A stretch of 64,000 nucleotides of DNA from [Clostridium] aerotolerans DSM 5434 (GTDB lineage Bacteria > Bacillota > Clostridia > Lachnospirales > Lachnospiraceae). Under the pieces are notes generated by a model. That model worked only from the letters and a program-made list of their open reading frames with translations, made no database searches and had not been told where the DNA came from. Of the stretch, positions 1 through 64,000 are shown piece after piece. How positions within the stretch are numbered: position 1 is the first letter of the stretch; every line of letters begins with the position of its first letter. The stretch covers positions 62,001 through 126,000 of the forward strand of contig NZ_JHWJ01000009.1 in assembly GCF_000687555.1 (NCBI RefSeq). The letters are read 5' to 3'. The position numbers and the translations under genes are program-made.

Positions 1-633
1 TCCAGGCAGAACGGACTGATCATCTTTGCCGATGAGATTTATGACAGACTGGTGCTTGATGAAGAGGAGCACGTATCCATCGCATCCCTTGCACCGGACC
101 TTTTGACCATTACCTTTAACGGTCTGTCAAAATCGCATCTAATCGCTGGTTACCGCTGCGGCTGGATGTGCCTGTGCGGGGATAAATCCTTTGCTAAGGG
201 ATATGTGGAAGGAATCAATCTCTTATCCTCCATGCGGTTATGCTCCAATGTTCCTGCCCAATCCGTCATCAGTGCTGCCCTTGACATGGAAGAGGAGACA
301 AAACAGCTTCTTGTACCAGGGGGAAGGGTCTACGATCAGAGAGAGTACATATACCACGCATTGAATGCGATTCCGGGAATCTCTGTGGTAAAGCCGAAGG
401 CTGCCTTTTATATGTTCCCCAAAATCGATACGAAACGGTTCCAGATTGAGGATGACGAAAGGTTTGTTTTAGACTTCTTAAAGGAGAAGCAGATACTTCT
501 GACCCATGGCGGCGGCTTTCATTGGGAAACGCCGGATCATTTCCGGGTGGTCTATCTGCCGGAGATCAATCAGCTGAAAACTGCCTGTGAAAAGCTGTCT
601 GATTTCCTGTCTTATTACAAGCAGAAACACTGA
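1..633 (+). CDS. PLP-dependent class I/II aminotransferase, C-terminal part (5' end outside window)
   Basis: The frame is open from base 1, so the gene begins upstream and only about 210 C-terminal residues are present. The sequence begins in the core of a fold-type I aminotransferase: FADEIYD carries the Asp that pairs with the PLP pyridine nitrogen and the Tyr that contacts its O3'. GLSKSHLIAGYRCGW carries the Schiff-base lysine. The segment EGINLLSSMRLCSNVPAQ resembles the AlaA-type alanine aminotransferase group, so alanine-pyruvate-glutamate transamination in the cytoplasm is the likely role, though substrate is not fixed by what is visible. The stop is 20 bases before the MFS gene, suggesting co-transcription. 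Confidence 0.85.
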   Translation, partial: SRQNGLIIFADEIYDRLVLDEEEHVSIASLAPDLLTITFNGLSKSHLIAGYRCGWMCLCGDKSFAKGYVEGINLLSSMRLCSNVPAQSVISAALDMEEETKQLLVPGGRVYDQREYIYHALNAIPGISVVKPKAAFYMFPKIDTKRFQIEDDERFVLDFLKEKQILLTHGGGFHWETPDHFRVVYLPEINQLKTACEKLSDFLSYYKQKH

Positions 634-653
634 TACAGGCAAATGGAGGGGCT

Positions 654-1793
654 ATGAGGTATGGAAAATTAGCAGTGCCGGTCATGTTAGTATCTCTGCC
701 GGTGATTATGTTTGAAGGTCTTTTTCCGCTTTACACAGAACAGCTGGGTTACTCAACGTTTCAAATGACCATTTTTTATTCTGCCTTCGCTCTGGCAGGG
801 CTTTTGATGAGGCTTTTCATGGGAAAGCTTTCTGATAAGTATACCAGGCGAAGCGTGTTCCTTTTATCGGTCTTATTCTATGCAGCTGCATATGTTTCCC
901 TGTCCGGAGCGGTATCCATGCCTCATATAATGGCTGCAAGATTCATTCAGGGAGCCGCGGGCATTTTACTCACCCTTTCCGTGGTTGGTGTCATCACCGA
1001 TGAAAATGATAAGTTCGCCCAGACCATGGGCCGGTTTGACAGTAACCGGAATCTGGGGGGAATGATGGGGGTAGGGCTTTGCTTTCTTATTTTCACCAAT
1101 TACGATTTGCTCTCAGGCTGGAACGTATTCTTCCTTTGTTGTTTTGCGGCTTCCATGACTGCATATTTATATAGCCTTGTGAAAGTCAGAAAACAGGAAA
1201 AAGCGAACGCTCCCCAGAAGGCTAACGTTGTATTTTCGGGTGAAAAGAAGAAGCTATGGATATTTAACCTGTTTTTCTGCCTCTTTGCAAGCATGACCGG
1301 AGTTTTGTTGATTCCATATGTGGCGGCAGCTTTTAACTTAGGAATGGAATCCCTTTTATCTGTTTTCATGGTTCCCATGGTTGTTTCTTCCTTTGCAGGG
1401 CCTCATCTTGGAAGGCTGGGAGATACCTTTGGCTATCGAAGGGTCATGACTTTATCTGCTTTTTTATTAGCCCTTATCGCTGTTTTGATTCCCATGTTTC
1501 ACACTCCTGACAGCTTTACCATCATCTGGACCTTTTATGTATTATCCATCTCTACGCTGGACTATTCCATGGATGCTTTGTTTGTTCAGGGAATAGAGGA
1601 ACATGTAATAGGAGATTATTATGGAAAGTATGCCTTTGGCTCCAACATTGGTCATATTCTGGGACCATTGGCGGGAGGATACTTATTTGACCATCTGGGA
1701 ATCAGTACTCCATATATTACCTTTGGTGTGTGCATGTTATTCTTTGGAGTGGCGTGTATCCGGTATATGCCAAAAGAAAACAGAACTTTATAA
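654..1793 (+). CDS. MFS transporter
   Basis: A 379-residue polytopic membrane protein with about 12 hydrophobic segments split in two halves by a basic linker (KVRKQEKANAPQK, about residues 177-190), the standard major facilitator layout. The loop between segments 2 and 3 has the typical MFS signature (GKLSDKYTRR, about 58-67), repeated degenerately in the second half (GRLGDTFGYRR). It starts at an ATG preceded by GGAGGGG. Substrate cannot be read from sequence. It follows the aminotransferase by 20 bases, so it could export or import a related amino acid or drug. A terminator-like hairpin follows at 1827. Confidence 0.85.
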   Translation: MRYGKLAVPVMLVSLPVIMFEGLFPLYTEQLGYSTFQMTIFYSAFALAGLLMRLFMGKLSDKYTRRSVFLLSVLFYAAAYVSLSGAVSMPHIMAARFIQGAAGILLTLSVVGVITDENDKFAQTMGRFDSNRNLGGMMGVGLCFLIFTNYDLLSGWNVFFLCCFAASMTAYLYSLVKVRKQEKANAPQKANVVFSGEKKKLWIFNLFFCLFASMTGVLLIPYVAAAFNLGMESLLSVFMVPMVVSSFAGPHLGRLGDTFGYRRVMTLSAFLLALIAVLIPMFHTPDSFTIIWTFYVLSISTLDYSMDALFVQGIEEHVIGDYYGKYAFGSNIGHILGPLAGGYLFDHLGISTPYITFGVCMLFFGVACIRYMPKENRTL

Positions 1794-1826
1794 TCTTTGA
1801 GTGTTTTAACGCGATTAAAATAATAT

Positions 1827-1873
1827 GCCTCATGAACCAGCATCAGATATCTGTTGGTCCATGGGGCTTTTTT
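1827..1873 (+). terminator. Rho-independent terminator after MFS gene
   Basis: GCCTCATGAACCA pairs with TGGTCCATGGGGC (G-U pairs allowed) and is followed by a run of six T. It ends the aminotransferase-MFS transcript. Confidence 0.75.
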
Positions 1874-1947
1874 AAACCGTTTTAGTGAGATATGGGAAAA
1901 AGATACGAACAATATAAAAAAACCAACTTAATTAATAAAAAAGTAAA

Positions 1948-1976
1948 CATACATACATGGTATTATTTGTTATAAT
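1948..1976 (+). promoter_or_regulatory. Candidate promoter of GH43 gene
   Basis: TATAAT at 1971-1976 is preceded by TGT, making an extended -10 (TGTTATAAT). The -35 position (CATACA) is weak. This is the best promoter match upstream of the GH43 gene and implies a leader of about 195 bases. Confidence 0.45.
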
Positions 1977-2179
1977 AAAGAAAATAAGTGGAGTTTACAG
2001 TGAAAAAGGGAAGGCGTATGGCAATGTTGGGGATAGAAAGGAGGGCAGAGGCTGATACCCCTGATGATATATGATTTCTGGAATGGAATGGAATGAAATG
2101 GAGAGGAGGGAGAAAAAAACAAATTTTCAATTATTTTAAAGATAACCTTTGATCATGTTAGAAAAAATGGAGGGTGTTT

Positions 2180-3553
2180 ATGAGTAAATTATGGAAGCTT
2201 TTAGGCTCAATGCTTGTTTTATTAACGTGTTTTCCTTTTGTAAGCTATGGGGATAATCCCATAATTACTGATGTCTTTACCGCAGATCCGGCAACACTGG
2301 TGTACGATGGAACCTGCTATGTATACGTTGGGCACGACGAGAATGATGCGCCCAATACTGGATACAAAATGGTGGACTGGAAGGTCTATTCCTCTACCGA
2401 TATGATAAATTGGACGGATAGGGGAACCGCTCTTACCACCAAGACCTTCAGCTGGTCAGGCGGAGATGCCAATGCAGCCCAGTGCATCTATAGGAACGGA
2501 AAGTTTTACTGGTATGTCAGCACCCATGACAAAACCAACCCTGGAGTTGCTATCGGCGTTGCGGTATCCGACAGCCCCACAGGTCCTTTTAAAGATGCCT
2601 TGGGGCGTGCTCTCATTACCAATGATATGACTAAATATGCGTCTCACTCATGGGATGATCTGGACCCTACCGTATTTATCGACGATGATGGACAGGCATA
2701 TTTATACTGGGGAAACAAAGCCTGCTATTGGGTTAAGCTCAATGATGATATGATTAGCTTAAAGGGAGCAATTACAGCCATTCCAATCACAAAAGAAGCC
2801 TTTGGACCAGGATTTGAGGAGGCCCCCTGGCTGTATAAGAGAAATGGTTTATACTATCTTTTATATGCTTCCGGTTTTCCAGAGAGCATCGCATATTCTA
2901 CCAGCAGCAGTCCTGCCGGGCCATGGACTTACCGTGGGATTATTATGAAACCGACTCCTACTAGCACTACCATTCATCCGGCAATTGTAGATTATAAGGG
3001 AGCTTCTTACTTTTTATACCACAATGGATCATTGCCCGGAGGCGGGAGCTATAAGCGTTCTGTCTGTATAGAGAAGTTTCAATATAATTCTGATGGAACC
3101 ATACCCTTAATTACAGATACAACCACAGGCCTAAATGGGACCATGAATCGTATCAAATCCTATAATTTCCAAAATATGTACTGGAGAAATACAAACTTTA
3201 ACGTGAAAATAGAAGCAAACGTAACCCCGGCGACCGACCAATTCTGGCAGGTGGTACCTGGACTGGCAGATTCTACGGATGGCAATGTATCCTTCCGCTC
3301 TGTTTACTATCCTGGATATTACTTAAGACAGAATAACAATGAACTGAAGCTGGAGAAACATGACGGCAGCACAAAGTTTTCAAAAGATGCCACCTTTAAG
3401 AAGGTTCCTGGTCTAAAAGATTCCGGATGGTCCTCCTTCCAGTCCTTTGCTGCACCTGATTTATATATCAGGCATAGTAATTACACCTTGAGGATGAGTG
3501 CCATAAGTACGGATCTGGACCGACAGGATGCTACCTTTGGAATCGGTAAGTAA
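2180..3553 (+). CDS. Secreted GH43 glycosidase with C-terminal AbfB/CBM42 module
   Basis: A 457-residue exported enzyme. An upstream in-frame GTG (2174) lies inside the ribosome binding site GGAGGG, so the ATG at 2180 is preferred; it gives a signal peptide (MSKLWK, then a hydrophobic stretch to about residue 24). The GH43 five-bladed propeller domain covers about 28-300. DPATLVYDG holds the likely catalytic base Asp, DPTVFIDDDG the pKa-modulating Asp and GFEEAPWLY the general acid Glu. Residues of about 325-455 (YWRNTNFNVKIE, YYLRQNNNELKLE, YIRHSNYTLRM) form a beta-trefoil of the AbfB type that binds arabinose side chains. The probable role is alpha-L-arabinofuranosidase or beta-xylosidase action on arabinoxylan or arabinan outside the cell. 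It is monocistronic, with the element at 3593-3748 acting as its end. Confidence 0.85.
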   Translation: MSKLWKLLGSMLVLLTCFPFVSYGDNPIITDVFTADPATLVYDGTCYVYVGHDENDAPNTGYKMVDWKVYSSTDMINWTDRGTALTTKTFSWSGGDANAAQCIYRNGKFYWYVSTHDKTNPGVAIGVAVSDSPTGPFKDALGRALITNDMTKYASHSWDDLDPTVFIDDDGQAYLYWGNKACYWVKLNDDMISLKGAITAIPITKEAFGPGFEEAPWLYKRNGLYYLLYASGFPESIAYSTSSSPAGPWTYRGIIMKPTPTSTTIHPAIVDYKGASYFLYHNGSLPGGGSYKRSVCIEKFQYNSDGTIPLITDTTTGLNGTMNRIKSYNFQNMYWRNTNFNVKIEANVTPATDQFWQVVPGLADSTDGNVSFRSVYYPGYYLRQNNNELKLEKHDGSTKFSKDATFKKVPGLKDSGWSSFQSFAAPDLYIRHSNYTLRMSAISTDLDRQDATFGIGK

Positions 3554-3592
3554 ATTGAAGGGAATGCAGGTGCTGGAATAAGAGGAAGAATT

Positions 3593-3748
3593 AAAAAGCC
3601 TTGTCATTGAATAAAAAATAGAGGGTGTTGTAAAATGAAGATTTCATATAAGACAGGGTTGTTAATCAAACAGCCAATTATTATATCTTGATGATGTTTA
3701 TCATTTTGCAACACCCTCATATCGAATAATCAATTACAAGGCTTTTTT
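3593..3748. terminator. Bidirectional terminator stem interrupted by an inverted-repeat element
   Basis: AAAAAGCCTTGTCATTGA (3593-3610) is nearly perfectly repeated in inverse as TCAATTACAAGGCTTTTT (3730-3747). The arms lie between two convergent genes and carry A/T runs on both outer sides, as expected for a terminator working on both strands. The arms are 119 bases apart because a second inverted-repeat element (3621-3718) lies in the loop. Confidence 0.6.
3621..3718. mobile_element. MITE-like element of about 98 bp with 18 bp terminal inverted repeats
   Basis: The left end GAGGGTGTTGTAAAATGA and right end TCATTTTGCAACACCCTC are inverse copies with one mismatch. The 62-base interior has no coding capacity. 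ATA is found on both flanks (AATA before, ATAT after), which could be a short target duplication or chance. Ends of the form GGGTGTTGCAAAA resemble tips of some IS families, from memory only. It could instead be a paired RNA structure evolved in place. Confidence 0.45.
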
Positions 3749-3780
3749 CCTCTGACAGGGATAAGCGAAAGAAGCGGAAG

Positions 3781-4413
3781 TTACTTGTGATACGCTTTGT
3801 TTAATGCATCCAGGATATAATCAGGGCTTTGAGCACCAGATATTACATATTTGCCGTCAATGATAAAGTGAGGGATGCTGTTAATTCCAAGTTTTACGGC
3901 TTCTTCTTCGTCTCTTTGTACCTGAGCGGATAGGGTTCCATTCTCATACTGGGATTGGAAGTGGGTTAAATCCACGCCCAGGTCTTTGGTAAGCTGAAAG
4001 AGAACATCCTTATCTTCTAAGTGGAGTCCCTGAGTGAAGACCCCTTTAAACAGACGGCGGATGAGTTCCAGATTCTTTCCCTGACCAGCAGCATAGTGTG
4101 CCAATTCATGGGCCAGTCTCGTACGTTCCACTTGAAACAAATCAAAGCGGATATTAAGACCCACCTGTCTGCCTGCTTCTGTAATGCTGTCATTGTTGGC
4201 TTTTGCCTGGGCATAGCTGACATGATACTTATCTGCAATAATCTGGTTAATGTCTTTGCCCTTGGTGGAATCAGATGACATATTGAGTTCAAAGCTTTTA
4301 AAAATCAGTTCCACCTCATCACGGTGTTCAAATTTTTCCAGTGCAAGTTCCAGTTTCCGTTCTCCCAGATAGCAGTACGGGCAGACGAAATCAAACCATA
4401 GTTCAATTCTCAT
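3781..4413 (-). CDS. DsbA family oxidoreductase (FrnE-like)
   Basis: A 210-residue cytoplasmic thioredoxin-fold protein without signal peptide. The N-terminus MRIELWFDFVCPYCYLGERK has a CPYC redox motif (Cys11, Cys14) in the DsbA/FrnE arrangement. The long helical insert follows, and the cis-Pro region near the C-terminus reads GINSIPHFIIDGKYVISGAQ. Family members are thiol-disulfide oxidoreductases or GST-kappa-like isomerases, often linked to oxidative or electrophile stress. It starts at ATG after AAAGGAG. It has its own consensus promoter (4493-4521) and a palindrome just downstream of it, so it is probably repressor-controlled. It shares a bidirectional terminator with the GH43 gene. Confidence 0.85.
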   Translation of the reverse strand: MRIELWFDFVCPYCYLGERKLELALEKFEHRDEVELIFKSFELNMSSDSTKGKDINQIIADKYHVSYAQAKANNDSITEAGRQVGLNIRFDLFQVERTRLAHELAHYAAGQGKNLELIRRLFKGVFTQGLHLEDKDVLFQLTKDLGVDLTHFQSQYENGTLSAQVQRDEEEAVKLGINSIPHFIIDGKYVISGAQSPDYILDALNKAYHK

Positions 4414-4462
4414 AAAACAAACTCCTTTCTATTCCATAGGAATGGAGTGACATTGTTTAAGT

Positions 4463-4479
4463 GTAACTAATATAATTAC
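4463..4479. promoter_or_regulatory. Candidate operator palindrome of the DsbA-like gene
   Basis: GTAACTAATATAATTAC is a near-palindrome placed 14 bases downstream of the -10 box of the minus-strand promoter, about +7 to +23 of the predicted transcript. That is a classical repressor position. Size and AT-rich form suit a MarR or HxlR regulator; the regulator is unknown. Confidence 0.4.
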
Positions 4480-4492
4480 AGTTGTTAATGTC

Positions 4493-4521
4493 ATTATAAA
4501 GTTCTATTAGAATTTTGTCAA
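4493..4521 (-). promoter_or_regulatory. Consensus sigma-A promoter of DsbA-like gene
   Basis: On the minus strand TTGACA (4521-4516), a 17-base spacer, then TATAAT (4498-4493): both hexamers match consensus exactly. It drives the DsbA-like gene starting at 4413. Confidence 0.8.
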
Positions 4522-4543
4522 TACTGGAAGCTTAAACTAGGGG

Positions 4544-5509
4544 TTACTCTTGTTTGGTCAGCTTTTTATAAGCAGCCAGGTCCTGGTTCCAGGACTCATA
4601 GGTTTTGTCCTTACGGTGATCGGTCAAAATGCCTTGCTTCGATAAATAAGAACCGATATAGCCTGATATTTTAACGCTGCCGAAGTAATTCGGATGGTCT
4701 CCCTCATCTCTGGTATCCTTACTCCAGTCCATAGGAACCTCAGAAGTCATAAGATTAAGATCAAGGAAGGTAAGTTGGTTCTTCTCTGCAAGGGAAACTG
4801 CGGTATTGTGCTTGCCTGGAGTCCAGTTCTTAGGGGTTGGTACAGAGTAAAGTACCAGTTGAATGTTCTCTTCCCTGCAAAGCTCAATAATTTTATTAAT
4901 ATACTCCATAGGCTGTTCTCCAATGGGATAAACGGAATCACTTTCCCTTATATAAGGTCCGCCTTTGTAGGGATTTATCACTGGCACATACTTAAAGCCC
5001 TTATAGGTGCTAATTGGTCCGTCAGCCGCCTTGTTTTTTAAATTTTTAAGCATGTTTAAGTGGAAATATTTCCAGTTGCTGTGGAATTTGTAAACAGGGA
5101 ACATATCCTTCATGTTCTCGTCTACCATATTATCCAGCGCACTCAGATATTCAAAATCCCTGTAAAATGCGTTTGTTTCCAGAAAAACAATTTTAGGGGA
5201 TTGCTTTTTTAAAACCTTCTCAAATAAGTAATAGGTATCCTGGAGCCGCTGTCCTGGTACTCCACAGTTATAACCTGTATAGCCGTAATCCTTCCAGATT
5301 TCCATGGGGGATATACTGGATACGGCTTCGCTGTCTCCGATAACCAGATAATCAATGGTATTATCATCCTCGCTGGTAATGCTGTTTGTTTTTTTATATA
5401 AACCGCTGTCCATGGTGTTGTTTGGAAGGATCAGATACGATAACCCATACAGCAAAATAAAAAGTCCAGATAGAAAAAGAACTATTTTGACCTTGTTATT
5501 GATTTTCAT
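4544..5509 (-). CDS. DltD/SGNH-hydrolase-like membrane-anchored protein
   Basis: A 321-residue protein, last gene of the dlt-like operon. A longer frame exists upstream, but it overlaps the MBOAT gene and lacks a binding site. The ATG at 5509 follows GAGGTGATGA and sits 11 bases after the MBOAT stop. One N-terminal membrane segment (about residues 6-27) leaves the catalytic part outside. The SGNH features are YLVIGDSEA (nucleophile Ser), an Asn in the NCGVPGQ block, and DEGDHPNYFG, which supplies the Asp-x-x-His pair. DltD acts with DltB to pass D-alanine to teichoic acid, so by analogy this protein finishes transfer of the operon's aminoacyl or amine group to a wall polymer. Substrate is unknown. 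Confidence 0.75.
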   Translation of the reverse strand: MKINNKVKIVLFLSGLFILLYGLSYLILPNNTMDSGLYKKTNSITSEDDNTIDYLVIGDSEAVSSISPMEIWKDYGYTGYNCGVPGQRLQDTYYLFEKVLKKQSPKIVFLETNAFYRDFEYLSALDNMVDENMKDMFPVYKFHSNWKYFHLNMLKNLKNKAADGPISTYKGFKYVPVINPYKGGPYIRESDSVYPIGEQPMEYINKIIELCREENIQLVLYSVPTPKNWTPGKHNTAVSLAEKNQLTFLDLNLMTSEVPMDWSKDTRDEGDHPNYFGSVKISGYIGSYLSKQGILTDHRKDKTYESWNQDLAAYKKLTKQE

Positions 5510-5520
5510 TTCATCACCTC

Positions 5521-7104
5521 TTAAAATCCGGCATAAATTAATTTCACCGGTAAATATCCCTCGCCGTAAGCACCAAAAATAAGCACCACAAGAATTGCGG
5601 CATAAAGAAAGGCAAAACGGGCGGGCATGCGCCATGCAGAAATCTCATCACGAATGGAAACTCCCCGCTCATGGATCACTCCCACAATAAGGACCGTAAG
5701 GAGGCCAAAGAATGCGGCATAGAAATCCTGAATGGATACCCCTAGCTTAAGGAGAGAACCGTCGGTAAGTACCGACCAGTTAAATCCGGTAAAAATGGAA
5801 GCGAACATCTGAAACCCTAAGGTTAAGTTTCCTGCATTAAAGAACAACTCGCCGGTAAATACAATTATAAGCAGCTTTATGGTCTGAAACACACGGTATG
5901 GAATGCCTTCCCTGTTCATGTGTAGGGCATTCGTCACTGTTACGACCCATGGTTCTAAAAGATTTTCAAGGAGTATGATGACTAAATAATACATTCCAAA
6001 AAAGATATAATGCCACCCGGTTCCATGCCAGAATCCATTAGCCAGCCAGACTCCAAACAGTGGGAGGGCGGAAGATAATACCTGCCCTAAGTGCTTTCCA
6101 AATCGTTCCCGTGATTTTTTTCCCAGCTTTTTCCCGAATTTCGTCAGAGAGATGGGATAAAATACGTAATCCTTTAACCAGGTACCAAGGGTAATGTGCC
6201 ACCGCCTCCAAAATTCAGATGCATTTTTTGCAAAAAAGGGCTGGCGGAAGTTTTCCGGTACAATAACCCCAAAGATTTCTCCGGTACCAATAGTCATATC
6301 AATACAGCCTGAAAAGTCAGCATAGAGCTGGAAGGTATATAAAACGGCGCCGATAATAATGGTAATGCCGCTGTAATTACCAGGTGTACTAAAGATATTG
6401 TCCACAAGAGGATTTAATCGGTCTGCGATCATAAGCTTTTTAAACAATCCCCAAAGAACTCTCTGCAGACCATAGGTGAGGTTCTTATAATCCAGAGGCT
6501 TTCCGATATAGAGAGAATCTGCTGTCTGATTGTATCGGCAGATGGGCCCTTCCATTAATGTGGGGAAGAAGGCGAGATAAAGGGCAAGCCGCTCTAAATT
6601 ATCATCAGGCTTGATTTTATCGTAATAAACATCAACCAGATAAGATACTGCCTGTAAGGTGTAAAATGAGATTCCAATGGGTACTACAAAATGCATGGCA
6701 GGCACAACTTCTTTGAAAGAAAAGATATGAAGTATGTCATTGATGTTCTTTACGAAAAAATTAGAGTATTTCAGTACAAGCAGAATGCCCAGCTGAAAAC
6801 CGATGGAAAGCCATAGAATGCGGCGGCGTTTCCTGGCATAGACTGCTTTCAGCGCCTTTTTGTCCTGGGAAGCCAAAAGCTCCCGTTCCCCCTCTGCTTT
6901 GCAATAGCCAAGCCACAATCCACCGTGATGGATGAGCAAAGTAGACAGCAGCAGGTATATGAGGAGCTTTCCGCTGATGGAATAAAAGAAGATATAGCTG
7001 GCCAGTAAAAGGACTTTTGAACGGTGGCGCTGGGGGCAGAAGTAGTATGCCGCCAGCACCAGGGGGAAAAATGCAAACAGGTAAAGGGGGGAAGTGTACG
7101 TCAT
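5521..7104 (-). CDS. MBOAT family acyltransferase (DltB/AlgI-like)
   Basis: A 527-residue integral membrane protein with roughly 10-12 hydrophobic segments. Family marks include YFCPQRHR near the N-terminus, EFWRRWHITLGTWLKDYVFYPI in the central re-entrant part, and ANGFWHGTGWHYIFFG containing the invariant catalytic His. DltB, AlgI and PatA proteins move acyl groups from a cytoplasmic donor through the membrane to an extracellular sugar polymer. Here the donor is presumably the carrier protein encoded just upstream (3-base gap), and the partner is the SGNH protein downstream. It is longer than typical DltB (about 400 residues) and closer in length to AlgI. Start ATG after AGAGGAATAAAAG. Confidence 0.88.
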   Translation of the reverse strand: MTYTSPLYLFAFFPLVLAAYYFCPQRHRSKVLLLASYIFFYSISGKLLIYLLLSTLLIHHGGLWLGYCKAEGERELLASQDKKALKAVYARKRRRILWLSIGFQLGILLVLKYSNFFVKNINDILHIFSFKEVVPAMHFVVPIGISFYTLQAVSYLVDVYYDKIKPDDNLERLALYLAFFPTLMEGPICRYNQTADSLYIGKPLDYKNLTYGLQRVLWGLFKKLMIADRLNPLVDNIFSTPGNYSGITIIIGAVLYTFQLYADFSGCIDMTIGTGEIFGVIVPENFRQPFFAKNASEFWRRWHITLGTWLKDYVFYPISLTKFGKKLGKKSRERFGKHLGQVLSSALPLFGVWLANGFWHGTGWHYIFFGMYYLVIILLENLLEPWVVTVTNALHMNREGIPYRVFQTIKLLIIVFTGELFFNAGNLTLGFQMFASIFTGFNWSVLTDGSLLKLGVSIQDFYAAFFGLLTVLIVGVIHERGVSIRDEISAWRMPARFAFLYAAILVVLIFGAYGEGYLPVKLIYAGF

Positions 7105-7107
7105 CTT

Positions 7108-7335
7108 TTATTCCTCTTTCAGACGGGTGATCATACTCCAGATTGCATCTGCGGAATTAAAGTTTGCAGGGATCATTTCACCAGGGGTGATTTCAATATC
7201 AAAGGCCTCTTCTAATTCAGGAATGAGAGAGAGGATGGAAAAAGAATCTAACAGTCCTCCGTCAATGAGCTTTGTCTCTGTTTCATAATCAATGCCTGGG
7301 TTAATACCATTTAAAATTTCAAATAACTGTTCCAT
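7108..7335 (-). CDS. Acyl/aminoacyl carrier protein (DltC-like)
   Basis: A 75-residue acidic carrier protein. GGLLDSFSIL contains the DS motif where Ser31 would carry phosphopantetheine. Length matches DltC and other stand-alone carriers. It starts at ATG after AAAGGAG, with the binding site overlapping the end of the decarboxylase gene (12-base gap), and is followed 3 bases later by the MBOAT gene. It should be loaded by the adenylation enzyme of this operon and be the donor for the MBOAT protein. Whether the decarboxylase acts on free or carrier-bound substrate is open. Confidence 0.88.
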   Translation of the reverse strand: MEQLFEILNGINPGIDYETETKLIDGGLLDSFSILSLIPELEEAFDIEITPGEMIPANFNSADAIWSMITRLKEE

Positions 7336-7347
7336 ACTTGTTCTCCT

Positions 7348-8532
7348 TTATGATTGAAAATAATTGAATAAATTGGTTGGTGTGGCTGGCCTTGCCTCTA
7401 TATACTGGTCCTTCTGTGAATAGAGAAGAACGGTGGGTAAATCCCGGCTTAAGAATAAGGACATTCCTTCTGTGACAGAATAGGCGCCTGTTTTTTCAAA
7501 TGCCAGATAATCCCCAGTCTTTAAGCCTGTAAGAGGATACTGCTTGACAAGCATGTCGTTTACCGTACAAAGAGATCCGCAGATGGTCCATTCTCTTGTT
7601 TCCCCATCCTTTTCTCCCAGATGCTTTATGAACGGCTTTTTCATAGCAAGCATCTGTCCGTAATAATTCACCTGATGACAGCCGCCGTCGACGATGCAAT
7701 AGGATTGGCCCTTGTTTGTTTTCATATCCACTACTTTTGTCACATAAGAACCGCAGCAGGCGGCCATAAAGCGACCCATTTCCAGGGTGACGACTCCTCC
7801 AAAGGTCATTTCCTCAATGGCCTTTGATAGCTGATGGAGCATTTCATCTTCCTGATTTTCTTCCTCTTCAAAGTAACAGACGGGGAGTCCGGGGCCATAT
7901 TCGATTTTCTTAACAATAAAGCCGTATTTTTCTTTCCATGCGTCGCAAAGACCATCTAGTCTTGAAAGCTCTTTGAAAAGCTTGGAGGAAGATTTTTTCT
8001 GAGTACCGGAAAAATACTGGATTCCTTCGATGGTAACCCACTCATAAGGCCCTTTCCCTATGAGTTCCTCTAAAAGCTCCTCATCCATTCCAAACTGGTT
8101 TCCGCTGGTAAGTCTTAACAGCACATTCACATGGGCCTGGTATTTTTCTGCACAGGCTGTAATCATCTGCCAGTGGGAGAGGGATTCTACGGTATAGGTA
8201 ATGCTTTCACCAAAGGTTTTCACGGCATGGTCTACGTCTGAAATATTCTTATGAACACCGGACATGACGATTTTTTCCCCGGGGACATTGGCTCTTTCGC
8301 AGATAGAGAATTCTCCGGGAGAGCAGACCTCAAAGAAATCCACCTGATCCACCAGGCTTTTTATGAGAAATGGATTGGCCTTCATGGCATAGCACAGTTC
8401 CACCTGATTGCCAAGGATTCCTCTTATTTTTTGAATCTGTCCGGCCAGAGTATCCAAATCAAACAAATAGAGAGGCGTCTGATAAGTGCGGACAGCATTG
8501 GTTAAGGTTGTGTTGTTGATTGAATTTTTCAT
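7348..8532 (-). CDS. Fold-type III PLP decarboxylase (LysA/BtrK-like)
   Basis: A 394-residue member of the alanine-racemase-fold (group IV) decarboxylases such as diaminopimelate, ornithine and carboxynorspermidine decarboxylase. YAMKANP carries the PLP lysine (Lys51), EYGPGLPV is the phosphate-binding glycine block, ICGSLCTVND the catalytic Cys loop, and GAYSVTEG near the C-terminus the active-site Tyr. The ATG at 8532 overlaps the adenylation gene stop as ATGA and follows GGAG at a good distance; the GTG two codons earlier is too close. No lysine genes are nearby, so a housekeeping LysA role is unlikely. In butirosin synthesis the related BtrK decarboxylates a carrier-bound glutamate, so action on a carrier-bound or free amino acid of this operon is plausible. 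Confidence 0.85.
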   Translation of the reverse strand: MKNSINNTTLTNAVRTYQTPLYLFDLDTLAGQIQKIRGILGNQVELCYAMKANPFLIKSLVDQVDFFEVCSPGEFSICERANVPGEKIVMSGVHKNISDVDHAVKTFGESITYTVESLSHWQMITACAEKYQAHVNVLLRLTSGNQFGMDEELLEELIGKGPYEWVTIEGIQYFSGTQKKSSSKLFKELSRLDGLCDAWKEKYGFIVKKIEYGPGLPVCYFEEEENQEDEMLHQLSKAIEEMTFGGVVTLEMGRFMAACCGSYVTKVVDMKTNKGQSYCIVDGGCHQVNYYGQMLAMKKPFIKHLGEKDGETREWTICGSLCTVNDMLVKQYPLTGLKTGDYLAFEKTGAYSVTEGMSLFLSRDLPTVLLYSQKDQYIEARPATPTNLFNYFQS

Positions 8533-10034
8533 ATACACATCTCCAGTAATTTTTTTCTGTCAATTTTCCCATTAGGGGTAATGGGTAATTCGGTGAGAGG
8601 GTGAAAACCAGTGGGTATCATATAGGAAGGAAGCGTGTTTCGCATCTTTTCAGAAAGTTCCTTTCCTTCCATGGTACCGACATAAAAGGCAGTGATTCGG
8701 TTTCGCTTCTCATCGAATACACAGCAGGCCCGTTCCATGGAAGGGTAGCTGTTCATAGCCATTTCGATTTCTTCCAGCTCAATGCGGTGTCCCATATGCT
8801 TGATCTGAAAGTCTTTCCGTCCCGCAAAGCAAAGCTCCTTGTTTTCGTTATAAAAGGCTAAGTCTCCGGTTCGGTATATCAGCTCTAAATAATTATTGTT
8901 CAAAGGATTCTGGACAAAGGCACGTTTTGTCTGTTCCGGGTTATTATAATAGCCAAGGGCGAGGGCAGTACCAGCTACACAAAGCTCTCCGCTTATTCCC
9001 GGACTTGTCACCTGCTTATCCTCCTCATCAAGGAGAAATACCTTTTCATTGGGAAATGGTTTTCCAATGGGTATCTTTTCATCGGCCTGAAACTCCCGGT
9101 CGATCTCATAATACGTGCAGTTACAGGTGATTTCCGTAGGGCCGTAGAGGTTTACATACCTGGCATCAGGAAGATACTTCTTCCAGGTGTTCAGCTGCTT
9201 GACCGGCATGGCCTCTCCGCTGAATAATACCTTTTTAATCTGATCTGGCACCTTGTAGGTAAAACCCTTCAGCTGGGATACGAGACAAAGTGCGGATACC
9301 GCCCAGATTAAGGTAGTCACCTTCTGCTCGCACAAATAATCCAACAAAAGAGTAGGAATGGAAAACATTCTTTTTGGTATGATCACCATGGCAGCACCCG
9401 TTTTTAACGTGGAATAAATGTCTTTTACGGATACATCAAAGTCAAAGGGTGCCTGGTTTCCGATGATGTCTTCCTCTGTAATGTGGAAGAGACCAGGGAA
9501 ATATTCCATAAAATCTATGACGGACCGATGGCTGACCAGGACGCCTTTTGGAATGCCGGTGGAGCCAGAGGTGAAGTTACAGTATAATGGATCCACATCA
9601 AGGGAATGAACACGGATTTCTCTTAAAGCCGCTTCCTTGATTTCGTGTTTCACCATCTCATGATAATCAAAGCATTGACCCAGATAACCGGCTTCCTTAA
9701 GAACATGTCTATCCTCACCCAGGGTGATGACAGAGCCTGCTTTGGAGGTTTCTAATATCTGGCGGATCCGAGCTGGCGGCTGGTCCATATTGATGGAGAT
9801 ATAAAAGCAGCCTGCAGCCACGATTCCCATAAATGCGGTCAGCGCCTCCACACTTTTATCCATGAAAACGGCCACGGGACGTCTGGGAGCTTCCTGCTCC
9901 GATAAAAAGCTACCGATGCGCCTGGCATTGTGTAACAGCTCTTCATAAGTTACACATTTCTCCGGATCCAGGACTGCTGTTTTTTCGGGGTACAACTTAG
10001 CGGATTGTTCCAGGTATTCTAATACATTTTTCAT
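8529..10034 (-). CDS. DltA-like amino acid adenylation enzyme
   Basis: A 501-residue ANL-superfamily ligase, the size of DltA (about 505). It has the P-loop FTSGSTGIPKG (about residues 154-164), PFDFDVSVKDIYSTL (the Asp region that binds the substrate amino group), NLYGPTE, YRTGDLA, the hinge GRKDFQIKHMGHRIE, and the catalytic Lys in NGKIDRKKL at the end. It would activate an amino acid as AMP-ester and load the carrier protein encoded downstream. Similarity in layout to DltA suggests a small amino acid, but the inserted decarboxylase argues against plain D-alanine. Start ATG after AAGGAAGCG, two bases from the histidine kinase stop. Confidence 0.88.
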   Translation of the reverse strand: MKNVLEYLEQSAKLYPEKTAVLDPEKCVTYEELLHNARRIGSFLSEQEAPRRPVAVFMDKSVEALTAFMGIVAAGCFYISINMDQPPARIRQILETSKAGSVITLGEDRHVLKEAGYLGQCFDYHEMVKHEIKEAALREIRVHSLDVDPLYCNFTSGSTGIPKGVLVSHRSVIDFMEYFPGLFHITEEDIIGNQAPFDFDVSVKDIYSTLKTGAAMVIIPKRMFSIPTLLLDYLCEQKVTTLIWAVSALCLVSQLKGFTYKVPDQIKKVLFSGEAMPVKQLNTWKKYLPDARYVNLYGPTEITCNCTYYEIDREFQADEKIPIGKPFPNEKVFLLDEEDKQVTSPGISGELCVAGTALALGYYNNPEQTKRAFVQNPLNNNYLELIYRTGDLAFYNENKELCFAGRKDFQIKHMGHRIELEEIEMAMNSYPSMERACCVFDEKRNRITAFYVGTMEGKELSEKMRNTLPSYMIPTGFHPLTELPITPNGKIDRKKLLEMCI

Positions 10035-10036
10035 AG

Positions 10037-11368
10037 TTACGCTTCCTTTCCTTGGGCTGACACTGGAAAGCTGGCCCTGGCTTCAAACCGAGTCCGGTTT
10101 TTTCTTATCTTAAAGGTCCCTTTCATCTGCTCTGTTATTTTTCGGCAGGTCTTAAGACCGATTCCAGTACTTTCCGCCAGAGAATGATCCTGTCGGATAT
10201 CATTGCTGATGCTGATGATTATGTGTTGTCCATTGCATTCGGCATTTACAAGAACTGGTCCACTGGTGCTTGCATATTTTCTTACATTGGAGAACAGGTT
10301 ATCAAAGAGGCGTTTAAAGTATTGAATATCACCTGTTATCATACAGGACTGCTCTAAAAGTCCGGTCCTCACATCAAACCCCTGATTGCTTAAATCAAAT
10401 ACATGTTCGCCAATCAGCTGTTCTAAAAGGATGCGTGCATCAAAGGTCTCTTTCTTCATCAGTATGGTCTCCTTGCCAAATACAAGGAAGTATTGAAACA
10501 GCTTATCGGACAGCTCCTTTAGCTGGAGGGATTTTTCTTTGCAGCTTTTGATATATTTAGAAAGCTGTTCTTCTGAATGATATCCTTCCGTTTCCAGAAT
10601 CTCCAGATAGCCGATGAGAGCCGTGAGAGGAGTTCTGATGTCGTGGGACATGGAAGTAATCAGCTCGCTGTTCGCTTCCCAGGCCTCTTTTTCGCTTTTG
10701 TAACGTGTAATAATGGAATTTCTCATATTGTCAGCGTTTATGGCCAAAAGGGCTATCTCGTCATTTCCTTTATGATAGATGGGCTGTTCTAAATTTCCCT
10801 GTTCAATCAGGGAAACTTCTTTTGACAGGAGCATGATCCGGGCTATGATTTTGTGATTATAAAAGATCACGATGCCGAATAAAAACAAGAAGAAAACTCC
10901 AAGGGAAATATAAAAAACAATGTTATACCATTTGATTTCCGAGGAATCGATAATGGAAACAGAATAGATCCCGTCGGTAAATGCAATGTTTCTGGTCAGC
11001 TGCTGGCTTTCTTCCAGGAAGGTTCCTGTGGACTCGTAATTGTAATAAGCATCGTTCCAGAAGCCGGATTCATATAGGATCTCATCGCCGCTATATATGG
11101 TTAAATACGTGTATTTATGGCTTTTGACCCATTTGGATAAGGCCCTTACATCTTTTACCGAAAGTTTATTTTTCCTGATATAACCTTCAATGGAATTTTG
11201 ATAGTTTTCCAGCCGTTTTGCGGAGGCATCTGCATTTAAATGATTCCTGGAAATCAAGTAATCTCCCAGAGACTGAGTCGCCAGATACATGAGAAAGCTG
11301 ATCAAAAGACCTAAGGCCAATACATAGACCTGCTTGTAACGGAGGGAAGATCTCATACTAAACTTCAT
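10037..11368 (-). CDS. Sensor histidine kinase of the dlt-like operon
   Basis: About 443 residues. Two membrane segments (about 14-34 and 148-170) enclose an extracellular sensor region of about 110 residues. These are followed by a HAMP-like linker, HisKA (SMSHDIRTPLTALIGYLEIL, phospho-acceptor His) and HATPase_c (LFDNLFSNVRKYAS N-box, STGIGLKTCRKI G-box). The ATG at 11368 overlaps the regulator gene by 11 bases; a TTG one codon earlier and an ATG at 11356 are alternatives. Together with the response regulator it heads the adenylation-carrier-MBOAT operon, so it probably senses envelope stress or cationic peptides and controls wall modification. That role is inferred from context. Confidence 0.88.
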   Translation of the reverse strand: MKFSMRSSLRYKQVYVLALGLLISFLMYLATQSLGDYLISRNHLNADASAKRLENYQNSIEGYIRKNKLSVKDVRALSKWVKSHKYTYLTIYSGDEILYESGFWNDAYYNYESTGTFLEESQQLTRNIAFTDGIYSVSIIDSSEIKWYNIVFYISLGVFFLFLFGIVIFYNHKIIARIMLLSKEVSLIEQGNLEQPIYHKGNDEIALLAINADNMRNSIITRYKSEKEAWEANSELITSMSHDIRTPLTALIGYLEILETEGYHSEEQLSKYIKSCKEKSLQLKELSDKLFQYFLVFGKETILMKKETFDARILLEQLIGEHVFDLSNQGFDVRTGLLEQSCMITGDIQYFKRLFDNLFSNVRKYASTSGPVLVNAECNGQHIIISISNDIRQDHSLAESTGIGLKTCRKITEQMKGTFKIRKNRTRFEARASFPVSAQGKEA

Positions 11369-12071
11369 CAATCTGATAGCCCTTTCCCCAAACGGTGCGT
11401 ATGATCGTTGGATTATTGGAATCGAGTTCCAGCTTTTTCCGCAGCTTTAAAATGTGAACCATTATGGTATTGGTGGAGGAGGGAAGAAACTTATCATTCC
11501 AAACGCCCTCGTAGATGGCTCTGGCATCCTTGGCACTGCCTCTGTTTTTCACAAGATACATGAGAACCTGAAACTCTGTATCCGTAAGGTCGATTTTTTG
11601 GTTCTCCCGGTAGACCTGACGGCTTTGGGTATTAATCAGAACATCCTGAATCCGGATTTCTGAATTACTGATATTTGGCTGGGATTTTCCTTTATATATC
11701 ACGTATCTTCTTAAAAGTGATTGAACCTTCATAAGAAGCTCCGACTGGGAAAATGGCTTTACCAGATAATCGTCTCCGCCAGTTTCATAAGCCTCTGTCT
11801 TATCGCTTTCCTTTGATTTGGCGGTGAGAAAGAGTATGGGGGCGGAAGAGGTCTTTCTGATTTCTTTGCATACATCGATTCCCGACAGACCGGGCATCAT
11901 GATATCAAGTATAATTAAATCAATGTCCAGATTTTTTGAAACGGTTTGAATTGCTTCCGTTCCGTTAGCGGCATCCCAGACAGAATAGCCTTTATTTTCC
12001 AGATGGATACGAAGTACTTCCCGTATATCGGCATCGTCATCCACAATTAAAATCTGCTGTGCAGCCTCCAT
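11358..12071 (-). CDS. OmpR/PhoB-family response regulator
   Basis: A 237-residue two-domain regulator. The receiver domain has the acidic pair DDD (11-13), phospho-acceptor Asp56 (DLIILDIMMPG), the switch Thr in FLTAKS and the Lys in LVKPFS. Residues of about 135-235 form a winged-helix DNA-binding domain (LTDTEFQVLMYLVKN, GYQIDEV end). Start ATG follows GGGAGG. It is the first gene of the seven-gene operon, reads from the promoter at 12137-12110, and probably autoregulates through the ATACGG repeats upstream. Confidence 0.92.
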   Translation of the reverse strand: MEAAQQILIVDDDADIREVLRIHLENKGYSVWDAANGTEAIQTVSKNLDIDLIILDIMMPGLSGIDVCKEIRKTSSAPILFLTAKSKESDKTEAYETGGDDYLVKPFSQSELLMKVQSLLRRYVIYKGKSQPNISNSEIRIQDVLINTQSRQVYRENQKIDLTDTEFQVLMYLVKNRGSAKDARAIYEGVWNDKFLPSSTNTIMVHILKLRKKLELDSNNPTIIRTVWGKGYQIDEV

Positions 12072-12109
12072 GGTCCGCGGCCTCCCTCTTAGTATTTTGA
12101 ATATGAAAA

Positions 12110-12137
12110 ATTATAACATTTGGGTGAAGAATAACAA
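12110..12137 (-). promoter_or_regulatory. Promoter of the regulator/dlt-like operon
   Basis: Minus strand: TTGTTA (12137-12132), 16-base spacer, TATAAT (12115-12110). Transcription would start about 30 bases before the response regulator ATG. Confidence 0.65.
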
Positions 12138-12173
12138 TGTGTTTTAGGAGGATTTAAGAATTATTAAGAAATG

Positions 12174-12233
12174 AAATACGGCTGTATTTCCAGTTATTTT
12201 TACACCATACGGTTCTACCGCCTTCTACCGTAT
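12174..12233. promoter_or_regulatory. Candidate operator cluster with ATACGG half-sites
   Basis: AAATAC-GGCT-GTATTT (12174-12189) is a palindrome containing ATACGG. ATACGGT at 12207-12213 and ACCGTAT at 12227-12233 form a perfect inverted repeat, and between them TTCTACCG occurs twice with a 10-base period (12213 and 12223). The ATACGG copies at 12176 and 12207 are 31 bases apart, about three helix turns. Tandem sites one helix turn apart are typical for OmpR-family regulators, so these may bind the operon's own regulator. Confidence 0.5.
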
Positions 12234-12422
12234 TAGCATGCCCATGATTCTTTTTGTTTTCTTAAATTTCGCTGACAAAAGGAGAAAGATTAATGGAATC
12301 AAATCATAGGAATTGAATGTGATATACATTTATTTAACAAAAAATAAAAAATTAGGATAATTTCTCACTCATAAGGAAAGAAAGTCATAGGATATAGTAA
12401 GTAACACCTTTGGAGACAATAA

Positions 12423-12947
12423 ATGAAAGAATATGATTTTTCTGAAATAGCCTCTGAAAGTTCTCCTTTTACGAATTTTGCAGAAACAATATATGATCAG
12501 AAATTCATGGATATGGAAATATACAATTATCCTGAAAATCTTGCCAATGCCATGGAGCTGATGAAACAGGCATTGAATGGAGAGGTTGAAGATCAGATGT
12601 TTTATATGTGGCTGATTAGCAACGCTCCGACCGAAGAAGAAAGGCAGATTATTGGAAGCATCCGTGACGATGAAATGGGGCACTTTGAATTATTCCGTCA
12701 GATTTATTATGATCTGACCGGTATGGACCTGCGTCAGGCGTCGGAAGAAACATTTATACCACCGGAAAACTATTGTGATGGAATAGCCAGAGCGCTTTTA
12801 GGCGAGCAGAATGCAGTGCGGAACTACAGAAAGATTCTTTACGCCATGCAGTCCCGCATTCATATAAATATGCTCATTGATATTATTACCGATGAGATCA
12901 GACATGGGATTCTTTATAATTATCTGTTTAGTAGAAATGGCTGTTAA
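12423..12947 (+). CDS. Ferritin-like (rubrerythrin-type) diiron protein
   Basis: A 174-residue protein of mostly helical character. The two iron-ligand pairs of a ferritin-like four-helix bundle are visible: GEVEDQMFY (first Glu) with DDEMGHFELF (ExxH), and GEQNAVRNY with DEIRHGILY (ExxH). There is no rubredoxin Cys pair, so it is a bare ferritin-like domain protein. Family roles include peroxide detoxification or iron handling in anaerobes. The upstream spacing (TGGAGACAATAA before ATG) gives a GGAG binding site. It is followed after 114 bases by a tiny basic protein, and both may share the terminator at 13216. Confidence 0.8.
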   Translation: MKEYDFSEIASESSPFTNFAETIYDQKFMDMEIYNYPENLANAMELMKQALNGEVEDQMFYMWLISNAPTEEERQIIGSIRDDEMGHFELFRQIYYDLTGMDLRQASEETFIPPENYCDGIARALLGEQNAVRNYRKILYAMQSRIHINMLIDIITDEIRHGILYNYLFSRNGC

Positions 12948-13061
12948 TCTAGCCAGATTGATGCGTAATGCATGCACATAGCAGGGCCTTTTTACAGCCC
13001 TGTGTACATAAAATACGGAAGAAAACAGCACAATAAAAAGAAAAACATTCAGGAGGTACCC

Positions 13062-13196
13062 ATGCCAAAAGACAGTCAGCCAGATAATAAAAAGGCCAGA
13101 ATGGAAAAATGCAACGGACAAACACCCATTACAAGAGAGAATCAGAATAAGAATAAAAATGCCAAAAGAAAGTCCATTGAGCATAATGATGTGTAA
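13062..13196 (+). CDS. Small basic hypothetical protein, 44 residues
   Basis: A frame open further upstream was trimmed to the ATG at 13062, which follows a strong CAGGAGGTACCC ribosome binding site. The product is 44 residues, begins MPKDSQPDNKKARMEKC and is rich in Lys, Asn, Gln and Arg with almost no hydrophobic residues; it should be soluble and disordered. A strong terminator follows 20 bases after the stop. I do not recognise a family. Its very polar, charged composition would suit an RNA- or DNA-binding or spore-associated small protein, but nothing proves this. Confidence 0.6.
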   Translation: MPKDSQPDNKKARMEKCNGQTPITRENQNKNKNAKRKSIEHNDV

Positions 13197-13215
13197 GCTG
13201 TTTTCTCCCAAAAAA

Positions 13216-13258
13216 GATATCAGAAGCGTCCCAAAAGACCTTCTGATATCTTTTTTTT
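13216..13258 (+). terminator. Rho-independent terminator
   Basis: Perfect 11-base stem GATATCAGAAG / CTTCTGATATC with a 13-base loop followed by eight T; A-rich on the other side, so it may work both ways. Confidence 0.9.
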
Positions 13259-13376
13259 GTGGGTAGCTAACACAAACCTTTATTTTATAATCTTAGGTTA
13301 AGCCGGTGGTATTGACTGTTCCATAAATGTTCACTTAAGGATTAAAATTTTATATATGGCTCTTATAATAATATGA

Positions 13377-13405
13377 TTGACAAGGAAGAAAAGCTATGAT
13401 ATTAT
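13377..13405 (+). promoter_or_regulatory. Promoter of the GST-like/ABC transporter operon
   Basis: TTGACA (13377-13382), 17-base spacer, TATTAT (13400-13405): consensus -35, ideal spacing, one mismatch in -10. It precedes the gene at 13520 by about 110 bases. Confidence 0.7.
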
Positions 13406-13519
13406 TTTCTAAATCAAAAACACATTAACATATAAGAATAGTATGTATATAGCTGCGGCAATAGAAAGCAGGAAACAAAATCAGAGACTCAATGGTTGAA
13501 AAACATCGAAGGAGAGAAC

Positions 13520-14473
13520 ATGGAAAAATTTAGTACTTTTCGTAAGGAGATTCAAAATGATGGTGCTTTCAGACAGCAGGAGAACCAGTTTGCCACACCC
13601 TTTGGCGATCAGGAAGGACTTATTCCCGTTGTTCCCAATAAATATCGGTTATTATGGATGCCGGCTTGCCCCCATGCCCATAAGGTAGTGATCGTGCGAA
13701 GACTTCTGGGGCTTGAGAACGTCATCAGCTTAGGGGCAACAGGGCCATACCGGACAGAACATGCATGGGAGTTCACAAATGATCCGGGAGGCGTGGATCC
13801 GGTATTAGGAGTACAGTACATAGAAGATGTTTATAAAAAGGCAGATCCCAGTTATGATAAAAGACCCACAGTGCCTGTAGTGGTAGATATTGAGACGGGA
13901 AAGGCTGTTAACAACGATCATGTTACTTTGACTCTCCAGCTGGAAACCGAATGGAAGAAATATCATAAAGAAGGTGCTCCCGATCTATTTCCTGAAAAAT
14001 TAAGGGATGACATTCTTGAATTAAATGAGATCATTTATCAAAGGATCAACGTCGGTGTTTATAAGGTCGGTTTTGCTCACAGCCAGGAGGCTTATGAGAA
14101 AGCTTACACTGAGCTTTTTTACTATTTTGATCAATTCGAAGAAAGACTCAGCCATAGCAGGTATTTATTCGGAGACGCAATCACTGATTGCGATGTTCGA
14201 TTATATCCCACACTGGCCAGGTTTGATGTTGTTTACCATCTGCTGTTCAAATGCAACAAAAAAAGACTTAAGGACTACCCTAATTTATGGGGATATGCAA
14301 GAGATTTATACCAGCAGCCTGCTTTCAGGGAGACTACAGATTTTGCTTTTATTAAGGACTCTTACTATCGTTCTCCTCATCTTAGGAAGCTATTTGGAAA
14401 TGTTTATAATATATTGCCAAAGGGACCGGATTTATCGGAGTGGAATAGTCCTCATGGCCGTAGTTCATTATAA
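13520..14473 (+). CDS. Glutathionyl-hydroquinone-reductase-like protein (xi-class GST, ECM4/YqjG-like)
   Basis: A 317-residue protein starting at the ATG after AAGGAGAGAAC. The thioredoxin-like N-terminal half has a single catalytic Cys in WMPACPHAHKV (Cys50), matching the CPWAH signature of xi-class GSTs with Trp replaced by His. The all-helical C-terminal domain ends with a conserved-looking block (YLFGDAITDCDVRLYPTLARFD). ECM4/YqjG enzymes reduce glutathionyl-hydroquinones. Clostridia usually do not make glutathione, so a different thiol or imported thiol conjugates are likely. It is the first gene of an operon with a sulfonate-type importer, pointing to an organosulfur substrate. That link is inference. 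Confidence 0.8.
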   Translation: MEKFSTFRKEIQNDGAFRQQENQFATPFGDQEGLIPVVPNKYRLLWMPACPHAHKVVIVRRLLGLENVISLGATGPYRTEHAWEFTNDPGGVDPVLGVQYIEDVYKKADPSYDKRPTVPVVVDIETGKAVNNDHVTLTLQLETEWKKYHKEGAPDLFPEKLRDDILELNEIIYQRINVGVYKVGFAHSQEAYEKAYTELFYYFDQFEERLSHSRYLFGDAITDCDVRLYPTLARFDVVYHLLFKCNKKRLKDYPNLWGYARDLYQQPAFRETTDFAFIKDSYYRSPHLRKLFGNVYNILPKGPDLSEWNSPHGRSSL

Positions 14474-14529
14474 TGATTTGCTCATAACGAAAACTAAAAA
14501 CATAAGCGCAGAAAACAGGGAGGAACATT

Positions 14530-15615
14530 ATGATTAAAAAATTTGGAGCAGTATTATTATCAGCGGTAATTGGTTTGAGTTTAGCTGCCTGTGGCAGTCA
14601 GGGTACGGAAAAGTCAAGTACGGAAAGTAAAGCAGGGACGGAAAGCGGGACAAGTGCAGAGGCGGAAACAACCGCGGAAAGTAAAGATGGAAGTACTAAA
14701 AAAGCAGACATTAAAGTAGGAGATATACAATGGAACAGTGTTGGAGCGTTGTTCAAAGGTGCGGGAATCTCTGATCCTGCTTATAATTTAGACGTATCCG
14801 TATTTGATGGAGGAAATTTAGCATTAGAAGCTCTTACTGCGGATCAAATTGATATTGCCAGAACCAGCGAAATACCTCCTCTTTTTGCAGCCCAGGCAGC
14901 AGACGGAGGAAACTTTCAAATTGTAGCAGTCTTAAATGACAGAATTACGACGGTAGACCAGGAAGTCCTTGTAGGACCTGATTCGGAAATCACCTCAGTA
15001 GCAGAATTAAAAGGAAAGAAGGTGGGTTATACAAAGGCAACAACCGCTCACTATTTCTTATATGAATTTCTAAAAGATGCAGGACTTACCTTTAATGATG
15101 TTGAAGTGGTTGAAATTAATCCTTCTGACGGAGCGGCGGCGTTATTAAGCGGAGATATTGATGCCTTTGCCAGCTTTGGAAACGGTATCGTAGCGGCCAA
15201 AGAAAATGGTGCAAAAGTAATTGCAGATGGGAATGATAAGCTTTCCGGTTACTTCCCCATTGTAGTTGCAAAATCTGCATTGGAGGATGAGGAAAAAAGA
15301 AAGGCAGTGGTTGAATACATTGCAGATCTTAATCAGGCATATCAGTGGATTGGCGAAAAGCCAGATGCCTGGGCTGAAGCCTCCGCAGAGCCATCGGGCA
15401 AAACGGTAGAAAAGTCCCTGTCAGATATTAAGGCAGGCTTGTCTCAGACAGATTCCAAAGTTCTTACCATCAATGATGATATTATTGCCTCCGGCCAGAA
15501 AATTGCAGACGCATTTTATGAATTAGGGGTATTGGAGAATAAGGTAGATGCCAGCAGTATTTATACGGACAAATATTCAGCCGAAATCGAGAAAGCAATT
15601 GCAGCACGTCAATAA
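14530..15615 (+). CDS. ABC transporter substrate-binding lipoprotein, SsuA/TauA type
   Basis: 361 residues with a lipoprotein signal (hydrophobic core then LAAC, lipidated Cys21) and a Ser/Thr/Glu-rich linker to about residue 60. The body is a type II binding fold of the NMT1/SsuA family: LALEALTADQIDIARTSE near the N-terminus, VAELKGKKVGYTKATTAHYFL, and SGDIDAFASFGNG. Relatives bind sulfonates, taurine, nitrate or thiamin precursors; the exact ligand is not readable. Start ATG follows GGGAGGAACATT. The permease and ATPase genes come directly after, so this is a complete importer. Confidence 0.85.
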   Translation: MIKKFGAVLLSAVIGLSLAACGSQGTEKSSTESKAGTESGTSAEAETTAESKDGSTKKADIKVGDIQWNSVGALFKGAGISDPAYNLDVSVFDGGNLALEALTADQIDIARTSEIPPLFAAQAADGGNFQIVAVLNDRITTVDQEVLVGPDSEITSVAELKGKKVGYTKATTAHYFLYEFLKDAGLTFNDVEVVEINPSDGAAALLSGDIDAFASFGNGIVAAKENGAKVIADGNDKLSGYFPIVVAKSALEDEEKRKAVVEYIADLNQAYQWIGEKPDAWAEASAEPSGKTVEKSLSDIKAGLSQTDSKVLTINDDIIASGQKIADAFYELGVLENKVDASSIYTDKYSAEIEKAIAARQ

Positions 15616-15639
15616 TCGTAACATACAGAGGGTTTTATT

Positions 15640-16401
15640 ATGAAGATAATAAATAAACATTTATGGAAAAATATATTTTCATGGATGCTTCCCATCGGAC
15701 TTATTATCATCTGGTACCTGGTCACAAGCTTTGGGGGGACGAAATTAAGATTTCCAACCCCTCAGGCTGTGGTAGTACGTGGAATTGGAATGCTTAAGAC
15801 CGGAGAATTGCAGTCTTATATTTTGGTTAGTACCCAAAGAGCTCTTCTTGGATTTTTACTAGGAGGTGTCATCGGCTTTTTACTTGGTCTGATTACGGGG
15901 CTGTCGGTTAAAGCAAACATCCTGTTAAACACAACCATACAAATGTTTCGTAACATACCGGTATTGGCTATTATACCTCTTGCAATTGCATGGTTTGGTG
16001 TGGGAGAACGGCTTAAGATTTACCTTGTAGCATTTGGAACGTTTTTCCCTATCTATGCGAATACCTTTCATGGGATCCAGTCTGTGGATAAAGATCTGCT
16101 TGAGATGGGTAAGGTATATGGGCTTTCGAAAGGAAGTATTTTTCGGAGAATTATATTTCCATCGGCCCTGTCCTCCGTTTTAGTAGGAGTCAGACTATCT
16201 CTTGGAATTATGTGGCTTGTACTGATTGCAGCAGAAACCGTGGCAACGGATGCTGGAATTGGATATATGGCAATGACTGCAAGGGGACTTTTTCAAATGG
16301 ATAAGGTGGTGCTCAGTATTGTTCTATATGCCATTTTAGGAAAGATCTCAGACGTGATTGCCGTAGGGTTAGAATCAACATTCTTACGCTGGCGTAAATG
16401 A
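15640..16401 (+). CDS. ABC transporter permease, SsuC/TauC type
   Basis: 253 residues with about six membrane segments and the BPD_transp_1 EAA-type loop reading LEMGKVYGLSKGSIFRRIIFPSA, which contacts the ATPase. MFRNIPVLAIIPLAIAWFGVGE is a typical SsuC/TauC block. It follows the binding protein by 24 bases and overlaps the first possible start of the ATPase. Confidence 0.88.
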   Translation: MKIINKHLWKNIFSWMLPIGLIIIWYLVTSFGGTKLRFPTPQAVVVRGIGMLKTGELQSYILVSTQRALLGFLLGGVIGFLLGLITGLSVKANILLNTTIQMFRNIPVLAIIPLAIAWFGVGERLKIYLVAFGTFFPIYANTFHGIQSVDKDLLEMGKVYGLSKGSIFRRIIFPSALSSVLVGVRLSLGIMWLVLIAAETVATDAGIGYMAMTARGLFQMDKVVLSIVLYAILGKISDVIAVGLESTFLRWRK

Positions 16402-16415
16402 TAAGAGGTGAGAAG

Positions 16416-17177
16416 ATGGAAAGGAAGCATTCGTTTGAAATTAAGATCGATGATCTTGAAAAATCATTTGACCAGCTGCAAGTATTAAAACGCATTAATC
16501 TCTCCATTGCAGCAGGAGAGTTTGTTGCAATCGTCGGGCACAGCGGCTGCGGAAAGAGTACCCTTCTCAGATTGATTGCGGGACTGGATAAGCCAACTTC
16601 CGGTAAGGTCTCTATTAATGGAGAGAATATAAATACAGTGAACGAATCCATACGGTACCTGTTTCAGGAACCCCGCCTGCTTCCATGGGAGACCGTGGAG
16701 AATAATATCAGTCTGGGAATGAAAAAGAGTGATTCAGGACGTATTCTGGATGCGTTAAACAGTGTGGGGCTTTCCTCCAAGCAGAAAGAATGGCCAAAGA
16801 ATCTTTCGGGAGGACAAAAGCAGAGAGTGGCGCTTGCCAGAGCACTTGTTAGTGATCCCGGTGTGCTTCTTCTTGATGAACCCTTAGGAGCTTTAGATGC
16901 TCTGACAAAAATTGAAATGCAGAGACTGATTGAATCACTGTGGAATAAACAGGGCTTTACCGCAATTTTGGTTACCCATGATGTGGATGAAGCCGTTTAT
17001 CTGGCTGATCGGGTGTTTGTCATGGAAGGCGGAAAAATCAAGGATGAAATAGAGATTGCTCTTGGAAGACCCAGAATCAGCGGCAGTGATAAGGTATACT
17101 ATACCAATTTAATACTAAAGCAGATATTACAAAAAGAATTTGAAGATCCGGTGGGAGAAGAAAATTTTGTAATTTAA
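16416..17177 (+). CDS. ABC transporter ATP-binding protein, SsuB/TauB type
   Basis: 253 residues. Walker A GHSGCGKST, Q-loop LFQEPRLLPW (typical of SsuB/TauB), signature LSGGQKQR, Walker B VLLLDEPLGALD and switch His in VTHDVDEA are all intact. An ATG at 16398 overlaps the permease stop as ATGA, but the ATG at 16416 has the better binding site (AGAGGTGAGAAG) and is used here. It powers import by the preceding binding protein and permease at the inner face of the membrane. Confidence 0.88.
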   Translation: MERKHSFEIKIDDLEKSFDQLQVLKRINLSIAAGEFVAIVGHSGCGKSTLLRLIAGLDKPTSGKVSINGENINTVNESIRYLFQEPRLLPWETVENNISLGMKKSDSGRILDALNSVGLSSKQKEWPKNLSGGQKQRVALARALVSDPGVLLLDEPLGALDALTKIEMQRLIESLWNKQGFTAILVTHDVDEAVYLADRVFVMEGGKIKDEIEIALGRPRISGSDKVYYTNLILKQILQKEFEDPVGEENFVI

Positions 17178-17188
17178 GGAGGCGTGAT

Positions 17189-18301
17189 ATGGTCAGGATA
17201 AAGGCACCGAAAGAATACATCAGTGAGCCAGATGTGCTTTATAAAGCTGGGGAATATATCAAGAAATATGGAAAGAAAGCTTTGATTGTCAGTTCGGAAA
17301 AAAGTTTAGAGGCAACAAAAGATATCTTACTTCCAAGCCTCAAAGAAGCAGATATTCTATATGAAATACATTTATTTACAGGGTATCCGACGATGGAAGC
17401 GGCAGAGACGATTGCGGCTTCTTATTCTGATTTTGACGTAGTAATCGGCCTTGGAGGAGGGCGGGTGATAGATACTGCCAAGGTAGTTGGAACAAAGAAG
17501 GATTTACCGATTGTAACGATTCCAACCATTGCCGCAACCTGTGCTTCCTGGGCTGCGGTATCCATTCTTTATAACGAAAAGGGTGAATTTACCGATGCCT
17601 TTTTTAATAAGATAGGTCCGGTTCTTATTCTTGCAGACACAAGAATCTTGTTTCAGGCTCCCAAGCGGTATTTATATGCAGGAGTCATTGACACGTTTGC
17701 AAAGTGGTATGAAATCTATCCTTATGAAAAATTGCAGGGGGATTCCACCTTTTTACAGGTTATGATAGATATTGCGAAAAGGGCACACCGGACGCTAACG
17801 GAAAAAACTCCTGTTGCGCTTTTAAAAGCAAAGGCCGGAGAGATCGGAGAAGAAGCAGTTCAGACGATTGATGCTATCATATTTCTTGCGGGATTAACAG
17901 GCAGCCTGCAGACGGATACCCTATATCAGGGAATTGGACATCCCCTATACAATGTACTGAGTTATGTTGATGAGACCAGGCATCTTCTTCATGGAGAAAA
18001 AGTAGGCTATGGATTATTGATCCAACAGGTATTGGAGCAAAAAACAGAAGAAGAAATCCATGAAGTAATCGAGTTGTTTCGTTCCTTTGAAAATGCATTC
18101 ACTCTGGAGAATCTTCATATAAAGGGCAATGCAGAAAAACTGGACTTTATTTCAGAAAAAATATGGAGCGATTATCATGAATCCTTAAATTACCTGGGGT
18201 ATGGTTTTTCTGCAAATGAAATCAGCGAGGCAATTCTTAAAATCGATGATTACATAGAACATAGTAAGACAAAAGAGCCAAACAGAAAGAAGGGTGAATG
18301 A
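17189..18301 (+). CDS. Iron-containing alcohol dehydrogenase, GldA-like
   Basis: 370 residues of the glycerol dehydrogenase branch of group III alcohol dehydrogenases. GLGGGRVIDTAK binds NAD(P), TIPTIAATCASW is the substrate loop, and the metal ligands are seen as Asp in GVIDTFAKW and His in GIGHPLYN and HLLHGEKVGYG. It follows the ABC ATPase by 11 bases after AAGGAGG and overlaps the aminotransferase frame. A second, more standard glycerol dehydrogenase is at 41773, so this copy probably reduces or oxidises a different alcohol/aldehyde, likely derived from the imported compound. Confidence 0.85.
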   Translation: MVRIKAPKEYISEPDVLYKAGEYIKKYGKKALIVSSEKSLEATKDILLPSLKEADILYEIHLFTGYPTMEAAETIAASYSDFDVVIGLGGGRVIDTAKVVGTKKDLPIVTIPTIAATCASWAAVSILYNEKGEFTDAFFNKIGPVLILADTRILFQAPKRYLYAGVIDTFAKWYEIYPYEKLQGDSTFLQVMIDIAKRAHRTLTEKTPVALLKAKAGEIGEEAVQTIDAIIFLAGLTGSLQTDTLYQGIGHPLYNVLSYVDETRHLLHGEKVGYGLLIQQVLEQKTEEEIHEVIELFRSFENAFTLENLHIKGNAEKLDFISEKIWSDYHESLNYLGYGFSANEISEAILKIDDYIEHSKTKEPNRKKGE

Positions 18302-18302
18302 A

Positions 18303-19382
18303 GTGGTTGAGATAAAGGACAGCATTAAAGATAAAAAAATTAATTATGTAAAGCGGGAGCTAAATTCCAAAGGACAGAGAATTATTCAGCTGGATCGCAA
18401 TGAAAATACCATTGGCTGTTCTGAAGCAGCTATGGAATATGTGGCGGAGCATTTGGATCATATATCCATTTATACCGATATTTTTGCAAGCCCTCTTCGT
18501 GAAAAGCTGGCTGCCATACATGGGGTCGAGACAGGACAGATTCTCGTTGGAAACGGCTCCTTTGAATTAATAAGTCTGATATCGCAAATCTTTATTAATT
18601 CGGGAGATGAAGTTATTTATCCGAATCCTTCTTTTGAATGGTACAAAACATCAGGTAATTTAGCAGGAGCGGCTGTTATCGATGTCCCCCTGGAAGAACA
18701 TAAGGTATCGCTGAAAGAAATTGAGAAAAGAATCACGGATAAGACTAAAATAATCTGGATTTGCAATCCCAATAATCCGACGGGGACCCTGATTGAGGAA
18801 GAGGAGTTAAAAAGCTTTTTAGATCGTGTTCCCAACAATATTTTAATTGTAGTTGACGAGGCATACATTGATTTTGTACGTGAGCACAGGAAACCAAATT
18901 TGATTGCGGAGTTACCTTTATACAAAAACCTCATCCTTTTGCGTACCTTTTCAAAAGTCTATGGACTTGCTTCTCTCAGGGTTGGATATGCAATTGCCCA
19001 TGAAGAGATCATCAATCAGATCGTTCCTTATAAGATACCGCCTAACACAAACCGGCTTGGTATTTTAGCAGCGGAAAAAAGCCTGGATGATGAAGCGTTT
19101 TACAACTATATCGTGGAATATATAAAGAAGCAGGCAGGTGTTTTTTATGAGGCATTTGAAGAACTTGGGCTTTCCTATATTCCCTCAGATACAAATTTTA
19201 TATTTTTCAATCTAAACCAGGATTCAGAACCAGTGGTAAAAGCCCTGGCAGAAAAGGGAATACTGGTACGGGGAGGAAGTGAATACAATTATCCCCAGTG
19301 GATCCGTGTAACAATAGGAACAGAAGAGGAAAATAATAGCTTTCTTTCCGCTTTAAAGGGGATTTTATTGTCCGGTAACTAA
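18303..19382 (+). CDS. HisC-like class I/II aminotransferase
   Basis: About 359 residues resembling histidinol-phosphate aminotransferase (HisC/CobD group). Marks are QLDRNEN at the start, VGNGSFELI, WICNPNNPTG, VVDEAYIDF and FSKVYGLASLRVGY (PLP Lys and phosphate-binding Arg). Two GTG starts are possible: the one at 18294 abuts AAGG with no spacing, so 18303, after AAGGGTGA, is preferred. No his or cob genes are nearby, so the substrate may be an amine or amino acid connected with the imported compound. With the dehydrogenase, it could form an amine-aldehyde-alcohol route. The operon ends at the terminator at 19407. Confidence 0.8.
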   Translation: MVEIKDSIKDKKINYVKRELNSKGQRIIQLDRNENTIGCSEAAMEYVAEHLDHISIYTDIFASPLREKLAAIHGVETGQILVGNGSFELISLISQIFINSGDEVIYPNPSFEWYKTSGNLAGAAVIDVPLEEHKVSLKEIEKRITDKTKIIWICNPNNPTGTLIEEEELKSFLDRVPNNILIVVDEAYIDFVREHRKPNLIAELPLYKNLILLRTFSKVYGLASLRVGYAIAHEEIINQIVPYKIPPNTNRLGILAAEKSLDDEAFYNYIVEYIKKQAGVFYEAFEELGLSYIPSDTNFIFFNLNQDSEPVVKALAEKGILVRGGSEYNYPQWIRVTIGTEEENNSFLSALKGILLSGN

Positions 19383-19406
19383 TCTATCTAATTGTATGCT
19401 AATTTT

Positions 19407-19449
19407 AACTCATTTCGGTCATAGCCTTGTCCGAAATGAGTTTTTATTT
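19407..19449 (+). terminator. Rho-independent terminator of the ABC operon
   Basis: AACTCATTTCGG (19407-19418) pairs with CCGAAATGAGTT (19431-19442), followed by T-rich sequence. Confidence 0.88.
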
Positions 19450-19542
19450 TACCACAGGAAAAATGAACGAATCCATAAAAAGGATAATATAGTGATAGCG
19501 TAGGCTCTAAATCCTATAATTTTTTTAGAAAGGTAAAGATAT

Positions 19543-21177
19543 ATGATGAAAAAATGGGAAACAATCACGGGGACGTCTATTTCTGCAAAGGCAGAAGGTA
19601 TTTCACTGACAGAGAGCGGAGGCTGGTTCGAAAGCGCTTATCTGAAATGGAAGCCTGTAGACAAAGCGGTATCTTACCAGGTATCTGTAAAACCTGCTGG
19701 AGCGGGCGACTCGGCCTACGTACAAATTGATGATACACTGATTCGTAAGTATTCCTCGTATTTCAGGGCGGATGCATTGGGACTTTTGGCTGGTCAATAC
19801 ACCTTTAGGCTGGAAGTGAATTTTGCAAGTGGTTCCAGGGAAACCACAGTTTCTGAACCAATAACGGTAAAAGGAAACAGCAGGAGTGGATTTGCTTTTT
19901 CTGGGGAATCCCCCTCCCAGACAGCGTCCGGCGCTTATGAGGAAAATGGAGCTTTAAAAAATGGGGCGCAGATTGTATATATCACGTCTGCAACGGCAAA
20001 AACCGTAACCCTTGATGTCATAATAAATAACTCTGGAAAAAAACAGACCGCAACTGGAATTGGGGAGATTATGACCCTGCGTCAAAAGGGCTATGATAAA
20101 ACCCCTCTTGCCATTCGTTTTATTGGTCAGATTACAGGGGAGGATATGTCCGGCCAGCTAAACAGCAGCGGATACCTTCAGGTAAAAGGTAAATCAGCCT
20201 ATACCGAGATGAACATGACCTTAGAAGGTATTGGAGATGATGCAACGGCATACGGCTGGGGGATTCTGGTCAGGAACTGTAAGAATCTGGAAATCAGGAA
20301 TTTAGGCATTATGCTGTTTCCTGATGATGGGATTTCCCTTGATACAAGCAACTGCAATGTATGGATTCATCACAATGATATTTTATACGGAGCAGCAGGT
20401 TCTGATGCGGACCAGGCAAAGGGTGACGGTTCCATTGATGTTAAAAATGCATCCACCTATGTCACAGTATCCTATAACCATTTCTGGGATTCCGGCAAGT
20501 GTTCTCTATGCGGCATGAAGGACTCCGAAGAATTTTTCGTCACCTATCACCATAACTGGTATGATCATTCCGATTCCCGTCACCCCAGAATCCGGCAGGC
20601 CTCGGTTCATATTTATAATAATTATTATGATGGTATCGCAAAATACGGAGTTGGTGTGACGAATGGAAGCTCTGCATTCGTAGAGGAAAACTATTTCAGG
20701 CATTGCAAATATCCAATGATGAGCTCCCTCCAGGGCACAGATACCCTGGGAAAAGGAACCTTTTCCGGTGAGAACGGAGGAATGATTAAAGCTTATCATA
20801 ACAGGATAGAACAGGCAGACAGCCTTATTTACGCCAATTCAAACAATGGAACAACAAATGGAAACGAAACATCCTTTGATGCTTATGAAGCCTCCAAACG
20901 AAGTGAAACCGTACCAGCCGCCTATAAGACCGTGGCAGGAAATACTTCCTATAACAATTTTGATACCTTAAAAGATACGGGTACCCGTCAGGCAGATATT
21001 GACGATGTAACAGCAGTAGAGAGCACCGTAACTACAAATGCCGGCCGTATGAATCAGGGTGACTTTACCTGGAAGTTTAATAACGAAACCGATGATACTT
21101 CTTATAATTTAAACAGTGAACTCATGTCTAAAATAAGGAATTATAAGACCCAGCTTATGTCAGTAGGAGTCAAATAA
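19543..21177 (+). CDS. Pectate lyase, polysaccharide lyase family 1, with N-terminal FN3-like domain
   Basis: 544 residues. About 1-105 form a beta-rich fibronectin-III-like domain (WFESAYLKWKPVDKAVSYQVSV, GQYTFRLEV). About 110-540 is the right-handed beta-helix of PL1: NLEIRNLGIML, GISLDTSNCNVWIHHNDI with the Ca-binding Asp region, and HSDSRHPRIR with the catalytic Arg. It would cleave polygalacturonate by beta-elimination. Unusually, the N-terminus MMKKWETITGTSIS has no signal peptide, and in-frame stops upstream rule out a longer start. Either it stays in the cell to handle imported oligomers or is exported unconventionally. Binding site GAAAGG before the ATG. Confidence 0.88.
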   Translation: MMKKWETITGTSISAKAEGISLTESGGWFESAYLKWKPVDKAVSYQVSVKPAGAGDSAYVQIDDTLIRKYSSYFRADALGLLAGQYTFRLEVNFASGSRETTVSEPITVKGNSRSGFAFSGESPSQTASGAYEENGALKNGAQIVYITSATAKTVTLDVIINNSGKKQTATGIGEIMTLRQKGYDKTPLAIRFIGQITGEDMSGQLNSSGYLQVKGKSAYTEMNMTLEGIGDDATAYGWGILVRNCKNLEIRNLGIMLFPDDGISLDTSNCNVWIHHNDILYGAAGSDADQAKGDGSIDVKNASTYVTVSYNHFWDSGKCSLCGMKDSEEFFVTYHHNWYDHSDSRHPRIRQASVHIYNNYYDGIAKYGVGVTNGSSAFVEENYFRHCKYPMMSSLQGTDTLGKGTFSGENGGMIKAYHNRIEQADSLIYANSNNGTTNGNETSFDAYEASKRSETVPAAYKTVAGNTSYNNFDTLKDTGTRQADIDDVTAVESTVTTNAGRMNQGDFTWKFNNETDDTSYNLNSELMSKIRNYKTQLMSVGVK

Positions 21178-21330
21178 ATACCGTAATATTCTGCATTAGA
21201 ATCACTGATTCCATCCTTAAAATGGAATTAAAAAGTCGTTAGAAAACTCTGTTTCATGGTTTAAATACTGGTTATTTTATCCTGAAGATTGTATGAAAAG
21301 TAACAATAAAAACACTTAAAACCATAAAAA

Positions 21331-21370
21331 AGAACAGCCTGAGAAGCTTTTATTTCTCAGGCTGCTTTTT
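21331..21370 (+). terminator. Rho-independent terminator of pectate lyase gene
   Basis: Perfect 11-base stem CAGCCTGAGAA / TTCTCAGGCTG with an 8-base loop, followed by CTTTTT. Confidence 0.9.
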
Positions 21371-21655
21371 CGGTTCTCCGCTCAAACAGGTATAAACAAC
21401 TCCTTTCTGCCCTGTTTTTCAGTACAAATTCTTGCTATTTCAGGCACTTCAAGGCGGAATCAATGCCTATACTTTCTGTCTTTTTTTAAGTACAATCTTA
21501 ATTTACGCAAAAATATGATCTTATATTGTCTAAAACTTAACATGTCCTTGTATTTATTTTAGTACATATCTCTGCGTTCTCATTTTTTTTATGAGAATTA
21601 GTTAAAATTTTGTCAAAAACGAAGCTTTTGTGTAAAATGTACACATAATAAAACA

Positions 21656-21683
21656 TTGACAAGAAATTTTAGTGTGATAGAAT
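21656..21683 (+). promoter_or_regulatory. Promoter of the ech-hyp operon
   Basis: TTGACA (21656-21661), 16-base spacer, TAGAAT (21678-21683). It gives a leader of about 115 bases before echA. Confidence 0.7.
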
Positions 21684-21804
21684 GAGAACATATAAATCGA
21701 TAATGCGGTTGACATCGCTTGTTTGTACTATTTGAATAGCTTTATTGATGAAAACAAGGCTTGTTTTGGCAAATACTATAAAACAAAGATAAGGTGATGA
21801 ATGT

Positions 21805-23712
21805 ATGGTTGCAATTACTGTTTTCCTGTTGTTTCCTATGGTGGCTGCATTAGCTATTTTTTTGGTTAAACACGATGCAGCAAGAAGTATGTTAGTCAGA
21901 ATCAGTGCTGTCATAACAGCCCTTCTGACACTGGTAGTGGTGGGAATCTTTTTTAAGGACGGAATCCGTATGGCATGTCCATGGGAAGAAGAAATTGATC
22001 TCATCATTGTAGCAGTCGAAGTTATAATCGCTGCTTACATTATTACTCTTGGTATCCGTAACAAAAAGTACGTCATATCTATTCTGTCATTTCTGCAGAC
22101 AGCAGCAATTCTTGTTTTTGAGTTTGGGTTTAAAGAAGGAATCACCGTTCAGACAGCCATCGTTTTTGATAAGCTGACAGCGATTATGGCCTTGGTAATC
22201 GGACTGGTGGGAAGCCTTATTTGTATTTATGCGGTGGGTTATATGAAGGATTATCATAACCATCACAAGGAATACAAAGAAAGGAAAAGCTTTTTCTTCT
22301 CCATCCTGTTTTTATTCCTTTCCGCCATGTTTGGAATCGTTTTGAGCAATAATCTGGTGTGGATGTATTTCTGTTGGGAGATTACGACTCTTTGCTCTTT
22401 CCTTTTAATCGGCTACACCCAGACAGAGGAAGCAAAGAACAATTCCCTCCGTGCCCTTCTCATCAACTTAGGTGGCGGAGTTGCCTTTGCAGCCGCCATT
22501 ATTTTCATCGGGATGTACTATCACACCCTGGAGCTTTCCGTGCTGACACAGAAGAATCCGGATGCAGTCATTATGATCCCAGTCTTCCTTTTATCCATCG
22601 CAGCACTCACGAAATCTGCCCAGCTTCCCTTTTCCTCCTGGCTCCTTGGAGCTATGGTGGCACCAACGCCTACCTCTGCGCTGCTTCATTCCGCGACCAT
22701 GGTAAAGGCTGGCGTCTATTTAATTATCCGGCTTGCACCCTTATTAGGCCCTACCAGTGTAGGCAGGGTGGTAACCTTTGGCGGCGGTGTGACATTCCTT
22801 GCCTGCTCGCTGATGGCCATATCCCAAAGTGACGGAAAGAAGATTCTTGCCTATTCCACACTTGCAAACCTGGGTCTGATTGTAATCTGTGCCAGTGCCG
22901 GAACCCAGGAATCCTTATGGGCAGCAATTTTACTGATTATCTTCCACGCAGTATCCAAATCCCTGCTTTTCATATCCGTAGGTTCTGCAGAGCACCAGAT
23001 CGGAAACCGGAATGTGGAAAATATGGATTTGTTAATGGGAGTGTCCAGTAAGCTGGCATTCTACATGATGATCGGTATTGCCGGCATGTTCCTTGCACCC
23101 TTCGGAATGCTGGTATCCAAGTGGGTAGCCATGAAAGCACTCATTGATTCCGATAATGTAATCATTGTTATTATCCTGGCTTACGGAAGTGCAGCTACCT
23201 TGTTTTATTGGGCTAAATGGATGGGCAAACTGGTATCTAAGGTCAATATGGGTCATAAGAACCATCACGAATTATCCTTAGATGAAGAGCTTCCCATTAC
23301 AATTTTGGCTGTCCTGGTGGTGATTTCCTGCTTTACATTTCCTCTTGTCTCAAGATATGCCTTAGAGCCATATCTTACCGAGGTCTATAAAAGCACGGCA
23401 CTGATCCCCATTGAGACAAGTGACATTAAGCTGATGCTTTGTATGCTGAGCATGCTCATACTGCTTCCAATCAGCTTTATTCCCATCTATAAGAATGACA
23501 AGAGAAGAAAGGTTCCCATTTATATGGCGGGAGAAAACACGGGAGACAACCAGACGTTTTACGGAGCAATGGGCGTAAAGCAAAAGGTGGAGATGCGCAA
23601 CTGGTATATGGAAGATTTCTTCGGAGCCCATAAACTTACCTTCTTAAGCAACGCACTGTGTACAGCAATCCTGGTAGTGGGAGTCATACTGTTGATAGGA
23701 GGGTTGGCATAA
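21805..23712 (+). CDS. echA: Ech hydrogenase subunit A, ion-translocating NuoL/MrpA-like membrane subunit
   Basis: 635 residues with about 16 hydrophobic segments. It belongs to the antiporter-like subunits (NuoL/EchA/HyfB): DKLTAIMALVIGLVGSLICIYA near residue 120-140, WEITTLCSFLLIGY with the key Glu of a membrane helix, KSAQLPFSSWLLGAMVAPTPTSALLHSATMVKAGVY with the proton-path Lys and His residues, and a C-terminal amphipathic stretch (YMAGEN). It moves H+ or Na+ across the membrane, coupled to electron flow from ferredoxin to protons. It is the first gene of a twelve-gene operon; start ATG after AAGGTGATG. Confidence 0.9.
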   Translation: MVAITVFLLFPMVAALAIFLVKHDAARSMLVRISAVITALLTLVVVGIFFKDGIRMACPWEEEIDLIIVAVEVIIAAYIITLGIRNKKYVISILSFLQTAAILVFEFGFKEGITVQTAIVFDKLTAIMALVIGLVGSLICIYAVGYMKDYHNHHKEYKERKSFFFSILFLFLSAMFGIVLSNNLVWMYFCWEITTLCSFLLIGYTQTEEAKNNSLRALLINLGGGVAFAAAIIFIGMYYHTLELSVLTQKNPDAVIMIPVFLLSIAALTKSAQLPFSSWLLGAMVAPTPTSALLHSATMVKAGVYLIIRLAPLLGPTSVGRVVTFGGGVTFLACSLMAISQSDGKKILAYSTLANLGLIVICASAGTQESLWAAILLIIFHAVSKSLLFISVGSAEHQIGNRNVENMDLLMGVSSKLAFYMMIGIAGMFLAPFGMLVSKWVAMKALIDSDNVIIVIILAYGSAATLFYWAKWMGKLVSKVNMGHKNHHELSLDEELPITILAVLVVISCFTFPLVSRYALEPYLTEVYKSTALIPIETSDIKLMLCMLSMLILLPISFIPIYKNDKRRKVPIYMAGENTGDNQTFYGAMGVKQKVEMRNWYMEDFFGAHKLTFLSNALCTAILVVGVILLIGGLA

Positions 23713-23713
23713 T

Positions 23714-24571
23714 ATGAACATTGTTAGAATCATTGCAATTATTATATTCACACCTTTGGTTGGCGGCCTTATAACGGGAGTAGACCGTATCATATCCGCC
23801 AGGCTTCAGGGAAGGCAGGGACCGCCCCTGTTACAGCCCTTTTACGATGTATTAAAGCTGACGGAAAAGGAATCCATAGAGGTCAATTCCATGCACCGTT
23901 TCTTTGTATACGTGTCCTTGGTATTTGTAGTATTTACGACTCTGATCCTGTTATCCGGAGGAGATATCCTCTTAGCCATTTTTGCCCTTACTCTTGGGTC
24001 CGTGTTCTTTGTACTGGGCGGCTATGCCTCCAATTCCCCGTATAATACCATTGGATCGGAGCGGGAGCTTTTGCAGATCATGTCCTATGAGCCTATGGTT
24101 CTTCTGACCTGTATCGGTTTATATTATGCGGAGCACAGCTTTTTCATCCGGGATATTGTATCGGCTGAGAAGCCATCCATACTCTATCTTCCTGGAGTCT
24201 TTATCGGGCTTGTATTCGTCCTTACCTTTAAGCTGAGAAAATCGCCATTTGATTTAAGCATGTCACATCACGGACATCAGGAGATCGTAAAAGGAATCAC
24301 GACCGAGTATTCCGGCAAGGATTTAGCTGTAATTGAGGTGACCCACTGGTATGAGGTCATCATTTCCCTGACTCTTGTCTATGTGTTTTTTGCAACAGCA
24401 GCACCCATAAGCCATGTTTTTGCAGTCATCGCCTGTCTGGTCGTCTATCTCTTTGAGATTATCGTAGACAACGGCTCTGCCAGGGTCAAATGGCAGCAGG
24501 CCTTAAAATCAGCCTGGGTCGTAACTGCAATTATGGGAACGGTTAATCTTTTGATCCTTTCCTACTTTTAA
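23714..24571 (+). CDS. echB: Ech hydrogenase subunit B, NuoH-like membrane anchor
   Basis: 285 residues with about 8 hydrophobic segments. DRIISARLQGRQGPPLLQPFYDVLKL is the NuoH/HycD signature loop at the interface with the soluble arm. SERELLQIMSYEP and LRKSPFDLSMSHHGHQEI are further family blocks, the latter being the group 4 version of the quinone-pocket loop. It anchors the hydrogenase module to the ion pump. It starts two bases after the echA stop (TAATATG) with a GGAGGG binding site. Confidence 0.92.
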   Translation: MNIVRIIAIIIFTPLVGGLITGVDRIISARLQGRQGPPLLQPFYDVLKLTEKESIEVNSMHRFFVYVSLVFVVFTTLILLSGGDILLAIFALTLGSVFFVLGGYASNSPYNTIGSERELLQIMSYEPMVLLTCIGLYYAEHSFFIRDIVSAEKPSILYLPGVFIGLVFVLTFKLRKSPFDLSMSHHGHQEIVKGITTEYSGKDLAVIEVTHWYEVIISLTLVYVFFATAAPISHVFAVIACLVVYLFEIIVDNGSARVKWQQALKSAWVVTAIMGTVNLLILSYF

Positions 24572-24617
24572 CTGGGATTCATGAAAAGAAACCAAATTTT
24601 GCGGTATGGAGGATACT

Positions 24618-25052
24618 ATGGATGGAATAAAAAAATCACCCTGGATTTTGCATTATGACGGTACCAGCTGCAATGGATGCGACATTGAGGTGCTGGCCTG
24701 TCTGACTCCCTTATATGATGTGGAACGTTTTGGCATGATCAATACAGGTAATCCCAAGCACGCCGATGTTTTTTTAATTACCGGAAGTGTCAATGAACAG
24801 AACATTCCTGTGGTAAAGCAGCTTTACGAACAGATGCCTGATCCAAAGGTGGTCATAGCAGTAGGAATCTGTGCGACCTCAGGAGGAATCTTTGCCGAGT
24901 GCTACAATGTGGCAGGCGGAGTGGATAAGGTAATTCCAGTGGATGTATACGTACCGGGCTGTGCGGCCCGTCCGGAATCCATTATAGACGGCGTGGTAAA
25001 AGGTCTTGAGATTCTGGGAGAAAAGAAAAAGAAGGCCGGAAAGAAACAATAA
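24618..25052 (+). CDS. echC: Ech hydrogenase small subunit (NuoB-like)
   Basis: 144 residues, the short form typical of group 4 small subunits, which carry only the proximal [4Fe-4S] cluster. The ligands are Cys18 and Cys21 (TSCNGCDIE), the Cys in VGICATSGG and the Cys in VPGCAARPE. An ATG at 24606 overlaps the binding site, so the ATG at 24618 after GGAGGATACT is preferred. It passes electrons between the ferredoxin-type EchF and the NiFe site in EchE. Confidence 0.92.
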   Translation: MDGIKKSPWILHYDGTSCNGCDIEVLACLTPLYDVERFGMINTGNPKHADVFLITGSVNEQNIPVVKQLYEQMPDPKVVIAVGICATSGGIFAECYNVAGGVDKVIPVDVYVPGCAARPESIIDGVVKGLEILGEKKKKAGKKQ

Positions 25053-25073
25053 AACTGGCTAAGGAGGGAAAAT

Positions 25074-25415
25074 ATGGCGGGTGAAACCTTAAAAGAGATT
25101 TCTGCTTCGGATCTTCTGACGGAGACTCTAAAACTTAAAAATGAAGGATACCGGCTCGTTGCCATCAGCAGCACCTATAAAGAAGAGATGGAGCTGACCT
25201 ATTCCTTTGATTTAAATTATGAACTGGTGAATCTAAGGCTTCATATTGATACGGAAGCAGAGCTTGACAGCATCAGCATTATTTATCCTTACTCCTTTTT
25301 ATATGAAAATGAGATCAAGGAATTGTTTGGAATTAAAATAAATGGAATCACACCGGATTATAACAATTCCCTTTATAAGATTCCGGTCAAAGCGCCATTT
25401 GGTGTACAGGAGTAA
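25074..25415 (+). CDS. echD: Ech hydrogenase subunit D (NuoC-like)
   Basis: 113 residues, matching EchD and the NuoC core. YSFLYENEIKELFGIKINGI corresponds to the conserved NuoC end block (the EreDLFGI-type motif). It is a cofactor-free structural subunit of the soluble arm. ATG follows AAGGAGGGAAAAT, 21 bases after echC. Confidence 0.88.
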   Translation: MAGETLKEISASDLLTETLKLKNEGYRLVAISSTYKEEMELTYSFDLNYELVNLRLHIDTEAELDSISIIYPYSFLYENEIKELFGIKINGITPDYNNSLYKIPVKAPFGVQE

Positions 25416-25451
25416 AAAAGATGCTCTCATGCATCGGATTGGAGGTTACTT

Positions 25452-26531
25452 ATGGGAAACAGGACAATTGTTCCTTTCGGTCCCCAGCATCCCGTACTTC
25501 CCGAGCCAATACATCTGGATCTGGTTCTGGAAGATGAGACGGTGGTGGAGGCGATTCCTAGAATCGGATATGTTCACAGAGGGTTAGAGAAGCTGGTAGA
25601 GAAAAGAGATTTTCAGCAGTATACATTTGTCGCAGAGCGAATCTGTGGAATCTGTTCCTTTATGCACGGCATGGGCTATTGCATGTCAGTGGAAAGTATT
25701 ATGGGAGCAGAGATTCCTGAACGGGCTAAATTTTTAAGAACCATCTGGGCGGAATTTTCCAGGCTCCACAGCCATCTTATGTGGCTGGGACTCTTAGCGG
25801 ACGCCTTTGGATTTGAAAGTCTGTTTATGCAGTCCTGGAAATTAAGAGAACAGGTTCTTGATGTATTTGAAGAGACCACCGGGGGCAGAGTTATTTTCTC
25901 TGTCTGTGATATTGGCGGTGTGAGAAAAGATATTAATAAAGAGACCCTTCATAAAATCCTTGAAGTCCTGGACCGCATGGAAAAGGAGCTTAAGGAAATT
26001 GCAGCCGTATTTATCAATGATTCCACCGTGAAGCTGCGGACACGGGGTGTTGGTAAACTGTCGAAGCAGGCTGCCTTTGACCTTGGGGCATTAGGTCCCA
26101 TGGCAAGGGCGAGCGGCATTGAGATGGATATGAGGACTCAGGGCTATGCGGCTTACGGAAAACTGGACTTTAAGCCCATTATTGATGAAGAAGGGGACTG
26201 CTATGCAAGAACCAGGGTCCGTATCGGAGAGATGTTCCAGGCCATGGACTTGATTCGCCAGTGCATCAGGCTTATGCCGGAAGGAGATATCAAGGTAAAA
26301 GTGACCGGAAGTCCAAAGGGAGAGTATTTTACCCGTCTGGAGCAGCCCAGAGGAGAGGTCCTTTATTACGTGAAAGCAAACGGAACAAAGTTTCTTGACC
26401 GGGTCAGAGTGAGAACGCCTACCTTTGCCAATGTACCGGCCCTGCTTGAAACCTTAAAGAACTGTTCCCTGGCCGATGTGCCCATACTGATACTTACCAT
26501 TGATCCATGTATCAGTTGTACGGAACGGTAA
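25452..26531 (+). CDS. echE: Ech hydrogenase large subunit, [NiFe] active site
   Basis: 359 residues of the NuoD/HycE family. The NiFe site ligands are Cys65 and Cys68 in AERICGICSFMHG and Cys353 and Cys356 in DPCISCTER. The protein ends three residues after the last ligand, so there is no C-terminal extension to be cleaved by a maturation protease. This is as known for some Ech enzymes and fits the absence of a hycI/hypothetical protease gene in this operon. PFGPQHPVLPEP and GYVHRGLEKLVE are conserved N-terminal blocks. It reduces protons to H2 (or the reverse) with ferredoxin electrons. Confidence 0.94.
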   Translation: MGNRTIVPFGPQHPVLPEPIHLDLVLEDETVVEAIPRIGYVHRGLEKLVEKRDFQQYTFVAERICGICSFMHGMGYCMSVESIMGAEIPERAKFLRTIWAEFSRLHSHLMWLGLLADAFGFESLFMQSWKLREQVLDVFEETTGGRVIFSVCDIGGVRKDINKETLHKILEVLDRMEKELKEIAAVFINDSTVKLRTRGVGKLSKQAAFDLGALGPMARASGIEMDMRTQGYAAYGKLDFKPIIDEEGDCYARTRVRIGEMFQAMDLIRQCIRLMPEGDIKVKVTGSPKGEYFTRLEQPRGEVLYYVKANGTKFLDRVRVRTPTFANVPALLETLKNCSLADVPILILTIDPCISCTER

Positions 26532-26585
26532 CCGTTTTACCTGCAGAAAGCCAGAGCTGCCATAAACAGCGGAATTGAGGGTGCT

Positions 26586-26951
26586 ATGTCAATATTAAGA
26601 ATGACAAAAACATTGATTAAAAATTTATTCCACGGTCCATTTACCGTATCCTATCCAATTGAGAAAAAGGAGACCTTTGACCGGACCAGAGGAAGTATCG
26701 GTATTTCCATCGATGACTGCATTTTCTGTGGCATGTGCGAGAGGCGGTGTCCTACCAACGCCATTCATACGGATAAGGCAAGGACCTCCTGGAGCATTGA
26801 GCGGTTAAAATGCATTCAGTGTGGCTATTGCACGGAAGTCTGTCCGAAAAAATGCCTCATGATGGAGAACCACTATACGGAACCGTCGTTTGGAAATGTA
26901 AGGGATGTACACGTAAAATGCACGAATACCCAATCACCCAGCGAATCATAG
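26586..26951 (+). CDS. echF: Ech hydrogenase subunit F, 2[4Fe-4S] ferredoxin-like
   Basis: 121 residues. Two complete CxxCxxCxxxCP motifs: Cys45, 48, 51, 55 and Cys76, 79, 82, 86. The N-terminus (TKTLIKNLFHGPFT) resembles NuoI/HycF. It accepts electrons from soluble ferredoxin and passes them to EchC. The last 11 codons overlap the start of hypA in another frame by 34 bases, so the C-terminal tail after about residue 100 (NVRDVHVKC...) may be dispensable. Start ATG after GAGGGTGCT. Confidence 0.92.
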   Translation: MSILRMTKTLIKNLFHGPFTVSYPIEKKETFDRTRGSIGISIDDCIFCGMCERRCPTNAIHTDKARTSWSIERLKCIQCGYCTEVCPKKCLMMENHYTEPSFGNVRDVHVKCTNTQSPSES

Positions 26952-27256
26952 AGATCGCATGGGAATATGCAAAGGAACATCAGGCCGAAGAGATTAAGGT
27001 CATCAATCTGGTGGTGGGAGACTACTGCGGCTATGTGGCAAGCTCCATAGAGCTGTATTTCGGCCTGATTGCAGAAGGAACGCCCTGCGAACATGCAGAG
27101 CTTCATATGGAAAGGGTAATCCCCAAGCTGAGATGCAAACGCTGTGGGGAATTATTTGTCCGCAAGCCCTTTCATTTTGAATGCCCCATCTGTAACGGTG
27201 ATGGGGAACCCACAGAGATCGGACAGGAGTTTTATATTAAGTCCATTGAGATATGA
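26918..27256 (+). CDS. hypA: Hydrogenase nickel incorporation protein HypA
   Basis: 112 residues. The frame is open further upstream, but HypA proteins begin with MHE, where His2 binds Ni, and MHEYPITQR begins exactly at 26918. A zinc site is formed by LRCKRCG and FECPICNG (two CxxC pairs). It works with HypB to put Ni into EchE. The start lies inside echF (34-base overlap), with AAGGGATG upstream, implying translational coupling. Confidence 0.92.
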   Translation: MHEYPITQRIIEIAWEYAKEHQAEEIKVINLVVGDYCGYVASSIELYFGLIAEGTPCEHAELHMERVIPKLRCKRCGELFVRKPFHFECPICNGDGEPTEIGQEFYIKSIEI

Positions 27257-27298
27257 TAGAGGAAGGATAAAAGGAATTAGCCTGGAGCGGAGGTACAT

Positions 27299-27952
27299 AT
27301 GTCTGAGAATAAAGAAATAGAGATCATGCAGTCTGTATACGATAAGAATGATGAGACTGCAGCACGGATCAATGCGTCCTTGACGGAAAAGGGGATTTTT
27401 GCCGTTAACGTAATGGGAGCTCCTGGAGCGGGAAAGACCACATCTCTCATTCAGATCATCAAACGGCTTGACGGGATCAAGTCTTATGTGATTGAGGGAG
27501 ATATTGAGGCTGATTTTGACACAAAAAAACTATTGTCTCTTGGAGTGCAGGCCATTCAGATCAATACAGGTGGTGCCTGCCATCTGGATTCCCCTGTGAT
27601 CGGGGAAGCAGTGGAAGAGATGGAACTTCAAAAAGGAGTTCTTTTTATAGAGAATATTGGAAATCTGGTTTGTCCTGCTGAATTCATGATCGGGGAGCAT
27701 GTAAAGATGCTTATATCCACCGTCACCGAAGGAAGCGATAAGCCATATAAATATCCCCTTGCATTTGAAAAGGCGGATATCATTCTGATCAATAAATGTG
27801 ATCTCATCCCATATCTTGATTTTGATGAGGACTTCTTTATGAAAGGAGTCCGTGCGTTAAACAAGTCAGCCCCTGTCATAAAAGTATCCGGAAAGACGGA
27901 AGAGGGCTATGATCAGGTAGCAGCATGGATCAGGGAAAAGATCAATCTATGA
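27299..27952 (+). CDS. hypB: Hydrogenase maturation GTPase HypB
   Basis: 217 residues of the SIMIBI GTPase family. P-loop MGAPGAGKTT, EGDIEADFD and IENIGNLVCPAEF (with the Cys of the metal site), and INKCDLIPY for guanine recognition. It lacks the His-rich Ni-storage tail seen in some HypB proteins. It supplies energy for nickel insertion with HypA. ATG after GGAGCGGAGGTACAT; the stop overlaps the hypF start as ATGA. Confidence 0.93.
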   Translation: MSENKEIEIMQSVYDKNDETAARINASLTEKGIFAVNVMGAPGAGKTTSLIQIIKRLDGIKSYVIEGDIEADFDTKKLLSLGVQAIQINTGGACHLDSPVIGEAVEEMELQKGVLFIENIGNLVCPAEFMIGEHVKMLISTVTEGSDKPYKYPLAFEKADIILINKCDLIPYLDFDEDFFMKGVRALNKSAPVIKVSGKTEEGYDQVAAWIREKINL

Positions 27953-30231
27953 CATTAAAAATATATGCTTACGGCATTGTTCAAGGGGTTGGTTTCCGAC
28001 CCCTTGTTTATCATATGGCAAAGAATGAAGGAATCTCGGGGTCGGTACGAAATGTAGGCGGATATGTGGAAATCATTGCTCAGGGGGAGAAGGGGGCAGT
28101 GGGCCGGTTCCTAACAGTACTTACGGAAACAAAAGATATGGGATATGAGATCATTAAGCTGGAGAAGGAGGAGATCTCTTCCCTTACGCTTAATGATTTT
28201 GTCATCTTAAAAAGCGGTGTGCTTGGAGAGTCCTCTGTGATTCCGCCTGACCTTCCTGTCTGCCCTGCCTGCAGGAAGGAGCTTTTAAATCCGGGGAACA
28301 GGCGCTATGGGAATCCGTTTATCAGCTGTATTTCCTGTGGTCCCAGATATACCATTATGGAGCGGCTTCCTTACGACAGGGACCACACAGCCATGATTGA
28401 TTTTAAGATGTGCGAGGAATGTGAAAAAGAGTATACGTCTCCGGAAAGCAGACGTTTTCATGCCCAGACCATTTCCTGTAATGACTGCGGACCTTATCTC
28501 ATATACCGGGATAAAAAGAAAGAGGAAAAAGAGTGGCAGGAGGGAGAGGCACTGGATCAGGCAGCAGCGGCGCTTTTGGAGGGCGGAATTATAGCTGTAA
28601 AAGGAATCGGAGGCTATCACCTTGTGTGCTCTCCCTTTCGGGAAGATACCGTAAACAGGCTTAGAATCTTAAAGGGCAGGGAAGAAAAGCCCTTTGCTGT
28701 TATGTTTTCTTCCATTGCCGAAATAAAAAAGTATTGTCATGTCTCAAAGGAAGAACGTTCCCTGTTAGAATCCAGGCCAAGACCCATTGTGCTGTTGCGT
28801 CGGGAGGGAGATTACATGGCCCCTTCCACCAACAAAGGGAGCATGTACTGCGGAGCCTTCCTTCCTTATACTCCGCTTCAGATCCTGCTCACTGGAAGAC
28901 TGGGACCTCTCATTATGACAAGTGCCAATATATCAGGACAGCCAATCATCCGGGAAGATGAGCCTATGCTCTCTCTTTCTTCCAAAGAGCTAAGGGGCGT
29001 TCTATATCATCATAGAAGAATACTCCGCTCCGTAGATGATTCAGTGGCAAAAATCGTGGCTGGAAAACCACAGCTCATCAGAAGAAGCAGAGGCTATGTG
29101 CCTTATCCGGTTTTTCTCTCCGAAGAGGTGAAAGAAAATCATGGGGAGAAAGAGCCCTCTGTGTTTGCGGCCGGGGGAGATTTAAAGGCTTCCTTTTGCT
29201 TCTATGAAAATGGAAGCGCAGTGGTATCCCAGTATTTCGGGGATCTGGAGGAAAGTAAGGTGATGGAGGAGTATGAAAGCTCCTTTGAGGATATGAAAGA
29301 GCTGTTTCGGTTCCAGCCAGAGCTTGTTGTCTGCGACCTCCACCCAAACTATCATTCTGCCCGGTATGCCAGTACTCTGGGACTTCCTCTCATAAAGGTG
29401 CAGCATCATCACGCCCATATCGCTTCTGTTATGGCAGAGCATCATCTGGATGGCCCTGTCATAGGAGTCGCCATGGATGGAACCGGCTATGGAACCGATG
29501 GAACCATATGGGGAGGTGAATTTCTCATCTGTCAGGACAAGGAATGTAAGAGAGCCGGGCATATCAGTCCCTTTCCCATTCTTGGAGGAGACCAGTCCAT
29601 GCGGGAGGCATGGAAAACAGCCATTTGCTGCCTGACTCATTTTGGTCTCCAGGAGTATATCACGGATGAAAGAAGCGATCTCATAAAGGCGGCTCTTCAC
29701 CATCACGTGAATGTAGTATCCTCCTCCAGTGCAGGACGTCTCTTTGACGCAGCCTCCTCCGTTCTTTTAATCGCCCATGAAAATACATATGAAGGAGAAT
29801 GTGCCTCTTTATTTGAAAAAAGCGGACTGTCCGCCATTAGCAGGCAGATAAGACCTGCCTCCGTGCCTTTTGAAGTTTCAGAAAGAAACGGCATATGGGA
29901 GCTTGATCCAAAGAGCGCATTTACTGCACTATGCAAAGAGAGAGGAAATGGAAATGTCAGTGCTCTAGCTCTCGGATTTCACATAGGGTTTGCAAAAGGA
30001 ATTGTTTCCATTTGCCAAAAGCTAAAAGATCAGTACGGAATCTCAGATGTCTGCTTAAGTGGCGGCGTTTTTCAGAACACGGTCCTTACAGAGCATACGG
30101 CTGGATTTCTTAGAGAAAAGGGATTTAAAGTCTATATGAACCTGTCTGTTCCTCCCAATGACGGAGGAATCAGTCTTGGACAGGTATACCTTGGACGGAA
30201 ATATTTAAAAGCATTTCATCAGACAAAATAG
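27949..30231 (+). CDS. hypF: Carbamoyltransferase HypF
   Basis: 760 residues with full HypF architecture. Acylphosphatase domain (about 1-90, GVGFRPLVYHM). Zinc-finger pair (about 105-180, CPACRKELL, ISCISCGPRY, CEECEKEY, ISCNDCGPY). YrdC/Sua5-like domain (about 195-380, KGIGGYHLVC, KPFAVM, TSANISGQPI). Kae1-like domain (about 400-760, HHHAHIASVMAEH metal site, DGTGYGTDG, LSGGVFQN). It uses carbamoyl phosphate to make the thiocarbamate that becomes the CN ligands of the NiFe site. The ATG at 27949 overlaps the hypB stop and is preferred to an earlier ATG at 27925. Confidence 0.94.
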   Translation: MTLKIYAYGIVQGVGFRPLVYHMAKNEGISGSVRNVGGYVEIIAQGEKGAVGRFLTVLTETKDMGYEIIKLEKEEISSLTLNDFVILKSGVLGESSVIPPDLPVCPACRKELLNPGNRRYGNPFISCISCGPRYTIMERLPYDRDHTAMIDFKMCEECEKEYTSPESRRFHAQTISCNDCGPYLIYRDKKKEEKEWQEGEALDQAAAALLEGGIIAVKGIGGYHLVCSPFREDTVNRLRILKGREEKPFAVMFSSIAEIKKYCHVSKEERSLLESRPRPIVLLRREGDYMAPSTNKGSMYCGAFLPYTPLQILLTGRLGPLIMTSANISGQPIIREDEPMLSLSSKELRGVLYHHRRILRSVDDSVAKIVAGKPQLIRRSRGYVPYPVFLSEEVKENHGEKEPSVFAAGGDLKASFCFYENGSAVVSQYFGDLEESKVMEEYESSFEDMKELFRFQPELVVCDLHPNYHSARYASTLGLPLIKVQHHHAHIASVMAEHHLDGPVIGVAMDGTGYGTDGTIWGGEFLICQDKECKRAGHISPFPILGGDQSMREAWKTAICCLTHFGLQEYITDERSDLIKAALHHHVNVVSSSSAGRLFDAASSVLLIAHENTYEGECASLFEKSGLSAISRQIRPASVPFEVSERNGIWELDPKSAFTALCKERGNGNVSALALGFHIGFAKGIVSICQKLKDQYGISDVCLSGGVFQNTVLTEHTAGFLREKGFKVYMNLSVPPNDGGISLGQVYLGRKYLKAFHQTK

Positions 30232-30245
30232 AAAGGCGGGAGCTT

Positions 30246-30473
30246 ATGTGTGTTGCAGTACCGGGAAAGATTGTTAAGATCGATGGGGACTATGCAAAGG
30301 TCAATGTATTAGAAAATCTGACCGATGTAAATATCAAGCTGGTAGAGGCAGGAGTAGGCGATTATGTGCTCATTCATGCCGGGTGTGCCATAGAGGTTTT
30401 AAAAGAGGACGCAGCAAAAGAAATCATTGATTTGTTTCAGGAGCTTCAGGAGGTTTTTGATGATGAAGCTTGA
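30246..30473 (+). CDS. hypC: Hydrogenase assembly chaperone HypC
   Basis: 75 residues starting MCVAVPGKI, with Cys2 that holds the Fe(CN)2CO unit together with HypD. The small OB-like fold and length are standard. ATG follows AAGGCGGGAGCTT; its 3' end overlaps hypD by 14 bases. Confidence 0.94.
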   Translation: MCVAVPGKIVKIDGDYAKVNVLENLTDVNIKLVEAGVGDYVLIHAGCAIEVLKEDAAKEIIDLFQELQEVFDDEA

Positions 30474-31503
30474 ACAGGTGATAAAGGCGCTGAAAGAATA
30501 TGACGGTGAGCCGGTAAAGATCATGGAGGTCTGTGGAACTCATACAAAAAGCATCTTTCAGCATGGAATCAGGTCCATTATCTCGCCAAACATTCAGCTG
30601 ATCTCAGGGCCGGGCTGTCCGGTCTGCGTTACCGCACCATCCTACATCGACCGTCTGGTGGAGCTTTCTCTAAAGGAAACGTATTGTGTACTCACCTTTG
30701 GAGATATGATGAAGGTAAAGGGCACTCAGATGTCATTAACAGAGGCAAAGGCAATGGGGGCAGAGGTAAAGGTGCTTTATTCTCCCTTAGGAGCCCTGAC
30801 AGAAGCGGAAAATCATAAGGATACCCAGTATGTATTTGCAGCAGTGGGATTTGAAACCACGACTCCCGTGTACGCTCTGCTGCTTGATGAGATTCAGAAA
30901 CGAAACATCAAAAACCTGAAATTAGCCACCTCCATTAAGACCATTCTGCCGGCGCTTTCCTTTATCTGTGAAAATGAGACCAGCATCGATGCCTTTTTAA
31001 GCCCCGGACATGTCAGTGTCATTACCGGAAGCAGGATTTATGAAGAGCTGGCAGCCGCATATAAAAAGCCTTTTGTGGTGGCTGGTTTTGAGGGAGAGCA
31101 TATTCTGGCAGCCATCTATGAAATCATGACCCAGTTAAAAGGGAAACGGTATCAGGTCAAAAATCTATATTCCAATGCAGTGACAGAGGAAGGGAATCAG
31201 AAGGCAGAGGCACTCATTCACCAGTATTTTGAGCCAACAGATGATGCATGGAGAGGTATCGGGACCATAAAGCAATCGGCTCTTAAGCTGAAAGAGGAAT
31301 ATAAAGAATACGATGCAGGAGGAAGTCAGGAGGAAGTCATAGAAGCGCTTCCGCCAGGCTGTAGATGCACCGATGTGATTCTTGGCCGGATTCAGCCGGT
31401 GGACTGCCCCTTGTTTCAGAAGGTGTGCACGCCTTTGCATGCGGTTGGGCCTTGTATGGTCTCTTCTGAAGGGGCTTGTGGAATCTGGTATCAGAATTCG
31501 TAA
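30460..31503 (+). CDS. hypD: Hydrogenase maturation protein HypD
   Basis: 347 residues. Conserved HypD motifs: MEVCGTHTKSIFQHG, GPGCPVCVT, FGDMMKVKG, GFETTTP and, at the C-terminus, the [4Fe-4S] cysteines (PGCRCTDVILG, CPLFQKVCTP, GPCMVSSEGACGIW). It assembles the Fe(CN)2CO group with HypC and HypE. Start is the first of two ATGs after AGGAGG, inside the end of hypC. Confidence 0.94.
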   Translation: MMKLEQVIKALKEYDGEPVKIMEVCGTHTKSIFQHGIRSIISPNIQLISGPGCPVCVTAPSYIDRLVELSLKETYCVLTFGDMMKVKGTQMSLTEAKAMGAEVKVLYSPLGALTEAENHKDTQYVFAAVGFETTTPVYALLLDEIQKRNIKNLKLATSIKTILPALSFICENETSIDAFLSPGHVSVITGSRIYEELAAAYKKPFVVAGFEGEHILAAIYEIMTQLKGKRYQVKNLYSNAVTEEGNQKAEALIHQYFEPTDDAWRGIGTIKQSALKLKEEYKEYDAGGSQEEVIEALPPGCRCTDVILGRIQPVDCPLFQKVCTPLHAVGPCMVSSEGACGIWYQNS

Positions 31504-31524
31504 GGAAAGGGGCTTAAGTACATT

Positions 31525-32502
31525 ATGAAGATAGATATGACATATGGAAGCGGAGGAAAGCAGACAGGTGACTTAATCAACCAGGTGTTTTTAAAGCATT
31601 TTTCCAATCCGGTCCTGAACCGGTTAGAAGATGCGGCTGTTCTTTCTGTCTCTGGTAAGATTGCCTATACAACGGATTCCTTCGTGGTGACCCCTTTATT
31701 CTTTCGAGGGGGCAATATTGGAAAGCTGGCAGTGTGCGGAACTGTCAATGATTTATCCATGATGGGGGCAGTTCCCAAATACCTTACCGCTGGATTTATC
31801 ATTGAGGAAGGTGCGGAGCTTAAAGACGTGGAGGCCATCGCAGAGACCATGGCACTTGCAGCCCAAGAAGCTGGAGTCAGTATTGTGGCTGGTGATACCA
31901 AAGTGGTGGAAGGGAGTGGTGGAATTTATATCAACACCTCTGGAATCGGGGAGATAATAAAGGAGGGCATCACCATATCCGGATGTCAGCCTGGAGATGT
32001 CATCATCTTATCCGGCAATCTGGGAGATCATCATGCTGCCATTTTATCGGAACGGATGGGAATTGAAAATGAGATTGTCAGTGACTGCGCCCCCCTTTGC
32101 ACCATTGTGGCAAATTTGTTCGAGGCCGGTATCGACGTCCGTTGTATGAGAGATGTGACGAGAGGCGGACTTGCTACGGTGTTAAATGAAGCCGCAGACC
32201 AGTCGGGATGCAGCGTAGAGTTGTTAGAGGAAGCGATACCTGTCAGCAGGGAGGTAAAGGGCTTTTGTGATATTCTGGGGCTTGACCCTCTCTATATGGC
32301 AAATGAAGGGAAGATGATAGCCGTGGTACCAGAAGGACAGGCCGAAGAAGCCTTAAAGGCAGTGAAAAAAAGTCCTTATGGGACGAACGCCAAAATCATT
32401 GGGACCATCATGGAAGGAAAGGGAGTCCGGATGAAAACGAAGCTTATGGGCAGCAGGACCATTGACGTTTTATATGGAGAAGGCCTTCCAAGAATCTGCT
32501 GA
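31525..32502 (+). CDS. hypE: Hydrogenase maturation protein HypE
   Basis: 325 residues of the PurM-like ATPase fold. YTTDSFVVTPLFFRGGNIG, GTVNDLSMMGA, VAGDTKVVEG and MRDVTRGGLATVLNE are typical. The chain ends in PRIC, giving the C-terminal Cys that is carbamoylated by HypF and dehydrated to thiocyanate. It is the last gene of the ech-hyp operon. No clear terminator was seen between it and the amidase gene, so read-through is possible. Confidence 0.94.
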   Translation: MKIDMTYGSGGKQTGDLINQVFLKHFSNPVLNRLEDAAVLSVSGKIAYTTDSFVVTPLFFRGGNIGKLAVCGTVNDLSMMGAVPKYLTAGFIIEEGAELKDVEAIAETMALAAQEAGVSIVAGDTKVVEGSGGIYINTSGIGEIIKEGITISGCQPGDVIILSGNLGDHHAAILSERMGIENEIVSDCAPLCTIVANLFEAGIDVRCMRDVTRGGLATVLNEAADQSGCSVELLEEAIPVSREVKGFCDILGLDPLYMANEGKMIAVVPEGQAEEALKAVKKSPYGTNAKIIGTIMEGKGVRMKTKLMGSRTIDVLYGEGLPRIC

Positions 32503-32589
32503 AAAAACAGGATAAATTTTAATAATATGTAGCATCCACCTGAAAAATGAATATATTTATTATAGTTGAGTAGGAAAGGAAATGCTTAC

Positions 32590-33159
32590 ATGGCTATTAA
32601 AATATTTATTGATCAGGGGCATAATCCAAGCGGGTCCTTTAACAGCGGCGCAGAAGCCAATGGGCTTTATGAGTCGGAAATTAACTATCAGGTAGGGATT
32701 TATCTTCAGAACTTATTAGAGAGTGATCCCAGGTTTGAAGTCCGGGTATCAAGACCGGAGCCTGACACTGTTTTAGGAACCAACAATACTACCAGTCTGG
32801 CCGCGAGAGTAGCCCTTGCCAACAGCTGGCCGGCAGATTATTTCATCAGCATACATTGCAATTCAAATCCAAACCCAGCCATTAATGGTACCGAGATATA
32901 CATCTATCAGTACTTTACCCAGGCACAATGGCTGGCAGAGCAAATTATGTCAGGAATTACCCAGACGGTGGGAACAAGAAACAACGGAATCCGGGAAAAT
33001 CCCTCTCTGTATGTTTTAAGGAATGCAAACATGCCTGCAAATCTGATAGAGCTTGGATATTTAACCAATCCGTCAGATGCCGAAAAATTCAGAAATGATT
33101 TATATGGATTTGCTTACGGAATCTATCTTGGACTGTTAAGATACTTTGGATTTATATAA
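32590..33159 (+). CDS. N-acetylmuramoyl-L-alanine amidase (Amidase_3)
   Basis: 189 residues, a bare Amidase_3 catalytic domain. Zinc ligands and catalytic residues are visible as His in DQGHNP, Glu in LYESEIN, His in ISIHCNS and Glu in LIELGYLTN. There is no signal peptide or wall-binding repeat, so release may depend on mother-cell lysis, a holin or unconventional export; spore or germination amidases and endolysin-like enzymes show this form. An upstream TTG lacks a binding site; the ATG at 32590 follows AGGAAAGGAAATG. Confidence 0.85.
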   Translation: MAIKIFIDQGHNPSGSFNSGAEANGLYESEINYQVGIYLQNLLESDPRFEVRVSRPEPDTVLGTNNTTSLAARVALANSWPADYFISIHCNSNPNPAINGTEIYIYQYFTQAQWLAEQIMSGITQTVGTRNNGIRENPSLYVLRNANMPANLIELGYLTNPSDAEKFRNDLYGFAYGIYLGLLRYFGFI

Positions 33160-33170
33160 ATCGGACCGCC

Positions 33171-33200
33171 TGGACTTTTCAATCCCTTCCATGGTATAAT
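33171..33200 (+). promoter_or_regulatory. Promoter of the rpiR-type regulator gene
   Basis: TGGACT (33171-33176), 18-base spacer, extended -10 TGGTATAAT with TATAAT at 33195-33200. Confidence 0.6.
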
Positions 33201-33244
33201 GAAGAATAATACTAGATTAGAGAAAAGATTTGAGGGAAAAGGAT

Positions 33245-33991
33245 ATGGCGTTGTTTTCCAATCAGGTACTGAGCCAGTTTGGCGAACTGGATTATGAAGT
33301 ATATAACTTCATATTAAAGAACAGTGATAAGATTCCTTATATGACCATTAGGGAGGTGGCAAAGGAGGCCCATGTGTCAACTACCACCATAACCCGTTTT
33401 TGCAGGAAAGTACAATGCAGCGGTTTTTCGGAATTCAAGGTGCGTTTCAAGATGGAAAAGGAGAAAAAAACGGCAGCCAGCAAAACATACGACCACAGCT
33501 CAGTCTTTGAATTTTTTGAGAGAGTGGAGACAGAAAGCTTTCAAAAGCAGCTGGAGGCCATAGCTGAAGTCATTGCCGGAAAGAAGCAGATCATATTTCT
33601 TGGAACCGGTAATTCCGGCATCATGGCAGAGTATGCAAGCCGTTATTTCTGTGATATCGGTATTTTTTCCACGGGCATTAATTCTCCTATGTTTCCCATT
33701 AATTTAGAGTTCCCGGAAGAAAGTATCATTATCATTCTCTCTGTAGAGGGAGAGACCGAAATACTCGTTGATAATTCTTCAAAGTTAAAGGAAAGCAGCA
33801 GTACCGTTGTCTCCATTACCAACAGCAAAAACAGCACCCTTGCCAAGATTTCAGATTATAACATATCGTATTATATACAACGGGAGTTAAATGCCGTGGA
33901 AAAGATGAAGGTGGATATCACCTCTCAGATTCCGGCCGTGTACATTGTAGAGTCTTTAGCCAGACTCACTGTGCAAAGAAAACAGGGATAA
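33245..33991 (+). CDS. RpiR-family transcriptional regulator
   Basis: 248 residues. N-terminal HTH_6 domain (about 1-75, MTIREVAKEAHVSTTTITRFCRKV) and C-terminal SIS sugar-phosphate-binding domain (about 100-230, FLGTGNSGIMAEYASRYF, ILSVEGETEILVD). RpiR proteins respond to phosphorylated sugars, and the next gene encodes a phospho-glycosidase, so it probably controls that gene and those beyond it. Start is the ATG after AGGGAAAAGGAT; a TTG further upstream was rejected. Its stop lies within a terminator hairpin. Confidence 0.88.
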   Translation: MALFSNQVLSQFGELDYEVYNFILKNSDKIPYMTIREVAKEAHVSTTTITRFCRKVQCSGFSEFKVRFKMEKEKKTAASKTYDHSSVFEFFERVETESFQKQLEAIAEVIAGKKQIIFLGTGNSGIMAEYASRYFCDIGIFSTGINSPMFPINLEFPEESIIIILSVEGETEILVDNSSKLKESSSTVVSITNSKNSTLAKISDYNISYYIQRELNAVEKMKVDITSQIPAVYIVESLARLTVQRKQG

Positions 33992-34008
33992 AACACCCTG
34001 TTTTTTTT
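33981..34008 (+). terminator. Terminator overlapping the regulator stop codon
   Basis: AACAGGG / CCCTGTT stem around the TAA stop (33989-33991), followed by a run of T. It separates the regulator from the GH4 gene. Confidence 0.8.
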
Positions 34009-34082
34009 GTGGTACAATTGCCAAGAAGATCCCCCTTGTTACCAAATAGGCTTCCGGTATTTCCATGGCTCCCTTTTTCTAG

Positions 34083-34097
34083 TATGATCGTATCATA
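34083..34097. promoter_or_regulatory. Candidate operator palindrome before the GH4 gene
   Basis: TATGAT-CGT-ATCATA is a perfect 6+6 inverted repeat 24 bases before the GH4 start and close to where its promoter should be. It may bind the RpiR regulator encoded just upstream. Confidence 0.45.
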
Positions 34098-34120
34098 GAG
34101 AAAAAGAAGGAGGAAGATTT

Positions 34121-35491
34121 ATGAAAGGAAAGATCAAAATTGTTACCATTGGAGGGGGCTCCAGCTATACTCCGGAGCTTATCGAGGGTTTTATAAAAAG
34201 AAAAGACCAGCTCCCCATCGGCGAAATCTGGCTTGTGGATATTGAGGAAGGAAAAGAAAAGCTTGATATTGTAGGAAATCTGGCAAAGCGAATGATAAAG
34301 AAAGCAGGACTTGACTGGGAGGTTCATTTGACCTTAGACCGGAGAGAGGCCCTAAAGGATGCAGATTTCGTTTCCACCCAGTTTCGGGTTGGTCTTTTAG
34401 ATGCCAGGATCAAGGATGAGAGGATTCCACTGTCCCATGGCGTCATCGGCCAGGAGACCAATGGAGCAGGCGGCATGTTTAAGGCATTTCGTACCATTCC
34501 TGTGATTCTTGATATCGTAGAGGATATGAAGGAGCTTTGCCCCAATGCATGGCTTGTAAACTTCACCAATCCTTCCGGCATGGTGACAGAGGCTGTTATC
34601 CGCTACGGAAAATGGGATAAGGTGGTAGGCCTTTGTAACGTTCCTATTATGTGCCGGAAGATAGCTGCGGGATCCCTTCAGACAGAGGAAGAGGATTTGT
34701 TCTTCCGTTTTGGCGGACTCAATCATTTTCACTGGCACCGGGTATGGAATAAAGATGGGGAAGAAAAGACAGCAGAAGTCATTGAAAAGGTTTACGCCAC
34801 AGAGGGGGGACTTAAAAAGGCAATGCAGGGGCTTAAAAGCTCCGGTGTGCAGAACATTCCAAGCATTAACTTTCTGGCAGGCCAGATCAGAAATTTAGGA
34901 ATCATTCCCTGCATGTATCACCGGTATTATTATATTACCGATGACATGCTAAAGGAAGAGCTGGAGTCCTATGAAAAGGGTGAGACCAGAGCAGAGCTGG
35001 TGAAAAAAACGGAAGCCGAATTATTCGAACTGTATAAAGATCCGGAGCTTAATGTAAAGCCGCCTCAGCTTGAGAAACGGGGAGGAGCTTTTTATTCCGA
35101 TGCTGCCTGTGAACTCATCTCTTCCATATATAATGATAAAAAGACCCATATGGTGGTCAGCACGAGAAATAACGGTGCAATCACAGACCTGCCTGATGAT
35201 GTAGTAGTGGAGGTAAGCAGTATCATTACAGCTCACGGCCCCGTGCCCATTTCCTGGGGAAGCTTTGATGCTTCCAGCAAAGGTCTGTTGCAGCTGATGA
35301 AGGATATGGAGCTGACTACTATAAAAGCAGCTGTAACAGGAGATTATGATACGGCTCTTCAGGCATTTACCTTAAATCCACTGGTTCCAAGCGGAACCAT
35401 CGCCCAGACCATTCTTGATGAGCTGTTGGTGGCTCATAAAAAGCATCTGCCTCAGTTTAAGGAAAAGATAGAAGCTCTGGAGGCAAAATAG
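34121..35491 (+). CDS. 6-phospho-beta-glucosidase (or related), glycoside hydrolase family 4
   Basis: 456 residues of the NAD- and Mn-dependent GH4 family. The Rossmann start is KIVTIGGGSSYTPELIEG, and STQFRVGLLDARIKDE and GQETNGAGGMFKAFRTIP are GH4 signatures. NFTNPSGMVTEA and LCNVPIMCRKI hold the Asn and metal-binding Cys, and LNHFHWHRVW the metal His. It hydrolyses PTS-imported phosphorylated disaccharides by a redox elimination mechanism in the cytoplasm. Start ATG after GAAGGAGGAAGATTT. Phospho-beta-glucoside specificity is more likely than alpha from overall resemblance to LicH/ChbF but is not proved. Confidence 0.88.
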   Translation: MKGKIKIVTIGGGSSYTPELIEGFIKRKDQLPIGEIWLVDIEEGKEKLDIVGNLAKRMIKKAGLDWEVHLTLDRREALKDADFVSTQFRVGLLDARIKDERIPLSHGVIGQETNGAGGMFKAFRTIPVILDIVEDMKELCPNAWLVNFTNPSGMVTEAVIRYGKWDKVVGLCNVPIMCRKIAAGSLQTEEEDLFFRFGGLNHFHWHRVWNKDGEEKTAEVIEKVYATEGGLKKAMQGLKSSGVQNIPSINFLAGQIRNLGIIPCMYHRYYYITDDMLKEELESYEKGETRAELVKKTEAELFELYKDPELNVKPPQLEKRGGAFYSDAACELISSIYNDKKTHMVVSTRNNGAITDLPDDVVVEVSSIITAHGPVPISWGSFDASSKGLLQLMKDMELTTIKAAVTGDYDTALQAFTLNPLVPSGTIAQTILDELLVAHKKHLPQFKEKIEALEAK

Positions 35492-35508
35492 ATTCAATAT
35501 ACCGGTCG

Positions 35509-36471
35509 TTATCGATCGTGAGAGAGGACAAAGGAGCGTTTTAGCATAATAAGACGCTCCAATTGCTTTAGGATATAGAATAAGATGGCTCTTGCCTCAA
35601 ATTCTTCCCGGCTGACAGGCAGCTCATGCTGCTTTAAATCAGAAAGCAGAAGGTTTAAATCCTGTAAAAGTCCTTCCCCTGTATTGTATCTGTGGTAATT
35701 CTGTTCAATGTTCCGAAGGAGTTTTGCCACCTCTTCTCCCTGACGGGGAATCAGAGATATGTTTTTAATATTTTCATAGATTCCTTCTAAAACGATGCTT
35801 TGCTGCTGACGCATCTCGATGTAATCTATCTCATAGGTGTCCTTTTTCCAGATGGCATTGTTATAATTGTTAAATGCACAGGTTCTGGCCAGCTCGATCT
35901 TTTCTCTTAGAATGGCAATGCAGCTTAAATCAAACCCGCTTTTATCTTCAATAAGAAGAAGCTGAGCCATATGGTTTAAGATGGCTTTGGCCTTTTTGTC
36001 CACTTCATCGGAGAGCTTTTGAAACTCATTCCCCCGCTTTCTTAAGTGGAGGTTTACAATGACTCCTACTGTGGTGCCGATGAAAAAGAGGGCGGCTTCG
36101 TTGCCGATGAGCTGGAGAGACATGGATTTTTCCGTTAGAAAATGAGTAATCAGAACGGAATCCATGGCAATGGCTTCTCCCCAGCCTGCATACAGGCAAA
36201 GAAGAGAGAACAAAAGAAGATAAAGGGCAAAGCCAGGGAGGGTAAAGCCAAGAAAGTAGAATACAATGCCAGAAAGAAGCAGAGCGCCCAGGAAAGCAAA
36301 GGTCCTGTTTCCAGCACTTTTAAAGGTCTCCCGTTTTGTATTTTGTATACTTAATACGGTAATAATTCCAGCCGTGGCAGAAAATTTGAGGCCAAGCTCT
36401 GCGGCAATGGCAATGGCTAAAACAGCGGCCAAGGCAATTTTTATACTTTTAATAATATTTTCGTGTTTCAT
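35509..36471 (-). CDS. Aromatic acid exporter family membrane protein (ArAE_1/DUF939-like)
   Basis: 320 residues. The N-terminal half has about five to six membrane segments (IKIALAAVLAIAIAAELG, ATAGIITVLSIQNTKRETFKSAGNR, a block typical of FUSC/ArAE proteins). The C-terminal half is a soluble helical domain (about 155-320) with many charged residues. The ATG at 36471, after AGAGGCAAATCC, is preferred over an earlier start. ArAE proteins are linked to efflux of aromatic carboxylates, but function here is inferred. It lies opposite to and convergent with the GH4 gene (17 bases apart) and divergent from the AroE-like gene. Confidence 0.75.
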   Translation of the reverse strand: MKHENIIKSIKIALAAVLAIAIAAELGLKFSATAGIITVLSIQNTKRETFKSAGNRTFAFLGALLLSGIVFYFLGFTLPGFALYLLLFSLLCLYAGWGEAIAMDSVLITHFLTEKSMSLQLIGNEAALFFIGTTVGVIVNLHLRKRGNEFQKLSDEVDKKAKAILNHMAQLLLIEDKSGFDLSCIAILREKIELARTCAFNNYNNAIWKKDTYEIDYIEMRQQQSIVLEGIYENIKNISLIPRQGEEVAKLLRNIEQNYHRYNTGEGLLQDLNLLLSDLKQHELPVSREEFEARAILFYILKQLERLIMLKRSFVLSHDR

Positions 36472-36639
36472 AGGATTTGCCTCTTTGTTTTGATTTTTTC
36501 CTATCATATCATATTTGCTTTCTATTTTATACCCATAAAACATCCAAACTATAGGGAGAATATGTTGACAAGCTGGTGAAAAATGTGTATGTTATCCCTG
36601 ATAAGGGTAAGTAGAAGGCTCATAAAAAGGAGAAAAGCG

Positions 36640-37509
36640 ATGGAAAGAAGAATCACAGGAAAAACAGGATTAATGGGACTCATCGGCTCACCGGTGGGAC
36701 ACTCCGGTTCCCCGGCTATGTACAATTACAGTTTTGAGAAATTAGGACTTGATTATGCCTATCTTGCTTTTGATATTAAGGTAGATGGTGTGGAAAAAGC
36801 AGTGGAAGCCATAAAAACCTTAAAGATGAGAGGCTGCAATGTGACCATGCCCTGTAAGAGCGAGGCGGTCAAGTACATGGATGAGCTGTCACCAGCCGCC
36901 AGAATCATCGGCGCGGTCAACACCATTGTTAATGAAGACGGAAAACTCATTGGACATATCACCGATGGACAGGGCTTTGTAGACAGCCTTCGGGATCATG
37001 GAATCGACATAACTGGAAAGAAGATTACTGTCTGCGGAGGCGGCGGTGCAGCCACTGCCATTCAGGTACAGTGTGCACTGGAAGGTGCCAGAGAGATATC
37101 CATTTTTAATATTAAGGATGACTTCTTTGAACGAACGGTCATGACCGCTGAAAGAATCAAAGAAGAAAAGCCTGGCTGTATCGTAAACGTGTTCGATATT
37201 GCGGATCAGGAAAAGATGAAGGAAGAGATGGATTCCAGTGATATCTTTACCAATGCCACGATTGTTGGCATGAAGCCAATGGATGGAGAAAGTGTGGTAA
37301 AGGATCCTGCCATGTTCCATGAGGGACTTGTGGTGGTGGATGCCGTTTATAATCCTAAGGAGACCAGAATGCTTAAGGAAGCTAAGGAAGCAGGCTGTAT
37401 CTGCATCAATGGACAGGGGATGCTTTTATGGCAGGGAGCCGCCGCATTTAAGCTATATACCGGCCAGGAGATGCCAGTAGAAGAAGTAAAGACTTTGTTT
37501 TTTAACTAG
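36640..37509 (+). CDS. Shikimate/quinate dehydrogenase-like protein (divergent AroE)
   Basis: 289 residues with AroE fold: substrate loop GLIGSPVGHSGSPAMYN, catalytic Lys73 in NVTMPCKSEAV, Asp109 in GHITDGQGF, and NAD(P)-binding GGGGAATAIQV. Three usual positions differ: HSLSP is HSGSP, NVTxPHK is NVTMPCK, and the Asn before TDG is Ile107. It is located between two phospho-glycosidase genes rather than with aromatic biosynthesis genes. It may therefore act on quinate or another cyclic polyol or aglycone instead of 3-dehydroshikimate. ATG follows AAAAGGAGAAAAGCG. Confidence 0.8.
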   Translation: MERRITGKTGLMGLIGSPVGHSGSPAMYNYSFEKLGLDYAYLAFDIKVDGVEKAVEAIKTLKMRGCNVTMPCKSEAVKYMDELSPAARIIGAVNTIVNEDGKLIGHITDGQGFVDSLRDHGIDITGKKITVCGGGGAATAIQVQCALEGAREISIFNIKDDFFERTVMTAERIKEEKPGCIVNVFDIADQEKMKEEMDSSDIFTNATIVGMKPMDGESVVKDPAMFHEGLVVVDAVYNPKETRMLKEAKEAGCICINGQGMLLWQGAAAFKLYTGQEMPVEEVKTLFFN

Positions 37510-37531
37510 CTGGTCAAAACTCCTTTCGTGA

Positions 37532-40920
<3,389 letters not shown>

Positions 40921-41164
40921 GAAATCCCTCCTACCATAGATTTATGGAATTATATTAATATGATTTGAACCAAAATGCAACAACTACCCGTTGAAATATG
41001 TGGTTTTATTCTCAATTAACTGATTTTTGATGCCTTAGTGATTCTATAAGCGAGTAAATGAAATCTCTGGTTGATAATTTAATGCTTACCGTGTATGATT
41101 ATAAAAAATTGTAACCATTATTGCCGGGAGATGAAAACCGGTTTTTACAGAGAGGAGAGCAGAT

Positions 41165-41629
41165 ATGTTTCGGGAAATAAGAAGAAAAGACAGAGAAATC
41201 GGTGAGGAAAGAATATCAGACATATTAAAAAAACAGCAATACGGTATTTTATCAACCGTTGATTCAGAGGGACAACCCTACGGCCTGCCAATCAGCTACG
41301 TTTATCATCATGAGGCGATCTACATTCACTGTGCGACAGAAGGACATAAGCTTGATAACCTGTTAAAAAATCCCAGGGTATCTTTTTGTGTGGTAGGAGA
41401 TACCAATGTAATTCCGGATAAGTTTACCACGGATTATGAAAGCGTCATTGCATTTGGTGAGGCAAGCATGATAACAGGGGAAGAAAAAGAAGAGGCACTT
41501 ATTGAAATCCTTCATAAATATTCTCCGGATTTTCTGGAAAAGGGAAAGCTTTATATAAAAAATGCAGCAGATAAAACAAAGGTAATGAAGATAAGCATCA
41601 GTCACATGACTGGTAAAGCAAGAGGTTAA
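41165..41629 (+). CDS. NimA-like pyridoxamine-phosphate-oxidase-family flavoprotein
   Basis: 154 residues. The FMN-binding split barrel is recognisable from QYGILSTVDSEGQPYGLPISYVYHHEAIYIHCATEGHKLDNL, the usual NimA/5-nitroimidazole-reductase-related pattern, and the following NPRVSFCVVGDT. Relatives bind FMN or heme and reduce small molecules; some give nitroimidazole resistance. ATG follows GAGAGGAGAGCAGAT. The 244-base region upstream has no other gene. Confidence 0.82.
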   Translation: MFREIRRKDREIGEERISDILKKQQYGILSTVDSEGQPYGLPISYVYHHEAIYIHCATEGHKLDNLLKNPRVSFCVVGDTNVIPDKFTTDYESVIAFGEASMITGEEKEEALIEILHKYSPDFLEKGKLYIKNAADKTKVMKISISHMTGKARG

Positions 41630-41701
41630 AAAGCGTTTCTCTTCTTTATATAAGTATCTTTCGCCTGGTCAAATCTTATCTTTTAAACCTTTGTTAAAAT
41701 A

Positions 41702-41730
41702 TTGACATTTAAAAAATAGAGGAGTATATT
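41702..41730 (+). promoter_or_regulatory. Promoter of gldA
   Basis: TTGACA (41702-41707), 17-base spacer, TATATT (41725-41730). A second TTGACA begins at 41730, but no good -10 pairs with it. Confidence 0.7.
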
Positions 41731-41772
41731 TGACATAGCTAAAATATTTACATAAGAAGAGAGGAGTCTACT

Positions 41773-42867
41773 ATGTTAAAGCTGATGAGGTCACCATTAA
41801 AGTATGTACAGGGTCAGGGAGCCCTTCTCCATGTCTACGAAGAAACGAAAAATCTGGGGAAGTCCTTCCTGTTTATATGCAGCAACAGCGGTTATAAAAG
41901 CTGCCATGAAAAGCTTTTAAAAAGCTTTGAAGGGACGGAGGCCAAAATATATTTTGAGATTTTTGGAGGAATCAGTTCCATTGGTGAAGTAGAAAAGATG
42001 CGTGCCATTGTAAAAGAGAAAGGAATTGACTGCGTTGCAGCCGTTGGCGGAGGGTCTGCCATTGATACGGCAAAGGCAACCGCTCATTATGAGAATCTTC
42101 CAGTCCTTATCATTCCTACTGTGGTGGCGACCGATGCACCCTGCACCGGCTTGTCAGTGATTTATCATAACGACGGAAGCTTTTCCAACTATATTTTCTA
42201 TCCAAAGAATCCGGATGCGGTCATTGTGGATTCTGACATCATAGCAAACGCCCCGGCCAAATTCCTTGTGGCAGGAATGGGAGATGCTCTGGGTACTTAT
42301 TTTGAAGCCAGAGCCTGCGAAAAGGCAAAGGCGCCCAGCCTGGAAAATGGCGGAATCACAAAATCTGCCATGGCTCTTTGCAGGTTATGCTATGACACCT
42401 TGCTGGAGGACGGCTACAAGGCCCTTAAGGCTTGTGAAAATAAAGTGGTGACCCCTGCATTGGAGTCGATTATAGAGGCCAACACATATTTAAGCGGCGT
42501 GGGTGCAGACAACGGCGGACTTGCTGTTTCTCATTCCGTATACAATGGATTTACCGCTTTACCAGAGTGTGAAAGCACCATGCACGGCAGCGTCGTTGCA
42601 TTCGGCACCTTAGCACAGCTCATCCTTGAGAACGCCCCAGAAGAAGAATTTTACGAAGTCATGGAATTTTGTGCAAGCGTAGGTCTTCCGGTGACTTTAA
42701 AAGAGCTTGGGGTAACGGATAAGGAACGCGTCCATATTGCAGCAGAGAATGCCTGTGCAGAAGGCGAAAGCATACATAACATGATCGGAGATGTAACTCC
42801 AGAGCAGTTATACAACGCTCTGATTGTTGCAGATGCTCTGGGACAGGAATATTTGAATCTAAATTAA
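41773..42867 (+). CDS. gldA: Glycerol dehydrogenase
   Basis: 364 residues. VGGGSAIDTAKATAHYENLPVLIIPTVVATDAPCTGLSVIY is spread over residues of about 95-135 (nucleotide site GGGSAIDTAK, then IPTVVATDAPC). Zinc ligands are Asp in GMGDALGTYFEA and His in VSHSVYNGF and STMHGSVVAFG. The protein matches GldA in length and in each block more closely than the copy at 17189. It oxidises glycerol to dihydroxyacetone with NAD in the cytoplasm. It is monocistronic: promoter at 41702 and terminator at 42890. Confidence 0.9.
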   Translation: MLKLMRSPLKYVQGQGALLHVYEETKNLGKSFLFICSNSGYKSCHEKLLKSFEGTEAKIYFEIFGGISSIGEVEKMRAIVKEKGIDCVAAVGGGSAIDTAKATAHYENLPVLIIPTVVATDAPCTGLSVIYHNDGSFSNYIFYPKNPDAVIVDSDIIANAPAKFLVAGMGDALGTYFEARACEKAKAPSLENGGITKSAMALCRLCYDTLLEDGYKALKACENKVVTPALESIIEANTYLSGVGADNGGLAVSHSVYNGFTALPECESTMHGSVVAFGTLAQLILENAPEEEFYEVMEFCASVGLPVTLKELGVTDKERVHIAAENACAEGESIHNMIGDVTPEQLYNALIVADALGQEYLNLN

Positions 42868-42889
42868 AATAGTAAGGATATAATAAACA

Positions 42890-42938
42890 AAAAGCGGTCT
42901 TTATGTTGTTTCTGCAACATACTGAGACCGCTTTTTTT
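42890..42938 (+). terminator. Rho-independent terminator of gldA
   Basis: AAAGCGGTCT pairs with AGACCGCTTT and an inner GTTG/CAAC pair extends the structure; a T-run follows. Confidence 0.88.
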
Positions 42939-43046
42939 GGTACAATTGAGGAATAATTTGTAAAATTATTACCAACAATAATGAGGTATCTTGGTTCAGG
43001 CCGATGAATTGCTGCCAGGACCCGAAAAGAGAAAGGAGTTTTGATT

Positions 43047-43235
43047 ATGAAGGCAGAAGTAGATAGAGAAGGATGTATTGAGTGCGGATTATGTGCTTCC
43101 ACTTGCCCGGAGGTATTCCGTATGGGAGACGATGGACCGGCAGAGGCATACGTGGACGAAGTACCGGAGTCTGTGATAGATTCAGCCATAGAAGCTCAGG
43201 ATGGTTGTCCGGTAGCAGTAATCAAAGTAGAATAA
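43047..43235 (+). CDS. Single-cluster [4Fe-4S] ferredoxin
   Basis: 62 residues. Cys10, Cys13 and Cys16 (CIECGLC), together with the late Cys in DGCPVAVI, should bind one [4Fe-4S] cluster. Cys20 (TCP) sits where related Thermotoga-type ferredoxins have a disulfide or spare Cys. It is highly acidic, as usual for electron carriers. ATG follows AAAGGAG. The next gene (DUF438/hemerythrin/PAS) is 76 bases downstream on the same strand, across a weak hairpin. Confidence 0.9.
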   Translation: MKAEVDREGCIECGLCASTCPEVFRMGDDGPAEAYVDEVPESVIDSAIEAQDGCPVAVIKVE

Positions 43236-43240
43236 AACAT

Positions 43241-43292
43241 AAACGCCTCTTTCTGATTAAACTTAAAAAGCATACTCAGACTGGGGCGTTTT
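43241..43292 (+). terminator. Weak hairpin between ferredoxin and DUF438 genes
   Basis: AAACGCC and GGCGTTT pair, with an inner TCTGA/TCAGA pair, and TTTT follows. It could be a partial terminator that lowers expression of the second gene relative to the ferredoxin. Confidence 0.5.
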
Positions 43293-43311
43293 CTGAAAAG
43301 GAGGAATTCAT

Positions 43312-44538
43312 GTGAGCGAATACATCAACAACCGTGAGATGAGACAGAAAGCCATTAAGGATATTATAAAGAAGCTGCATGAAGGAAAGACGGTAGAGGA
43401 AGTAAAGGCCACCTTTGAAGAAGCATTCCATGGTGTTTCTGCTTCTGAAATCTCTGTAGCGGAATCGGCACTGATTGCTGAGGGCCTTCCCTTGGAAGAG
43501 GTACAAAGGCTATGCGATGTTCATGCCGCTGTTTTTAAAGGCTCCATTGAGGAAATCCATCAGGAAACCGACCCGGCTCTGATACCCGGCCATCCGGTGA
43601 ATACCCTGGTGAGGGAAAACAAAAAGATCAATCATATTATGGATAAGGAAATTCGTCCCTATCTGTCCCTGACCATGCTAGATGATAAGGACTCCTTCCA
43701 AAGCCTGCTTAATGGGATGGAGCAGCTTAAGGATTTAGCCATTCATTATCAGAAAAAAGAAAATCTTCTTTTTCCTTACATGGAAAAGTACGGAATCACA
43801 GCGCCCCCAAAGGTAATGTGGGGAGTGGATGATGAGATCAGAGCTCAGGTCAAGGAAGTAACGGACATGCTTCTTAACAGAGCGGAGAAGAATGAGACTC
43901 TTTTAAAAAAGACAGAGGAAGTCCTTGATAAGATTGGGGAAATGATATTTAAAGAAGAAAATATCATGATTCCCATGCTTTTAGAACAGCTCACAGAAGA
44001 GGAATGGAAGGTAATCGCGGACGAGAGCCTGGAAATCGGATTTATCATTGACCATGTTCCAGCCTATCAGCCAGGAGAGGCAGCCCAGAAGAAGGCAGAG
44101 GAAGAAAAGAAAGAGGAACCGGAGGTGGTATCTGGGCTTATAAAGCTTCCGTCTGGAGAATGGACTCCTGAGGAACTGACAGCGACCTTAAATACCCTTC
44201 CCTTTGATTTGACCTTTGTGGATAAAAATGACCAGGTGAAATATTTTTCAGAAGGAAAAGAACGGGCCTTCCCACGGACCAGGACCATTCTTGGAAGAAA
44301 TGTTTCCAACTGTCATCCTCCGTCAAGCGTCCACATCGTGGAGAAGATTGTAGAGGATTTTAAAAATGGTGTGAAAGACCATGAGGACTTCTGGATCAAA
44401 ATGGCTGGAAAATACGTATTGATCCGCTATTTTGCGGTAAGAAACGAACAAGGGGAGTACCTTGGTGTATTAGAACTGACTCAGGATATTAAGCCCATTC
44501 AGGAAATTGAAGGGGAGAAACGGCTGATGTCTGAATAA
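43312..44538 (+). CDS. DUF438-hemerythrin-PAS protein
   Basis: 408 residues. The N-terminal DUF438 domain (about 1-85, KKLHEGKTVEEVKATFEE) includes a CDVHAAVF heme- or metal-like site. The hemerythrin HHE region (about 95-240) carries GHPVNTLVREN, His in LAIHYQKKENLLFPYMEKYG and EENIMIPML, ligands for a diiron site. A PAS domain at the end (about 295-400) reads LPFDLTFVDKNDQVKYFSEGKERAF. It starts at GTG, because the ATG two bases earlier is in a frame with an immediate stop, and the binding site AAAGGAGGAATT is ideal. Such proteins are thought to sense O2, NO or redox state. The ferredoxin neighbour supports a redox role. Confidence 0.88.
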   Translation: MSEYINNREMRQKAIKDIIKKLHEGKTVEEVKATFEEAFHGVSASEISVAESALIAEGLPLEEVQRLCDVHAAVFKGSIEEIHQETDPALIPGHPVNTLVRENKKINHIMDKEIRPYLSLTMLDDKDSFQSLLNGMEQLKDLAIHYQKKENLLFPYMEKYGITAPPKVMWGVDDEIRAQVKEVTDMLLNRAEKNETLLKKTEEVLDKIGEMIFKEENIMIPMLLEQLTEEEWKVIADESLEIGFIIDHVPAYQPGEAAQKKAEEEKKEEPEVVSGLIKLPSGEWTPEELTATLNTLPFDLTFVDKNDQVKYFSEGKERAFPRTRTILGRNVSNCHPPSSVHIVEKIVEDFKNGVKDHEDFWIKMAGKYVLIRYFAVRNEQGEYLGVLELTQDIKPIQEIEGEKRLMSE

Positions 44539-44551
44539 AGGCATTACAGAT

Positions 44552-44599
44552 AAAAAGGTGACATTTGTCATGGGATCATGACAAATGTCACCTTTTTTT
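44552..44599 (+). terminator. Very strong Rho-independent terminator
   Basis: A perfect 20-base stem, beginning AAAGGTGACATTTGTCATG, with a GGAT-type loop and a T-run. It isolates the DUF438 gene from the PTS operon. Confidence 0.93.
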
Positions 44600-44687
44600 C
44601 CTTTAAATCCATGACAATAGACAGTACCTATAAAAAATCTCAGTTGATACAATGAAAGAGTCAAAAAGAGATTTGGAGGAAAAGAAT

Positions 44688-45116
44688 ATGAAGTATGTGG
44701 TGCTGGTCAGTCATGGCACATTTGCTCCTGGACTTCACAGCGTTTTAAAGATGCTGGCTGGAGGAGAGAGAAGCGATATTATTAGCGCCAGCATGGAAGA
44801 CGGTATGGGAGCAGGTGATTTTGTAAGTAGGTTTGAAGAAGCCACAAAGACCATAACTAAAAAGGATGAGATCATTCTTTTGGCAGATATCATCGGAGGC
44901 TCGCCTCTGACCAATGCCCTGGATTCGTTGTCACAAAGAGGTCTTTTGACAAAGACCATTGCATTTGGCGGAATGAATCTCTCCATGGCTTTAACTGCAG
45001 TTTTCATGAAGGATGGAATGGAACGGGATGAGTTTCGAAACAGCCTTCTCACAGAGTCTAAGAATTCCATTGGGGAGATGGAATTAAAAGAAGATGATTC
45101 CGAAGAAGACATTTAA
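44688..45116 (+). CDS. PTS mannose-family component IIA
   Basis: 142 residues. MKYVVLVSHGTFAPGL carries the phosphorylated His9, and IILLADIIGGSPLTNA is the EIIA-Man signature. An upstream ATG (44652) lacks a binding site; the ATG at 44688 follows TTGGAGGAAAAGAAT. It takes phosphate from HPr and gives it to IIB. The acidic tail (about 125-142) is longer than usual. First gene of a four-gene PTS operon; an extended -10 (TGATACAAT, 44645-44653) just before may be its promoter. Confidence 0.9.
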   Translation: MKYVVLVSHGTFAPGLHSVLKMLAGGERSDIISASMEDGMGAGDFVSRFEEATKTITKKDEIILLADIIGGSPLTNALDSLSQRGLLTKTIAFGGMNLSMALTAVFMKDGMERDEFRNSLLTESKNSIGEMELKEDDSEEDI

Positions 45117-45158
45117 TTTAACCCAAAAGCAAGTAAAAGAGAAAAGGAGGATTATAAC

Positions 45159-45653
45159 ATGTCAGTATCATTTGTAAGAGTGGATGACCGCATGATTCAC
45201 GGGCAGACCTGTACCAGATGGGCGCTTGAATACCCATGCGACGGCCTGATCGCAGTCAATGATTTAGCTGCCGCTAATCCGGTACTAAAGGCAGCGTATA
45301 AAAGTGCATCAGGAAAAAAGACCTTTGTCTGGACCATGGAGGAGTGGAAAGAGAAATGCCAGAAGGTGCTAGACAGCAAGGACCGGTATTTTCTCATCAC
45401 CAAGAATCCAGTGGACATGAAAAAGATTCTGGTGGACCAGGGCTTTGACCCGGGGCTAAAGACCGTTATCATCGGTCCTTGCAATGACAGACCGGGTTCC
45501 ATAAAGCTTGGAAATAACCAGTCCATTGTCCAGGAAGAGGCAGAGGCTCTGGAGGATATCATGAAGGCCGGATATCGTGTTGAATTTGCTCTTTTAAAAG
45601 AAGAGGCCATTGGTAACTGGACTAAATTCCGGGGACAGTTTGGATTTCAATAA
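45159..45653 (+). CDS. PTS mannose/sorbose-family component IIB
   Basis: 164 residues. RVDDRMIHGQTCTRWA carries the phosphorylated His14. Other family blocks are GFDPGLKTVIIGPCNDRPGS and a C-terminal LLKEEAIGNW. It passes phosphate to the sugar during uptake through IIC/IID. ATG follows AAAGGAGGATTATAAC, 42 bases after IIA. Confidence 0.92.
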   Translation: MSVSFVRVDDRMIHGQTCTRWALEYPCDGLIAVNDLAAANPVLKAAYKSASGKKTFVWTMEEWKEKCQKVLDSKDRYFLITKNPVDMKKILVDQGFDPGLKTVIIGPCNDRPGSIKLGNNQSIVQEEAEALEDIMKAGYRVEFALLKEEAIGNWTKFRGQFGFQ

Positions 45654-45691
45654 GGAAGTAACATGAATGAGGGGAAAGGTGGAAATATAAG

Positions 45692-46519
45692 ATGCAGATT
45701 AATTTATTTCAGGCAGTTTTATTGGGGATATGTGCCTGTCTTGCCAGTATGCCGGGGCTTGGCGGTACGACCTTTGGTAACTACACCTTAGGACGTCCTT
45801 TGGTGGCAGGTCTGATTGTAGGCCTGATTTTGGGAGATATGCGCTCTGGTATCATCGTAGGAGCGGCGATCCAGATTATTTACATAGCCCTGGTGACTCC
45901 AGGCGGTACCGTATCCGCTGATGTGCGGGCAATCAGCTATATCGGTATTCCACTGGCTGTAGTGGCGATTAAAGGCATGGGGCTTGACCCGGCGAGCAAG
46001 GCGGCTCAGGACATGGCGGCTACCTTGGGAGCAGCGGTAGGAACTCTGGGAACCGTGTTGTTTTACGGAACAGCGACCATAAATCTGGTTTGGCAGCATA
46101 TGGGCTGGAAGGCAGTGGAAAAGGGAGATTTTAAAAAGCTTTATCTGGTGGACATGGGGCTTCCCTGGATTTCCCATCTCATTTGTTCCTTTCTGCCAAC
46201 GGTAATCATCACCATGGCAGGCGCAGGAATGGTAGACTTAATGAAACAGTATCTTCCCATGGACGGAATCGCCATGAAGACTCTGTTTACCGTAGGAAGT
46301 CTGCTTCCGGCGGTGGGTGTTGCCATTCTTTTAAAGCAGGTCATCAATAAGGCAACGGATTTCCTTACGTTCTTCTTTGGATTTATCCTTGCGTCGACCA
46401 TGGGAGTAAATTTAATTGGAGCAGCCCTCATTGGAGGATTCTTTGCGGTCATCAATTATAAGATTCAGATGCTTAAGGTACGTCCGGCATCAGAGGCAGC
46501 TTTCGAGGAGGATATATAA
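45692..46519 (+). CDS. PTS mannose/sorbose-family component IIC
   Basis: 275 residues with about 7-8 membrane segments. GLGGTTFGNYTLGRPLVAG and IVGAAIQIIYIALVTPGGTVSADVRAISYIG (across about 45-80) match ManY/SorA-type IIC. It forms the sugar channel with IID. It ends one base before the IID start codon. Confidence 0.92.
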   Translation: MQINLFQAVLLGICACLASMPGLGGTTFGNYTLGRPLVAGLIVGLILGDMRSGIIVGAAIQIIYIALVTPGGTVSADVRAISYIGIPLAVVAIKGMGLDPASKAAQDMAATLGAAVGTLGTVLFYGTATINLVWQHMGWKAVEKGDFKKLYLVDMGLPWISHLICSFLPTVIITMAGAGMVDLMKQYLPMDGIAMKTLFTVGSLLPAVGVAILLKQVINKATDFLTFFFGFILASTMGVNLIGAALIGGFFAVINYKIQMLKVRPASEAAFEEDI

Positions 46520-46520
46520 G

Positions 46521-47333
46521 ATGAAAAAATTATCAAAGAAAACCCTGAATAAGTCTTTCATATCCTGGTTCTATGGCCATTTGACCTGTTTTTCCCAGGA
46601 GCATATGCAGACCTTTGGCTATCTTTGTGCCATGCTGCCTGTAGTAGAAGAGCTTTATGATACAAAAGAAGAGCAAAAGGAAGCCATGCAGACCTACACT
46701 GCCTTCTTTAATACAGAACCCCAGATCGGTACTCTCGTAGTGGGAATTACCGCAGGTCTTGAAGAGGCGAAGGCCAACGGGGAGCCGGTAGACGGAGAGA
46801 CCATCAACGGCATCCGCGCAGGACTGATGGGACCATTGGCCGGAATCGGAGATTCTCTGATTGTAGGAACCTTAATTCCCATACTTCTGGGCATTGGTCT
46901 GGGGCTTTCCGGCAATGGCTCTCCTATGGGTGCTATTTTCTATATCATCGTGTGGAATGTTCTCATGTTCTTTGGCATGAAGTTTGCTTATTCCAAAGGC
47001 TATGAAATGGGTGGAAAGGCCGTGGAGCTTTTGGTTGGTGAGCAGGCTCAGGCAATCCGTGATTCCATCATTTTAGTGGGCACGGTGGTGATAGGAGCCG
47101 TAGCAGCCAGCTGGATCAACATTACCACAGCACTTCCTTTGCCAGGAGGCCAGACACTGCAGCAGGCTCTCGATGGAGTACATCCAAAACTGTTATCTGC
47201 GCTGACGGTTGCGTTCTGCTGGTGGCTGATGACCAAAAAGAAGATGTCTCCTTCTCTTGTAATGCTGCTTTTGGTAGTTGTGGCTTTCGTCGGAGTATTA
47301 GTTGGATTCTTTAACCCTGGATTGTCTTATTAA
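46521..47333 (+). CDS. PTS mannose/sorbose-family component IID
   Basis: 270 residues. The start is the ATG after GAGGAGGATATATAAG; a longer frame overlaps IIC. SFISWFYGHLTCFSQEHMQTFGYL is spread over residues 10-35 (IID helix-hairpin), INGIRAGLMGPLAGIGDSLIVGTLIPILLGIG the membrane signature, and VMLLLVVVAFVGVLVGFF the last segment. It completes the transporter for mannose, fructose, sorbose, an amino sugar or similar. Confidence 0.92.
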   Translation: MKKLSKKTLNKSFISWFYGHLTCFSQEHMQTFGYLCAMLPVVEELYDTKEEQKEAMQTYTAFFNTEPQIGTLVVGITAGLEEAKANGEPVDGETINGIRAGLMGPLAGIGDSLIVGTLIPILLGIGLGLSGNGSPMGAIFYIIVWNVLMFFGMKFAYSKGYEMGGKAVELLVGEQAQAIRDSIILVGTVVIGAVAASWINITTALPLPGGQTLQQALDGVHPKLLSALTVAFCWWLMTKKKMSPSLVMLLLVVVAFVGVLVGFFNPGLSY

Positions 47334-47417
47334 GACGAGTCAGACAGAACGAATCCTTCAAAAGCCGGTATCCAACATGGGGAGATGAGGGACCGGATAA
47401 TTAAATAGATTCGATGC

Positions 47418-47445
47418 AGGGAGACACGGAAGCTGGTGTCTCCCT
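47418..47445 (+). other. Perfect hairpin between the PTS genes and the sensory genes
   Basis: AGGGAGACAC (47418-47427) and GTGTCTCCCT (47436-47445) form a 10-base stem with an 8-base loop. No T-run follows, so it is unlikely to be a plain terminator. It could protect or process the mRNA or set different levels for the PTS and sensor genes. Confidence 0.55.
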
Positions 47446-47525
47446 AAAGGGCATCTATGACAAAAATATCTTTGCAAATATAGAGTCAGGTGTTAAGATT
47501 ACATCAAGAAAGGGGGAAAGCATCC

Positions 47526-48491
47526 ATGGTAAGAAAACAGGCAGGAAAGATTATTTTACTGGTGCTTTTTGCAGCCTTTGCAGGCGTTCTGTTCTTTTTT
47601 GCGGCAAACAAAGGCATGATGGCTGTAAAAAAAGAAGGAGGCCGCAGATTTGGTGCTACCTACATGACCATGAACAATCCCTTTTACGAGATCATAGATG
47701 ATGAAATCCGCAGTGTATTAGAATCCAGAGGAGATATTCTGATTACCAGAGATCCGGCACTCAGCGTGGACAAGCAGATCGCCCAGATAAAGGAGTTTAC
47801 TGACGCGAAGGTGGAAGCCATATTCATCAATCCAGTGGACTGGAAAGCGGTAGGTCCGGCCCTTTCTAAAGCGGCGGATCAGGGAATCCCTATTATCGTT
47901 GTGGACAGCGACGTATATGATAAGGACAAGGTGGCCTGCACCGTGGTATCTGATAATTATCAGGCAGGTGTTCTATGTGCGAAGGACCTCATGTCCCAGA
48001 TGGCTGGAGGGAATATTCTGCTTCTCACCCACAAAGGAGCGAAATCCGGTATGGACCGGATTCAGGGCTTTCGGGATACCGTGGCAAAAGAGGACTCCTT
48101 TCATATTCTGGCGGAAGGGGAGTGCCTTGGACAGCTTGAGCTTGCAATGCCTGTGACAGAAGCACTCTTAAAAAAGTATCCTCAGACCAATGTGGTGATG
48201 TGCCTTAATGATCCGGCAGCCATGGGTGCTATGGCAGCTCTTGAGGATGCGGGGATGACAGGAAAGGCGGCTGTTTACGGCGTGGACGGCTCTCCAGACG
48301 GCAAAGCCTTGATTGAAGAAGGAATTATGACAGCGACTGCGGCTCAGTTTCCAAGGCGGCTGGGAAGAGAAGCAGCGGAAAGTATGTATCGTGTAATAAA
48401 CGGAGAAAAGGTAGAGCCAGTGATAAAAATACCGACAGAACTCATTACCATTAAAAATCTGAAAAATTACGGTAGCAGCGGCTGGCAGTAA
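47526..48491 (+). CDS. Membrane-anchored sugar-binding protein (RbsB-like, type I fold)
   Basis: 321 residues. A single N-terminal hydrophobic segment (about 9-28) has no lipobox and no clear cleavage site, so the protein is probably anchored. The remainder is a Peripla_BP_4/RbsB fold: GATYMTMNNPFYEIIDDEI, DPALSVDKQIAQIKEF, AIFINPVDWKAVG, IPIIVVDSDV and GVDGSPDGKALIEEG. No ABC permease or ATPase gene is near. Histidine kinase and regulator genes follow instead, so it probably presents a sugar signal to that kinase. ATG follows AAAGGGGGAAAGC. Confidence 0.85.
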   Translation: MVRKQAGKIILLVLFAAFAGVLFFFAANKGMMAVKKEGGRRFGATYMTMNNPFYEIIDDEIRSVLESRGDILITRDPALSVDKQIAQIKEFTDAKVEAIFINPVDWKAVGPALSKAADQGIPIIVVDSDVYDKDKVACTVVSDNYQAGVLCAKDLMSQMAGGNILLLTHKGAKSGMDRIQGFRDTVAKEDSFHILAEGECLGQLELAMPVTEALLKKYPQTNVVMCLNDPAAMGAMAALEDAGMTGKAAVYGVDGSPDGKALIEEGIMTATAAQFPRRLGREAAESMYRVINGEKVEPVIKIPTELITIKNLKNYGSSGWQ

Positions 48492-48514
48492 AGCGTGATA
48501 GGAGTGTGCACATA

Positions 48515-49822
48515 ATGAGCAGGGAAAATGTCATTGCAAAGCTTCAAATTGGAATATACCTCCTTAATTTTGCAGCCGTATGCCTTGTGGCGGGAATCAT
48601 GACCTACAGCTTAAAGGAGATTGTAGCGGTCATGGATGCCAAAAGCTTTTTAAAGGCGGTACAGGTTAGGCCCTGGAGGCCAGATACCATTCTTTTTACT
48701 TCCGTTGTCTGTTATCTTTTCCTTGTAGTGCTAAGCGGAGTCAGCCAGCTGTGGGAAGATAAGGGGAAATTGGTCCGTTCTTTCCTTATGATAGGGGAAA
48801 TTGGTTTTTGTATTGGGACGACCTTAGCCCTTAACATGAATTATGACGGCCTGGTGCTTTTGGTAGTCGCTGACATGATCCGGGGGCAAAAAGGAGGAAA
48901 GCAGAAGCTCATACTTCTTGTGGCAGTCACCGGTCTTTATACAATTACGGATTATAATCTTCTGGGGCGGTATTTTGGCATGGTCCCCTGGGATTCTTTC
49001 ATCTCATATTTCAGCATCAGCACTCAGGCACTCCTAAGGGGGACCAGGAGTATATTCGTGTCCATGAATCTGGTCTTATTTATCCTTTATATGGTGCTTT
49101 TGATTCAGGGAGAGCACCGGGAAAAAGAAAGAATCCGGTTTCTAAATGAACAGCTGGAAGCAGCCAACATAAAGATGAAGGCTTATGCTGCGGAAGCAGA
49201 GAAAAATGCGGAGACCAGAGAGAGGAACCGGCTGGCCAGAGAAATCCATGACACCCTGGGACACGTTCTCACAGGAATCATAGCAGGCATTGATGCCTGT
49301 ATTACCCTGATCGATATTTCACCAGAAGAAACAAAGAACCGTCTTGTTAAAATCGGAGACGTGACCAGACAGGGAATCACCGATGTGCGTCGCTCCGTAA
49401 AAAAGCTTCGCCCGGATGTTCTGGAAAAGATGGAGCTTGAAAAGGCTTTGACTCAGATGCTTCAGGATGTAAGCCATAATACAAAGGCAGAAATCACATT
49501 TGACAATCAGGTAAGGCCCCTTAAATTTCATGAAGACGAAGAGGAGGCAATATACCGGGTAATACAGGAAGCCACCACCAATTCCATTCGTCATGGCCAT
49601 GGGGAAAGAATTATGATATCCATTGAAAAAAAGGAAAAGTGGGTGACCATAACCGTTAAAGATGACGGTAAAGGCTGCGATTACGTGGAACAGGGCTTTG
49701 GACTCAGGCACATGGAGGAACGGCTTAAATTTCTGGGAGGATATCTGGAATATGAGGGACATAACGGATTTCTTATAACAGCAAGAATTCCAATCAGATG
49801 GGGAGAGGAGTATGATTCATAA
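48515..49822 (+). CDS. NarL/LytS-type sensor histidine kinase
   Basis: 435 residues. About five hydrophobic segments cover residues 1-205, followed by a helical linker and a HisKA_3 domain (NRLAREIHDTLGHVLTGIIAGI, phospho-acceptor His). HATPase_c follows, with VIQEATTNSIRHGHG and DDGKGCDYVEQGFGLRHMEERL. It probably receives the signal of the adjacent sugar-binding protein. The ATG at 48515 is chosen after GGAG, because the earlier GTG is too close to it. Its stop abuts the response regulator start. Confidence 0.88.
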   Translation: MSRENVIAKLQIGIYLLNFAAVCLVAGIMTYSLKEIVAVMDAKSFLKAVQVRPWRPDTILFTSVVCYLFLVVLSGVSQLWEDKGKLVRSFLMIGEIGFCIGTTLALNMNYDGLVLLVVADMIRGQKGGKQKLILLVAVTGLYTITDYNLLGRYFGMVPWDSFISYFSISTQALLRGTRSIFVSMNLVLFILYMVLLIQGEHREKERIRFLNEQLEAANIKMKAYAAEAEKNAETRERNRLAREIHDTLGHVLTGIIAGIDACITLIDISPEETKNRLVKIGDVTRQGITDVRRSVKKLRPDVLEKMELEKALTQMLQDVSHNTKAEITFDNQVRPLKFHEDEEEAIYRVIQEATTNSIRHGHGERIMISIEKKEKWVTITVKDDGKGCDYVEQGFGLRHMEERLKFLGGYLEYEGHNGFLITARIPIRWGEEYDS

Positions 49823-50506
49823 ATGAGCGGAAAAATTAAAATAGTCATAGCAGATGACCAGGAGCTAATCCGGGACAGTTTAAAAATCGTACTTTCAGCC
49901 AATCCGGATATGGAAGTCATTGATACAGTGGCAGACGGCAGGGAAGTCATCTGTTCCGTGAGGAATGCAAAACCGGATATTATTCTGATGGATGTCAGGA
50001 TGCCCGGTATGGATGGGGTTTCCTGTTCTCAGATCATAAAGGAAAACTACCCACAGATTAAGCTTATAATCCTCACTACCTTTGATGATGATGAGTACGT
50101 CTATAACGCCCTCAAATATGGCGCCAGCGGATACTTATTAAAAGGCGTCTCCATGGCAGAGCTGTCTGCAGCCATTCGGACGGTACACAGCGGCAAGGCC
50201 ATGATCAATCCGGATATTGCGGCAAAGGTGGTCCGCCTGTTTTCCCAGATGGCAAAAAGCAATTATGCCATTAATGTATCCAAAGGCAATGTGGGTGAGA
50301 TCAGCCGTTCCGAGTGGAAGATCATTCAGCAGGTGGGGTACGGCAAGTCCAACAAAGAGATCGCTCTTAACTTAAATCTGTCCGAAGGCACGGTTCGCAA
50401 TGGCTTAAGCTCTATTTTAAGCAAGCTGGATTTGAGAGATAGGACACAGCTTGCCATATGGGCGGTCCAGACTGGAGTCACTACACGAAATCTGGAGGAG
50501 TGTTAA
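49823..50506 (+). CDS. NarL/FixJ-type response regulator
   Basis: 227 residues. Receiver domain with DDQ (11-13), Asp57 (ILMDVRMPGMDG), Thr in LTTFDDDEY and Lys in YLLKGVS. LuxR-type HTH at the C-terminus (ISRSEWKIIQQVGYGKSNKEIALNLNLSEGTVRNGLSSILSKL, spread over about 155-200). It starts immediately after the kinase stop with an AGAGGAG binding site inside the kinase gene. It likely controls the upstream PTS operon and neighbouring sugar genes. Confidence 0.92.
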   Translation: MSGKIKIVIADDQELIRDSLKIVLSANPDMEVIDTVADGREVICSVRNAKPDIILMDVRMPGMDGVSCSQIIKENYPQIKLIILTTFDDDEYVYNALKYGASGYLLKGVSMAELSAAIRTVHSGKAMINPDIAAKVVRLFSQMAKSNYAINVSKGNVGEISRSEWKIIQQVGYGKSNKEIALNLNLSEGTVRNGLSSILSKLDLRDRTQLAIWAVQTGVTTRNLEEC

Positions 50507-50517
50507 GGAGACTGAGA

Positions 50518-51864
50518 ATGAGGAGAGACAGAAAAATGGGAAAGAAGCAGTTTGCCGCCAGGCTTGCAATTATTGGGGCTGCAGCGATTCTCCTTTTAAT
50601 TGCAGCTGTTTACTTAAACCGGAGGAGGCAGTCAGGAGAAGATGAAATCCTGCGCTTTGGAATGTTTGCAGGAAGCTATTGGGACGTTCCAAACGGAAAC
50701 TGCTATGAAATCATAGACGATGCCATTGCACGGTTTGAAAAAGCCCACCCAGGGGTTAAGGTGGAGTATGTCAGCGGCATATTAAAAGAGGATTATTCGG
50801 AATGGCTGGCAGAACAGGTGCTTCTGGGAAAGGAGCCTGATGTATTCTTGATTCCGGCAGGTGAGCTTGCTACCCTTGCCTCTTCCCGCATATTAAAAAA
50901 CTTAAACGGAGTGATCCAAAAGGACAAAGACTTTCATAAAGAATCCTATTATCAGGCTGCCTACCGGTATGGGAACTGGAAGCAAAAGCAATATGCCCTT
51001 CCATATGAAAGCGTCACCACATTGATGTTTGTAAATAAGACCTTGCTAAATAATGAAGGAATCGCCATGCCGGGAAATACCTGGAGCTGGAATGACTTCC
51101 TCACCATATGCCGGCAGGTCACAAAGGATACGGACCACAATGGAATCACAGACCAATTCGGCTACTATGGATACAGCTGGCAGGATGCAGCATATTCCAA
51201 TGGACTTTCCCTTTTTAATGAAGATGGAACGGCCTCATATTTTGGAGATGAGCGGATGGAGGCGGCCTTAAGATTTGTAAAGGAACTGGAAGAGATCAAT
51301 CAGGGGTATACGGTGACCGCAAAAGACTTTGATAAGGGCAAGGTGGCATTCCGGCCTCTTGCATTTTCCGAGTACAGAACCTATAAGCCGTATCCCTGGA
51401 GAATCAAGAAGTATTCAGATTTTGAATGGGACTGCGTAAAAATGCCGTCCGGGCCTTCAGGAGGAAGCCGGACGGAGTTAAACACCCTTCTTATGGGAAT
51501 CAGCAGCCGTACCAACCATGAGACCATGGCATGGGAATTTATGAAGACATTATGTTATGAAGAAGATACCCAGCTTGCACTGCTTCAGCAGTCTCAGGGC
51601 ATGCCGGTAATCCGCAAGGTAACGGAATCCCCTCAGTTTCAGGCCCTGTTAAAAAGTGAAGCACCGGGAAGGAATGCTGCCGTTGATATGAATATCATAG
51701 GTCAGGTCATGGAAGAAGCAGTGGAAATGCCGAATTTCAGGCTCTATCCATCGGCAATGACCATGGCGGACGGAGAAATCAGCCGTATGTTAAAAGGAGA
51801 GGCCTCCATGGACAGCGGCCTGTTAAAGCTTCAGCGAGAGATAAATGCGTTATTAAAAGAATAG
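50518..51864 (+). CDS. Membrane-anchored extracellular solute-binding protein (MalE-like, type II fold)
   Basis: 448 residues. Basic N-terminus MRRDRKMGKK, then one hydrophobic segment (about 14-30) with no lipobox Cys, so likely an anchor. The body is an SBP_bac_1 fold: IDDAIARFEKAHPGVKVEYVSG, EWLAEQVLLGKEPDVFLIP, YALPYESVTTLMFVNKTLL, DHNGITDQFGYYGYSW. No ABC permeases are nearby. Together with the RbsB-like protein it brackets the two-component pair, suggesting a second sensory input. The ATG at 50518 follows TTAAGGAG; a longer frame overlaps the regulator gene. Confidence 0.85.
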   Translation: MRRDRKMGKKQFAARLAIIGAAAILLLIAAVYLNRRRQSGEDEILRFGMFAGSYWDVPNGNCYEIIDDAIARFEKAHPGVKVEYVSGILKEDYSEWLAEQVLLGKEPDVFLIPAGELATLASSRILKNLNGVIQKDKDFHKESYYQAAYRYGNWKQKQYALPYESVTTLMFVNKTLLNNEGIAMPGNTWSWNDFLTICRQVTKDTDHNGITDQFGYYGYSWQDAAYSNGLSLFNEDGTASYFGDERMEAALRFVKELEEINQGYTVTAKDFDKGKVAFRPLAFSEYRTYKPYPWRIKKYSDFEWDCVKMPSGPSGGSRTELNTLLMGISSRTNHETMAWEFMKTLCYEEDTQLALLQQSQGMPVIRKVTESPQFQALLKSEAPGRNAAVDMNIIGQVMEEAVEMPNFRLYPSAMTMADGEISRMLKGEASMDSGLLKLQREINALLKE

Positions 51865-51875
51865 GAGTATAAGTA

Positions 51876-52712
51876 ATGCTTTTAAACCAGACAAATACGA
51901 AAGACTTAAGCTACAAAGCCATTTTCAGCGACATTGACGGCACTCTCTTAAACAGCAGACATCAGGTTCCTCCTGATACAGGCAGAGAAATCATAAGACT
52001 GGAAGGACTGGGAGTTCCCTTTGTGCTGGTATCAGCCCGGATGCCGGATGCAATGCTTCCCATTAAGGAGGAAATCGGCATCAGCAGTCCCATGATATGC
52101 TACAGCGGAGCTTTGGTCGTAGGAGAAAATGGAGAATATCTATACAGCTGTCAGGTTGACCTTTCAGAGGCGTTGAAAATCAAAGCCATGCTGAAAAAAG
52201 ATCATCCAATGATAAGCTGCAACACATATGGAGGAAGCAAATGGGTGGTGGACGATGACCAGAGTTCATGGATAAAAAGAGAGGAAACCATTACCGGATT
52301 AAAAGCCAGTGTGGGAAAGATTGAATGCGAATTTAAAAAGGAACAGGGAATCCACAAGTTTCTTCTTATGGGAAATGAAGACGAAATTCTTTCAGTAGAG
52401 AACCGTTTAAAGCAGGAATATCCTCATTTATCTGCGGCAAGATCCAATGCTTGTTACCTGGAAGTTATGAATGGAGCAGTAATGAAATCAAAAGGAGTGG
52501 AATTTCTTTGCAATTACTATGGGATATCCATGGACCAGGTCCTTGCATTTGGTGATGGCCATAATGATATTGATATGCTAAAAGCTGTAAAAGCCAGCTA
52601 TGCCATGGGAAATGCGCCTATAGAGGTTCGGGAGAGTGCTGCCTGGGTGACACTTGATAATGATCATGAAGGATTGCTTGCAGCTTTAAAGGAATGCTTT
52701 GGATTTGATTGA
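51876..52712 (+). CDS. Cof-type HAD phosphatase
   Basis: 278 residues. Motif I FSDIDGTLLNS (nucleophile and acid/base Asp), motif II LVSAR, and motif III/IV FGDGHNDIDML, with a type IIB cap between. Cof-type phosphatases dephosphorylate sugar phosphates or cofactors; as last gene after the PTS and sensors, a sugar-phosphate detoxifying role is plausible. ATG follows AATAGGAGTATAAGTA. Confidence 0.9.
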   Translation: MLLNQTNTKDLSYKAIFSDIDGTLLNSRHQVPPDTGREIIRLEGLGVPFVLVSARMPDAMLPIKEEIGISSPMICYSGALVVGENGEYLYSCQVDLSEALKIKAMLKKDHPMISCNTYGGSKWVVDDDQSSWIKREETITGLKASVGKIECEFKKEQGIHKFLLMGNEDEILSVENRLKQEYPHLSAARSNACYLEVMNGAVMKSKGVEFLCNYYGISMDQVLAFGDGHNDIDMLKAVKASYAMGNAPIEVRESAAWVTLDNDHEGLLAALKECFGFD

Positions 52713-52728
52713 AAGGGATAAAATAATG

Positions 52729-52757
52729 AAAGTCCAGGTTTCTGCCCTGGACTTTTG
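52729..52757. terminator. Bidirectional terminator
   Basis: AAGTCCAGG / CCTGGACTT stem between convergent genes, with T-run on one side and A-rich sequence on the other. Confidence 0.78.
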
Positions 52758-52774
52758 CCATGTTTGTATTGGTA

Positions 52775-53170
52775 TTAGAACTTAATTACCTTTGGATCTC
52801 CTGTGAAAGAAAAGATGGAAGCAGTTGCATTTTTAAGATAAAGAACCTCAAAGATTCCGTCATCAGCAGAATACATCTTACTCAGTGAAGCCTTGTTGTC
52901 CTCTATCATGGCTGCACGTGCCTCTGTGCGGTCATCTTGGATGGCTTCTGCTTCCAGTCTCAGCCAGGTTCCCTTGCTCATGCAGGAGATTTCGACCTTA
53001 GGATTCTTTATCATCTGTTCAAAAACAGGTTTTTTGTTATTGGTAGCAATGTAAAGCTTTCCTTCAAATTCACAGACAGCACCAAAAGGGCGTACTCTTG
53101 GCTGGTCCTCCTCATTGGTTGCTAAATAGAAAGTACCGGTTGCTTTTAAGTAATCAAGAACTTCTTTCAT
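52775..53170 (-). CDS. Pyridoxamine-phosphate-oxidase-family FMN-binding protein
   Basis: 131 residues. The frame is open upstream, but the ATG at 53170 follows GAGAGGAGCAAC and gives MKEVLDYLKATGTFYLATN, the usual start of this small flavoprotein family; RVRPFGAVCEFEGKLYIATNNKK is the FMN site. It is divergent from an HxlR regulator gene (118 bases between starts), a common arrangement in which the regulator controls the flavoprotein in response to quinone or electrophile stress. Confidence 0.86.
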   Translation of the reverse strand: MKEVLDYLKATGTFYLATNEEDQPRVRPFGAVCEFEGKLYIATNNKKPVFEQMIKNPKVEISCMSKGTWLRLEAEAIQDDRTEARAAMIEDNKASLSKMYSADDGIFEVLYLKNATASIFSFTGDPKVIKF

Positions 53171-53218
53171 CGTTGTTGCTCCTCTCATCTTTTTATGATA
53201 TAATGTGACTACTAGTTT

Positions 53219-53246
53219 ATTATATAGCATAGAACACAATTGTAAA
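53219..53246 (-). promoter_or_regulatory. Promoter of the FMN-binding protein gene
   Basis: Minus strand: TTTACA (53246-53241), 16-base spacer, TATAAT (53224-53219). Confidence 0.65.
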
Positions 53247-53260
53247 CTACGATATTTTAT

Positions 53261-53273
53261 GATACCTAGTATC
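53261..53273. promoter_or_regulatory. Candidate HxlR operator palindrome
   Basis: GATAC-CTA-GTATC is a perfect inverted repeat directly before the HxlR ribosome binding site, and GATAC occurs once more at 53280-53284. It could be the autoregulatory site of this regulator. Confidence 0.5.
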
Positions 53274-53288
53274 AAGGAGGATACTATC

Positions 53289-53657
53289 ATGGCAAAAAAA
53301 GATTTATATGGCTTATGTCCTTACGTTACCTCTCAGAAGATTCTTTCTGGTAAATGGTCCATATATTTATTATACTTATTGCAGGAAGGCCCGGTCAGAT
53401 TCAATGAGCTGCAAAGGAAGATGCCGGAAGATATAACCCATACCACTCTTTCCAGACAGCTTAAGTCCTTAGAAGAGGAGGGTCTCATCATCAGGCGGGA
53501 ATACTCCCAGATTCCTCCCAGAGTGGAATATTCCTTAAGTGAGATCGGCTTAAAGTTTGAGTCCGTGTTAGAGGCTTTAGGGAATTGGGGAAATGATTAT
53601 ATTGAGTTTGTAGAGCATAAAGATCATTTTATGGAAAAAGATGGAGAAGCCATATGA
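53289..53657 (+). CDS. HxlR-family transcriptional regulator
   Basis: 122 residues. The winged helix is typical of HxlR: CPYVTSQKILSGKWSIYLLYLLQEGPVRFNELQRKMP, then THTTLSRQLKSLEEEGLIIRREY and VEYSLSEIG. Cys in GLCPYV matches the redox-sensing Cys position of YodB/HxlR relatives. ATG follows AAGGAGGATACTATC; an earlier ATG (53205) lies on the promoter side and was rejected. The stop overlaps the shikimate kinase start as ATGA. Confidence 0.9.
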   Translation: MAKKDLYGLCPYVTSQKILSGKWSIYLLYLLQEGPVRFNELQRKMPEDITHTTLSRQLKSLEEEGLIIRREYSQIPPRVEYSLSEIGLKFESVLEALGNWGNDYIEFVEHKDHFMEKDGEAI

Positions 53658-54445
53658 GAGAACTAAAGGAGATCAACCGCGATTTAGAACTTAACAATCA
53701 GAACATTCTGGAGCTGTTACACCAGCATCTAAGCCTTAAGGCGGAAGCAATGAAGGCAAAGATAGCAGGAATGCTTCCGGTTCTGGAAGACCAGCCTGAG
53801 CCCGATGGAAAGGTAAGTAATCCGGGATTTAAAGACAGTCCTTATAAGGATGAGCTGCAGGAAATCCTTCATACCATTGAAACCGCTGGAAAACGGGTGG
53901 GGAGCAAATGTCTCTTTGACTTTAATATTGCCTTAATTGGTTTTATGGGAGCCGGAAAAAGCACAGTATCCAGATATTTAAAGGATATGCTGGCTATGGA
54001 AGAGGTGGATGTGGATGCCATGATCGTGAAGGATCAGAACATGGCCATTAAGGATATCTTTGCAGAGCATGGGGAAGAGTATTTCCGTAAATGTGAAAGT
54101 GAGGCCATTATCCGGTTAAAGGATTGTAAACAATCCGTTATTTCCTGCGGAGGCGGAGCCGTAATCCGCGAAGAAAATGTAACAAACTTAAAAAAGATCA
54201 GCCGGATTGTACTTTTAACCGCAGATCCGGAGACAATCTTAAGCCGCGTAAGGACAAGCGACGAACGCCCCATTTTAAATGGAAACATGAATGTGGAATT
54301 TATAAAGGAGCTGATGGCAAAACGGGCAGATTATTATCGTAAGGCAGCAGACATCATTATAGAGACCGATCATAAGACCATGAACCAGATCTGTGAGGAA
54401 CTGATTCAAGCCCTGATTCTTCTTAAAGAACAGGAAAAAAAATAA
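53654..54445 (+). CDS. aroK: Shikimate kinase with an N-terminal helical extension
   Basis: 263 residues, about 90 longer than usual. Residues of about 92-255 are a complete shikimate kinase: P-loop GFMGAGKST (97-104), VDVDAMI, GEEYFRKCESEAI with the substrate Arg, SCGGGAVI and the lid Arg in SDERPIL. The first 88 residues are helical and charged (NRDLELNNQNILELLHQH). They weakly resemble a chorismate mutase helix but lack its clear Arg/Lys active-site pattern, so their role is unknown. It overlaps the HxlR stop, which couples its translation to a stress-type regulator. No other aro biosynthesis genes are adjacent. Confidence 0.85.
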   Translation: MRELKEINRDLELNNQNILELLHQHLSLKAEAMKAKIAGMLPVLEDQPEPDGKVSNPGFKDSPYKDELQEILHTIETAGKRVGSKCLFDFNIALIGFMGAGKSTVSRYLKDMLAMEEVDVDAMIVKDQNMAIKDIFAEHGEEYFRKCESEAIIRLKDCKQSVISCGGGAVIREENVTNLKKISRIVLLTADPETILSRVRTSDERPILNGNMNVEFIKELMAKRADYYRKAADIIIETDHKTMNQICEELIQALILLKEQEKK

Positions 54446-54457
54446 AGCTATTTACAT

Positions 54458-54503
54458 AAAGCATGTATTCTCCCTTATTTTCAGGCAGGCTGCATGCTTT
54501 TTT
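54458..54503 (+). terminator. Terminator after aroK
   Basis: AAAGCATG (54458-54465) pairs with CATGCTTT (54493-54500), then T-rich. TTTACATAAA is repeated directly on each side (54451 and 54501). Confidence 0.65.
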
Positions 54504-54581
54504 ACATAAATATTCTCATCTACACAACTTCTACATATCGTCCTGCTATTCTTTTCATCAGAAATCATAAGGAGGATGGCC

Positions 54582-56438
54582 ATGGGATCTATTGTAAAAA
54601 CAAGAGTGCTGCGCATTGGCGGCATGACCTGTGTAAGCTGTCAGAATAAGATCGAAAAAAAGCTTAAGAACACGGCAGGGATTATCAGCGCAGAAGTAAG
54701 CTACAGCGAAGGAACTGCAAATGTGACGTATGACACGGATATCATTTCTTATAAGACTATTGTAGGTATTATTGAGAATCTGGATTATATGGTGCTTACG
54801 GATCAGGATAAAAAGGGAACAGATGTCAGCCGGATTACGGGAATCCTGCTCATCATAGCTGCACTTTATATGGTAATTGAAAATACCGGACTGTTAACCC
54901 TTTTGACACCAGGTCAGCTTGCAGATCAGACCATGAGCTATGGAATGCTTTTTGTCATCGGTCTTGTTACGTCGGTCCACTGCGTGGCCATGTGCGGCGG
55001 CATAAACTTATCCCAGTGCATTCCTTATACGGCAGGAGATTCTACTGAAAAAGGCCGTTTATCAGCTCTTCGGCCTACCTTTCTTTATAATCTCGGAAGA
55101 GTATTGTCCTATACCGTCATCGGTTTTGTGGTAGGAGCGTTAGGGTCTGTATTTACCTTTTCTACCACCCTGCAAGGAATTTTAAAGCTGATCGCCGGTC
55201 TTTTCATGGTGATTATGGGAATCAATATGCTTGGAATTTTCCCATGGCTGCGAAAGCTGAATCCCAGAATGCCTGGATTTTTGGCTAAAAGAGTGTATAA
55301 AGAGAAAGAAAAAAGCAACAGCCCTCTGTTTGTGGGACTCCTAAATGGCTTTATGCCCTGCGGACCCTTGCAGGCCATGCAGATTTATGCCTTATCCACA
55401 GGCAATCCCTTTTCCGGTGCTCTTTCCATGCTTTTATTCAGCCTGGGTACCGTACCATTAATGTTCGGATTAGGTGCGCTTTCAACGGTGCTTGGGAAAA
55501 AGTTTGCCGGTAAGATCATGACGGCGGGAGCGGTTCTTGTGGTAGTCCTTGGTTTGTCCATGGTGACTCAGGGCTTTAGCCTGTCTGGGGTATCCGTACC
55601 CAACCTGGCGTTTGCTCAGGAAAATGATAACGGGGATGGCCAGGAAAACCAGCCTGCCCAGAAGATAGAAGACGGCGTTCAGATCATTAACAGTACCCTA
55701 TCCTCCGGCAAATATCCCAATATAAAGGTACAGGCAGGGATTCCTGTCAAATGGATCATCGATGCGCCAAAAGGCAGCATCAATGGCTGCAACAACCGTA
55801 TGATCATCAGGGATTTCGGCATTGAGCATACCTTTCAGACCGGGGAGAATGTCATAGAATTTACTCCGGAAAAGACAGGAAAGGTCTCCTACAGCTGCTG
55901 GATGGGAATGATACGGGGAACCATATCCATTACAGAAGAGGCTCCTGACACTGGAACTATTGGGAATGAGGCAGAAAATCTCCTTGATAAGCCAGTTCCG
56001 GCAGGGGTCACGATTCCCACCGATAATGTTGCCATAGGGGAAGAATCCGTAGATGAAAATGGAAATCCCATTCAAAAGATTACCATGGAGCTGACAGATA
56101 AAGGCTTTCAGCCAGCTGCCGCAGTGGTAAAGTCTGGTCTTGACGTGGAATGGAATATCATAGACAGCACCACTGGAAATAACTATGGAACGACCATACT
56201 TGTGCCTGATTTTGCGACCCAGGTTCCTTTGGAACCGGGAGACAACCGGTTGTATTTCACACCGGCAGGAAGCTTTGATTTTTCCAACGGAGATAATACC
56301 TCTTATGGCTATATCAAGGTAGTGGATGATATAAGCAAAATGGATTTAAATGAAATCAAGAAAGAGATAGGGAGCTTTCAGACTCAGATCTGGCCCGATA
56401 CCACCTTTCAGGGGGCAGGAGGCTCCTGCTGTCAGTAG
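54582..56438 (+). CDS. HMA-TauE/SafE-cupredoxin fusion protein (copper handling)
   Basis: 618 residues in four parts. An HMA metal-binding domain (1-70, GMTCVSC with Cys17 and Cys20). A six-segment TauE/SafE or UreH-like membrane domain (about 85-335) with HCVAMCGGINLSQC and GLLNGFMPCGPLQ, paired Cys motifs within membrane helices. A cupredoxin-like extracellular domain (about 360-455) with likely ligands GCNN, EHTF and YSCWMGM. A second, ligand-poor cupredoxin-like domain (about 500-595). The tail ends GGSCCQ. It likely transports or presents copper or another soft metal. The ATG at 54582 is used, since the ATG at 54576 lies on the GGAGG binding site. Two small metal-related genes follow. 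Confidence 0.85.
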   Translation: MGSIVKTRVLRIGGMTCVSCQNKIEKKLKNTAGIISAEVSYSEGTANVTYDTDIISYKTIVGIIENLDYMVLTDQDKKGTDVSRITGILLIIAALYMVIENTGLLTLLTPGQLADQTMSYGMLFVIGLVTSVHCVAMCGGINLSQCIPYTAGDSTEKGRLSALRPTFLYNLGRVLSYTVIGFVVGALGSVFTFSTTLQGILKLIAGLFMVIMGINMLGIFPWLRKLNPRMPGFLAKRVYKEKEKSNSPLFVGLLNGFMPCGPLQAMQIYALSTGNPFSGALSMLLFSLGTVPLMFGLGALSTVLGKKFAGKIMTAGAVLVVVLGLSMVTQGFSLSGVSVPNLAFAQENDNGDGQENQPAQKIEDGVQIINSTLSSGKYPNIKVQAGIPVKWIIDAPKGSINGCNNRMIIRDFGIEHTFQTGENVIEFTPEKTGKVSYSCWMGMIRGTISITEEAPDTGTIGNEAENLLDKPVPAGVTIPTDNVAIGEESVDENGNPIQKITMELTDKGFQPAAAVVKSGLDVEWNIIDSTTGNNYGTTILVPDFATQVPLEPGDNRLYFTPAGSFDFSNGDNTSYGYIKVVDDISKMDLNEIKKEIGSFQTQIWPDTTFQGAGGSCCQ

Positions 56439-56473
56439 GCAGATCGTAAAAATCTGGGAAAGGAGCTTCGTTC

Positions 56474-56560
56474 ATGAACTTAATTTTAAGCCATTGGCAT
56501 TGTATTATACCGGCAGCCTTTTTGATTGCAGCCATGTTCTTTTTAAGGGGAAAATCGTAA
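56474..56560 (+). CDS. 28-residue single-span membrane microprotein with HWHC motif
   Basis: A short frame with a clear binding site (GGAAAGGAGCTTCGTTC before ATG), 35 bases after the fusion protein gene and 34 before the DUF2318 gene, all on one strand. The product starts MNLILSHWHCIIPAAF and has one hydrophobic segment, ending in RGKS (positive inside). His7, His9 and Cys10 at the outer end could bind a metal. I know no named family; location between two metal-handling genes suggests a helper of that system. Its brevity means it is easily missed in annotation. Confidence 0.6.
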   Translation: MNLILSHWHCIIPAAFLIAAMFFLRGKS

Positions 56561-56594
56561 ACCATAAGTAAATTCATATTCAGGAGGTTTGTAA

Positions 56595-57113
56595 ATGAAT
56601 CAGATCATTACACATAAAACTAAGATATTTTTCCGTACCATCATCATTATGGCCCTGGCCCTCATGGCCCTGACTGCCTGTTCTGCCAAGGATAAGAAGG
56701 AGAGCGGTTCTTCGGATAAGGCAGCACAGTATCAGAATGCCTCCGGAGATCTGGTAATCCCCGTAAGCGAGATCAGTGACAAAGCCAGCTTTTATCCCGT
56801 AACGGCTGATGGAACCAAAATGGAGGTTTTAGCAGTGAAGGCACCGGATGGAACCATCCGTACCGCATTTAATACGTGCCAGATCTGTTTTGGTTCAGGA
56901 AGAGGCTACTATAAACAGGAAGGTGATAAATTAGTATGTCAAAACTGCGGAAACCAGTTCTCCATGGATCTGGTAGAGGTGGAAGCAGGCGGCTGTAACC
57001 CATGGCCTATCTTTGATAAAAATAAGACTGTGACAGACGAATCCATTACCATTCCATCAGATTTCCTAAAGGAGTCAGAGCAGATATTTGCTAACTGGAA
57101 GAAATCTTATTAA
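56595..57113 (+). CDS. DUF2318 lipoprotein
   Basis: 172 residues. Lipoprotein signal with lipobox LTAC (Cys29), then a Ser/Lys linker and the DUF2318 domain: TCQICFGSGRGYYKQ, LVCQNCGNQF and GGCNPWPI. The Cys pairs make a metal or Fe-S-like site, outside the membrane. The family is known from iron and copper uptake or respiration-linked loci. ATG follows TTCAGGAGGTTTGTAA. With the HMA-TauE-cupredoxin protein and the microprotein it forms one metal cluster. Confidence 0.85.
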   Translation: MNQIITHKTKIFFRTIIIMALALMALTACSAKDKKESGSSDKAAQYQNASGDLVIPVSEISDKASFYPVTADGTKMEVLAVKAPDGTIRTAFNTCQICFGSGRGYYKQEGDKLVCQNCGNQFSMDLVEVEAGGCNPWPIFDKNKTVTDESITIPSDFLKESEQIFANWKKSY

Positions 57114-57145
57114 TCCGTAACTCTCCTGAGTCGAAAAGCTTCATC

Positions 57146-57175
57146 TTGTAAGTAGAAAGGCAGGCATGGTATACT
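57146..57175 (+). promoter_or_regulatory. Promoter of the merR-type gene, with inverted repeat downstream
   Basis: TTGTAA (57146-57151), 18-base spacer, TATACT (57170-57175). CTGTGAT (57174-57180) and ATCACAG (57195-57201) form an inverted repeat just after it, a possible autoregulatory site. Confidence 0.55.
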
Positions 57176-57220
57176 GTGATCATGCATTGGCTACATCACA
57201 GGAGAAGGAAATAATACAAC

Positions 57221-58045
57221 ATGGAGAATGAATTAGTTACAATCAGTGAAATGGCAAAGCTTCATCATCTCACCCGCCAGACCCTTATTTACTATGATCA
57301 TATCGGCTTATTAAAGCCCACATTTACCAATGATCACGGATACCGCTATTACAGCGTTTACCAGATTCCGGTATTAAGGGAGATCTGTCTGTTAAAAAAG
57401 CTTGGGGTAAAGCTTGAAGATATTAAAAAGAACATAGAATCCAGAAATTTAGAATCTGTCATCAATCTGTTGGAATTGCAGAAAAATGTCATTGATGAAC
57501 AGATGAAAGAGCTGAACCTCACAAGGATGTATTTGCAAAAGAGAATTAATTTTTATGAGGACTCCCAAAAAACTTATAAGGCGGAAACTCCTCTGCTGAA
57601 ACAGATTCCTCAAAGGCAGGTCTTGTTTGTACCGTTTGAGGAGCGGCCAGGAAAGAATGTTCTTCATCTTACGTTGATGAAGGCATGGAACAAGCTATTT
57701 GATTCCGACACCATTCCCTCCTGCGGGTTCGGCACTCTCATTCGTTATGAACAGTTCTATACTGAAGATCTCTATGAGAATTCAGGGATATTTGTGGTGC
57801 TTCCATATCCTCAGCCTGGTCTGCCAGGAGTAGAAGAGATTCCTGGAGGAACGTATCTTTGTATGTACAAATACTCCTATCCCTATGAAGAAAAGGATTT
57901 TCATTATTTGATGGAATGGGCCGAGAAGAACAATTACAGGATTATCGGGGACGCCCTGGATTTATGTCTGCTTGATACCACCTTTTATAATTCAGAGCAC
58001 AATGTAGATTATTGCTGCTTACAGATTCCGGTTGTAAAGAATTGA
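57221..58045 (+). CDS. MerR-family regulator with C-terminal effector domain
   Basis: 274 residues. MerR winged helix at the start (TISEMAKLHHLTRQTLIYYDHIGLLKP, GYRYYSVYQ), coiled coil (about 80-120), then a GyrI/BmrR-like effector-binding domain (about 130-272, KQIPQRQVLFVPFEERPG, GIFVVLPYPQPG, GGTYLCMYKYSYPY). Such regulators activate drug- or metabolite-response promoters by untwisting long spacers. Targets are unknown; neighbours on either side are the metal cluster and the UbiD operon. ATG follows CAGGAGAAGG. A terminator follows at once. Confidence 0.88.
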   Translation: MENELVTISEMAKLHHLTRQTLIYYDHIGLLKPTFTNDHGYRYYSVYQIPVLREICLLKKLGVKLEDIKKNIESRNLESVINLLELQKNVIDEQMKELNLTRMYLQKRINFYEDSQKTYKAETPLLKQIPQRQVLFVPFEERPGKNVLHLTLMKAWNKLFDSDTIPSCGFGTLIRYEQFYTEDLYENSGIFVVLPYPQPGLPGVEEIPGGTYLCMYKYSYPYEEKDFHYLMEWAEKNNYRIIGDALDLCLLDTTFYNSEHNVDYCCLQIPVVKN

Positions 58046-58053
58046 ATCGAAAC

Positions 58054-58083
58054 AAAAGGGCTGCCGTTTTGGCAGCCTTTTTT
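58054..58083 (+). terminator. Rho-independent terminator
   Basis: GGCTGCC / GGCAGCC stem with GTTTT loop, A-rich upstream and T-run downstream; serves the MerR gene and probably the convergent membrane protein gene. Confidence 0.9.
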
Positions 58084-58094
58084 CGTTGAGATTT

Positions 58095-58550
58095 TTAAAT
58101 GCGCTCAGGGTGAAGATAGCGGTACGTGATATAAGAACATTTTCCAAGGATTGATCCACAGGCAAAAAACATAAGACCTGAGGCGATGAAACTGGCGCTT
58201 GGTCCACCAATTAATCGCAGACCTTGCTTTGCGGCAATAATCAAAATATAGATAATAAGACTTAAATAGGATTCTTTGTAAATAATTTTATTATTGGAAT
58301 CCAACTGATACCGCAATGACTTCCCTCTAATACATCCAGTCAAAAGACCGGCTGTACCAAAAACCATCAAAGATAAAAGCATTTCATAAGAAAGTGTAAA
58401 ATCCTGTTTCAGGTGATCTTCCAGTAACATTCCAATGAATAACACCGGCACCAACCATAAATTGGGGAATTTTATTTCTTTTGTTTTTCCTTTTGCAATA
58501 TTTGAAATTTTTAATAAAAGTATGATAATTATAACATAGGATAGATTCAT
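58095..58550 (-). CDS. Small integral membrane protein, CcdC/DUF1453-like
   Basis: 151 residues with four hydrophobic segments, about 3-20, 40-55, 65-85 and 105-150. Charged blocks GIRGKSLRYQLDSNNKIIYKESY between segments recall the CcdC/DUF1453 family, in which an Arg-Gly pair precedes a ring of polar residues, but the identification is tentative. Function is unknown. The ATG at 58550 follows GAGGAGGTTTTAC; a longer start was rejected. It is convergent with the MerR gene. Confidence 0.6.
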   Translation of the reverse strand: MNLSYVIIIILLLKISNIAKGKTKEIKFPNLWLVPVLFIGMLLEDHLKQDFTLSYEMLLSLMVFGTAGLLTGCIRGKSLRYQLDSNNKIIYKESYLSLIIYILIIAAKQGLRLIGGPSASFIASGLMFFACGSILGKCSYITYRYLHPERI

Positions 58551-58812
58551 GTAAAACCTCCTCATAGGTAAGACCTGCATTCATTTGAAATCATCAGACA
58601 AAGCTGTGTCCTCAATTTTTTTATTATAAGCACTTTCAGGAACTCTGTAAAGTAAAAAAACAGCTGCCCTAAGTCAGCAGCAGAATTGTCTATGTTTCCG
58701 TAATATAAAATATTTTAAATATAATAAGAAAAACCCCTTGACTGTATAGCTACAATATAGCGCATAGTATCCTTAACGGCCGATGAATGAAAAAGTACAA
58801 GGAGGATTATTT

Positions 58813-60297
58813 ATGTCTAAAATTAAAGTGAATGATTTGCGTTCTGCCTTAGAGCTTCTGGAATCAATTCCAGGACAGCTGATAGAAACTGATGTGGAGG
58901 TTCATCCTCATGCTCAGTTATCCGGAGTGTATCGCCATGTTGGAGCGGGCGGTACGGTTATGCGCCCCACCCAGGAAGGTCCTGCCATGATATTTAACAA
59001 GGTAACAGGGCACGAAGATGCCAGAGTTGCCATTGGCGTCCTTGCAAGCCGCAAACGAGTGGGATATCTTCTTGATGAGGCTCCAGAGCGTCTGGGTCAT
59101 CTATTAAATGAATCTGTGAAGAACCCGGTGAAGCCAGTGGTAATCGATCAGAAGGATGCAAAATGCCAGGAAGTGGTTCATTACGCCACAGACCCTGACT
59201 TTGATATCAGAAAACTGGTGCCTGCACCTACCAATACAGAAGAGGATGCTGGACCTTACATAACCTTAGGCATGTGCTATGCCTCTGACCCGGAAACAAA
59301 GGAATCTGATGTGACCATTCACCGCCTCTGCCTTCAGAGTAAGGACGAGATTTCCATGTACTTTGTGCCAGGCTCCAGACATCTTGGGGTATTCAGGGAA
59401 AAGGCAGAAGCAGCCGGAAAGCCGCTTCCCATCTCCATCAGCATCGGTGTAGACCCTGCCATCGAAATCGCTTCCTGTTTTGAACCGCCTACAACACCTC
59501 TTGGCTTTAATGAGTTAGAGATTGCCGGAGCCATTCGAAAAGAAGGAGTAGAGCTTACCCAGTGCCTTACCATTGATGAAAAGTGCATTGCCAATGCAGA
59601 ATATGTCATTGAAGGAGAGCTTCTTCCTGGAATCCGTGTGAGAGAGGATCAAAACACCAATACCGGAAAGGCTATGCCTGAGTTCCCTGGATATACAGGA
59701 CCTGCAAACCCTGAGATTCCCATTATCAAGGTAAAGGCAGTAACCCACAGAACCAAACCAATCATGCAGACCTGTATCGGACCAAGTGAAGAGCACGTAA
59801 GCATGGCTGGTATCCCGACGGAAGCCAGTATTTTACAGATGGTAGAGAAGGCAATGCCAGGAAAGCTTTTAAATGTTTACTGTGCCTCCAGCGGCGGCGG
59901 TAAATACATGGCTGTGCTCCAGTTTTGCAAAAAGATACCAAGTGATGAAGGAAGACAACGCCAGGCAGCACTTCTTGCGTTCTCTGCATTCAGTGAATTA
60001 AAGCTGGTGGTCCTTGTAGATGAGGACGTAGACCCATTTGATATCAACGATGTTGTCTGGGCCATGAATACCCGTATGCAGGGAGATTCCGGTATTGTAT
60101 GCATTCCAGGGGTACGCTGTCATCCATTGGATCCTTCCAATGACCCGGCAAACTCTCCCTCCATCCGTGATCATGGAATTGCCTGCAAAACAATTTTCGA
60201 CTGTACCGTACCATTTGATCAAAAGCATCGGTTCCAGAGGGCAAAGTTTATGGATGTAGATCCTTCCCATTGGGTTCCGGACATGTTTAAGAAATAG
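58813..60297 (+). CDS. ubiD: UbiD-family (prenylated-FMN) decarboxylase, phenolic acid type
   Basis: 494 residues. UbiD family features: HPHAQLSGVYRHVGAGGTVMRPTQ near the N-terminus, VTIHRLCLQSKDEISMYF with prFMN/metal ligands, FVPGSRHLGVF, the Glu-rich NELEIAGAIRKEGVELTQC with the catalytic Glu-Arg-Glu-like region, and AEYVIEGELLPGIR. With UbiX and LpdD genes downstream it matches the gallate, protocatechuate or 4-hydroxybenzoate decarboxylase (LpdC) group rather than ubiquinone synthesis, which anaerobic clostridia lack. ATG at 58813 follows AAGGAGGATTATTT. Confidence 0.88.
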   Translation: MSKIKVNDLRSALELLESIPGQLIETDVEVHPHAQLSGVYRHVGAGGTVMRPTQEGPAMIFNKVTGHEDARVAIGVLASRKRVGYLLDEAPERLGHLLNESVKNPVKPVVIDQKDAKCQEVVHYATDPDFDIRKLVPAPTNTEEDAGPYITLGMCYASDPETKESDVTIHRLCLQSKDEISMYFVPGSRHLGVFREKAEAAGKPLPISISIGVDPAIEIASCFEPPTTPLGFNELEIAGAIRKEGVELTQCLTIDEKCIANAEYVIEGELLPGIRVREDQNTNTGKAMPEFPGYTGPANPEIPIIKVKAVTHRTKPIMQTCIGPSEEHVSMAGIPTEASILQMVEKAMPGKLLNVYCASSGGGKYMAVLQFCKKIPSDEGRQRQAALLAFSAFSELKLVVLVDEDVDPFDINDVVWAMNTRMQGDSGIVCIPGVRCHPLDPSNDPANSPSIRDHGIACKTIFDCTVPFDQKHRFQRAKFMDVDPSHWVPDMFKK

Positions 60298-60323
60298 AAA
60301 ATACAACATAAGAGGTGGCAAAT

Positions 60324-61052
60324 ATGCCGATTGGAGTAATCGTCAACAGCCTGGCAGTACTGACAGGGGGTGCTGCAGGCGCCTTATTGGGCAATAAAAT
60401 ACCAGAGCATCTGCGCAACAATCTGACCCTGATTTTTGGTGTGGCTTCCATGTCCATGGGAATTACGGCCATTGTAAAATTATCCTATTTACCAGCGGTG
60501 GTCTTTGCCGTTATTATTGGAACCGCCATTGGTGAGCTTGTTCATCTGGAATATGGAATCACGGTAGTAGCAAAGAAGGTACAGGCACCAATATCAAGAA
60601 TCTTTTCCGGGAAAGATTCTGGCATGAGTCAGGAAGAATTCATGCAGAAGCTTGTAAGCATTGTGGTACTGTTCTGTGCAAGCGGAACCGGTATTTTCGG
60701 AGCATTGCAGGCAGGTATGACCGGAGACCATACCATCTTGTTTTCAAAGTCAATCCTTGACTTTTTCACCGCAGCTATTTTTGCAGCCAGCCTTGGATAT
60801 ATTACCTGCACTGTCTGCGTGCCTCAGTTCGTGGTTTTGGTACTCCTCTTTTTTAGTGCCTCCATTATCATGCCCCTGACCAATAAGGAGATGCTCAGTG
60901 ATTTTACCGCCTGTGGAGGTATTTTAATGCTGGCGACCGGACTTCGTATTTCTGGTATTAAATCCTTCCCAATTGCTAACATGCTTCCTGCCATGGTCCT
61001 TGTCATGCCCTTTTCTTACTTCTGGTCCCATGTCATCATGAGCCTGTTATAA
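60324..61052 (+). CDS. DUF554 family membrane protein
   Basis: 242 residues with about seven hydrophobic segments and a long glycine-rich pattern typical of DUF554 (GVIVNSLAVLTGGAAGALLGNKIPE, EYGITVVAKKVQ, GTGIFGALQAGMTGD, MLATGLRISGIKSFPIANMLPAM). Function of the family is not established. It sits between ubiD and ubiX, so it may move the aromatic acid or phenol. The ATG at 60324 follows AGAGGTGG; a GTG at 60315 is on top of that site. Confidence 0.82.
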   Translation: MPIGVIVNSLAVLTGGAAGALLGNKIPEHLRNNLTLIFGVASMSMGITAIVKLSYLPAVVFAVIIGTAIGELVHLEYGITVVAKKVQAPISRIFSGKDSGMSQEEFMQKLVSIVVLFCASGTGIFGALQAGMTGDHTILFSKSILDFFTAAIFAASLGYITCTVCVPQFVVLVLLFFSASIIMPLTNKEMLSDFTACGGILMLATGLRISGIKSFPIANMLPAMVLVMPFSYFWSHVIMSLL

Positions 61053-61056
61053 GCCT

Positions 61057-61623
61057 ATGAATAAAAAGAGAATTGTAGTTGCAGTCAGCGGAGCAAGCGG
61101 AGCCCCTCTGGCAGCAGCCTGTATCAGACAGTTAAAGAAGTTACCGGATTATGAGATTCATCTGGTGGTCAGCAAAGGCGGGGAGGAGACCATTCTTCAC
61201 GAGCTTGATATGATGCTGGAGGAATTTAAAAAACTTGCCCATGTGTGTCATGATAATAAAAATATTGGTGCAAGCATTGCCAGTGGAACCTATGAAACAG
61301 AAGGCATGATCGTAGTCCCGTGCAGCATGAAGACGATAGCAGGAATCTGCAGCGGCTATTCCGATAATTTGCTTCTTCGGGCAGCAGATGTGACCATAAA
61401 GGAAAGAAGAAAGCTGATTCTGGTGGCAAGGGAAACGCCGCTTAGTCCCATTCATTTACGGAATATGGAGTATTTATCCAGACTTCAAAACGTGGTTATC
61501 CTGCCGCCTGTCATATCTTACTACAGTAAGCCAAAGTCCCTGGAGGACATTAATTTCCATATCGCAGGAAAGATTCTGGATGCAGCAGGAATTAAGGTGG
61601 AAGGCTTCAGACGGTGGGAATAG
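61057..61623 (+). CDS. ubiX: Flavin prenyltransferase UbiX
   Basis: 188 residues. FMN-binding loop VAVSGASGAPLAAACIRQL, VVPCSMKTIAGICSGYSDNLLLRAADVTIKERRKLILVARETPLSPIHLRNM spread over about 88-140 (FMN and dimethylallyl-phosphate pocket), and PPVISYYSKPKSLEDI at the end. It makes the prenylated FMN used by UbiD. Binding site is weak and the start is 4 bases after the DUF554 stop, implying coupled translation. Confidence 0.92.
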   Translation: MNKKRIVVAVSGASGAPLAAACIRQLKKLPDYEIHLVVSKGGEETILHELDMMLEEFKKLAHVCHDNKNIGASIASGTYETEGMIVVPCSMKTIAGICSGYSDNLLLRAADVTIKERRKLILVARETPLSPIHLRNMEYLSRLQNVVILPPVISYYSKPKSLEDINFHIAGKILDAAGIKVEGFRRWE

Positions 61624-61641
61624 AAATGAATAAGGAGTCTC

Positions 61642-62016
61642 ATGAAAACGTTTAAAAAGGTTATTAACGGTACAGAAGTTCGCTGTGATGTAAATGCCAT
61701 GGGAGATGATATCTGCGTTCTCTTATATGGAGGCGACCTTCCTCATATTGGGAGTACAGCACTTTCCGTTCCCCGTCCCAGCCTGACGGGGGAGGGGATT
61801 AGTGCCACTACCTCCATATTAAATTGCCTTGGCCATAAGGACGACGTGTTGGCCAAGCTGTTCGCGGAAAAAATAGCCGCAAAGACAAACCATGTAACGG
61901 TATGTGTCTGTGGCATCCATGTGGACCATTTGTCTTTTGAGGATCTTCAGAAGTTGTATGATGGATGCTGCCAGTTTCTGGAAGAAATTATCCATTTTTT
62001 TAATTCCAAGGAATAA
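61642..62016 (+). CDS. lpdD: LpdD-like small protein, prenylated-flavin chaperone candidate
   Basis: 124 residues. GLPHIGS-type block (GGDLPHIGSTALSVPRPSL), HVDHLSFEDLQKL and CVCGIHVDH match the LpdD domain found beside LpdC/LpdB decarboxylases in lactobacilli and enteric bacteria; the family is linked to function of the prenylated flavin, from memory. It ends the operon. ATG after AATAAGGAGTCTC. Confidence 0.8.
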   Translation: MKTFKKVINGTEVRCDVNAMGDDICVLLYGGDLPHIGSTALSVPRPSLTGEGISATTSILNCLGHKDDVLAKLFAEKIAAKTNHVTVCVCGIHVDHLSFEDLQKLYDGCCQFLEEIIHFFNSKE

Positions 62017-62190
62017 GAGCCAAAGACCAAAGCTTTGTAACAGGAAGAGATAAAACGACATATGACAGAATAAGCATATGAAAATGATAATAATAACTAT
62101 ATTTACATATTAATAAAAGCCTGTTATAATAGCGGTTACAAAAGGGTCAAATCCGAATGGATCTGCATAAGACATTGGAGGATAAGAATT

Positions 62191-62418
62191 ATGGCGAATG
62201 AGAATCACTTCTGTACCTGCAACGAGACAACATGTAAGCTGCATCCCACAAATCACGATATGGGCTGCGATCCCTGTATACGTAAGAATTTAAATAAGGG
62301 TGAGATGCCGGGCTGCTTCTTTCATTTAATTAGTGACGATACTTCTGAGCTTGAGGAATTCACCATTGACAGCTTTGTAAAGTTCTATCTGGAGAATAAA
62401 AAAACAAAAACTCAGTAA
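62191..62418 (+). CDS. Cysteine-rich small protein (DUF6485-like)
   Basis: 75 residues. The first half contains seven Cys and three His (HFCTCNETTCKLHPTNH, GCDPCIRKNL, PGCFF), a pattern for zinc or Fe-S binding; the second half is acidic. It resembles short Cys-rich DUF6485-type proteins of clostridia with no known function. ATG follows TTGGAGGATAAGAATT. Bidirectional terminator at the end. Confidence 0.7.
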   Translation: MANENHFCTCNETTCKLHPTNHDMGCDPCIRKNLNKGEMPGCFFHLISDDTSELEEFTIDSFVKFYLENKKTKTQ

Positions 62419-62420
62419 AT

Positions 62421-62458
62421 AAAAAGGAAATCCGAAGATTATCAGGATTTCCTTTTTT
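62421..62458. terminator. Bidirectional terminator
   Basis: AAAAAGGAAATCC (62421-62433) and GGATTTCCTTTTT (62445-62457) form a 13-base stem between convergent genes. Confidence 0.9.
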
Positions 62459-62464
62459 GTCTTA

Positions 62465-63817
62465 TTAAAGTGATATCTTCTTTCCTCTTAAAATCAATGC
62501 ACCAATCGCCATTACAACTAAGTATACAATTAAAAATGCCACAACAGCCATTCCATGAGCAAACCATGCCGCTATGATCATAAAGATACTGCCTAAAAGT
62601 GAAAGGCTTGGCATGAGAAACCGATTGAAAAATGTAAGCTCTTTTTCCTTTTTCATAAACATGATAAAGATAGGAATATAAAGTGCGTAAATTGTTACAA
62701 TGGGAAGCTCTGAGGAATCAAAGGTAAAAAATCCGAACCAGCTAGAGGTTAAGTTTGCTCCATAAAAATAAAGGAGCCATAAAGCGCATAAAAATAACCC
62801 CAGAATTGCAGAGTTAACAGGCATATTGGTGGTAGGATCCACCTGGCTGAAAACCTTTGGATTTGGTCCGAGACCTCTGGCTGCGATGGAATAGATTCCT
62901 CTGGTACAGCCAAGCATCAGGCCATTTAAGGTCCCAAGGCATGAGATAATAACAAATACAAATAAAAGAGAACCGCCAGCAGAAGAGAAGATGGTCTGGA
63001 ATGCAAGCTTGGCACCTGTTTCTCCGCCTGCCATCATGACTTCATTCTTAATGGTTCCTGCCAGTCCGATGTAGTAAAGGATATAAACGGACATGGTAAT
63101 AAAAGTTCCGGCAATGAGCGCCAGAGGAAGGTTCTTTTTTGCATCCTTTAGCTCTGCATTGATGCAGGTAGCAATGATCCAGCCCTCATAAGCAAAGCTG
63201 GCTGCAACAATGGCAGTAAATAAGCCGCCTTTTGTACTTTGAGACACATAATGAGTGAAATTGTAAGCAGTCATACCGCTTTTCACTCCCATAAAGGTTC
63301 CCACCACTGCCATTAAAAAAAGCGGAATCAGTTTAATGACCGTCGTGCTTACCTGAAATTTACCTGCAAGGACAGGAGATAAGGCATTGAGTGTAAAGCT
63401 GGCAACCAGGTAGAGACATGCGATTGTCATACATTCGCCGCCGGTTATGGAAAAACCCAGAATTACGCAGGTATAACGGGCGGATACCCAGGCTAACACA
63501 GAGGTAATGGTAGGATAATAGATGATTGCCATAAACCAGCCTACATAAAAAGCATATTTTTTCCCCATGGCAGCTTCCGCATAATCTACCACTCCATTGA
63601 CGTACTGGTATCTGGTAGCCATTACAGAGAAGGTGTAAGCACAGGAAATCATGATAATGCCGCCGATTACCCAGGCCAGGATTCCCTGTTTTAGATTGCC
63701 TCCCGTTGCCGTAAGGATCTTTTCTGCCTTAAAAAAAACACCGCTTCCGATCACGATGCCCACAACCATGGCAATGGCTGTAATAAGACCATATTTTTTT
63801 TCTAACTTTGGTTCCAT
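62465..63817 (-). CDS. APC-family amino acid permease
   Basis: About 450 residues with 12 hydrophobic segments. Start region GLITAIAMVVGIVIGSGVFFKAEKIL is the APC helix-1 signature with the unwound GSG, followed by a usual ILAWVIGGIIMISCAYTF helix 2. Likely Na+- or H+-linked amino acid uptake or exchange; substrate not readable. A TTG at 63841 also has a good binding site (AAAGGAATTC) and would add eight residues; the ATG at 63817 is given as the conventional start. The 159 bases upstream hold no gene and no promoter that I can define with confidence. Confidence 0.85.
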   Translation of the reverse strand: MEPKLEKKYGLITAIAMVVGIVIGSGVFFKAEKILTATGGNLKQGILAWVIGGIIMISCAYTFSVMATRYQYVNGVVDYAEAAMGKKYAFYVGWFMAIIYYPTITSVLAWVSARYTCVILGFSITGGECMTIACLYLVASFTLNALSPVLAGKFQVSTTVIKLIPLFLMAVVGTFMGVKSGMTAYNFTHYVSQSTKGGLFTAIVAASFAYEGWIIATCINAELKDAKKNLPLALIAGTFITMSVYILYYIGLAGTIKNEVMMAGGETGAKLAFQTIFSSAGGSLLFVFVIISCLGTLNGLMLGCTRGIYSIAARGLGPNPKVFSQVDPTTNMPVNSAILGLFLCALWLLYFYGANLTSSWFGFFTFDSSELPIVTIYALYIPIFIMFMKKEKELTFFNRFLMPSLSLLGSIFMIIAAWFAHGMAVVAFLIVYLVVMAIGALILRGKKISL

Positions 63818-64000
63818 TGTTCGACCATTCCTATTCTTCAATAGAATTCCTTTGTCTTTATTTTTTCACCATACATAAATAAATTACCCCAAAAACTAAT
63901 TTTATATCGTTTGGGCCCCCATTTTTGTTGACGAAACTCTTATTATTTTAACACAAAATCAGATATAATTCATCAAGATTTTTGCTTTTTAGGGTATAAA

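Follow-up and report, generated by a model that had tools for sequence, protein, structure and literature searches.

The window analysed here, 64,000 nucleotides of [Clostridium] aerotolerans DSM 5434 (contig NZ_JHWJ01000009.1, positions 62,001 to 126,000), contains an operon that resembles a dlt locus and also encodes a PLP decarboxylase and a two-component system, which raises the question of what acyl group such an operon would place on the cell surface.

Organization of the operon

Seven genes, all on the minus strand, span positions 12071 to 4544. They encode an OmpR/VanR-type response regulator of 237 amino acids (RR, 11358..12071), a membrane sensor histidine kinase with a VanS-like core (HK, 10037..11368), a stand-alone adenylation enzyme of 501 amino acids (A, 8529..10034), a fold-type III PLP decarboxylase of 394 amino acids (D, 7348..8532), a carrier protein of 75 amino acids (C, 7108..7335), an MBOAT acyltransferase of 527 amino acids with the WHG histidine (M, 5521..7104) and a predicted SGNH-superfamily membrane-anchored transferase of 321 amino acids (S, 4544..5509). 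The spacing agrees to the base with the original prediction of a gapless run: the HK start codon at 11368 lies in an 11-base overlap with RR, 2 bases separate HK from A (10034-8529), an ATGA overlap joins A to D, whose ATG is at 8532, and gaps of 12, 3 and 11 bases follow at the D/C, C/M and M/S junctions, the S ATG being at 5509. Pfam matches comprised a response regulator with OmpR-type output, HisKA/HATPase, AMP-binding, two decarboxylase domains and MBOAT.

Conservation of gene order

Loci were retrieved with D from the best 80 of 295 relatives and from 40 of 42 other genomes (a set without G071, G112 and the second match of G090), giving 115 distinct loci after removal of six duplicates. 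The pairing of adenylation and decarboxylase genes, foreseen as a conserved feature, was evident, with A directly upstream of D in 104 of 113 distinct loci, and relatives also keep the gene order: C lies directly downstream of D in 90 of 111 loci, the order A-D-C occurs in 86 of the 115, and M-S adjoins it in 74. In L153 and L154, whose decarboxylases share 28-30% identity with D, A is not directly upstream. Relatives of D were present in 43 of 200 sampled Lachnospiraceae genomes (41 of them close), and DltA above cut-off was present in 6 of the 200, among the matches listed. Clustering of M at 70% distance gave a single class.

The neighbouring genes of most loci pointed to no one polymer; in L066, L095, L061, L142 and further loci they were housekeeping genes or had no connection with the operon. 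At L137 a 1114-aa frame joins D to a surface protein resembling transglutaminases; this partner is neither A nor C, so the fusion gives no support to the coupling of A, D and C. In L150 the reading frame of D, at 554 aa, was probably drawn too long and was not taken as a genuine long form.

The adenylation enzyme

Following the suggestion to predict the adenylation pocket, we aligned it with GrsA, where D200, V201, K204, S272, L296, C304, N305 and K490 of A correspond to positions 235, 236, 239, 301, 322, 330, 331 and 517. The resulting pattern, D-V-K...S...C-N, differs from that of DltA (D-L-M...C...V-A). The D-Ala pocket residues of Bacillus cereus DltA are given as L198 and C269 (PMC11253843); at these two columns A rows have V in 108 and S in 111 of 114, whereas all 21 DltA rows have L and 19 of them C, and none of the 114 A rows has L236, M239 or C301 (all column counts, for A with 114 rows, D with 121 and M with 96, predate de-duplication and include duplicates; the A rows also include L153, whose A is near D but not adjacent). 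Four of the 21 DltA rows (L163, L211, L212 and L213) score below the curated cut-off. As judged from these residues, the predicted pocket is not a D-Ala pocket. A tree of the operon's A, 14 random D-linked rows, L139 and L147, 11 racemase-linked rows, 14 of the 21 DltA rows and 14 others placed A outside DltA, on a branch with 100/100 support.

What the pocket may accept instead is suggested by its lysine. A code with K239, DAKDLGVV, has been assigned to Glu/Asp (PMC10548584). The conserved lysine suggests that A sees an undecarboxylated dicarboxylic amino acid, so that decarboxylation would follow loading. V236 and S301 may also fit other substrates. L139 and L147 are D-linked and have a different pocket, I-A-R.

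Further A loci, 40 in number, were hand-picked from a longer list, so no frequencies can be drawn from them. Among these, L188, L191 and L221 have the same pocket, but the retrieved locus does not include D; they branch inside the D-linked group, and the absence of D is read as probable losses. In a sister class of A with the same pocket lysine (11 loci), the cluster includes a racemase of the Asp/Glu type, and these racemases also pass the cysteate racemase model. Both D and a racemase are missing at L199, which has K239, and L200 lacks a racemase although its pocket is of the racemase-linked type.

The decarboxylase

In a PDB sequence search the nearest solved chain to D was BtrK (26-27% identity), which in butirosin biosynthesis is described as converting Glu-S-BtrI to GABA-S-BtrI (PMC7857480). 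D contains K51, C322-T323 and Y351, and the LCT motif of conjugated-substrate decarboxylases is present where LysA has CE, with T at the E position in 116 of 121 rows; LCT also occurs in SbnH, which acts on a citryl conjugate (PMC7857480). A His common to LysA and BtrK is Gln in 90 of the 121 D. In the fold comparison D is no closer to BtrK than to LysA structures, the Z scores being tied. The D alignment covered the operon's D and 60 of 67 D. In a tree with the operon's D and 13 hand-picked D, D formed a clade of its own with 100/100 support and, with long-branch warnings, took no settled place among BtrK, VinO-like enzymes and SbnH.

D scored 154.8 bits against the LysA model TIGR01048 (equivalog cut-off 297.9). 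That D is the genome's only LysA can be rejected, as a second LysA-type gene (L001) carries LCEN and scores 279.2 bits, itself below the same cut-off. The best NCBIfam model for D was the exosortase-A-associated decarboxylase TIGR03099, at 182.5 bits, far below the cut-off of 478.45. An Ala_racemase_N domain was also matched, but both decarboxylase domains and the LCT motif speak against D being a racemase.

The carrier and the predicted transfer proteins

C had no Pfam match; its hits to DltC and to further carrier models were sub-threshold. Its predicted phosphopantetheine site is S31 (7245-7243), and D30-S31 is invariant in 22 aligned sequences (the operon's C and 21 of 73 C).

For M, the PDB matches were DltB (E 2.9e-22). 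Its C terminus ends in the putative acyl-shuttle hexapeptide LIYAGF (5524..5541, minus strand), with Tyr at -4, which recalls the FXYXXF shuttle motif described for MBOAT C termini (PMC12148441). Among 96 of 99 M rows, those longer than 450 amino acids, Tyr is found at -4 in 94, F at -1 in 91 and F at -6 in 55, the operon's own M having L, not F, at this last position. Thus M, as read from its C terminus, carries its own acyl-shuttle tyrosine, unlike the DltB plus DltX arrangement.

S had no match in Pfam or NCBIfam. It matched an AlgX profile at E 0.0085, but the same search gave an unrelated KRIT1 chain at 0.0093, a GDSL lipase match occurred in 3 of 57 S-position proteins, and the DltD model was absent among the matches of the 57. 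Comparison of S with six DltD-position proteins by hhalign gave 68% over 58 columns, as against 0.4% and 0.1% for two unrelated controls, and S60, D268 and H272 are conserved in the S alignment (the operon's S and 56 of 59 S). These observations weakly point to S being a member of the SGNH superfamily.

Regulation

Upstream of RR there is a direct repeat, TTCTTAA-TAA-TTCTTAA (12154..12170, minus strand), a predicted response-regulator box that is the sole exact site in its own genome. One site per genome was found in 18 of 25 genus genomes; in 17 of these it lies 3.6-3.7 kb upstream of D in the same orientation, and we postulate that the box marks a dedicated two-component circuit. A promoter-like sequence, TTGTTA-16-TATAAT, in which TG precedes the second hexamer (12110..12137, minus strand), is conserved in 7 aligned loci, although the promoter scan overall gave no excess (19 sites vs 18.9 in shuffles). 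The proposed control by a dedicated kinase and regulator is supported within the genus, by the RR/HK pair and the box, but does not extend to the group as a whole, RR or HK lying within the gene run in only 18 of 115 loci.

Proposed pathway and alternatives

From gene content and order, the conservation of pocket and motifs, the fact that A and D stand apart from DltA and LysA, respectively, and the box, we infer the substrates, order of steps, product, acceptor and signal that follow. The operon is probably a two-module machine that puts an omega-amino acyl group on an envelope polymer. In the first module (A, C and D, making the omega-amino acyl thioester), A would adenylate an acidic amino acid at its side-chain carboxylate (L-aspartate most probably, L-glutamate with lower probability), with K204 holding the alpha-carboxylate and D200 the amine, and would load it onto the phosphopantetheine arm at Ser31 of C; D would then remove the alpha-carboxylate on the carrier, yielding beta-alanyl-S-C (or GABA-S-C). 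In the second (M and S, responsible for transmembrane transfer), M would take the acyl group onto the Tyr of LIYAGF and S would accept it on Ser60 and esterify an envelope polymer, probably teichoic-acid-like. RR/HK and the private box would switch the operon on, envelope stress as the signal being a guess. With its different amino-acid selector and built-in decarboxylase, the operon thus probably brings to the surface an amine-bearing acyl group other than D-alanine, for instance beta-alanine. An amine-bearing group made by a BtrK-like enzyme, as originally proposed, is the likeliest outcome, while the diamine product proposed with it found no support. The distances of D and M correlate more strongly (0.75) than those of D and C (0.71), which blurs the two-module picture. 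Further points against the pathway are the absence in A of the short loop and the 330/331 basic residues of VinN, the possible fit of V236/S301 to other substrates, the A loci with the pocket Lys that lack D or a racemase, the I-A-R pocket of L139 and L147, the Gln in D at the His of LysA and BtrK, the tied Z scores, the cysteate racemase match and the neighbouring genes that indicate no single polymer.

Within this scheme, loading of L-glutamate by its gamma-carboxylate would give a 4-aminobutyryl (GABA) surface group by BtrI/BtrK chemistry, a variant that we consider unlikely, if the best placed of the alternatives. GABA thioesters are prone to cyclise, and none of the seven genes appears to encode an additional ligase that would protect the product. 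Its merits are that the closest solved sequence to D performs the Glu to GABA conversion (PMC7857480) and that the K239 code is assigned to Glu as well as Asp (PMC10548584), but V236/S301 resemble the arrangement described for VinN-type enzymes, in which the amine is beta to the activated carboxylate (PMC11253843).

Alternatively, D might use DAP, lysine or ornithine in free form, with A loading either what D produces or some unconnected alpha-amino acid, to give a diamine-derived or lysyl surface group. LysA-type enzymes use free substrates, D shares their fold, tied with BtrK, and the three A loci without D nearby would also fit. We nevertheless regard it as improbable: LCT replaces CE at the substrate loop, a basic or neutral substrate would hardly call for the conserved pocket Lys, A, D and C are closely linked and the A and D distances also correlate, and a diamine offers no carboxylate for adenylation.

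A canonical dlt operon is ruled out by the pocket, the tree and the cut-off scores, and a diverged one, placing D-alanine on teichoic acid with D as an accessory racemase-fold enzyme supplying D-Ala, is very improbable in spite of the high rank of Dlt models for A, M and C, the DltB matches of M and the Ala_racemase_N match of D, because A (301.8 vs 559.85 bits), M (148.4 vs 375) and C (34.4 vs 68) fall far under the equivalog cut-offs, the DltA pocket residues L236, M239 and C301 occur in none of the 114 A rows, D has both decarboxylase domains, and dlt clusters with a DltA-type pocket and the order A-M-C exist in the same family, DltA above cut-off coexisting with D in G082 and G152, among the matches listed.

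Comparison with known systems

With Dlt the operon shares an adenylation enzyme, a stand-alone carrier, an MBOAT protein and a predicted membrane-anchored SGNH-type protein; it differs in the A pocket and tree position, the added decarboxylase, the shuttle motif fused to M where Dlt uses DltX, an S that is not recognisably DltD, and the order A-D-C-M-S. The suggested functional equality with DltA-C-B-D holds for the Dlt-like logic; it fails for A, which lies outside DltA, and for M, whose shuttle tail is of the PatA/AlgI kind, and it is not evident for S. With BtrI/BtrK it shares a carrier alongside the decarboxylase and the LCT motif, as well as the cognate genes next to D, but the identity is low and the product is predicted here for the envelope, whereas that of BtrK goes to an antibiotic. 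VinN, VinL and VinO of vicenistatin are described as acting in the order adenylation, carrier, decarboxylase (PMC11284099), the same enzyme set, and the A-D gene pair also occurs in Streptomyces and Kitasatospora plasmid relatives; however, there is no glutamate mutase or PKS here, the beta13-beta14 loop of A is not shortened and its basic residue is at 239, in contrast to the short loop and basic residues at 330/331 given for VinN (PMC11253843). With PatA/PatB and AlgI-type systems it shares an MBOAT bearing a C-terminal Tyr shuttle motif and, in S, a likely SGNH partner, but PMC12148441 describes such systems as using acyl-CoA, without a carrier, whereas here a conserved carrier and the loading enzymes are encoded in the operon.

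Implications

Surface aminoacylation influences cationic peptide resistance and immune recognition, and D-alanylation is the form chiefly known. In the open PMC literature searched we found no omega-amino acid ester modification of Gram-positive walls and, by titles and abstract openings, no description of this operon. If the proposed pathway is correct, the surface would bear omega-amino acid esters, a charge modification, and many gut Lachnospiraceae would carry a surface acyl group missed by D-Ala assays; A-D-C would be a compact module for making omega-aminoacyl carriers, and a carrier pathway would feed an MBOAT that bears its own shuttle. More tentatively, and with less than even confidence, Lachnospiraceae may have diversified the Dlt idea into surface aminoacylation machines with interchangeable donor modules. 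The donor group would here be beta-alanyl derived from aspartate, and in the sister operons an acidic amino acid, perhaps in the D form, tied to the racemase; in each case an MBOAT-SGNH pair with its fused shuttle would receive it.

Conservation of the gene set

As originally described, the window carries a run of seven genes on the minus strand, from 12071 to 4544, encoding a response regulator, a histidine kinase, an adenylation enzyme (A), a PLP decarboxylase (D), a carrier (C), an MBOAT protein (M) and a putative SGNH protein (S). Domain scans back the regulator, kinase, A, D and M, and C is recognised from below-threshold matches to carrier models and from its invariant Asp-Ser site. No family match for S was found in the domain and family scans; it matches AlgX weakly (an unrelated chain scores nearly as well), as well as GDSL lipases and proteins in the DltD position, and these weak matches, with S60, D268 and H272 as conserved residues, point to a probable, though unproved, SGNH protein. 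The gene after S (3781-4413), which we take to be DsbA/FrnE-like, is preceded in the sequence scan by its own perfect TTGACA-17-TATAAT promoter-like site (4521-4493).

Gene order was compared in the best 80 of 295 D relatives from named genomes, 40 loci from other genomes and the window, which gave 115 distinct loci after removal of six duplicates. The expected pairing of A with a fold-type III decarboxylase was borne out, with A as the immediate upstream neighbour of D in 104 of the 113 loci that have an upstream gene and C immediately downstream in 90 of 111. Relatives also kept the order A-D-C (86 of 115 loci); 62 loci have A-D-C-M-S and 12 have M-S-A-D-C. M or S occurred somewhere near D in 95 loci and a regulator or kinase gene within the same-strand run in 18, and the order misses include contig ends and loci arranged otherwise. 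The conserved gene set is real, and its function is most likely omega-aminoacyl surface modification, where we infer every enzyme step from family and position. No description of such a gene set was found in the open PMC papers searched.

Because the correlations of protein distances for A-D (0.86) and M-S (0.87) stand out among the 69 loci with all five proteins, the data suggest a donor module and a transferase module, though D-M (0.75) exceeds D-C (0.71). The remaining values, which like these still include shared ancestry of the hosts, were A-C 0.77, A-M 0.61, A-S 0.43, D-S 0.61, C-M 0.58 and C-S 0.37.

In L137 (5713-9057) one 1114-aa frame joins D to membrane segment, Ig-like and transglutaminase-core domains, a fusion that may be genuine or may stem from the assembly. 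L176, on a plasmid of Streptomyces sp. S501, has a D relative whose run also contains AMP-binding, carrier, holo-ACP synthase and ectoine genes, and is another A-C-D set.

Adenylation pocket and predicted substrate

The pocket (GrsA numbering) is nearly invariant in the 114 A rows near D, duplicates included and with one or two gaps per column: D235 in 109, V236 in 108, K239 in 109 (R in 2), S301 in 111, C330 in 109 and N331 in 109. In the 21 DltA rows, of which four fall short of the curated cut-off, these columns instead read L236 (21), M239 (20), C301 (19), V330 (21) and A331 (19), a column assignment consistent with residues D197, L198 and C269 of Bacillus cereus DltA in the available text of PMC11253843. 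Among 56 A proteins placed in a tree, a 100/100 branch splits off DltA together with one long-branched other row (L193); all 17 D-linked rows group together (97/96), along with three rows that lack D. The equation of the adenylation enzyme with DltA thus fails on both pocket and tree position and, judged from sequence, the A selector is not DltA.

A sister group with pocket D-A-K...G was supported at 100/99 in the same tree. Of the 12 loci with this pocket among 40 hand-picked A loci, 11 (L185, L186, L192, L198, L201, L202, L204, L217, L219, L220 and L224) have a racemase in the cluster, usually just before A, together with C and mostly M-S. All four racemases tested pass both TIGR00035 and NF052483, a cysteate racemase model, and none such was found in D-linked loci at E 1e-10. 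These Dlt-like clusters have an Asp/Glu-type racemase where the D-linked class has a decarboxylase.

Two K239 pockets are thus paired with two different tailoring enzymes, and an acidic substrate is proposed mainly because relatives or precedents of both enzymes act on acidic amino acids. A PLP decarboxylase of the D kind requires a free alpha-amino acid head, which Asp or Glu loaded through the alpha-carboxylate lacks, and this argues for loading through the side-chain carboxylate. A second reason for an acidic substrate is that the K239 code DAKDLGVV of a surfactin synthetase is assigned Glu/Asp in the available text of PMC10548584. According to the accessible part of PMC11253843, 3-methylaspartate is loaded as a beta-amino acid by VinN, whose residues 236 and 301 are bulky (F, S), and every sequenced TycA variant switched to a beta-amino acid had A236V; FlvN is named as an aspartate enzyme of the VinN type (PMC11284099, in part). 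This pair is V236 and S301 in A near D, and A236 and G301 in the racemase-linked sister. Against a VinN-like aspartate reading, the short loop of VinN is missing from A near D and its basic residue lies elsewhere. Conversion of glutamate, also named in the surfactin code assignment, to GABA seems unlikely, and that of aspartate to a beta-alanyl group is the better, still tentative, candidate.

Three fetched loci (L188, L191, L221) have an A of the D-linked group with the same pocket but lack D, and their genomes (G002, G158, G147) are absent from the 43 family D matches. L139 and L147 have the order A-C-D and I-A-R in place of D-V-K (residues 235-236-239); since the amine-binding Asp is lost, their substrate likely differs from that of the D-V-K class. 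These exceptions may handle other acyl groups. Below family cut-offs, the L221 cluster has a formyltransferase-like gene and that of L191 a GNAT-like gene. Further loci with A and C, some with M-S (L187, L189, L190, L216, L222; L196, L218; L195), have the pockets S-M...L-D-I, D-N-L...D-V and D-A-P, and a neighbouring gene in L195 gives a subthreshold AAC(3) acetyltransferase match.

Transferase module and acceptor

M is matched by DltB structures, and its C-terminus is LIYAGF; of 96 M proteins, 94 have Tyr at -4. In the available text of PMC12148441, Dlt combines a carrier with DltX, which bears an FXYXXF shuttle, and in MBOAT-SGNH systems other than Dlt the carrier is absent and the shuttle motif is fused to the MBOAT. 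Our gene set shares the carrier with Dlt, but has the shuttle fused to M; it shares the fused shuttle with the other systems, but has a carrier in addition, a combination outside both descriptions in that text.

In two named loci (L053, L107) the cassette adjoins a nucleotidyltransferase and a sulfatase-domain protein, LtaS-like as judged by layout; L053 additionally encodes a protein in which choline-binding repeats are clear. In L075 and L085 the neighbours contain a transglutaminase core, and their choline-repeat matches fall short of the curated cut-off. No link of the sulfatase or choline-repeat type was seen in the other loci tested; our genome encodes a 647-aa sulfatase-domain protein. 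The flanks of the L096 cassette hold a gene for a MecA_N-type transpeptidase and one for a protein of beta-lactamase fold (Beta-lactamase2).

Distribution

Among the best 80 of 295 relatives, the nearest D beyond our genome is in Clostridium sp. 12(A) (96%), that of Lacrimispora algidixylanolytica being at 77%; named records there include Lachnospiraceae, C. cadaveris, Massilimicrobiota, Merdibacter and two uncultured Erysipelotrichaceae. D was found in 23 of the 25 genus genomes searched (own included; split in two frames in G223), in 43 of 200 family genomes at E 1e-20 (G103 and G108 at only 28-30% identity) and in 4 of 398 phylum genomes at E 1e-60, own included. DltA above cut-off was present in 6 of the 200 family genomes, and G082 and G152 have both.

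Our genome has a third fold-type III decarboxylase (L002), roughly as close to the lysA model as to the FslC model and below both cut-offs, and a second MBOAT (L155) whose neighbour we read as secreted and SGNH-like, resembling polysaccharide O-acetylation pairs.

Regulation

Alignment of seven upstream regions showed TTCTTAA-N3-TTCTTAA and the promoter-like site after it as the most strongly conserved blocks; in the window this predicted regulator box lies at 12154-12170 (minus strand) and the promoter-like site found by sequence scan at 12137-12110, and the box of L047 has one mismatch. Eighteen of the 25 genus genomes contain a single exact TTCTTAANNATTCTTAA match each and the other seven contain none, against three matches in all for the reversed pattern. 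Seventeen of these 18 sites are on the strand of D, 3608-3709 bases upstream of it, and the remaining one is on another contig; no exact site was found in the D-carrying genomes G203, G204, G214, G218 and G219. Across the 115 loci, the box on either strand occurred 10 times in the 49 kb lying less than 400 bases before A or regulator genes versus 3 times in 1.64 Mb, an enrichment whose p value is too small because these loci are akin. At L037 and L042 the box precedes A in a run that lacks a kinase gene, and hence the same type of regulator may act there in trans.
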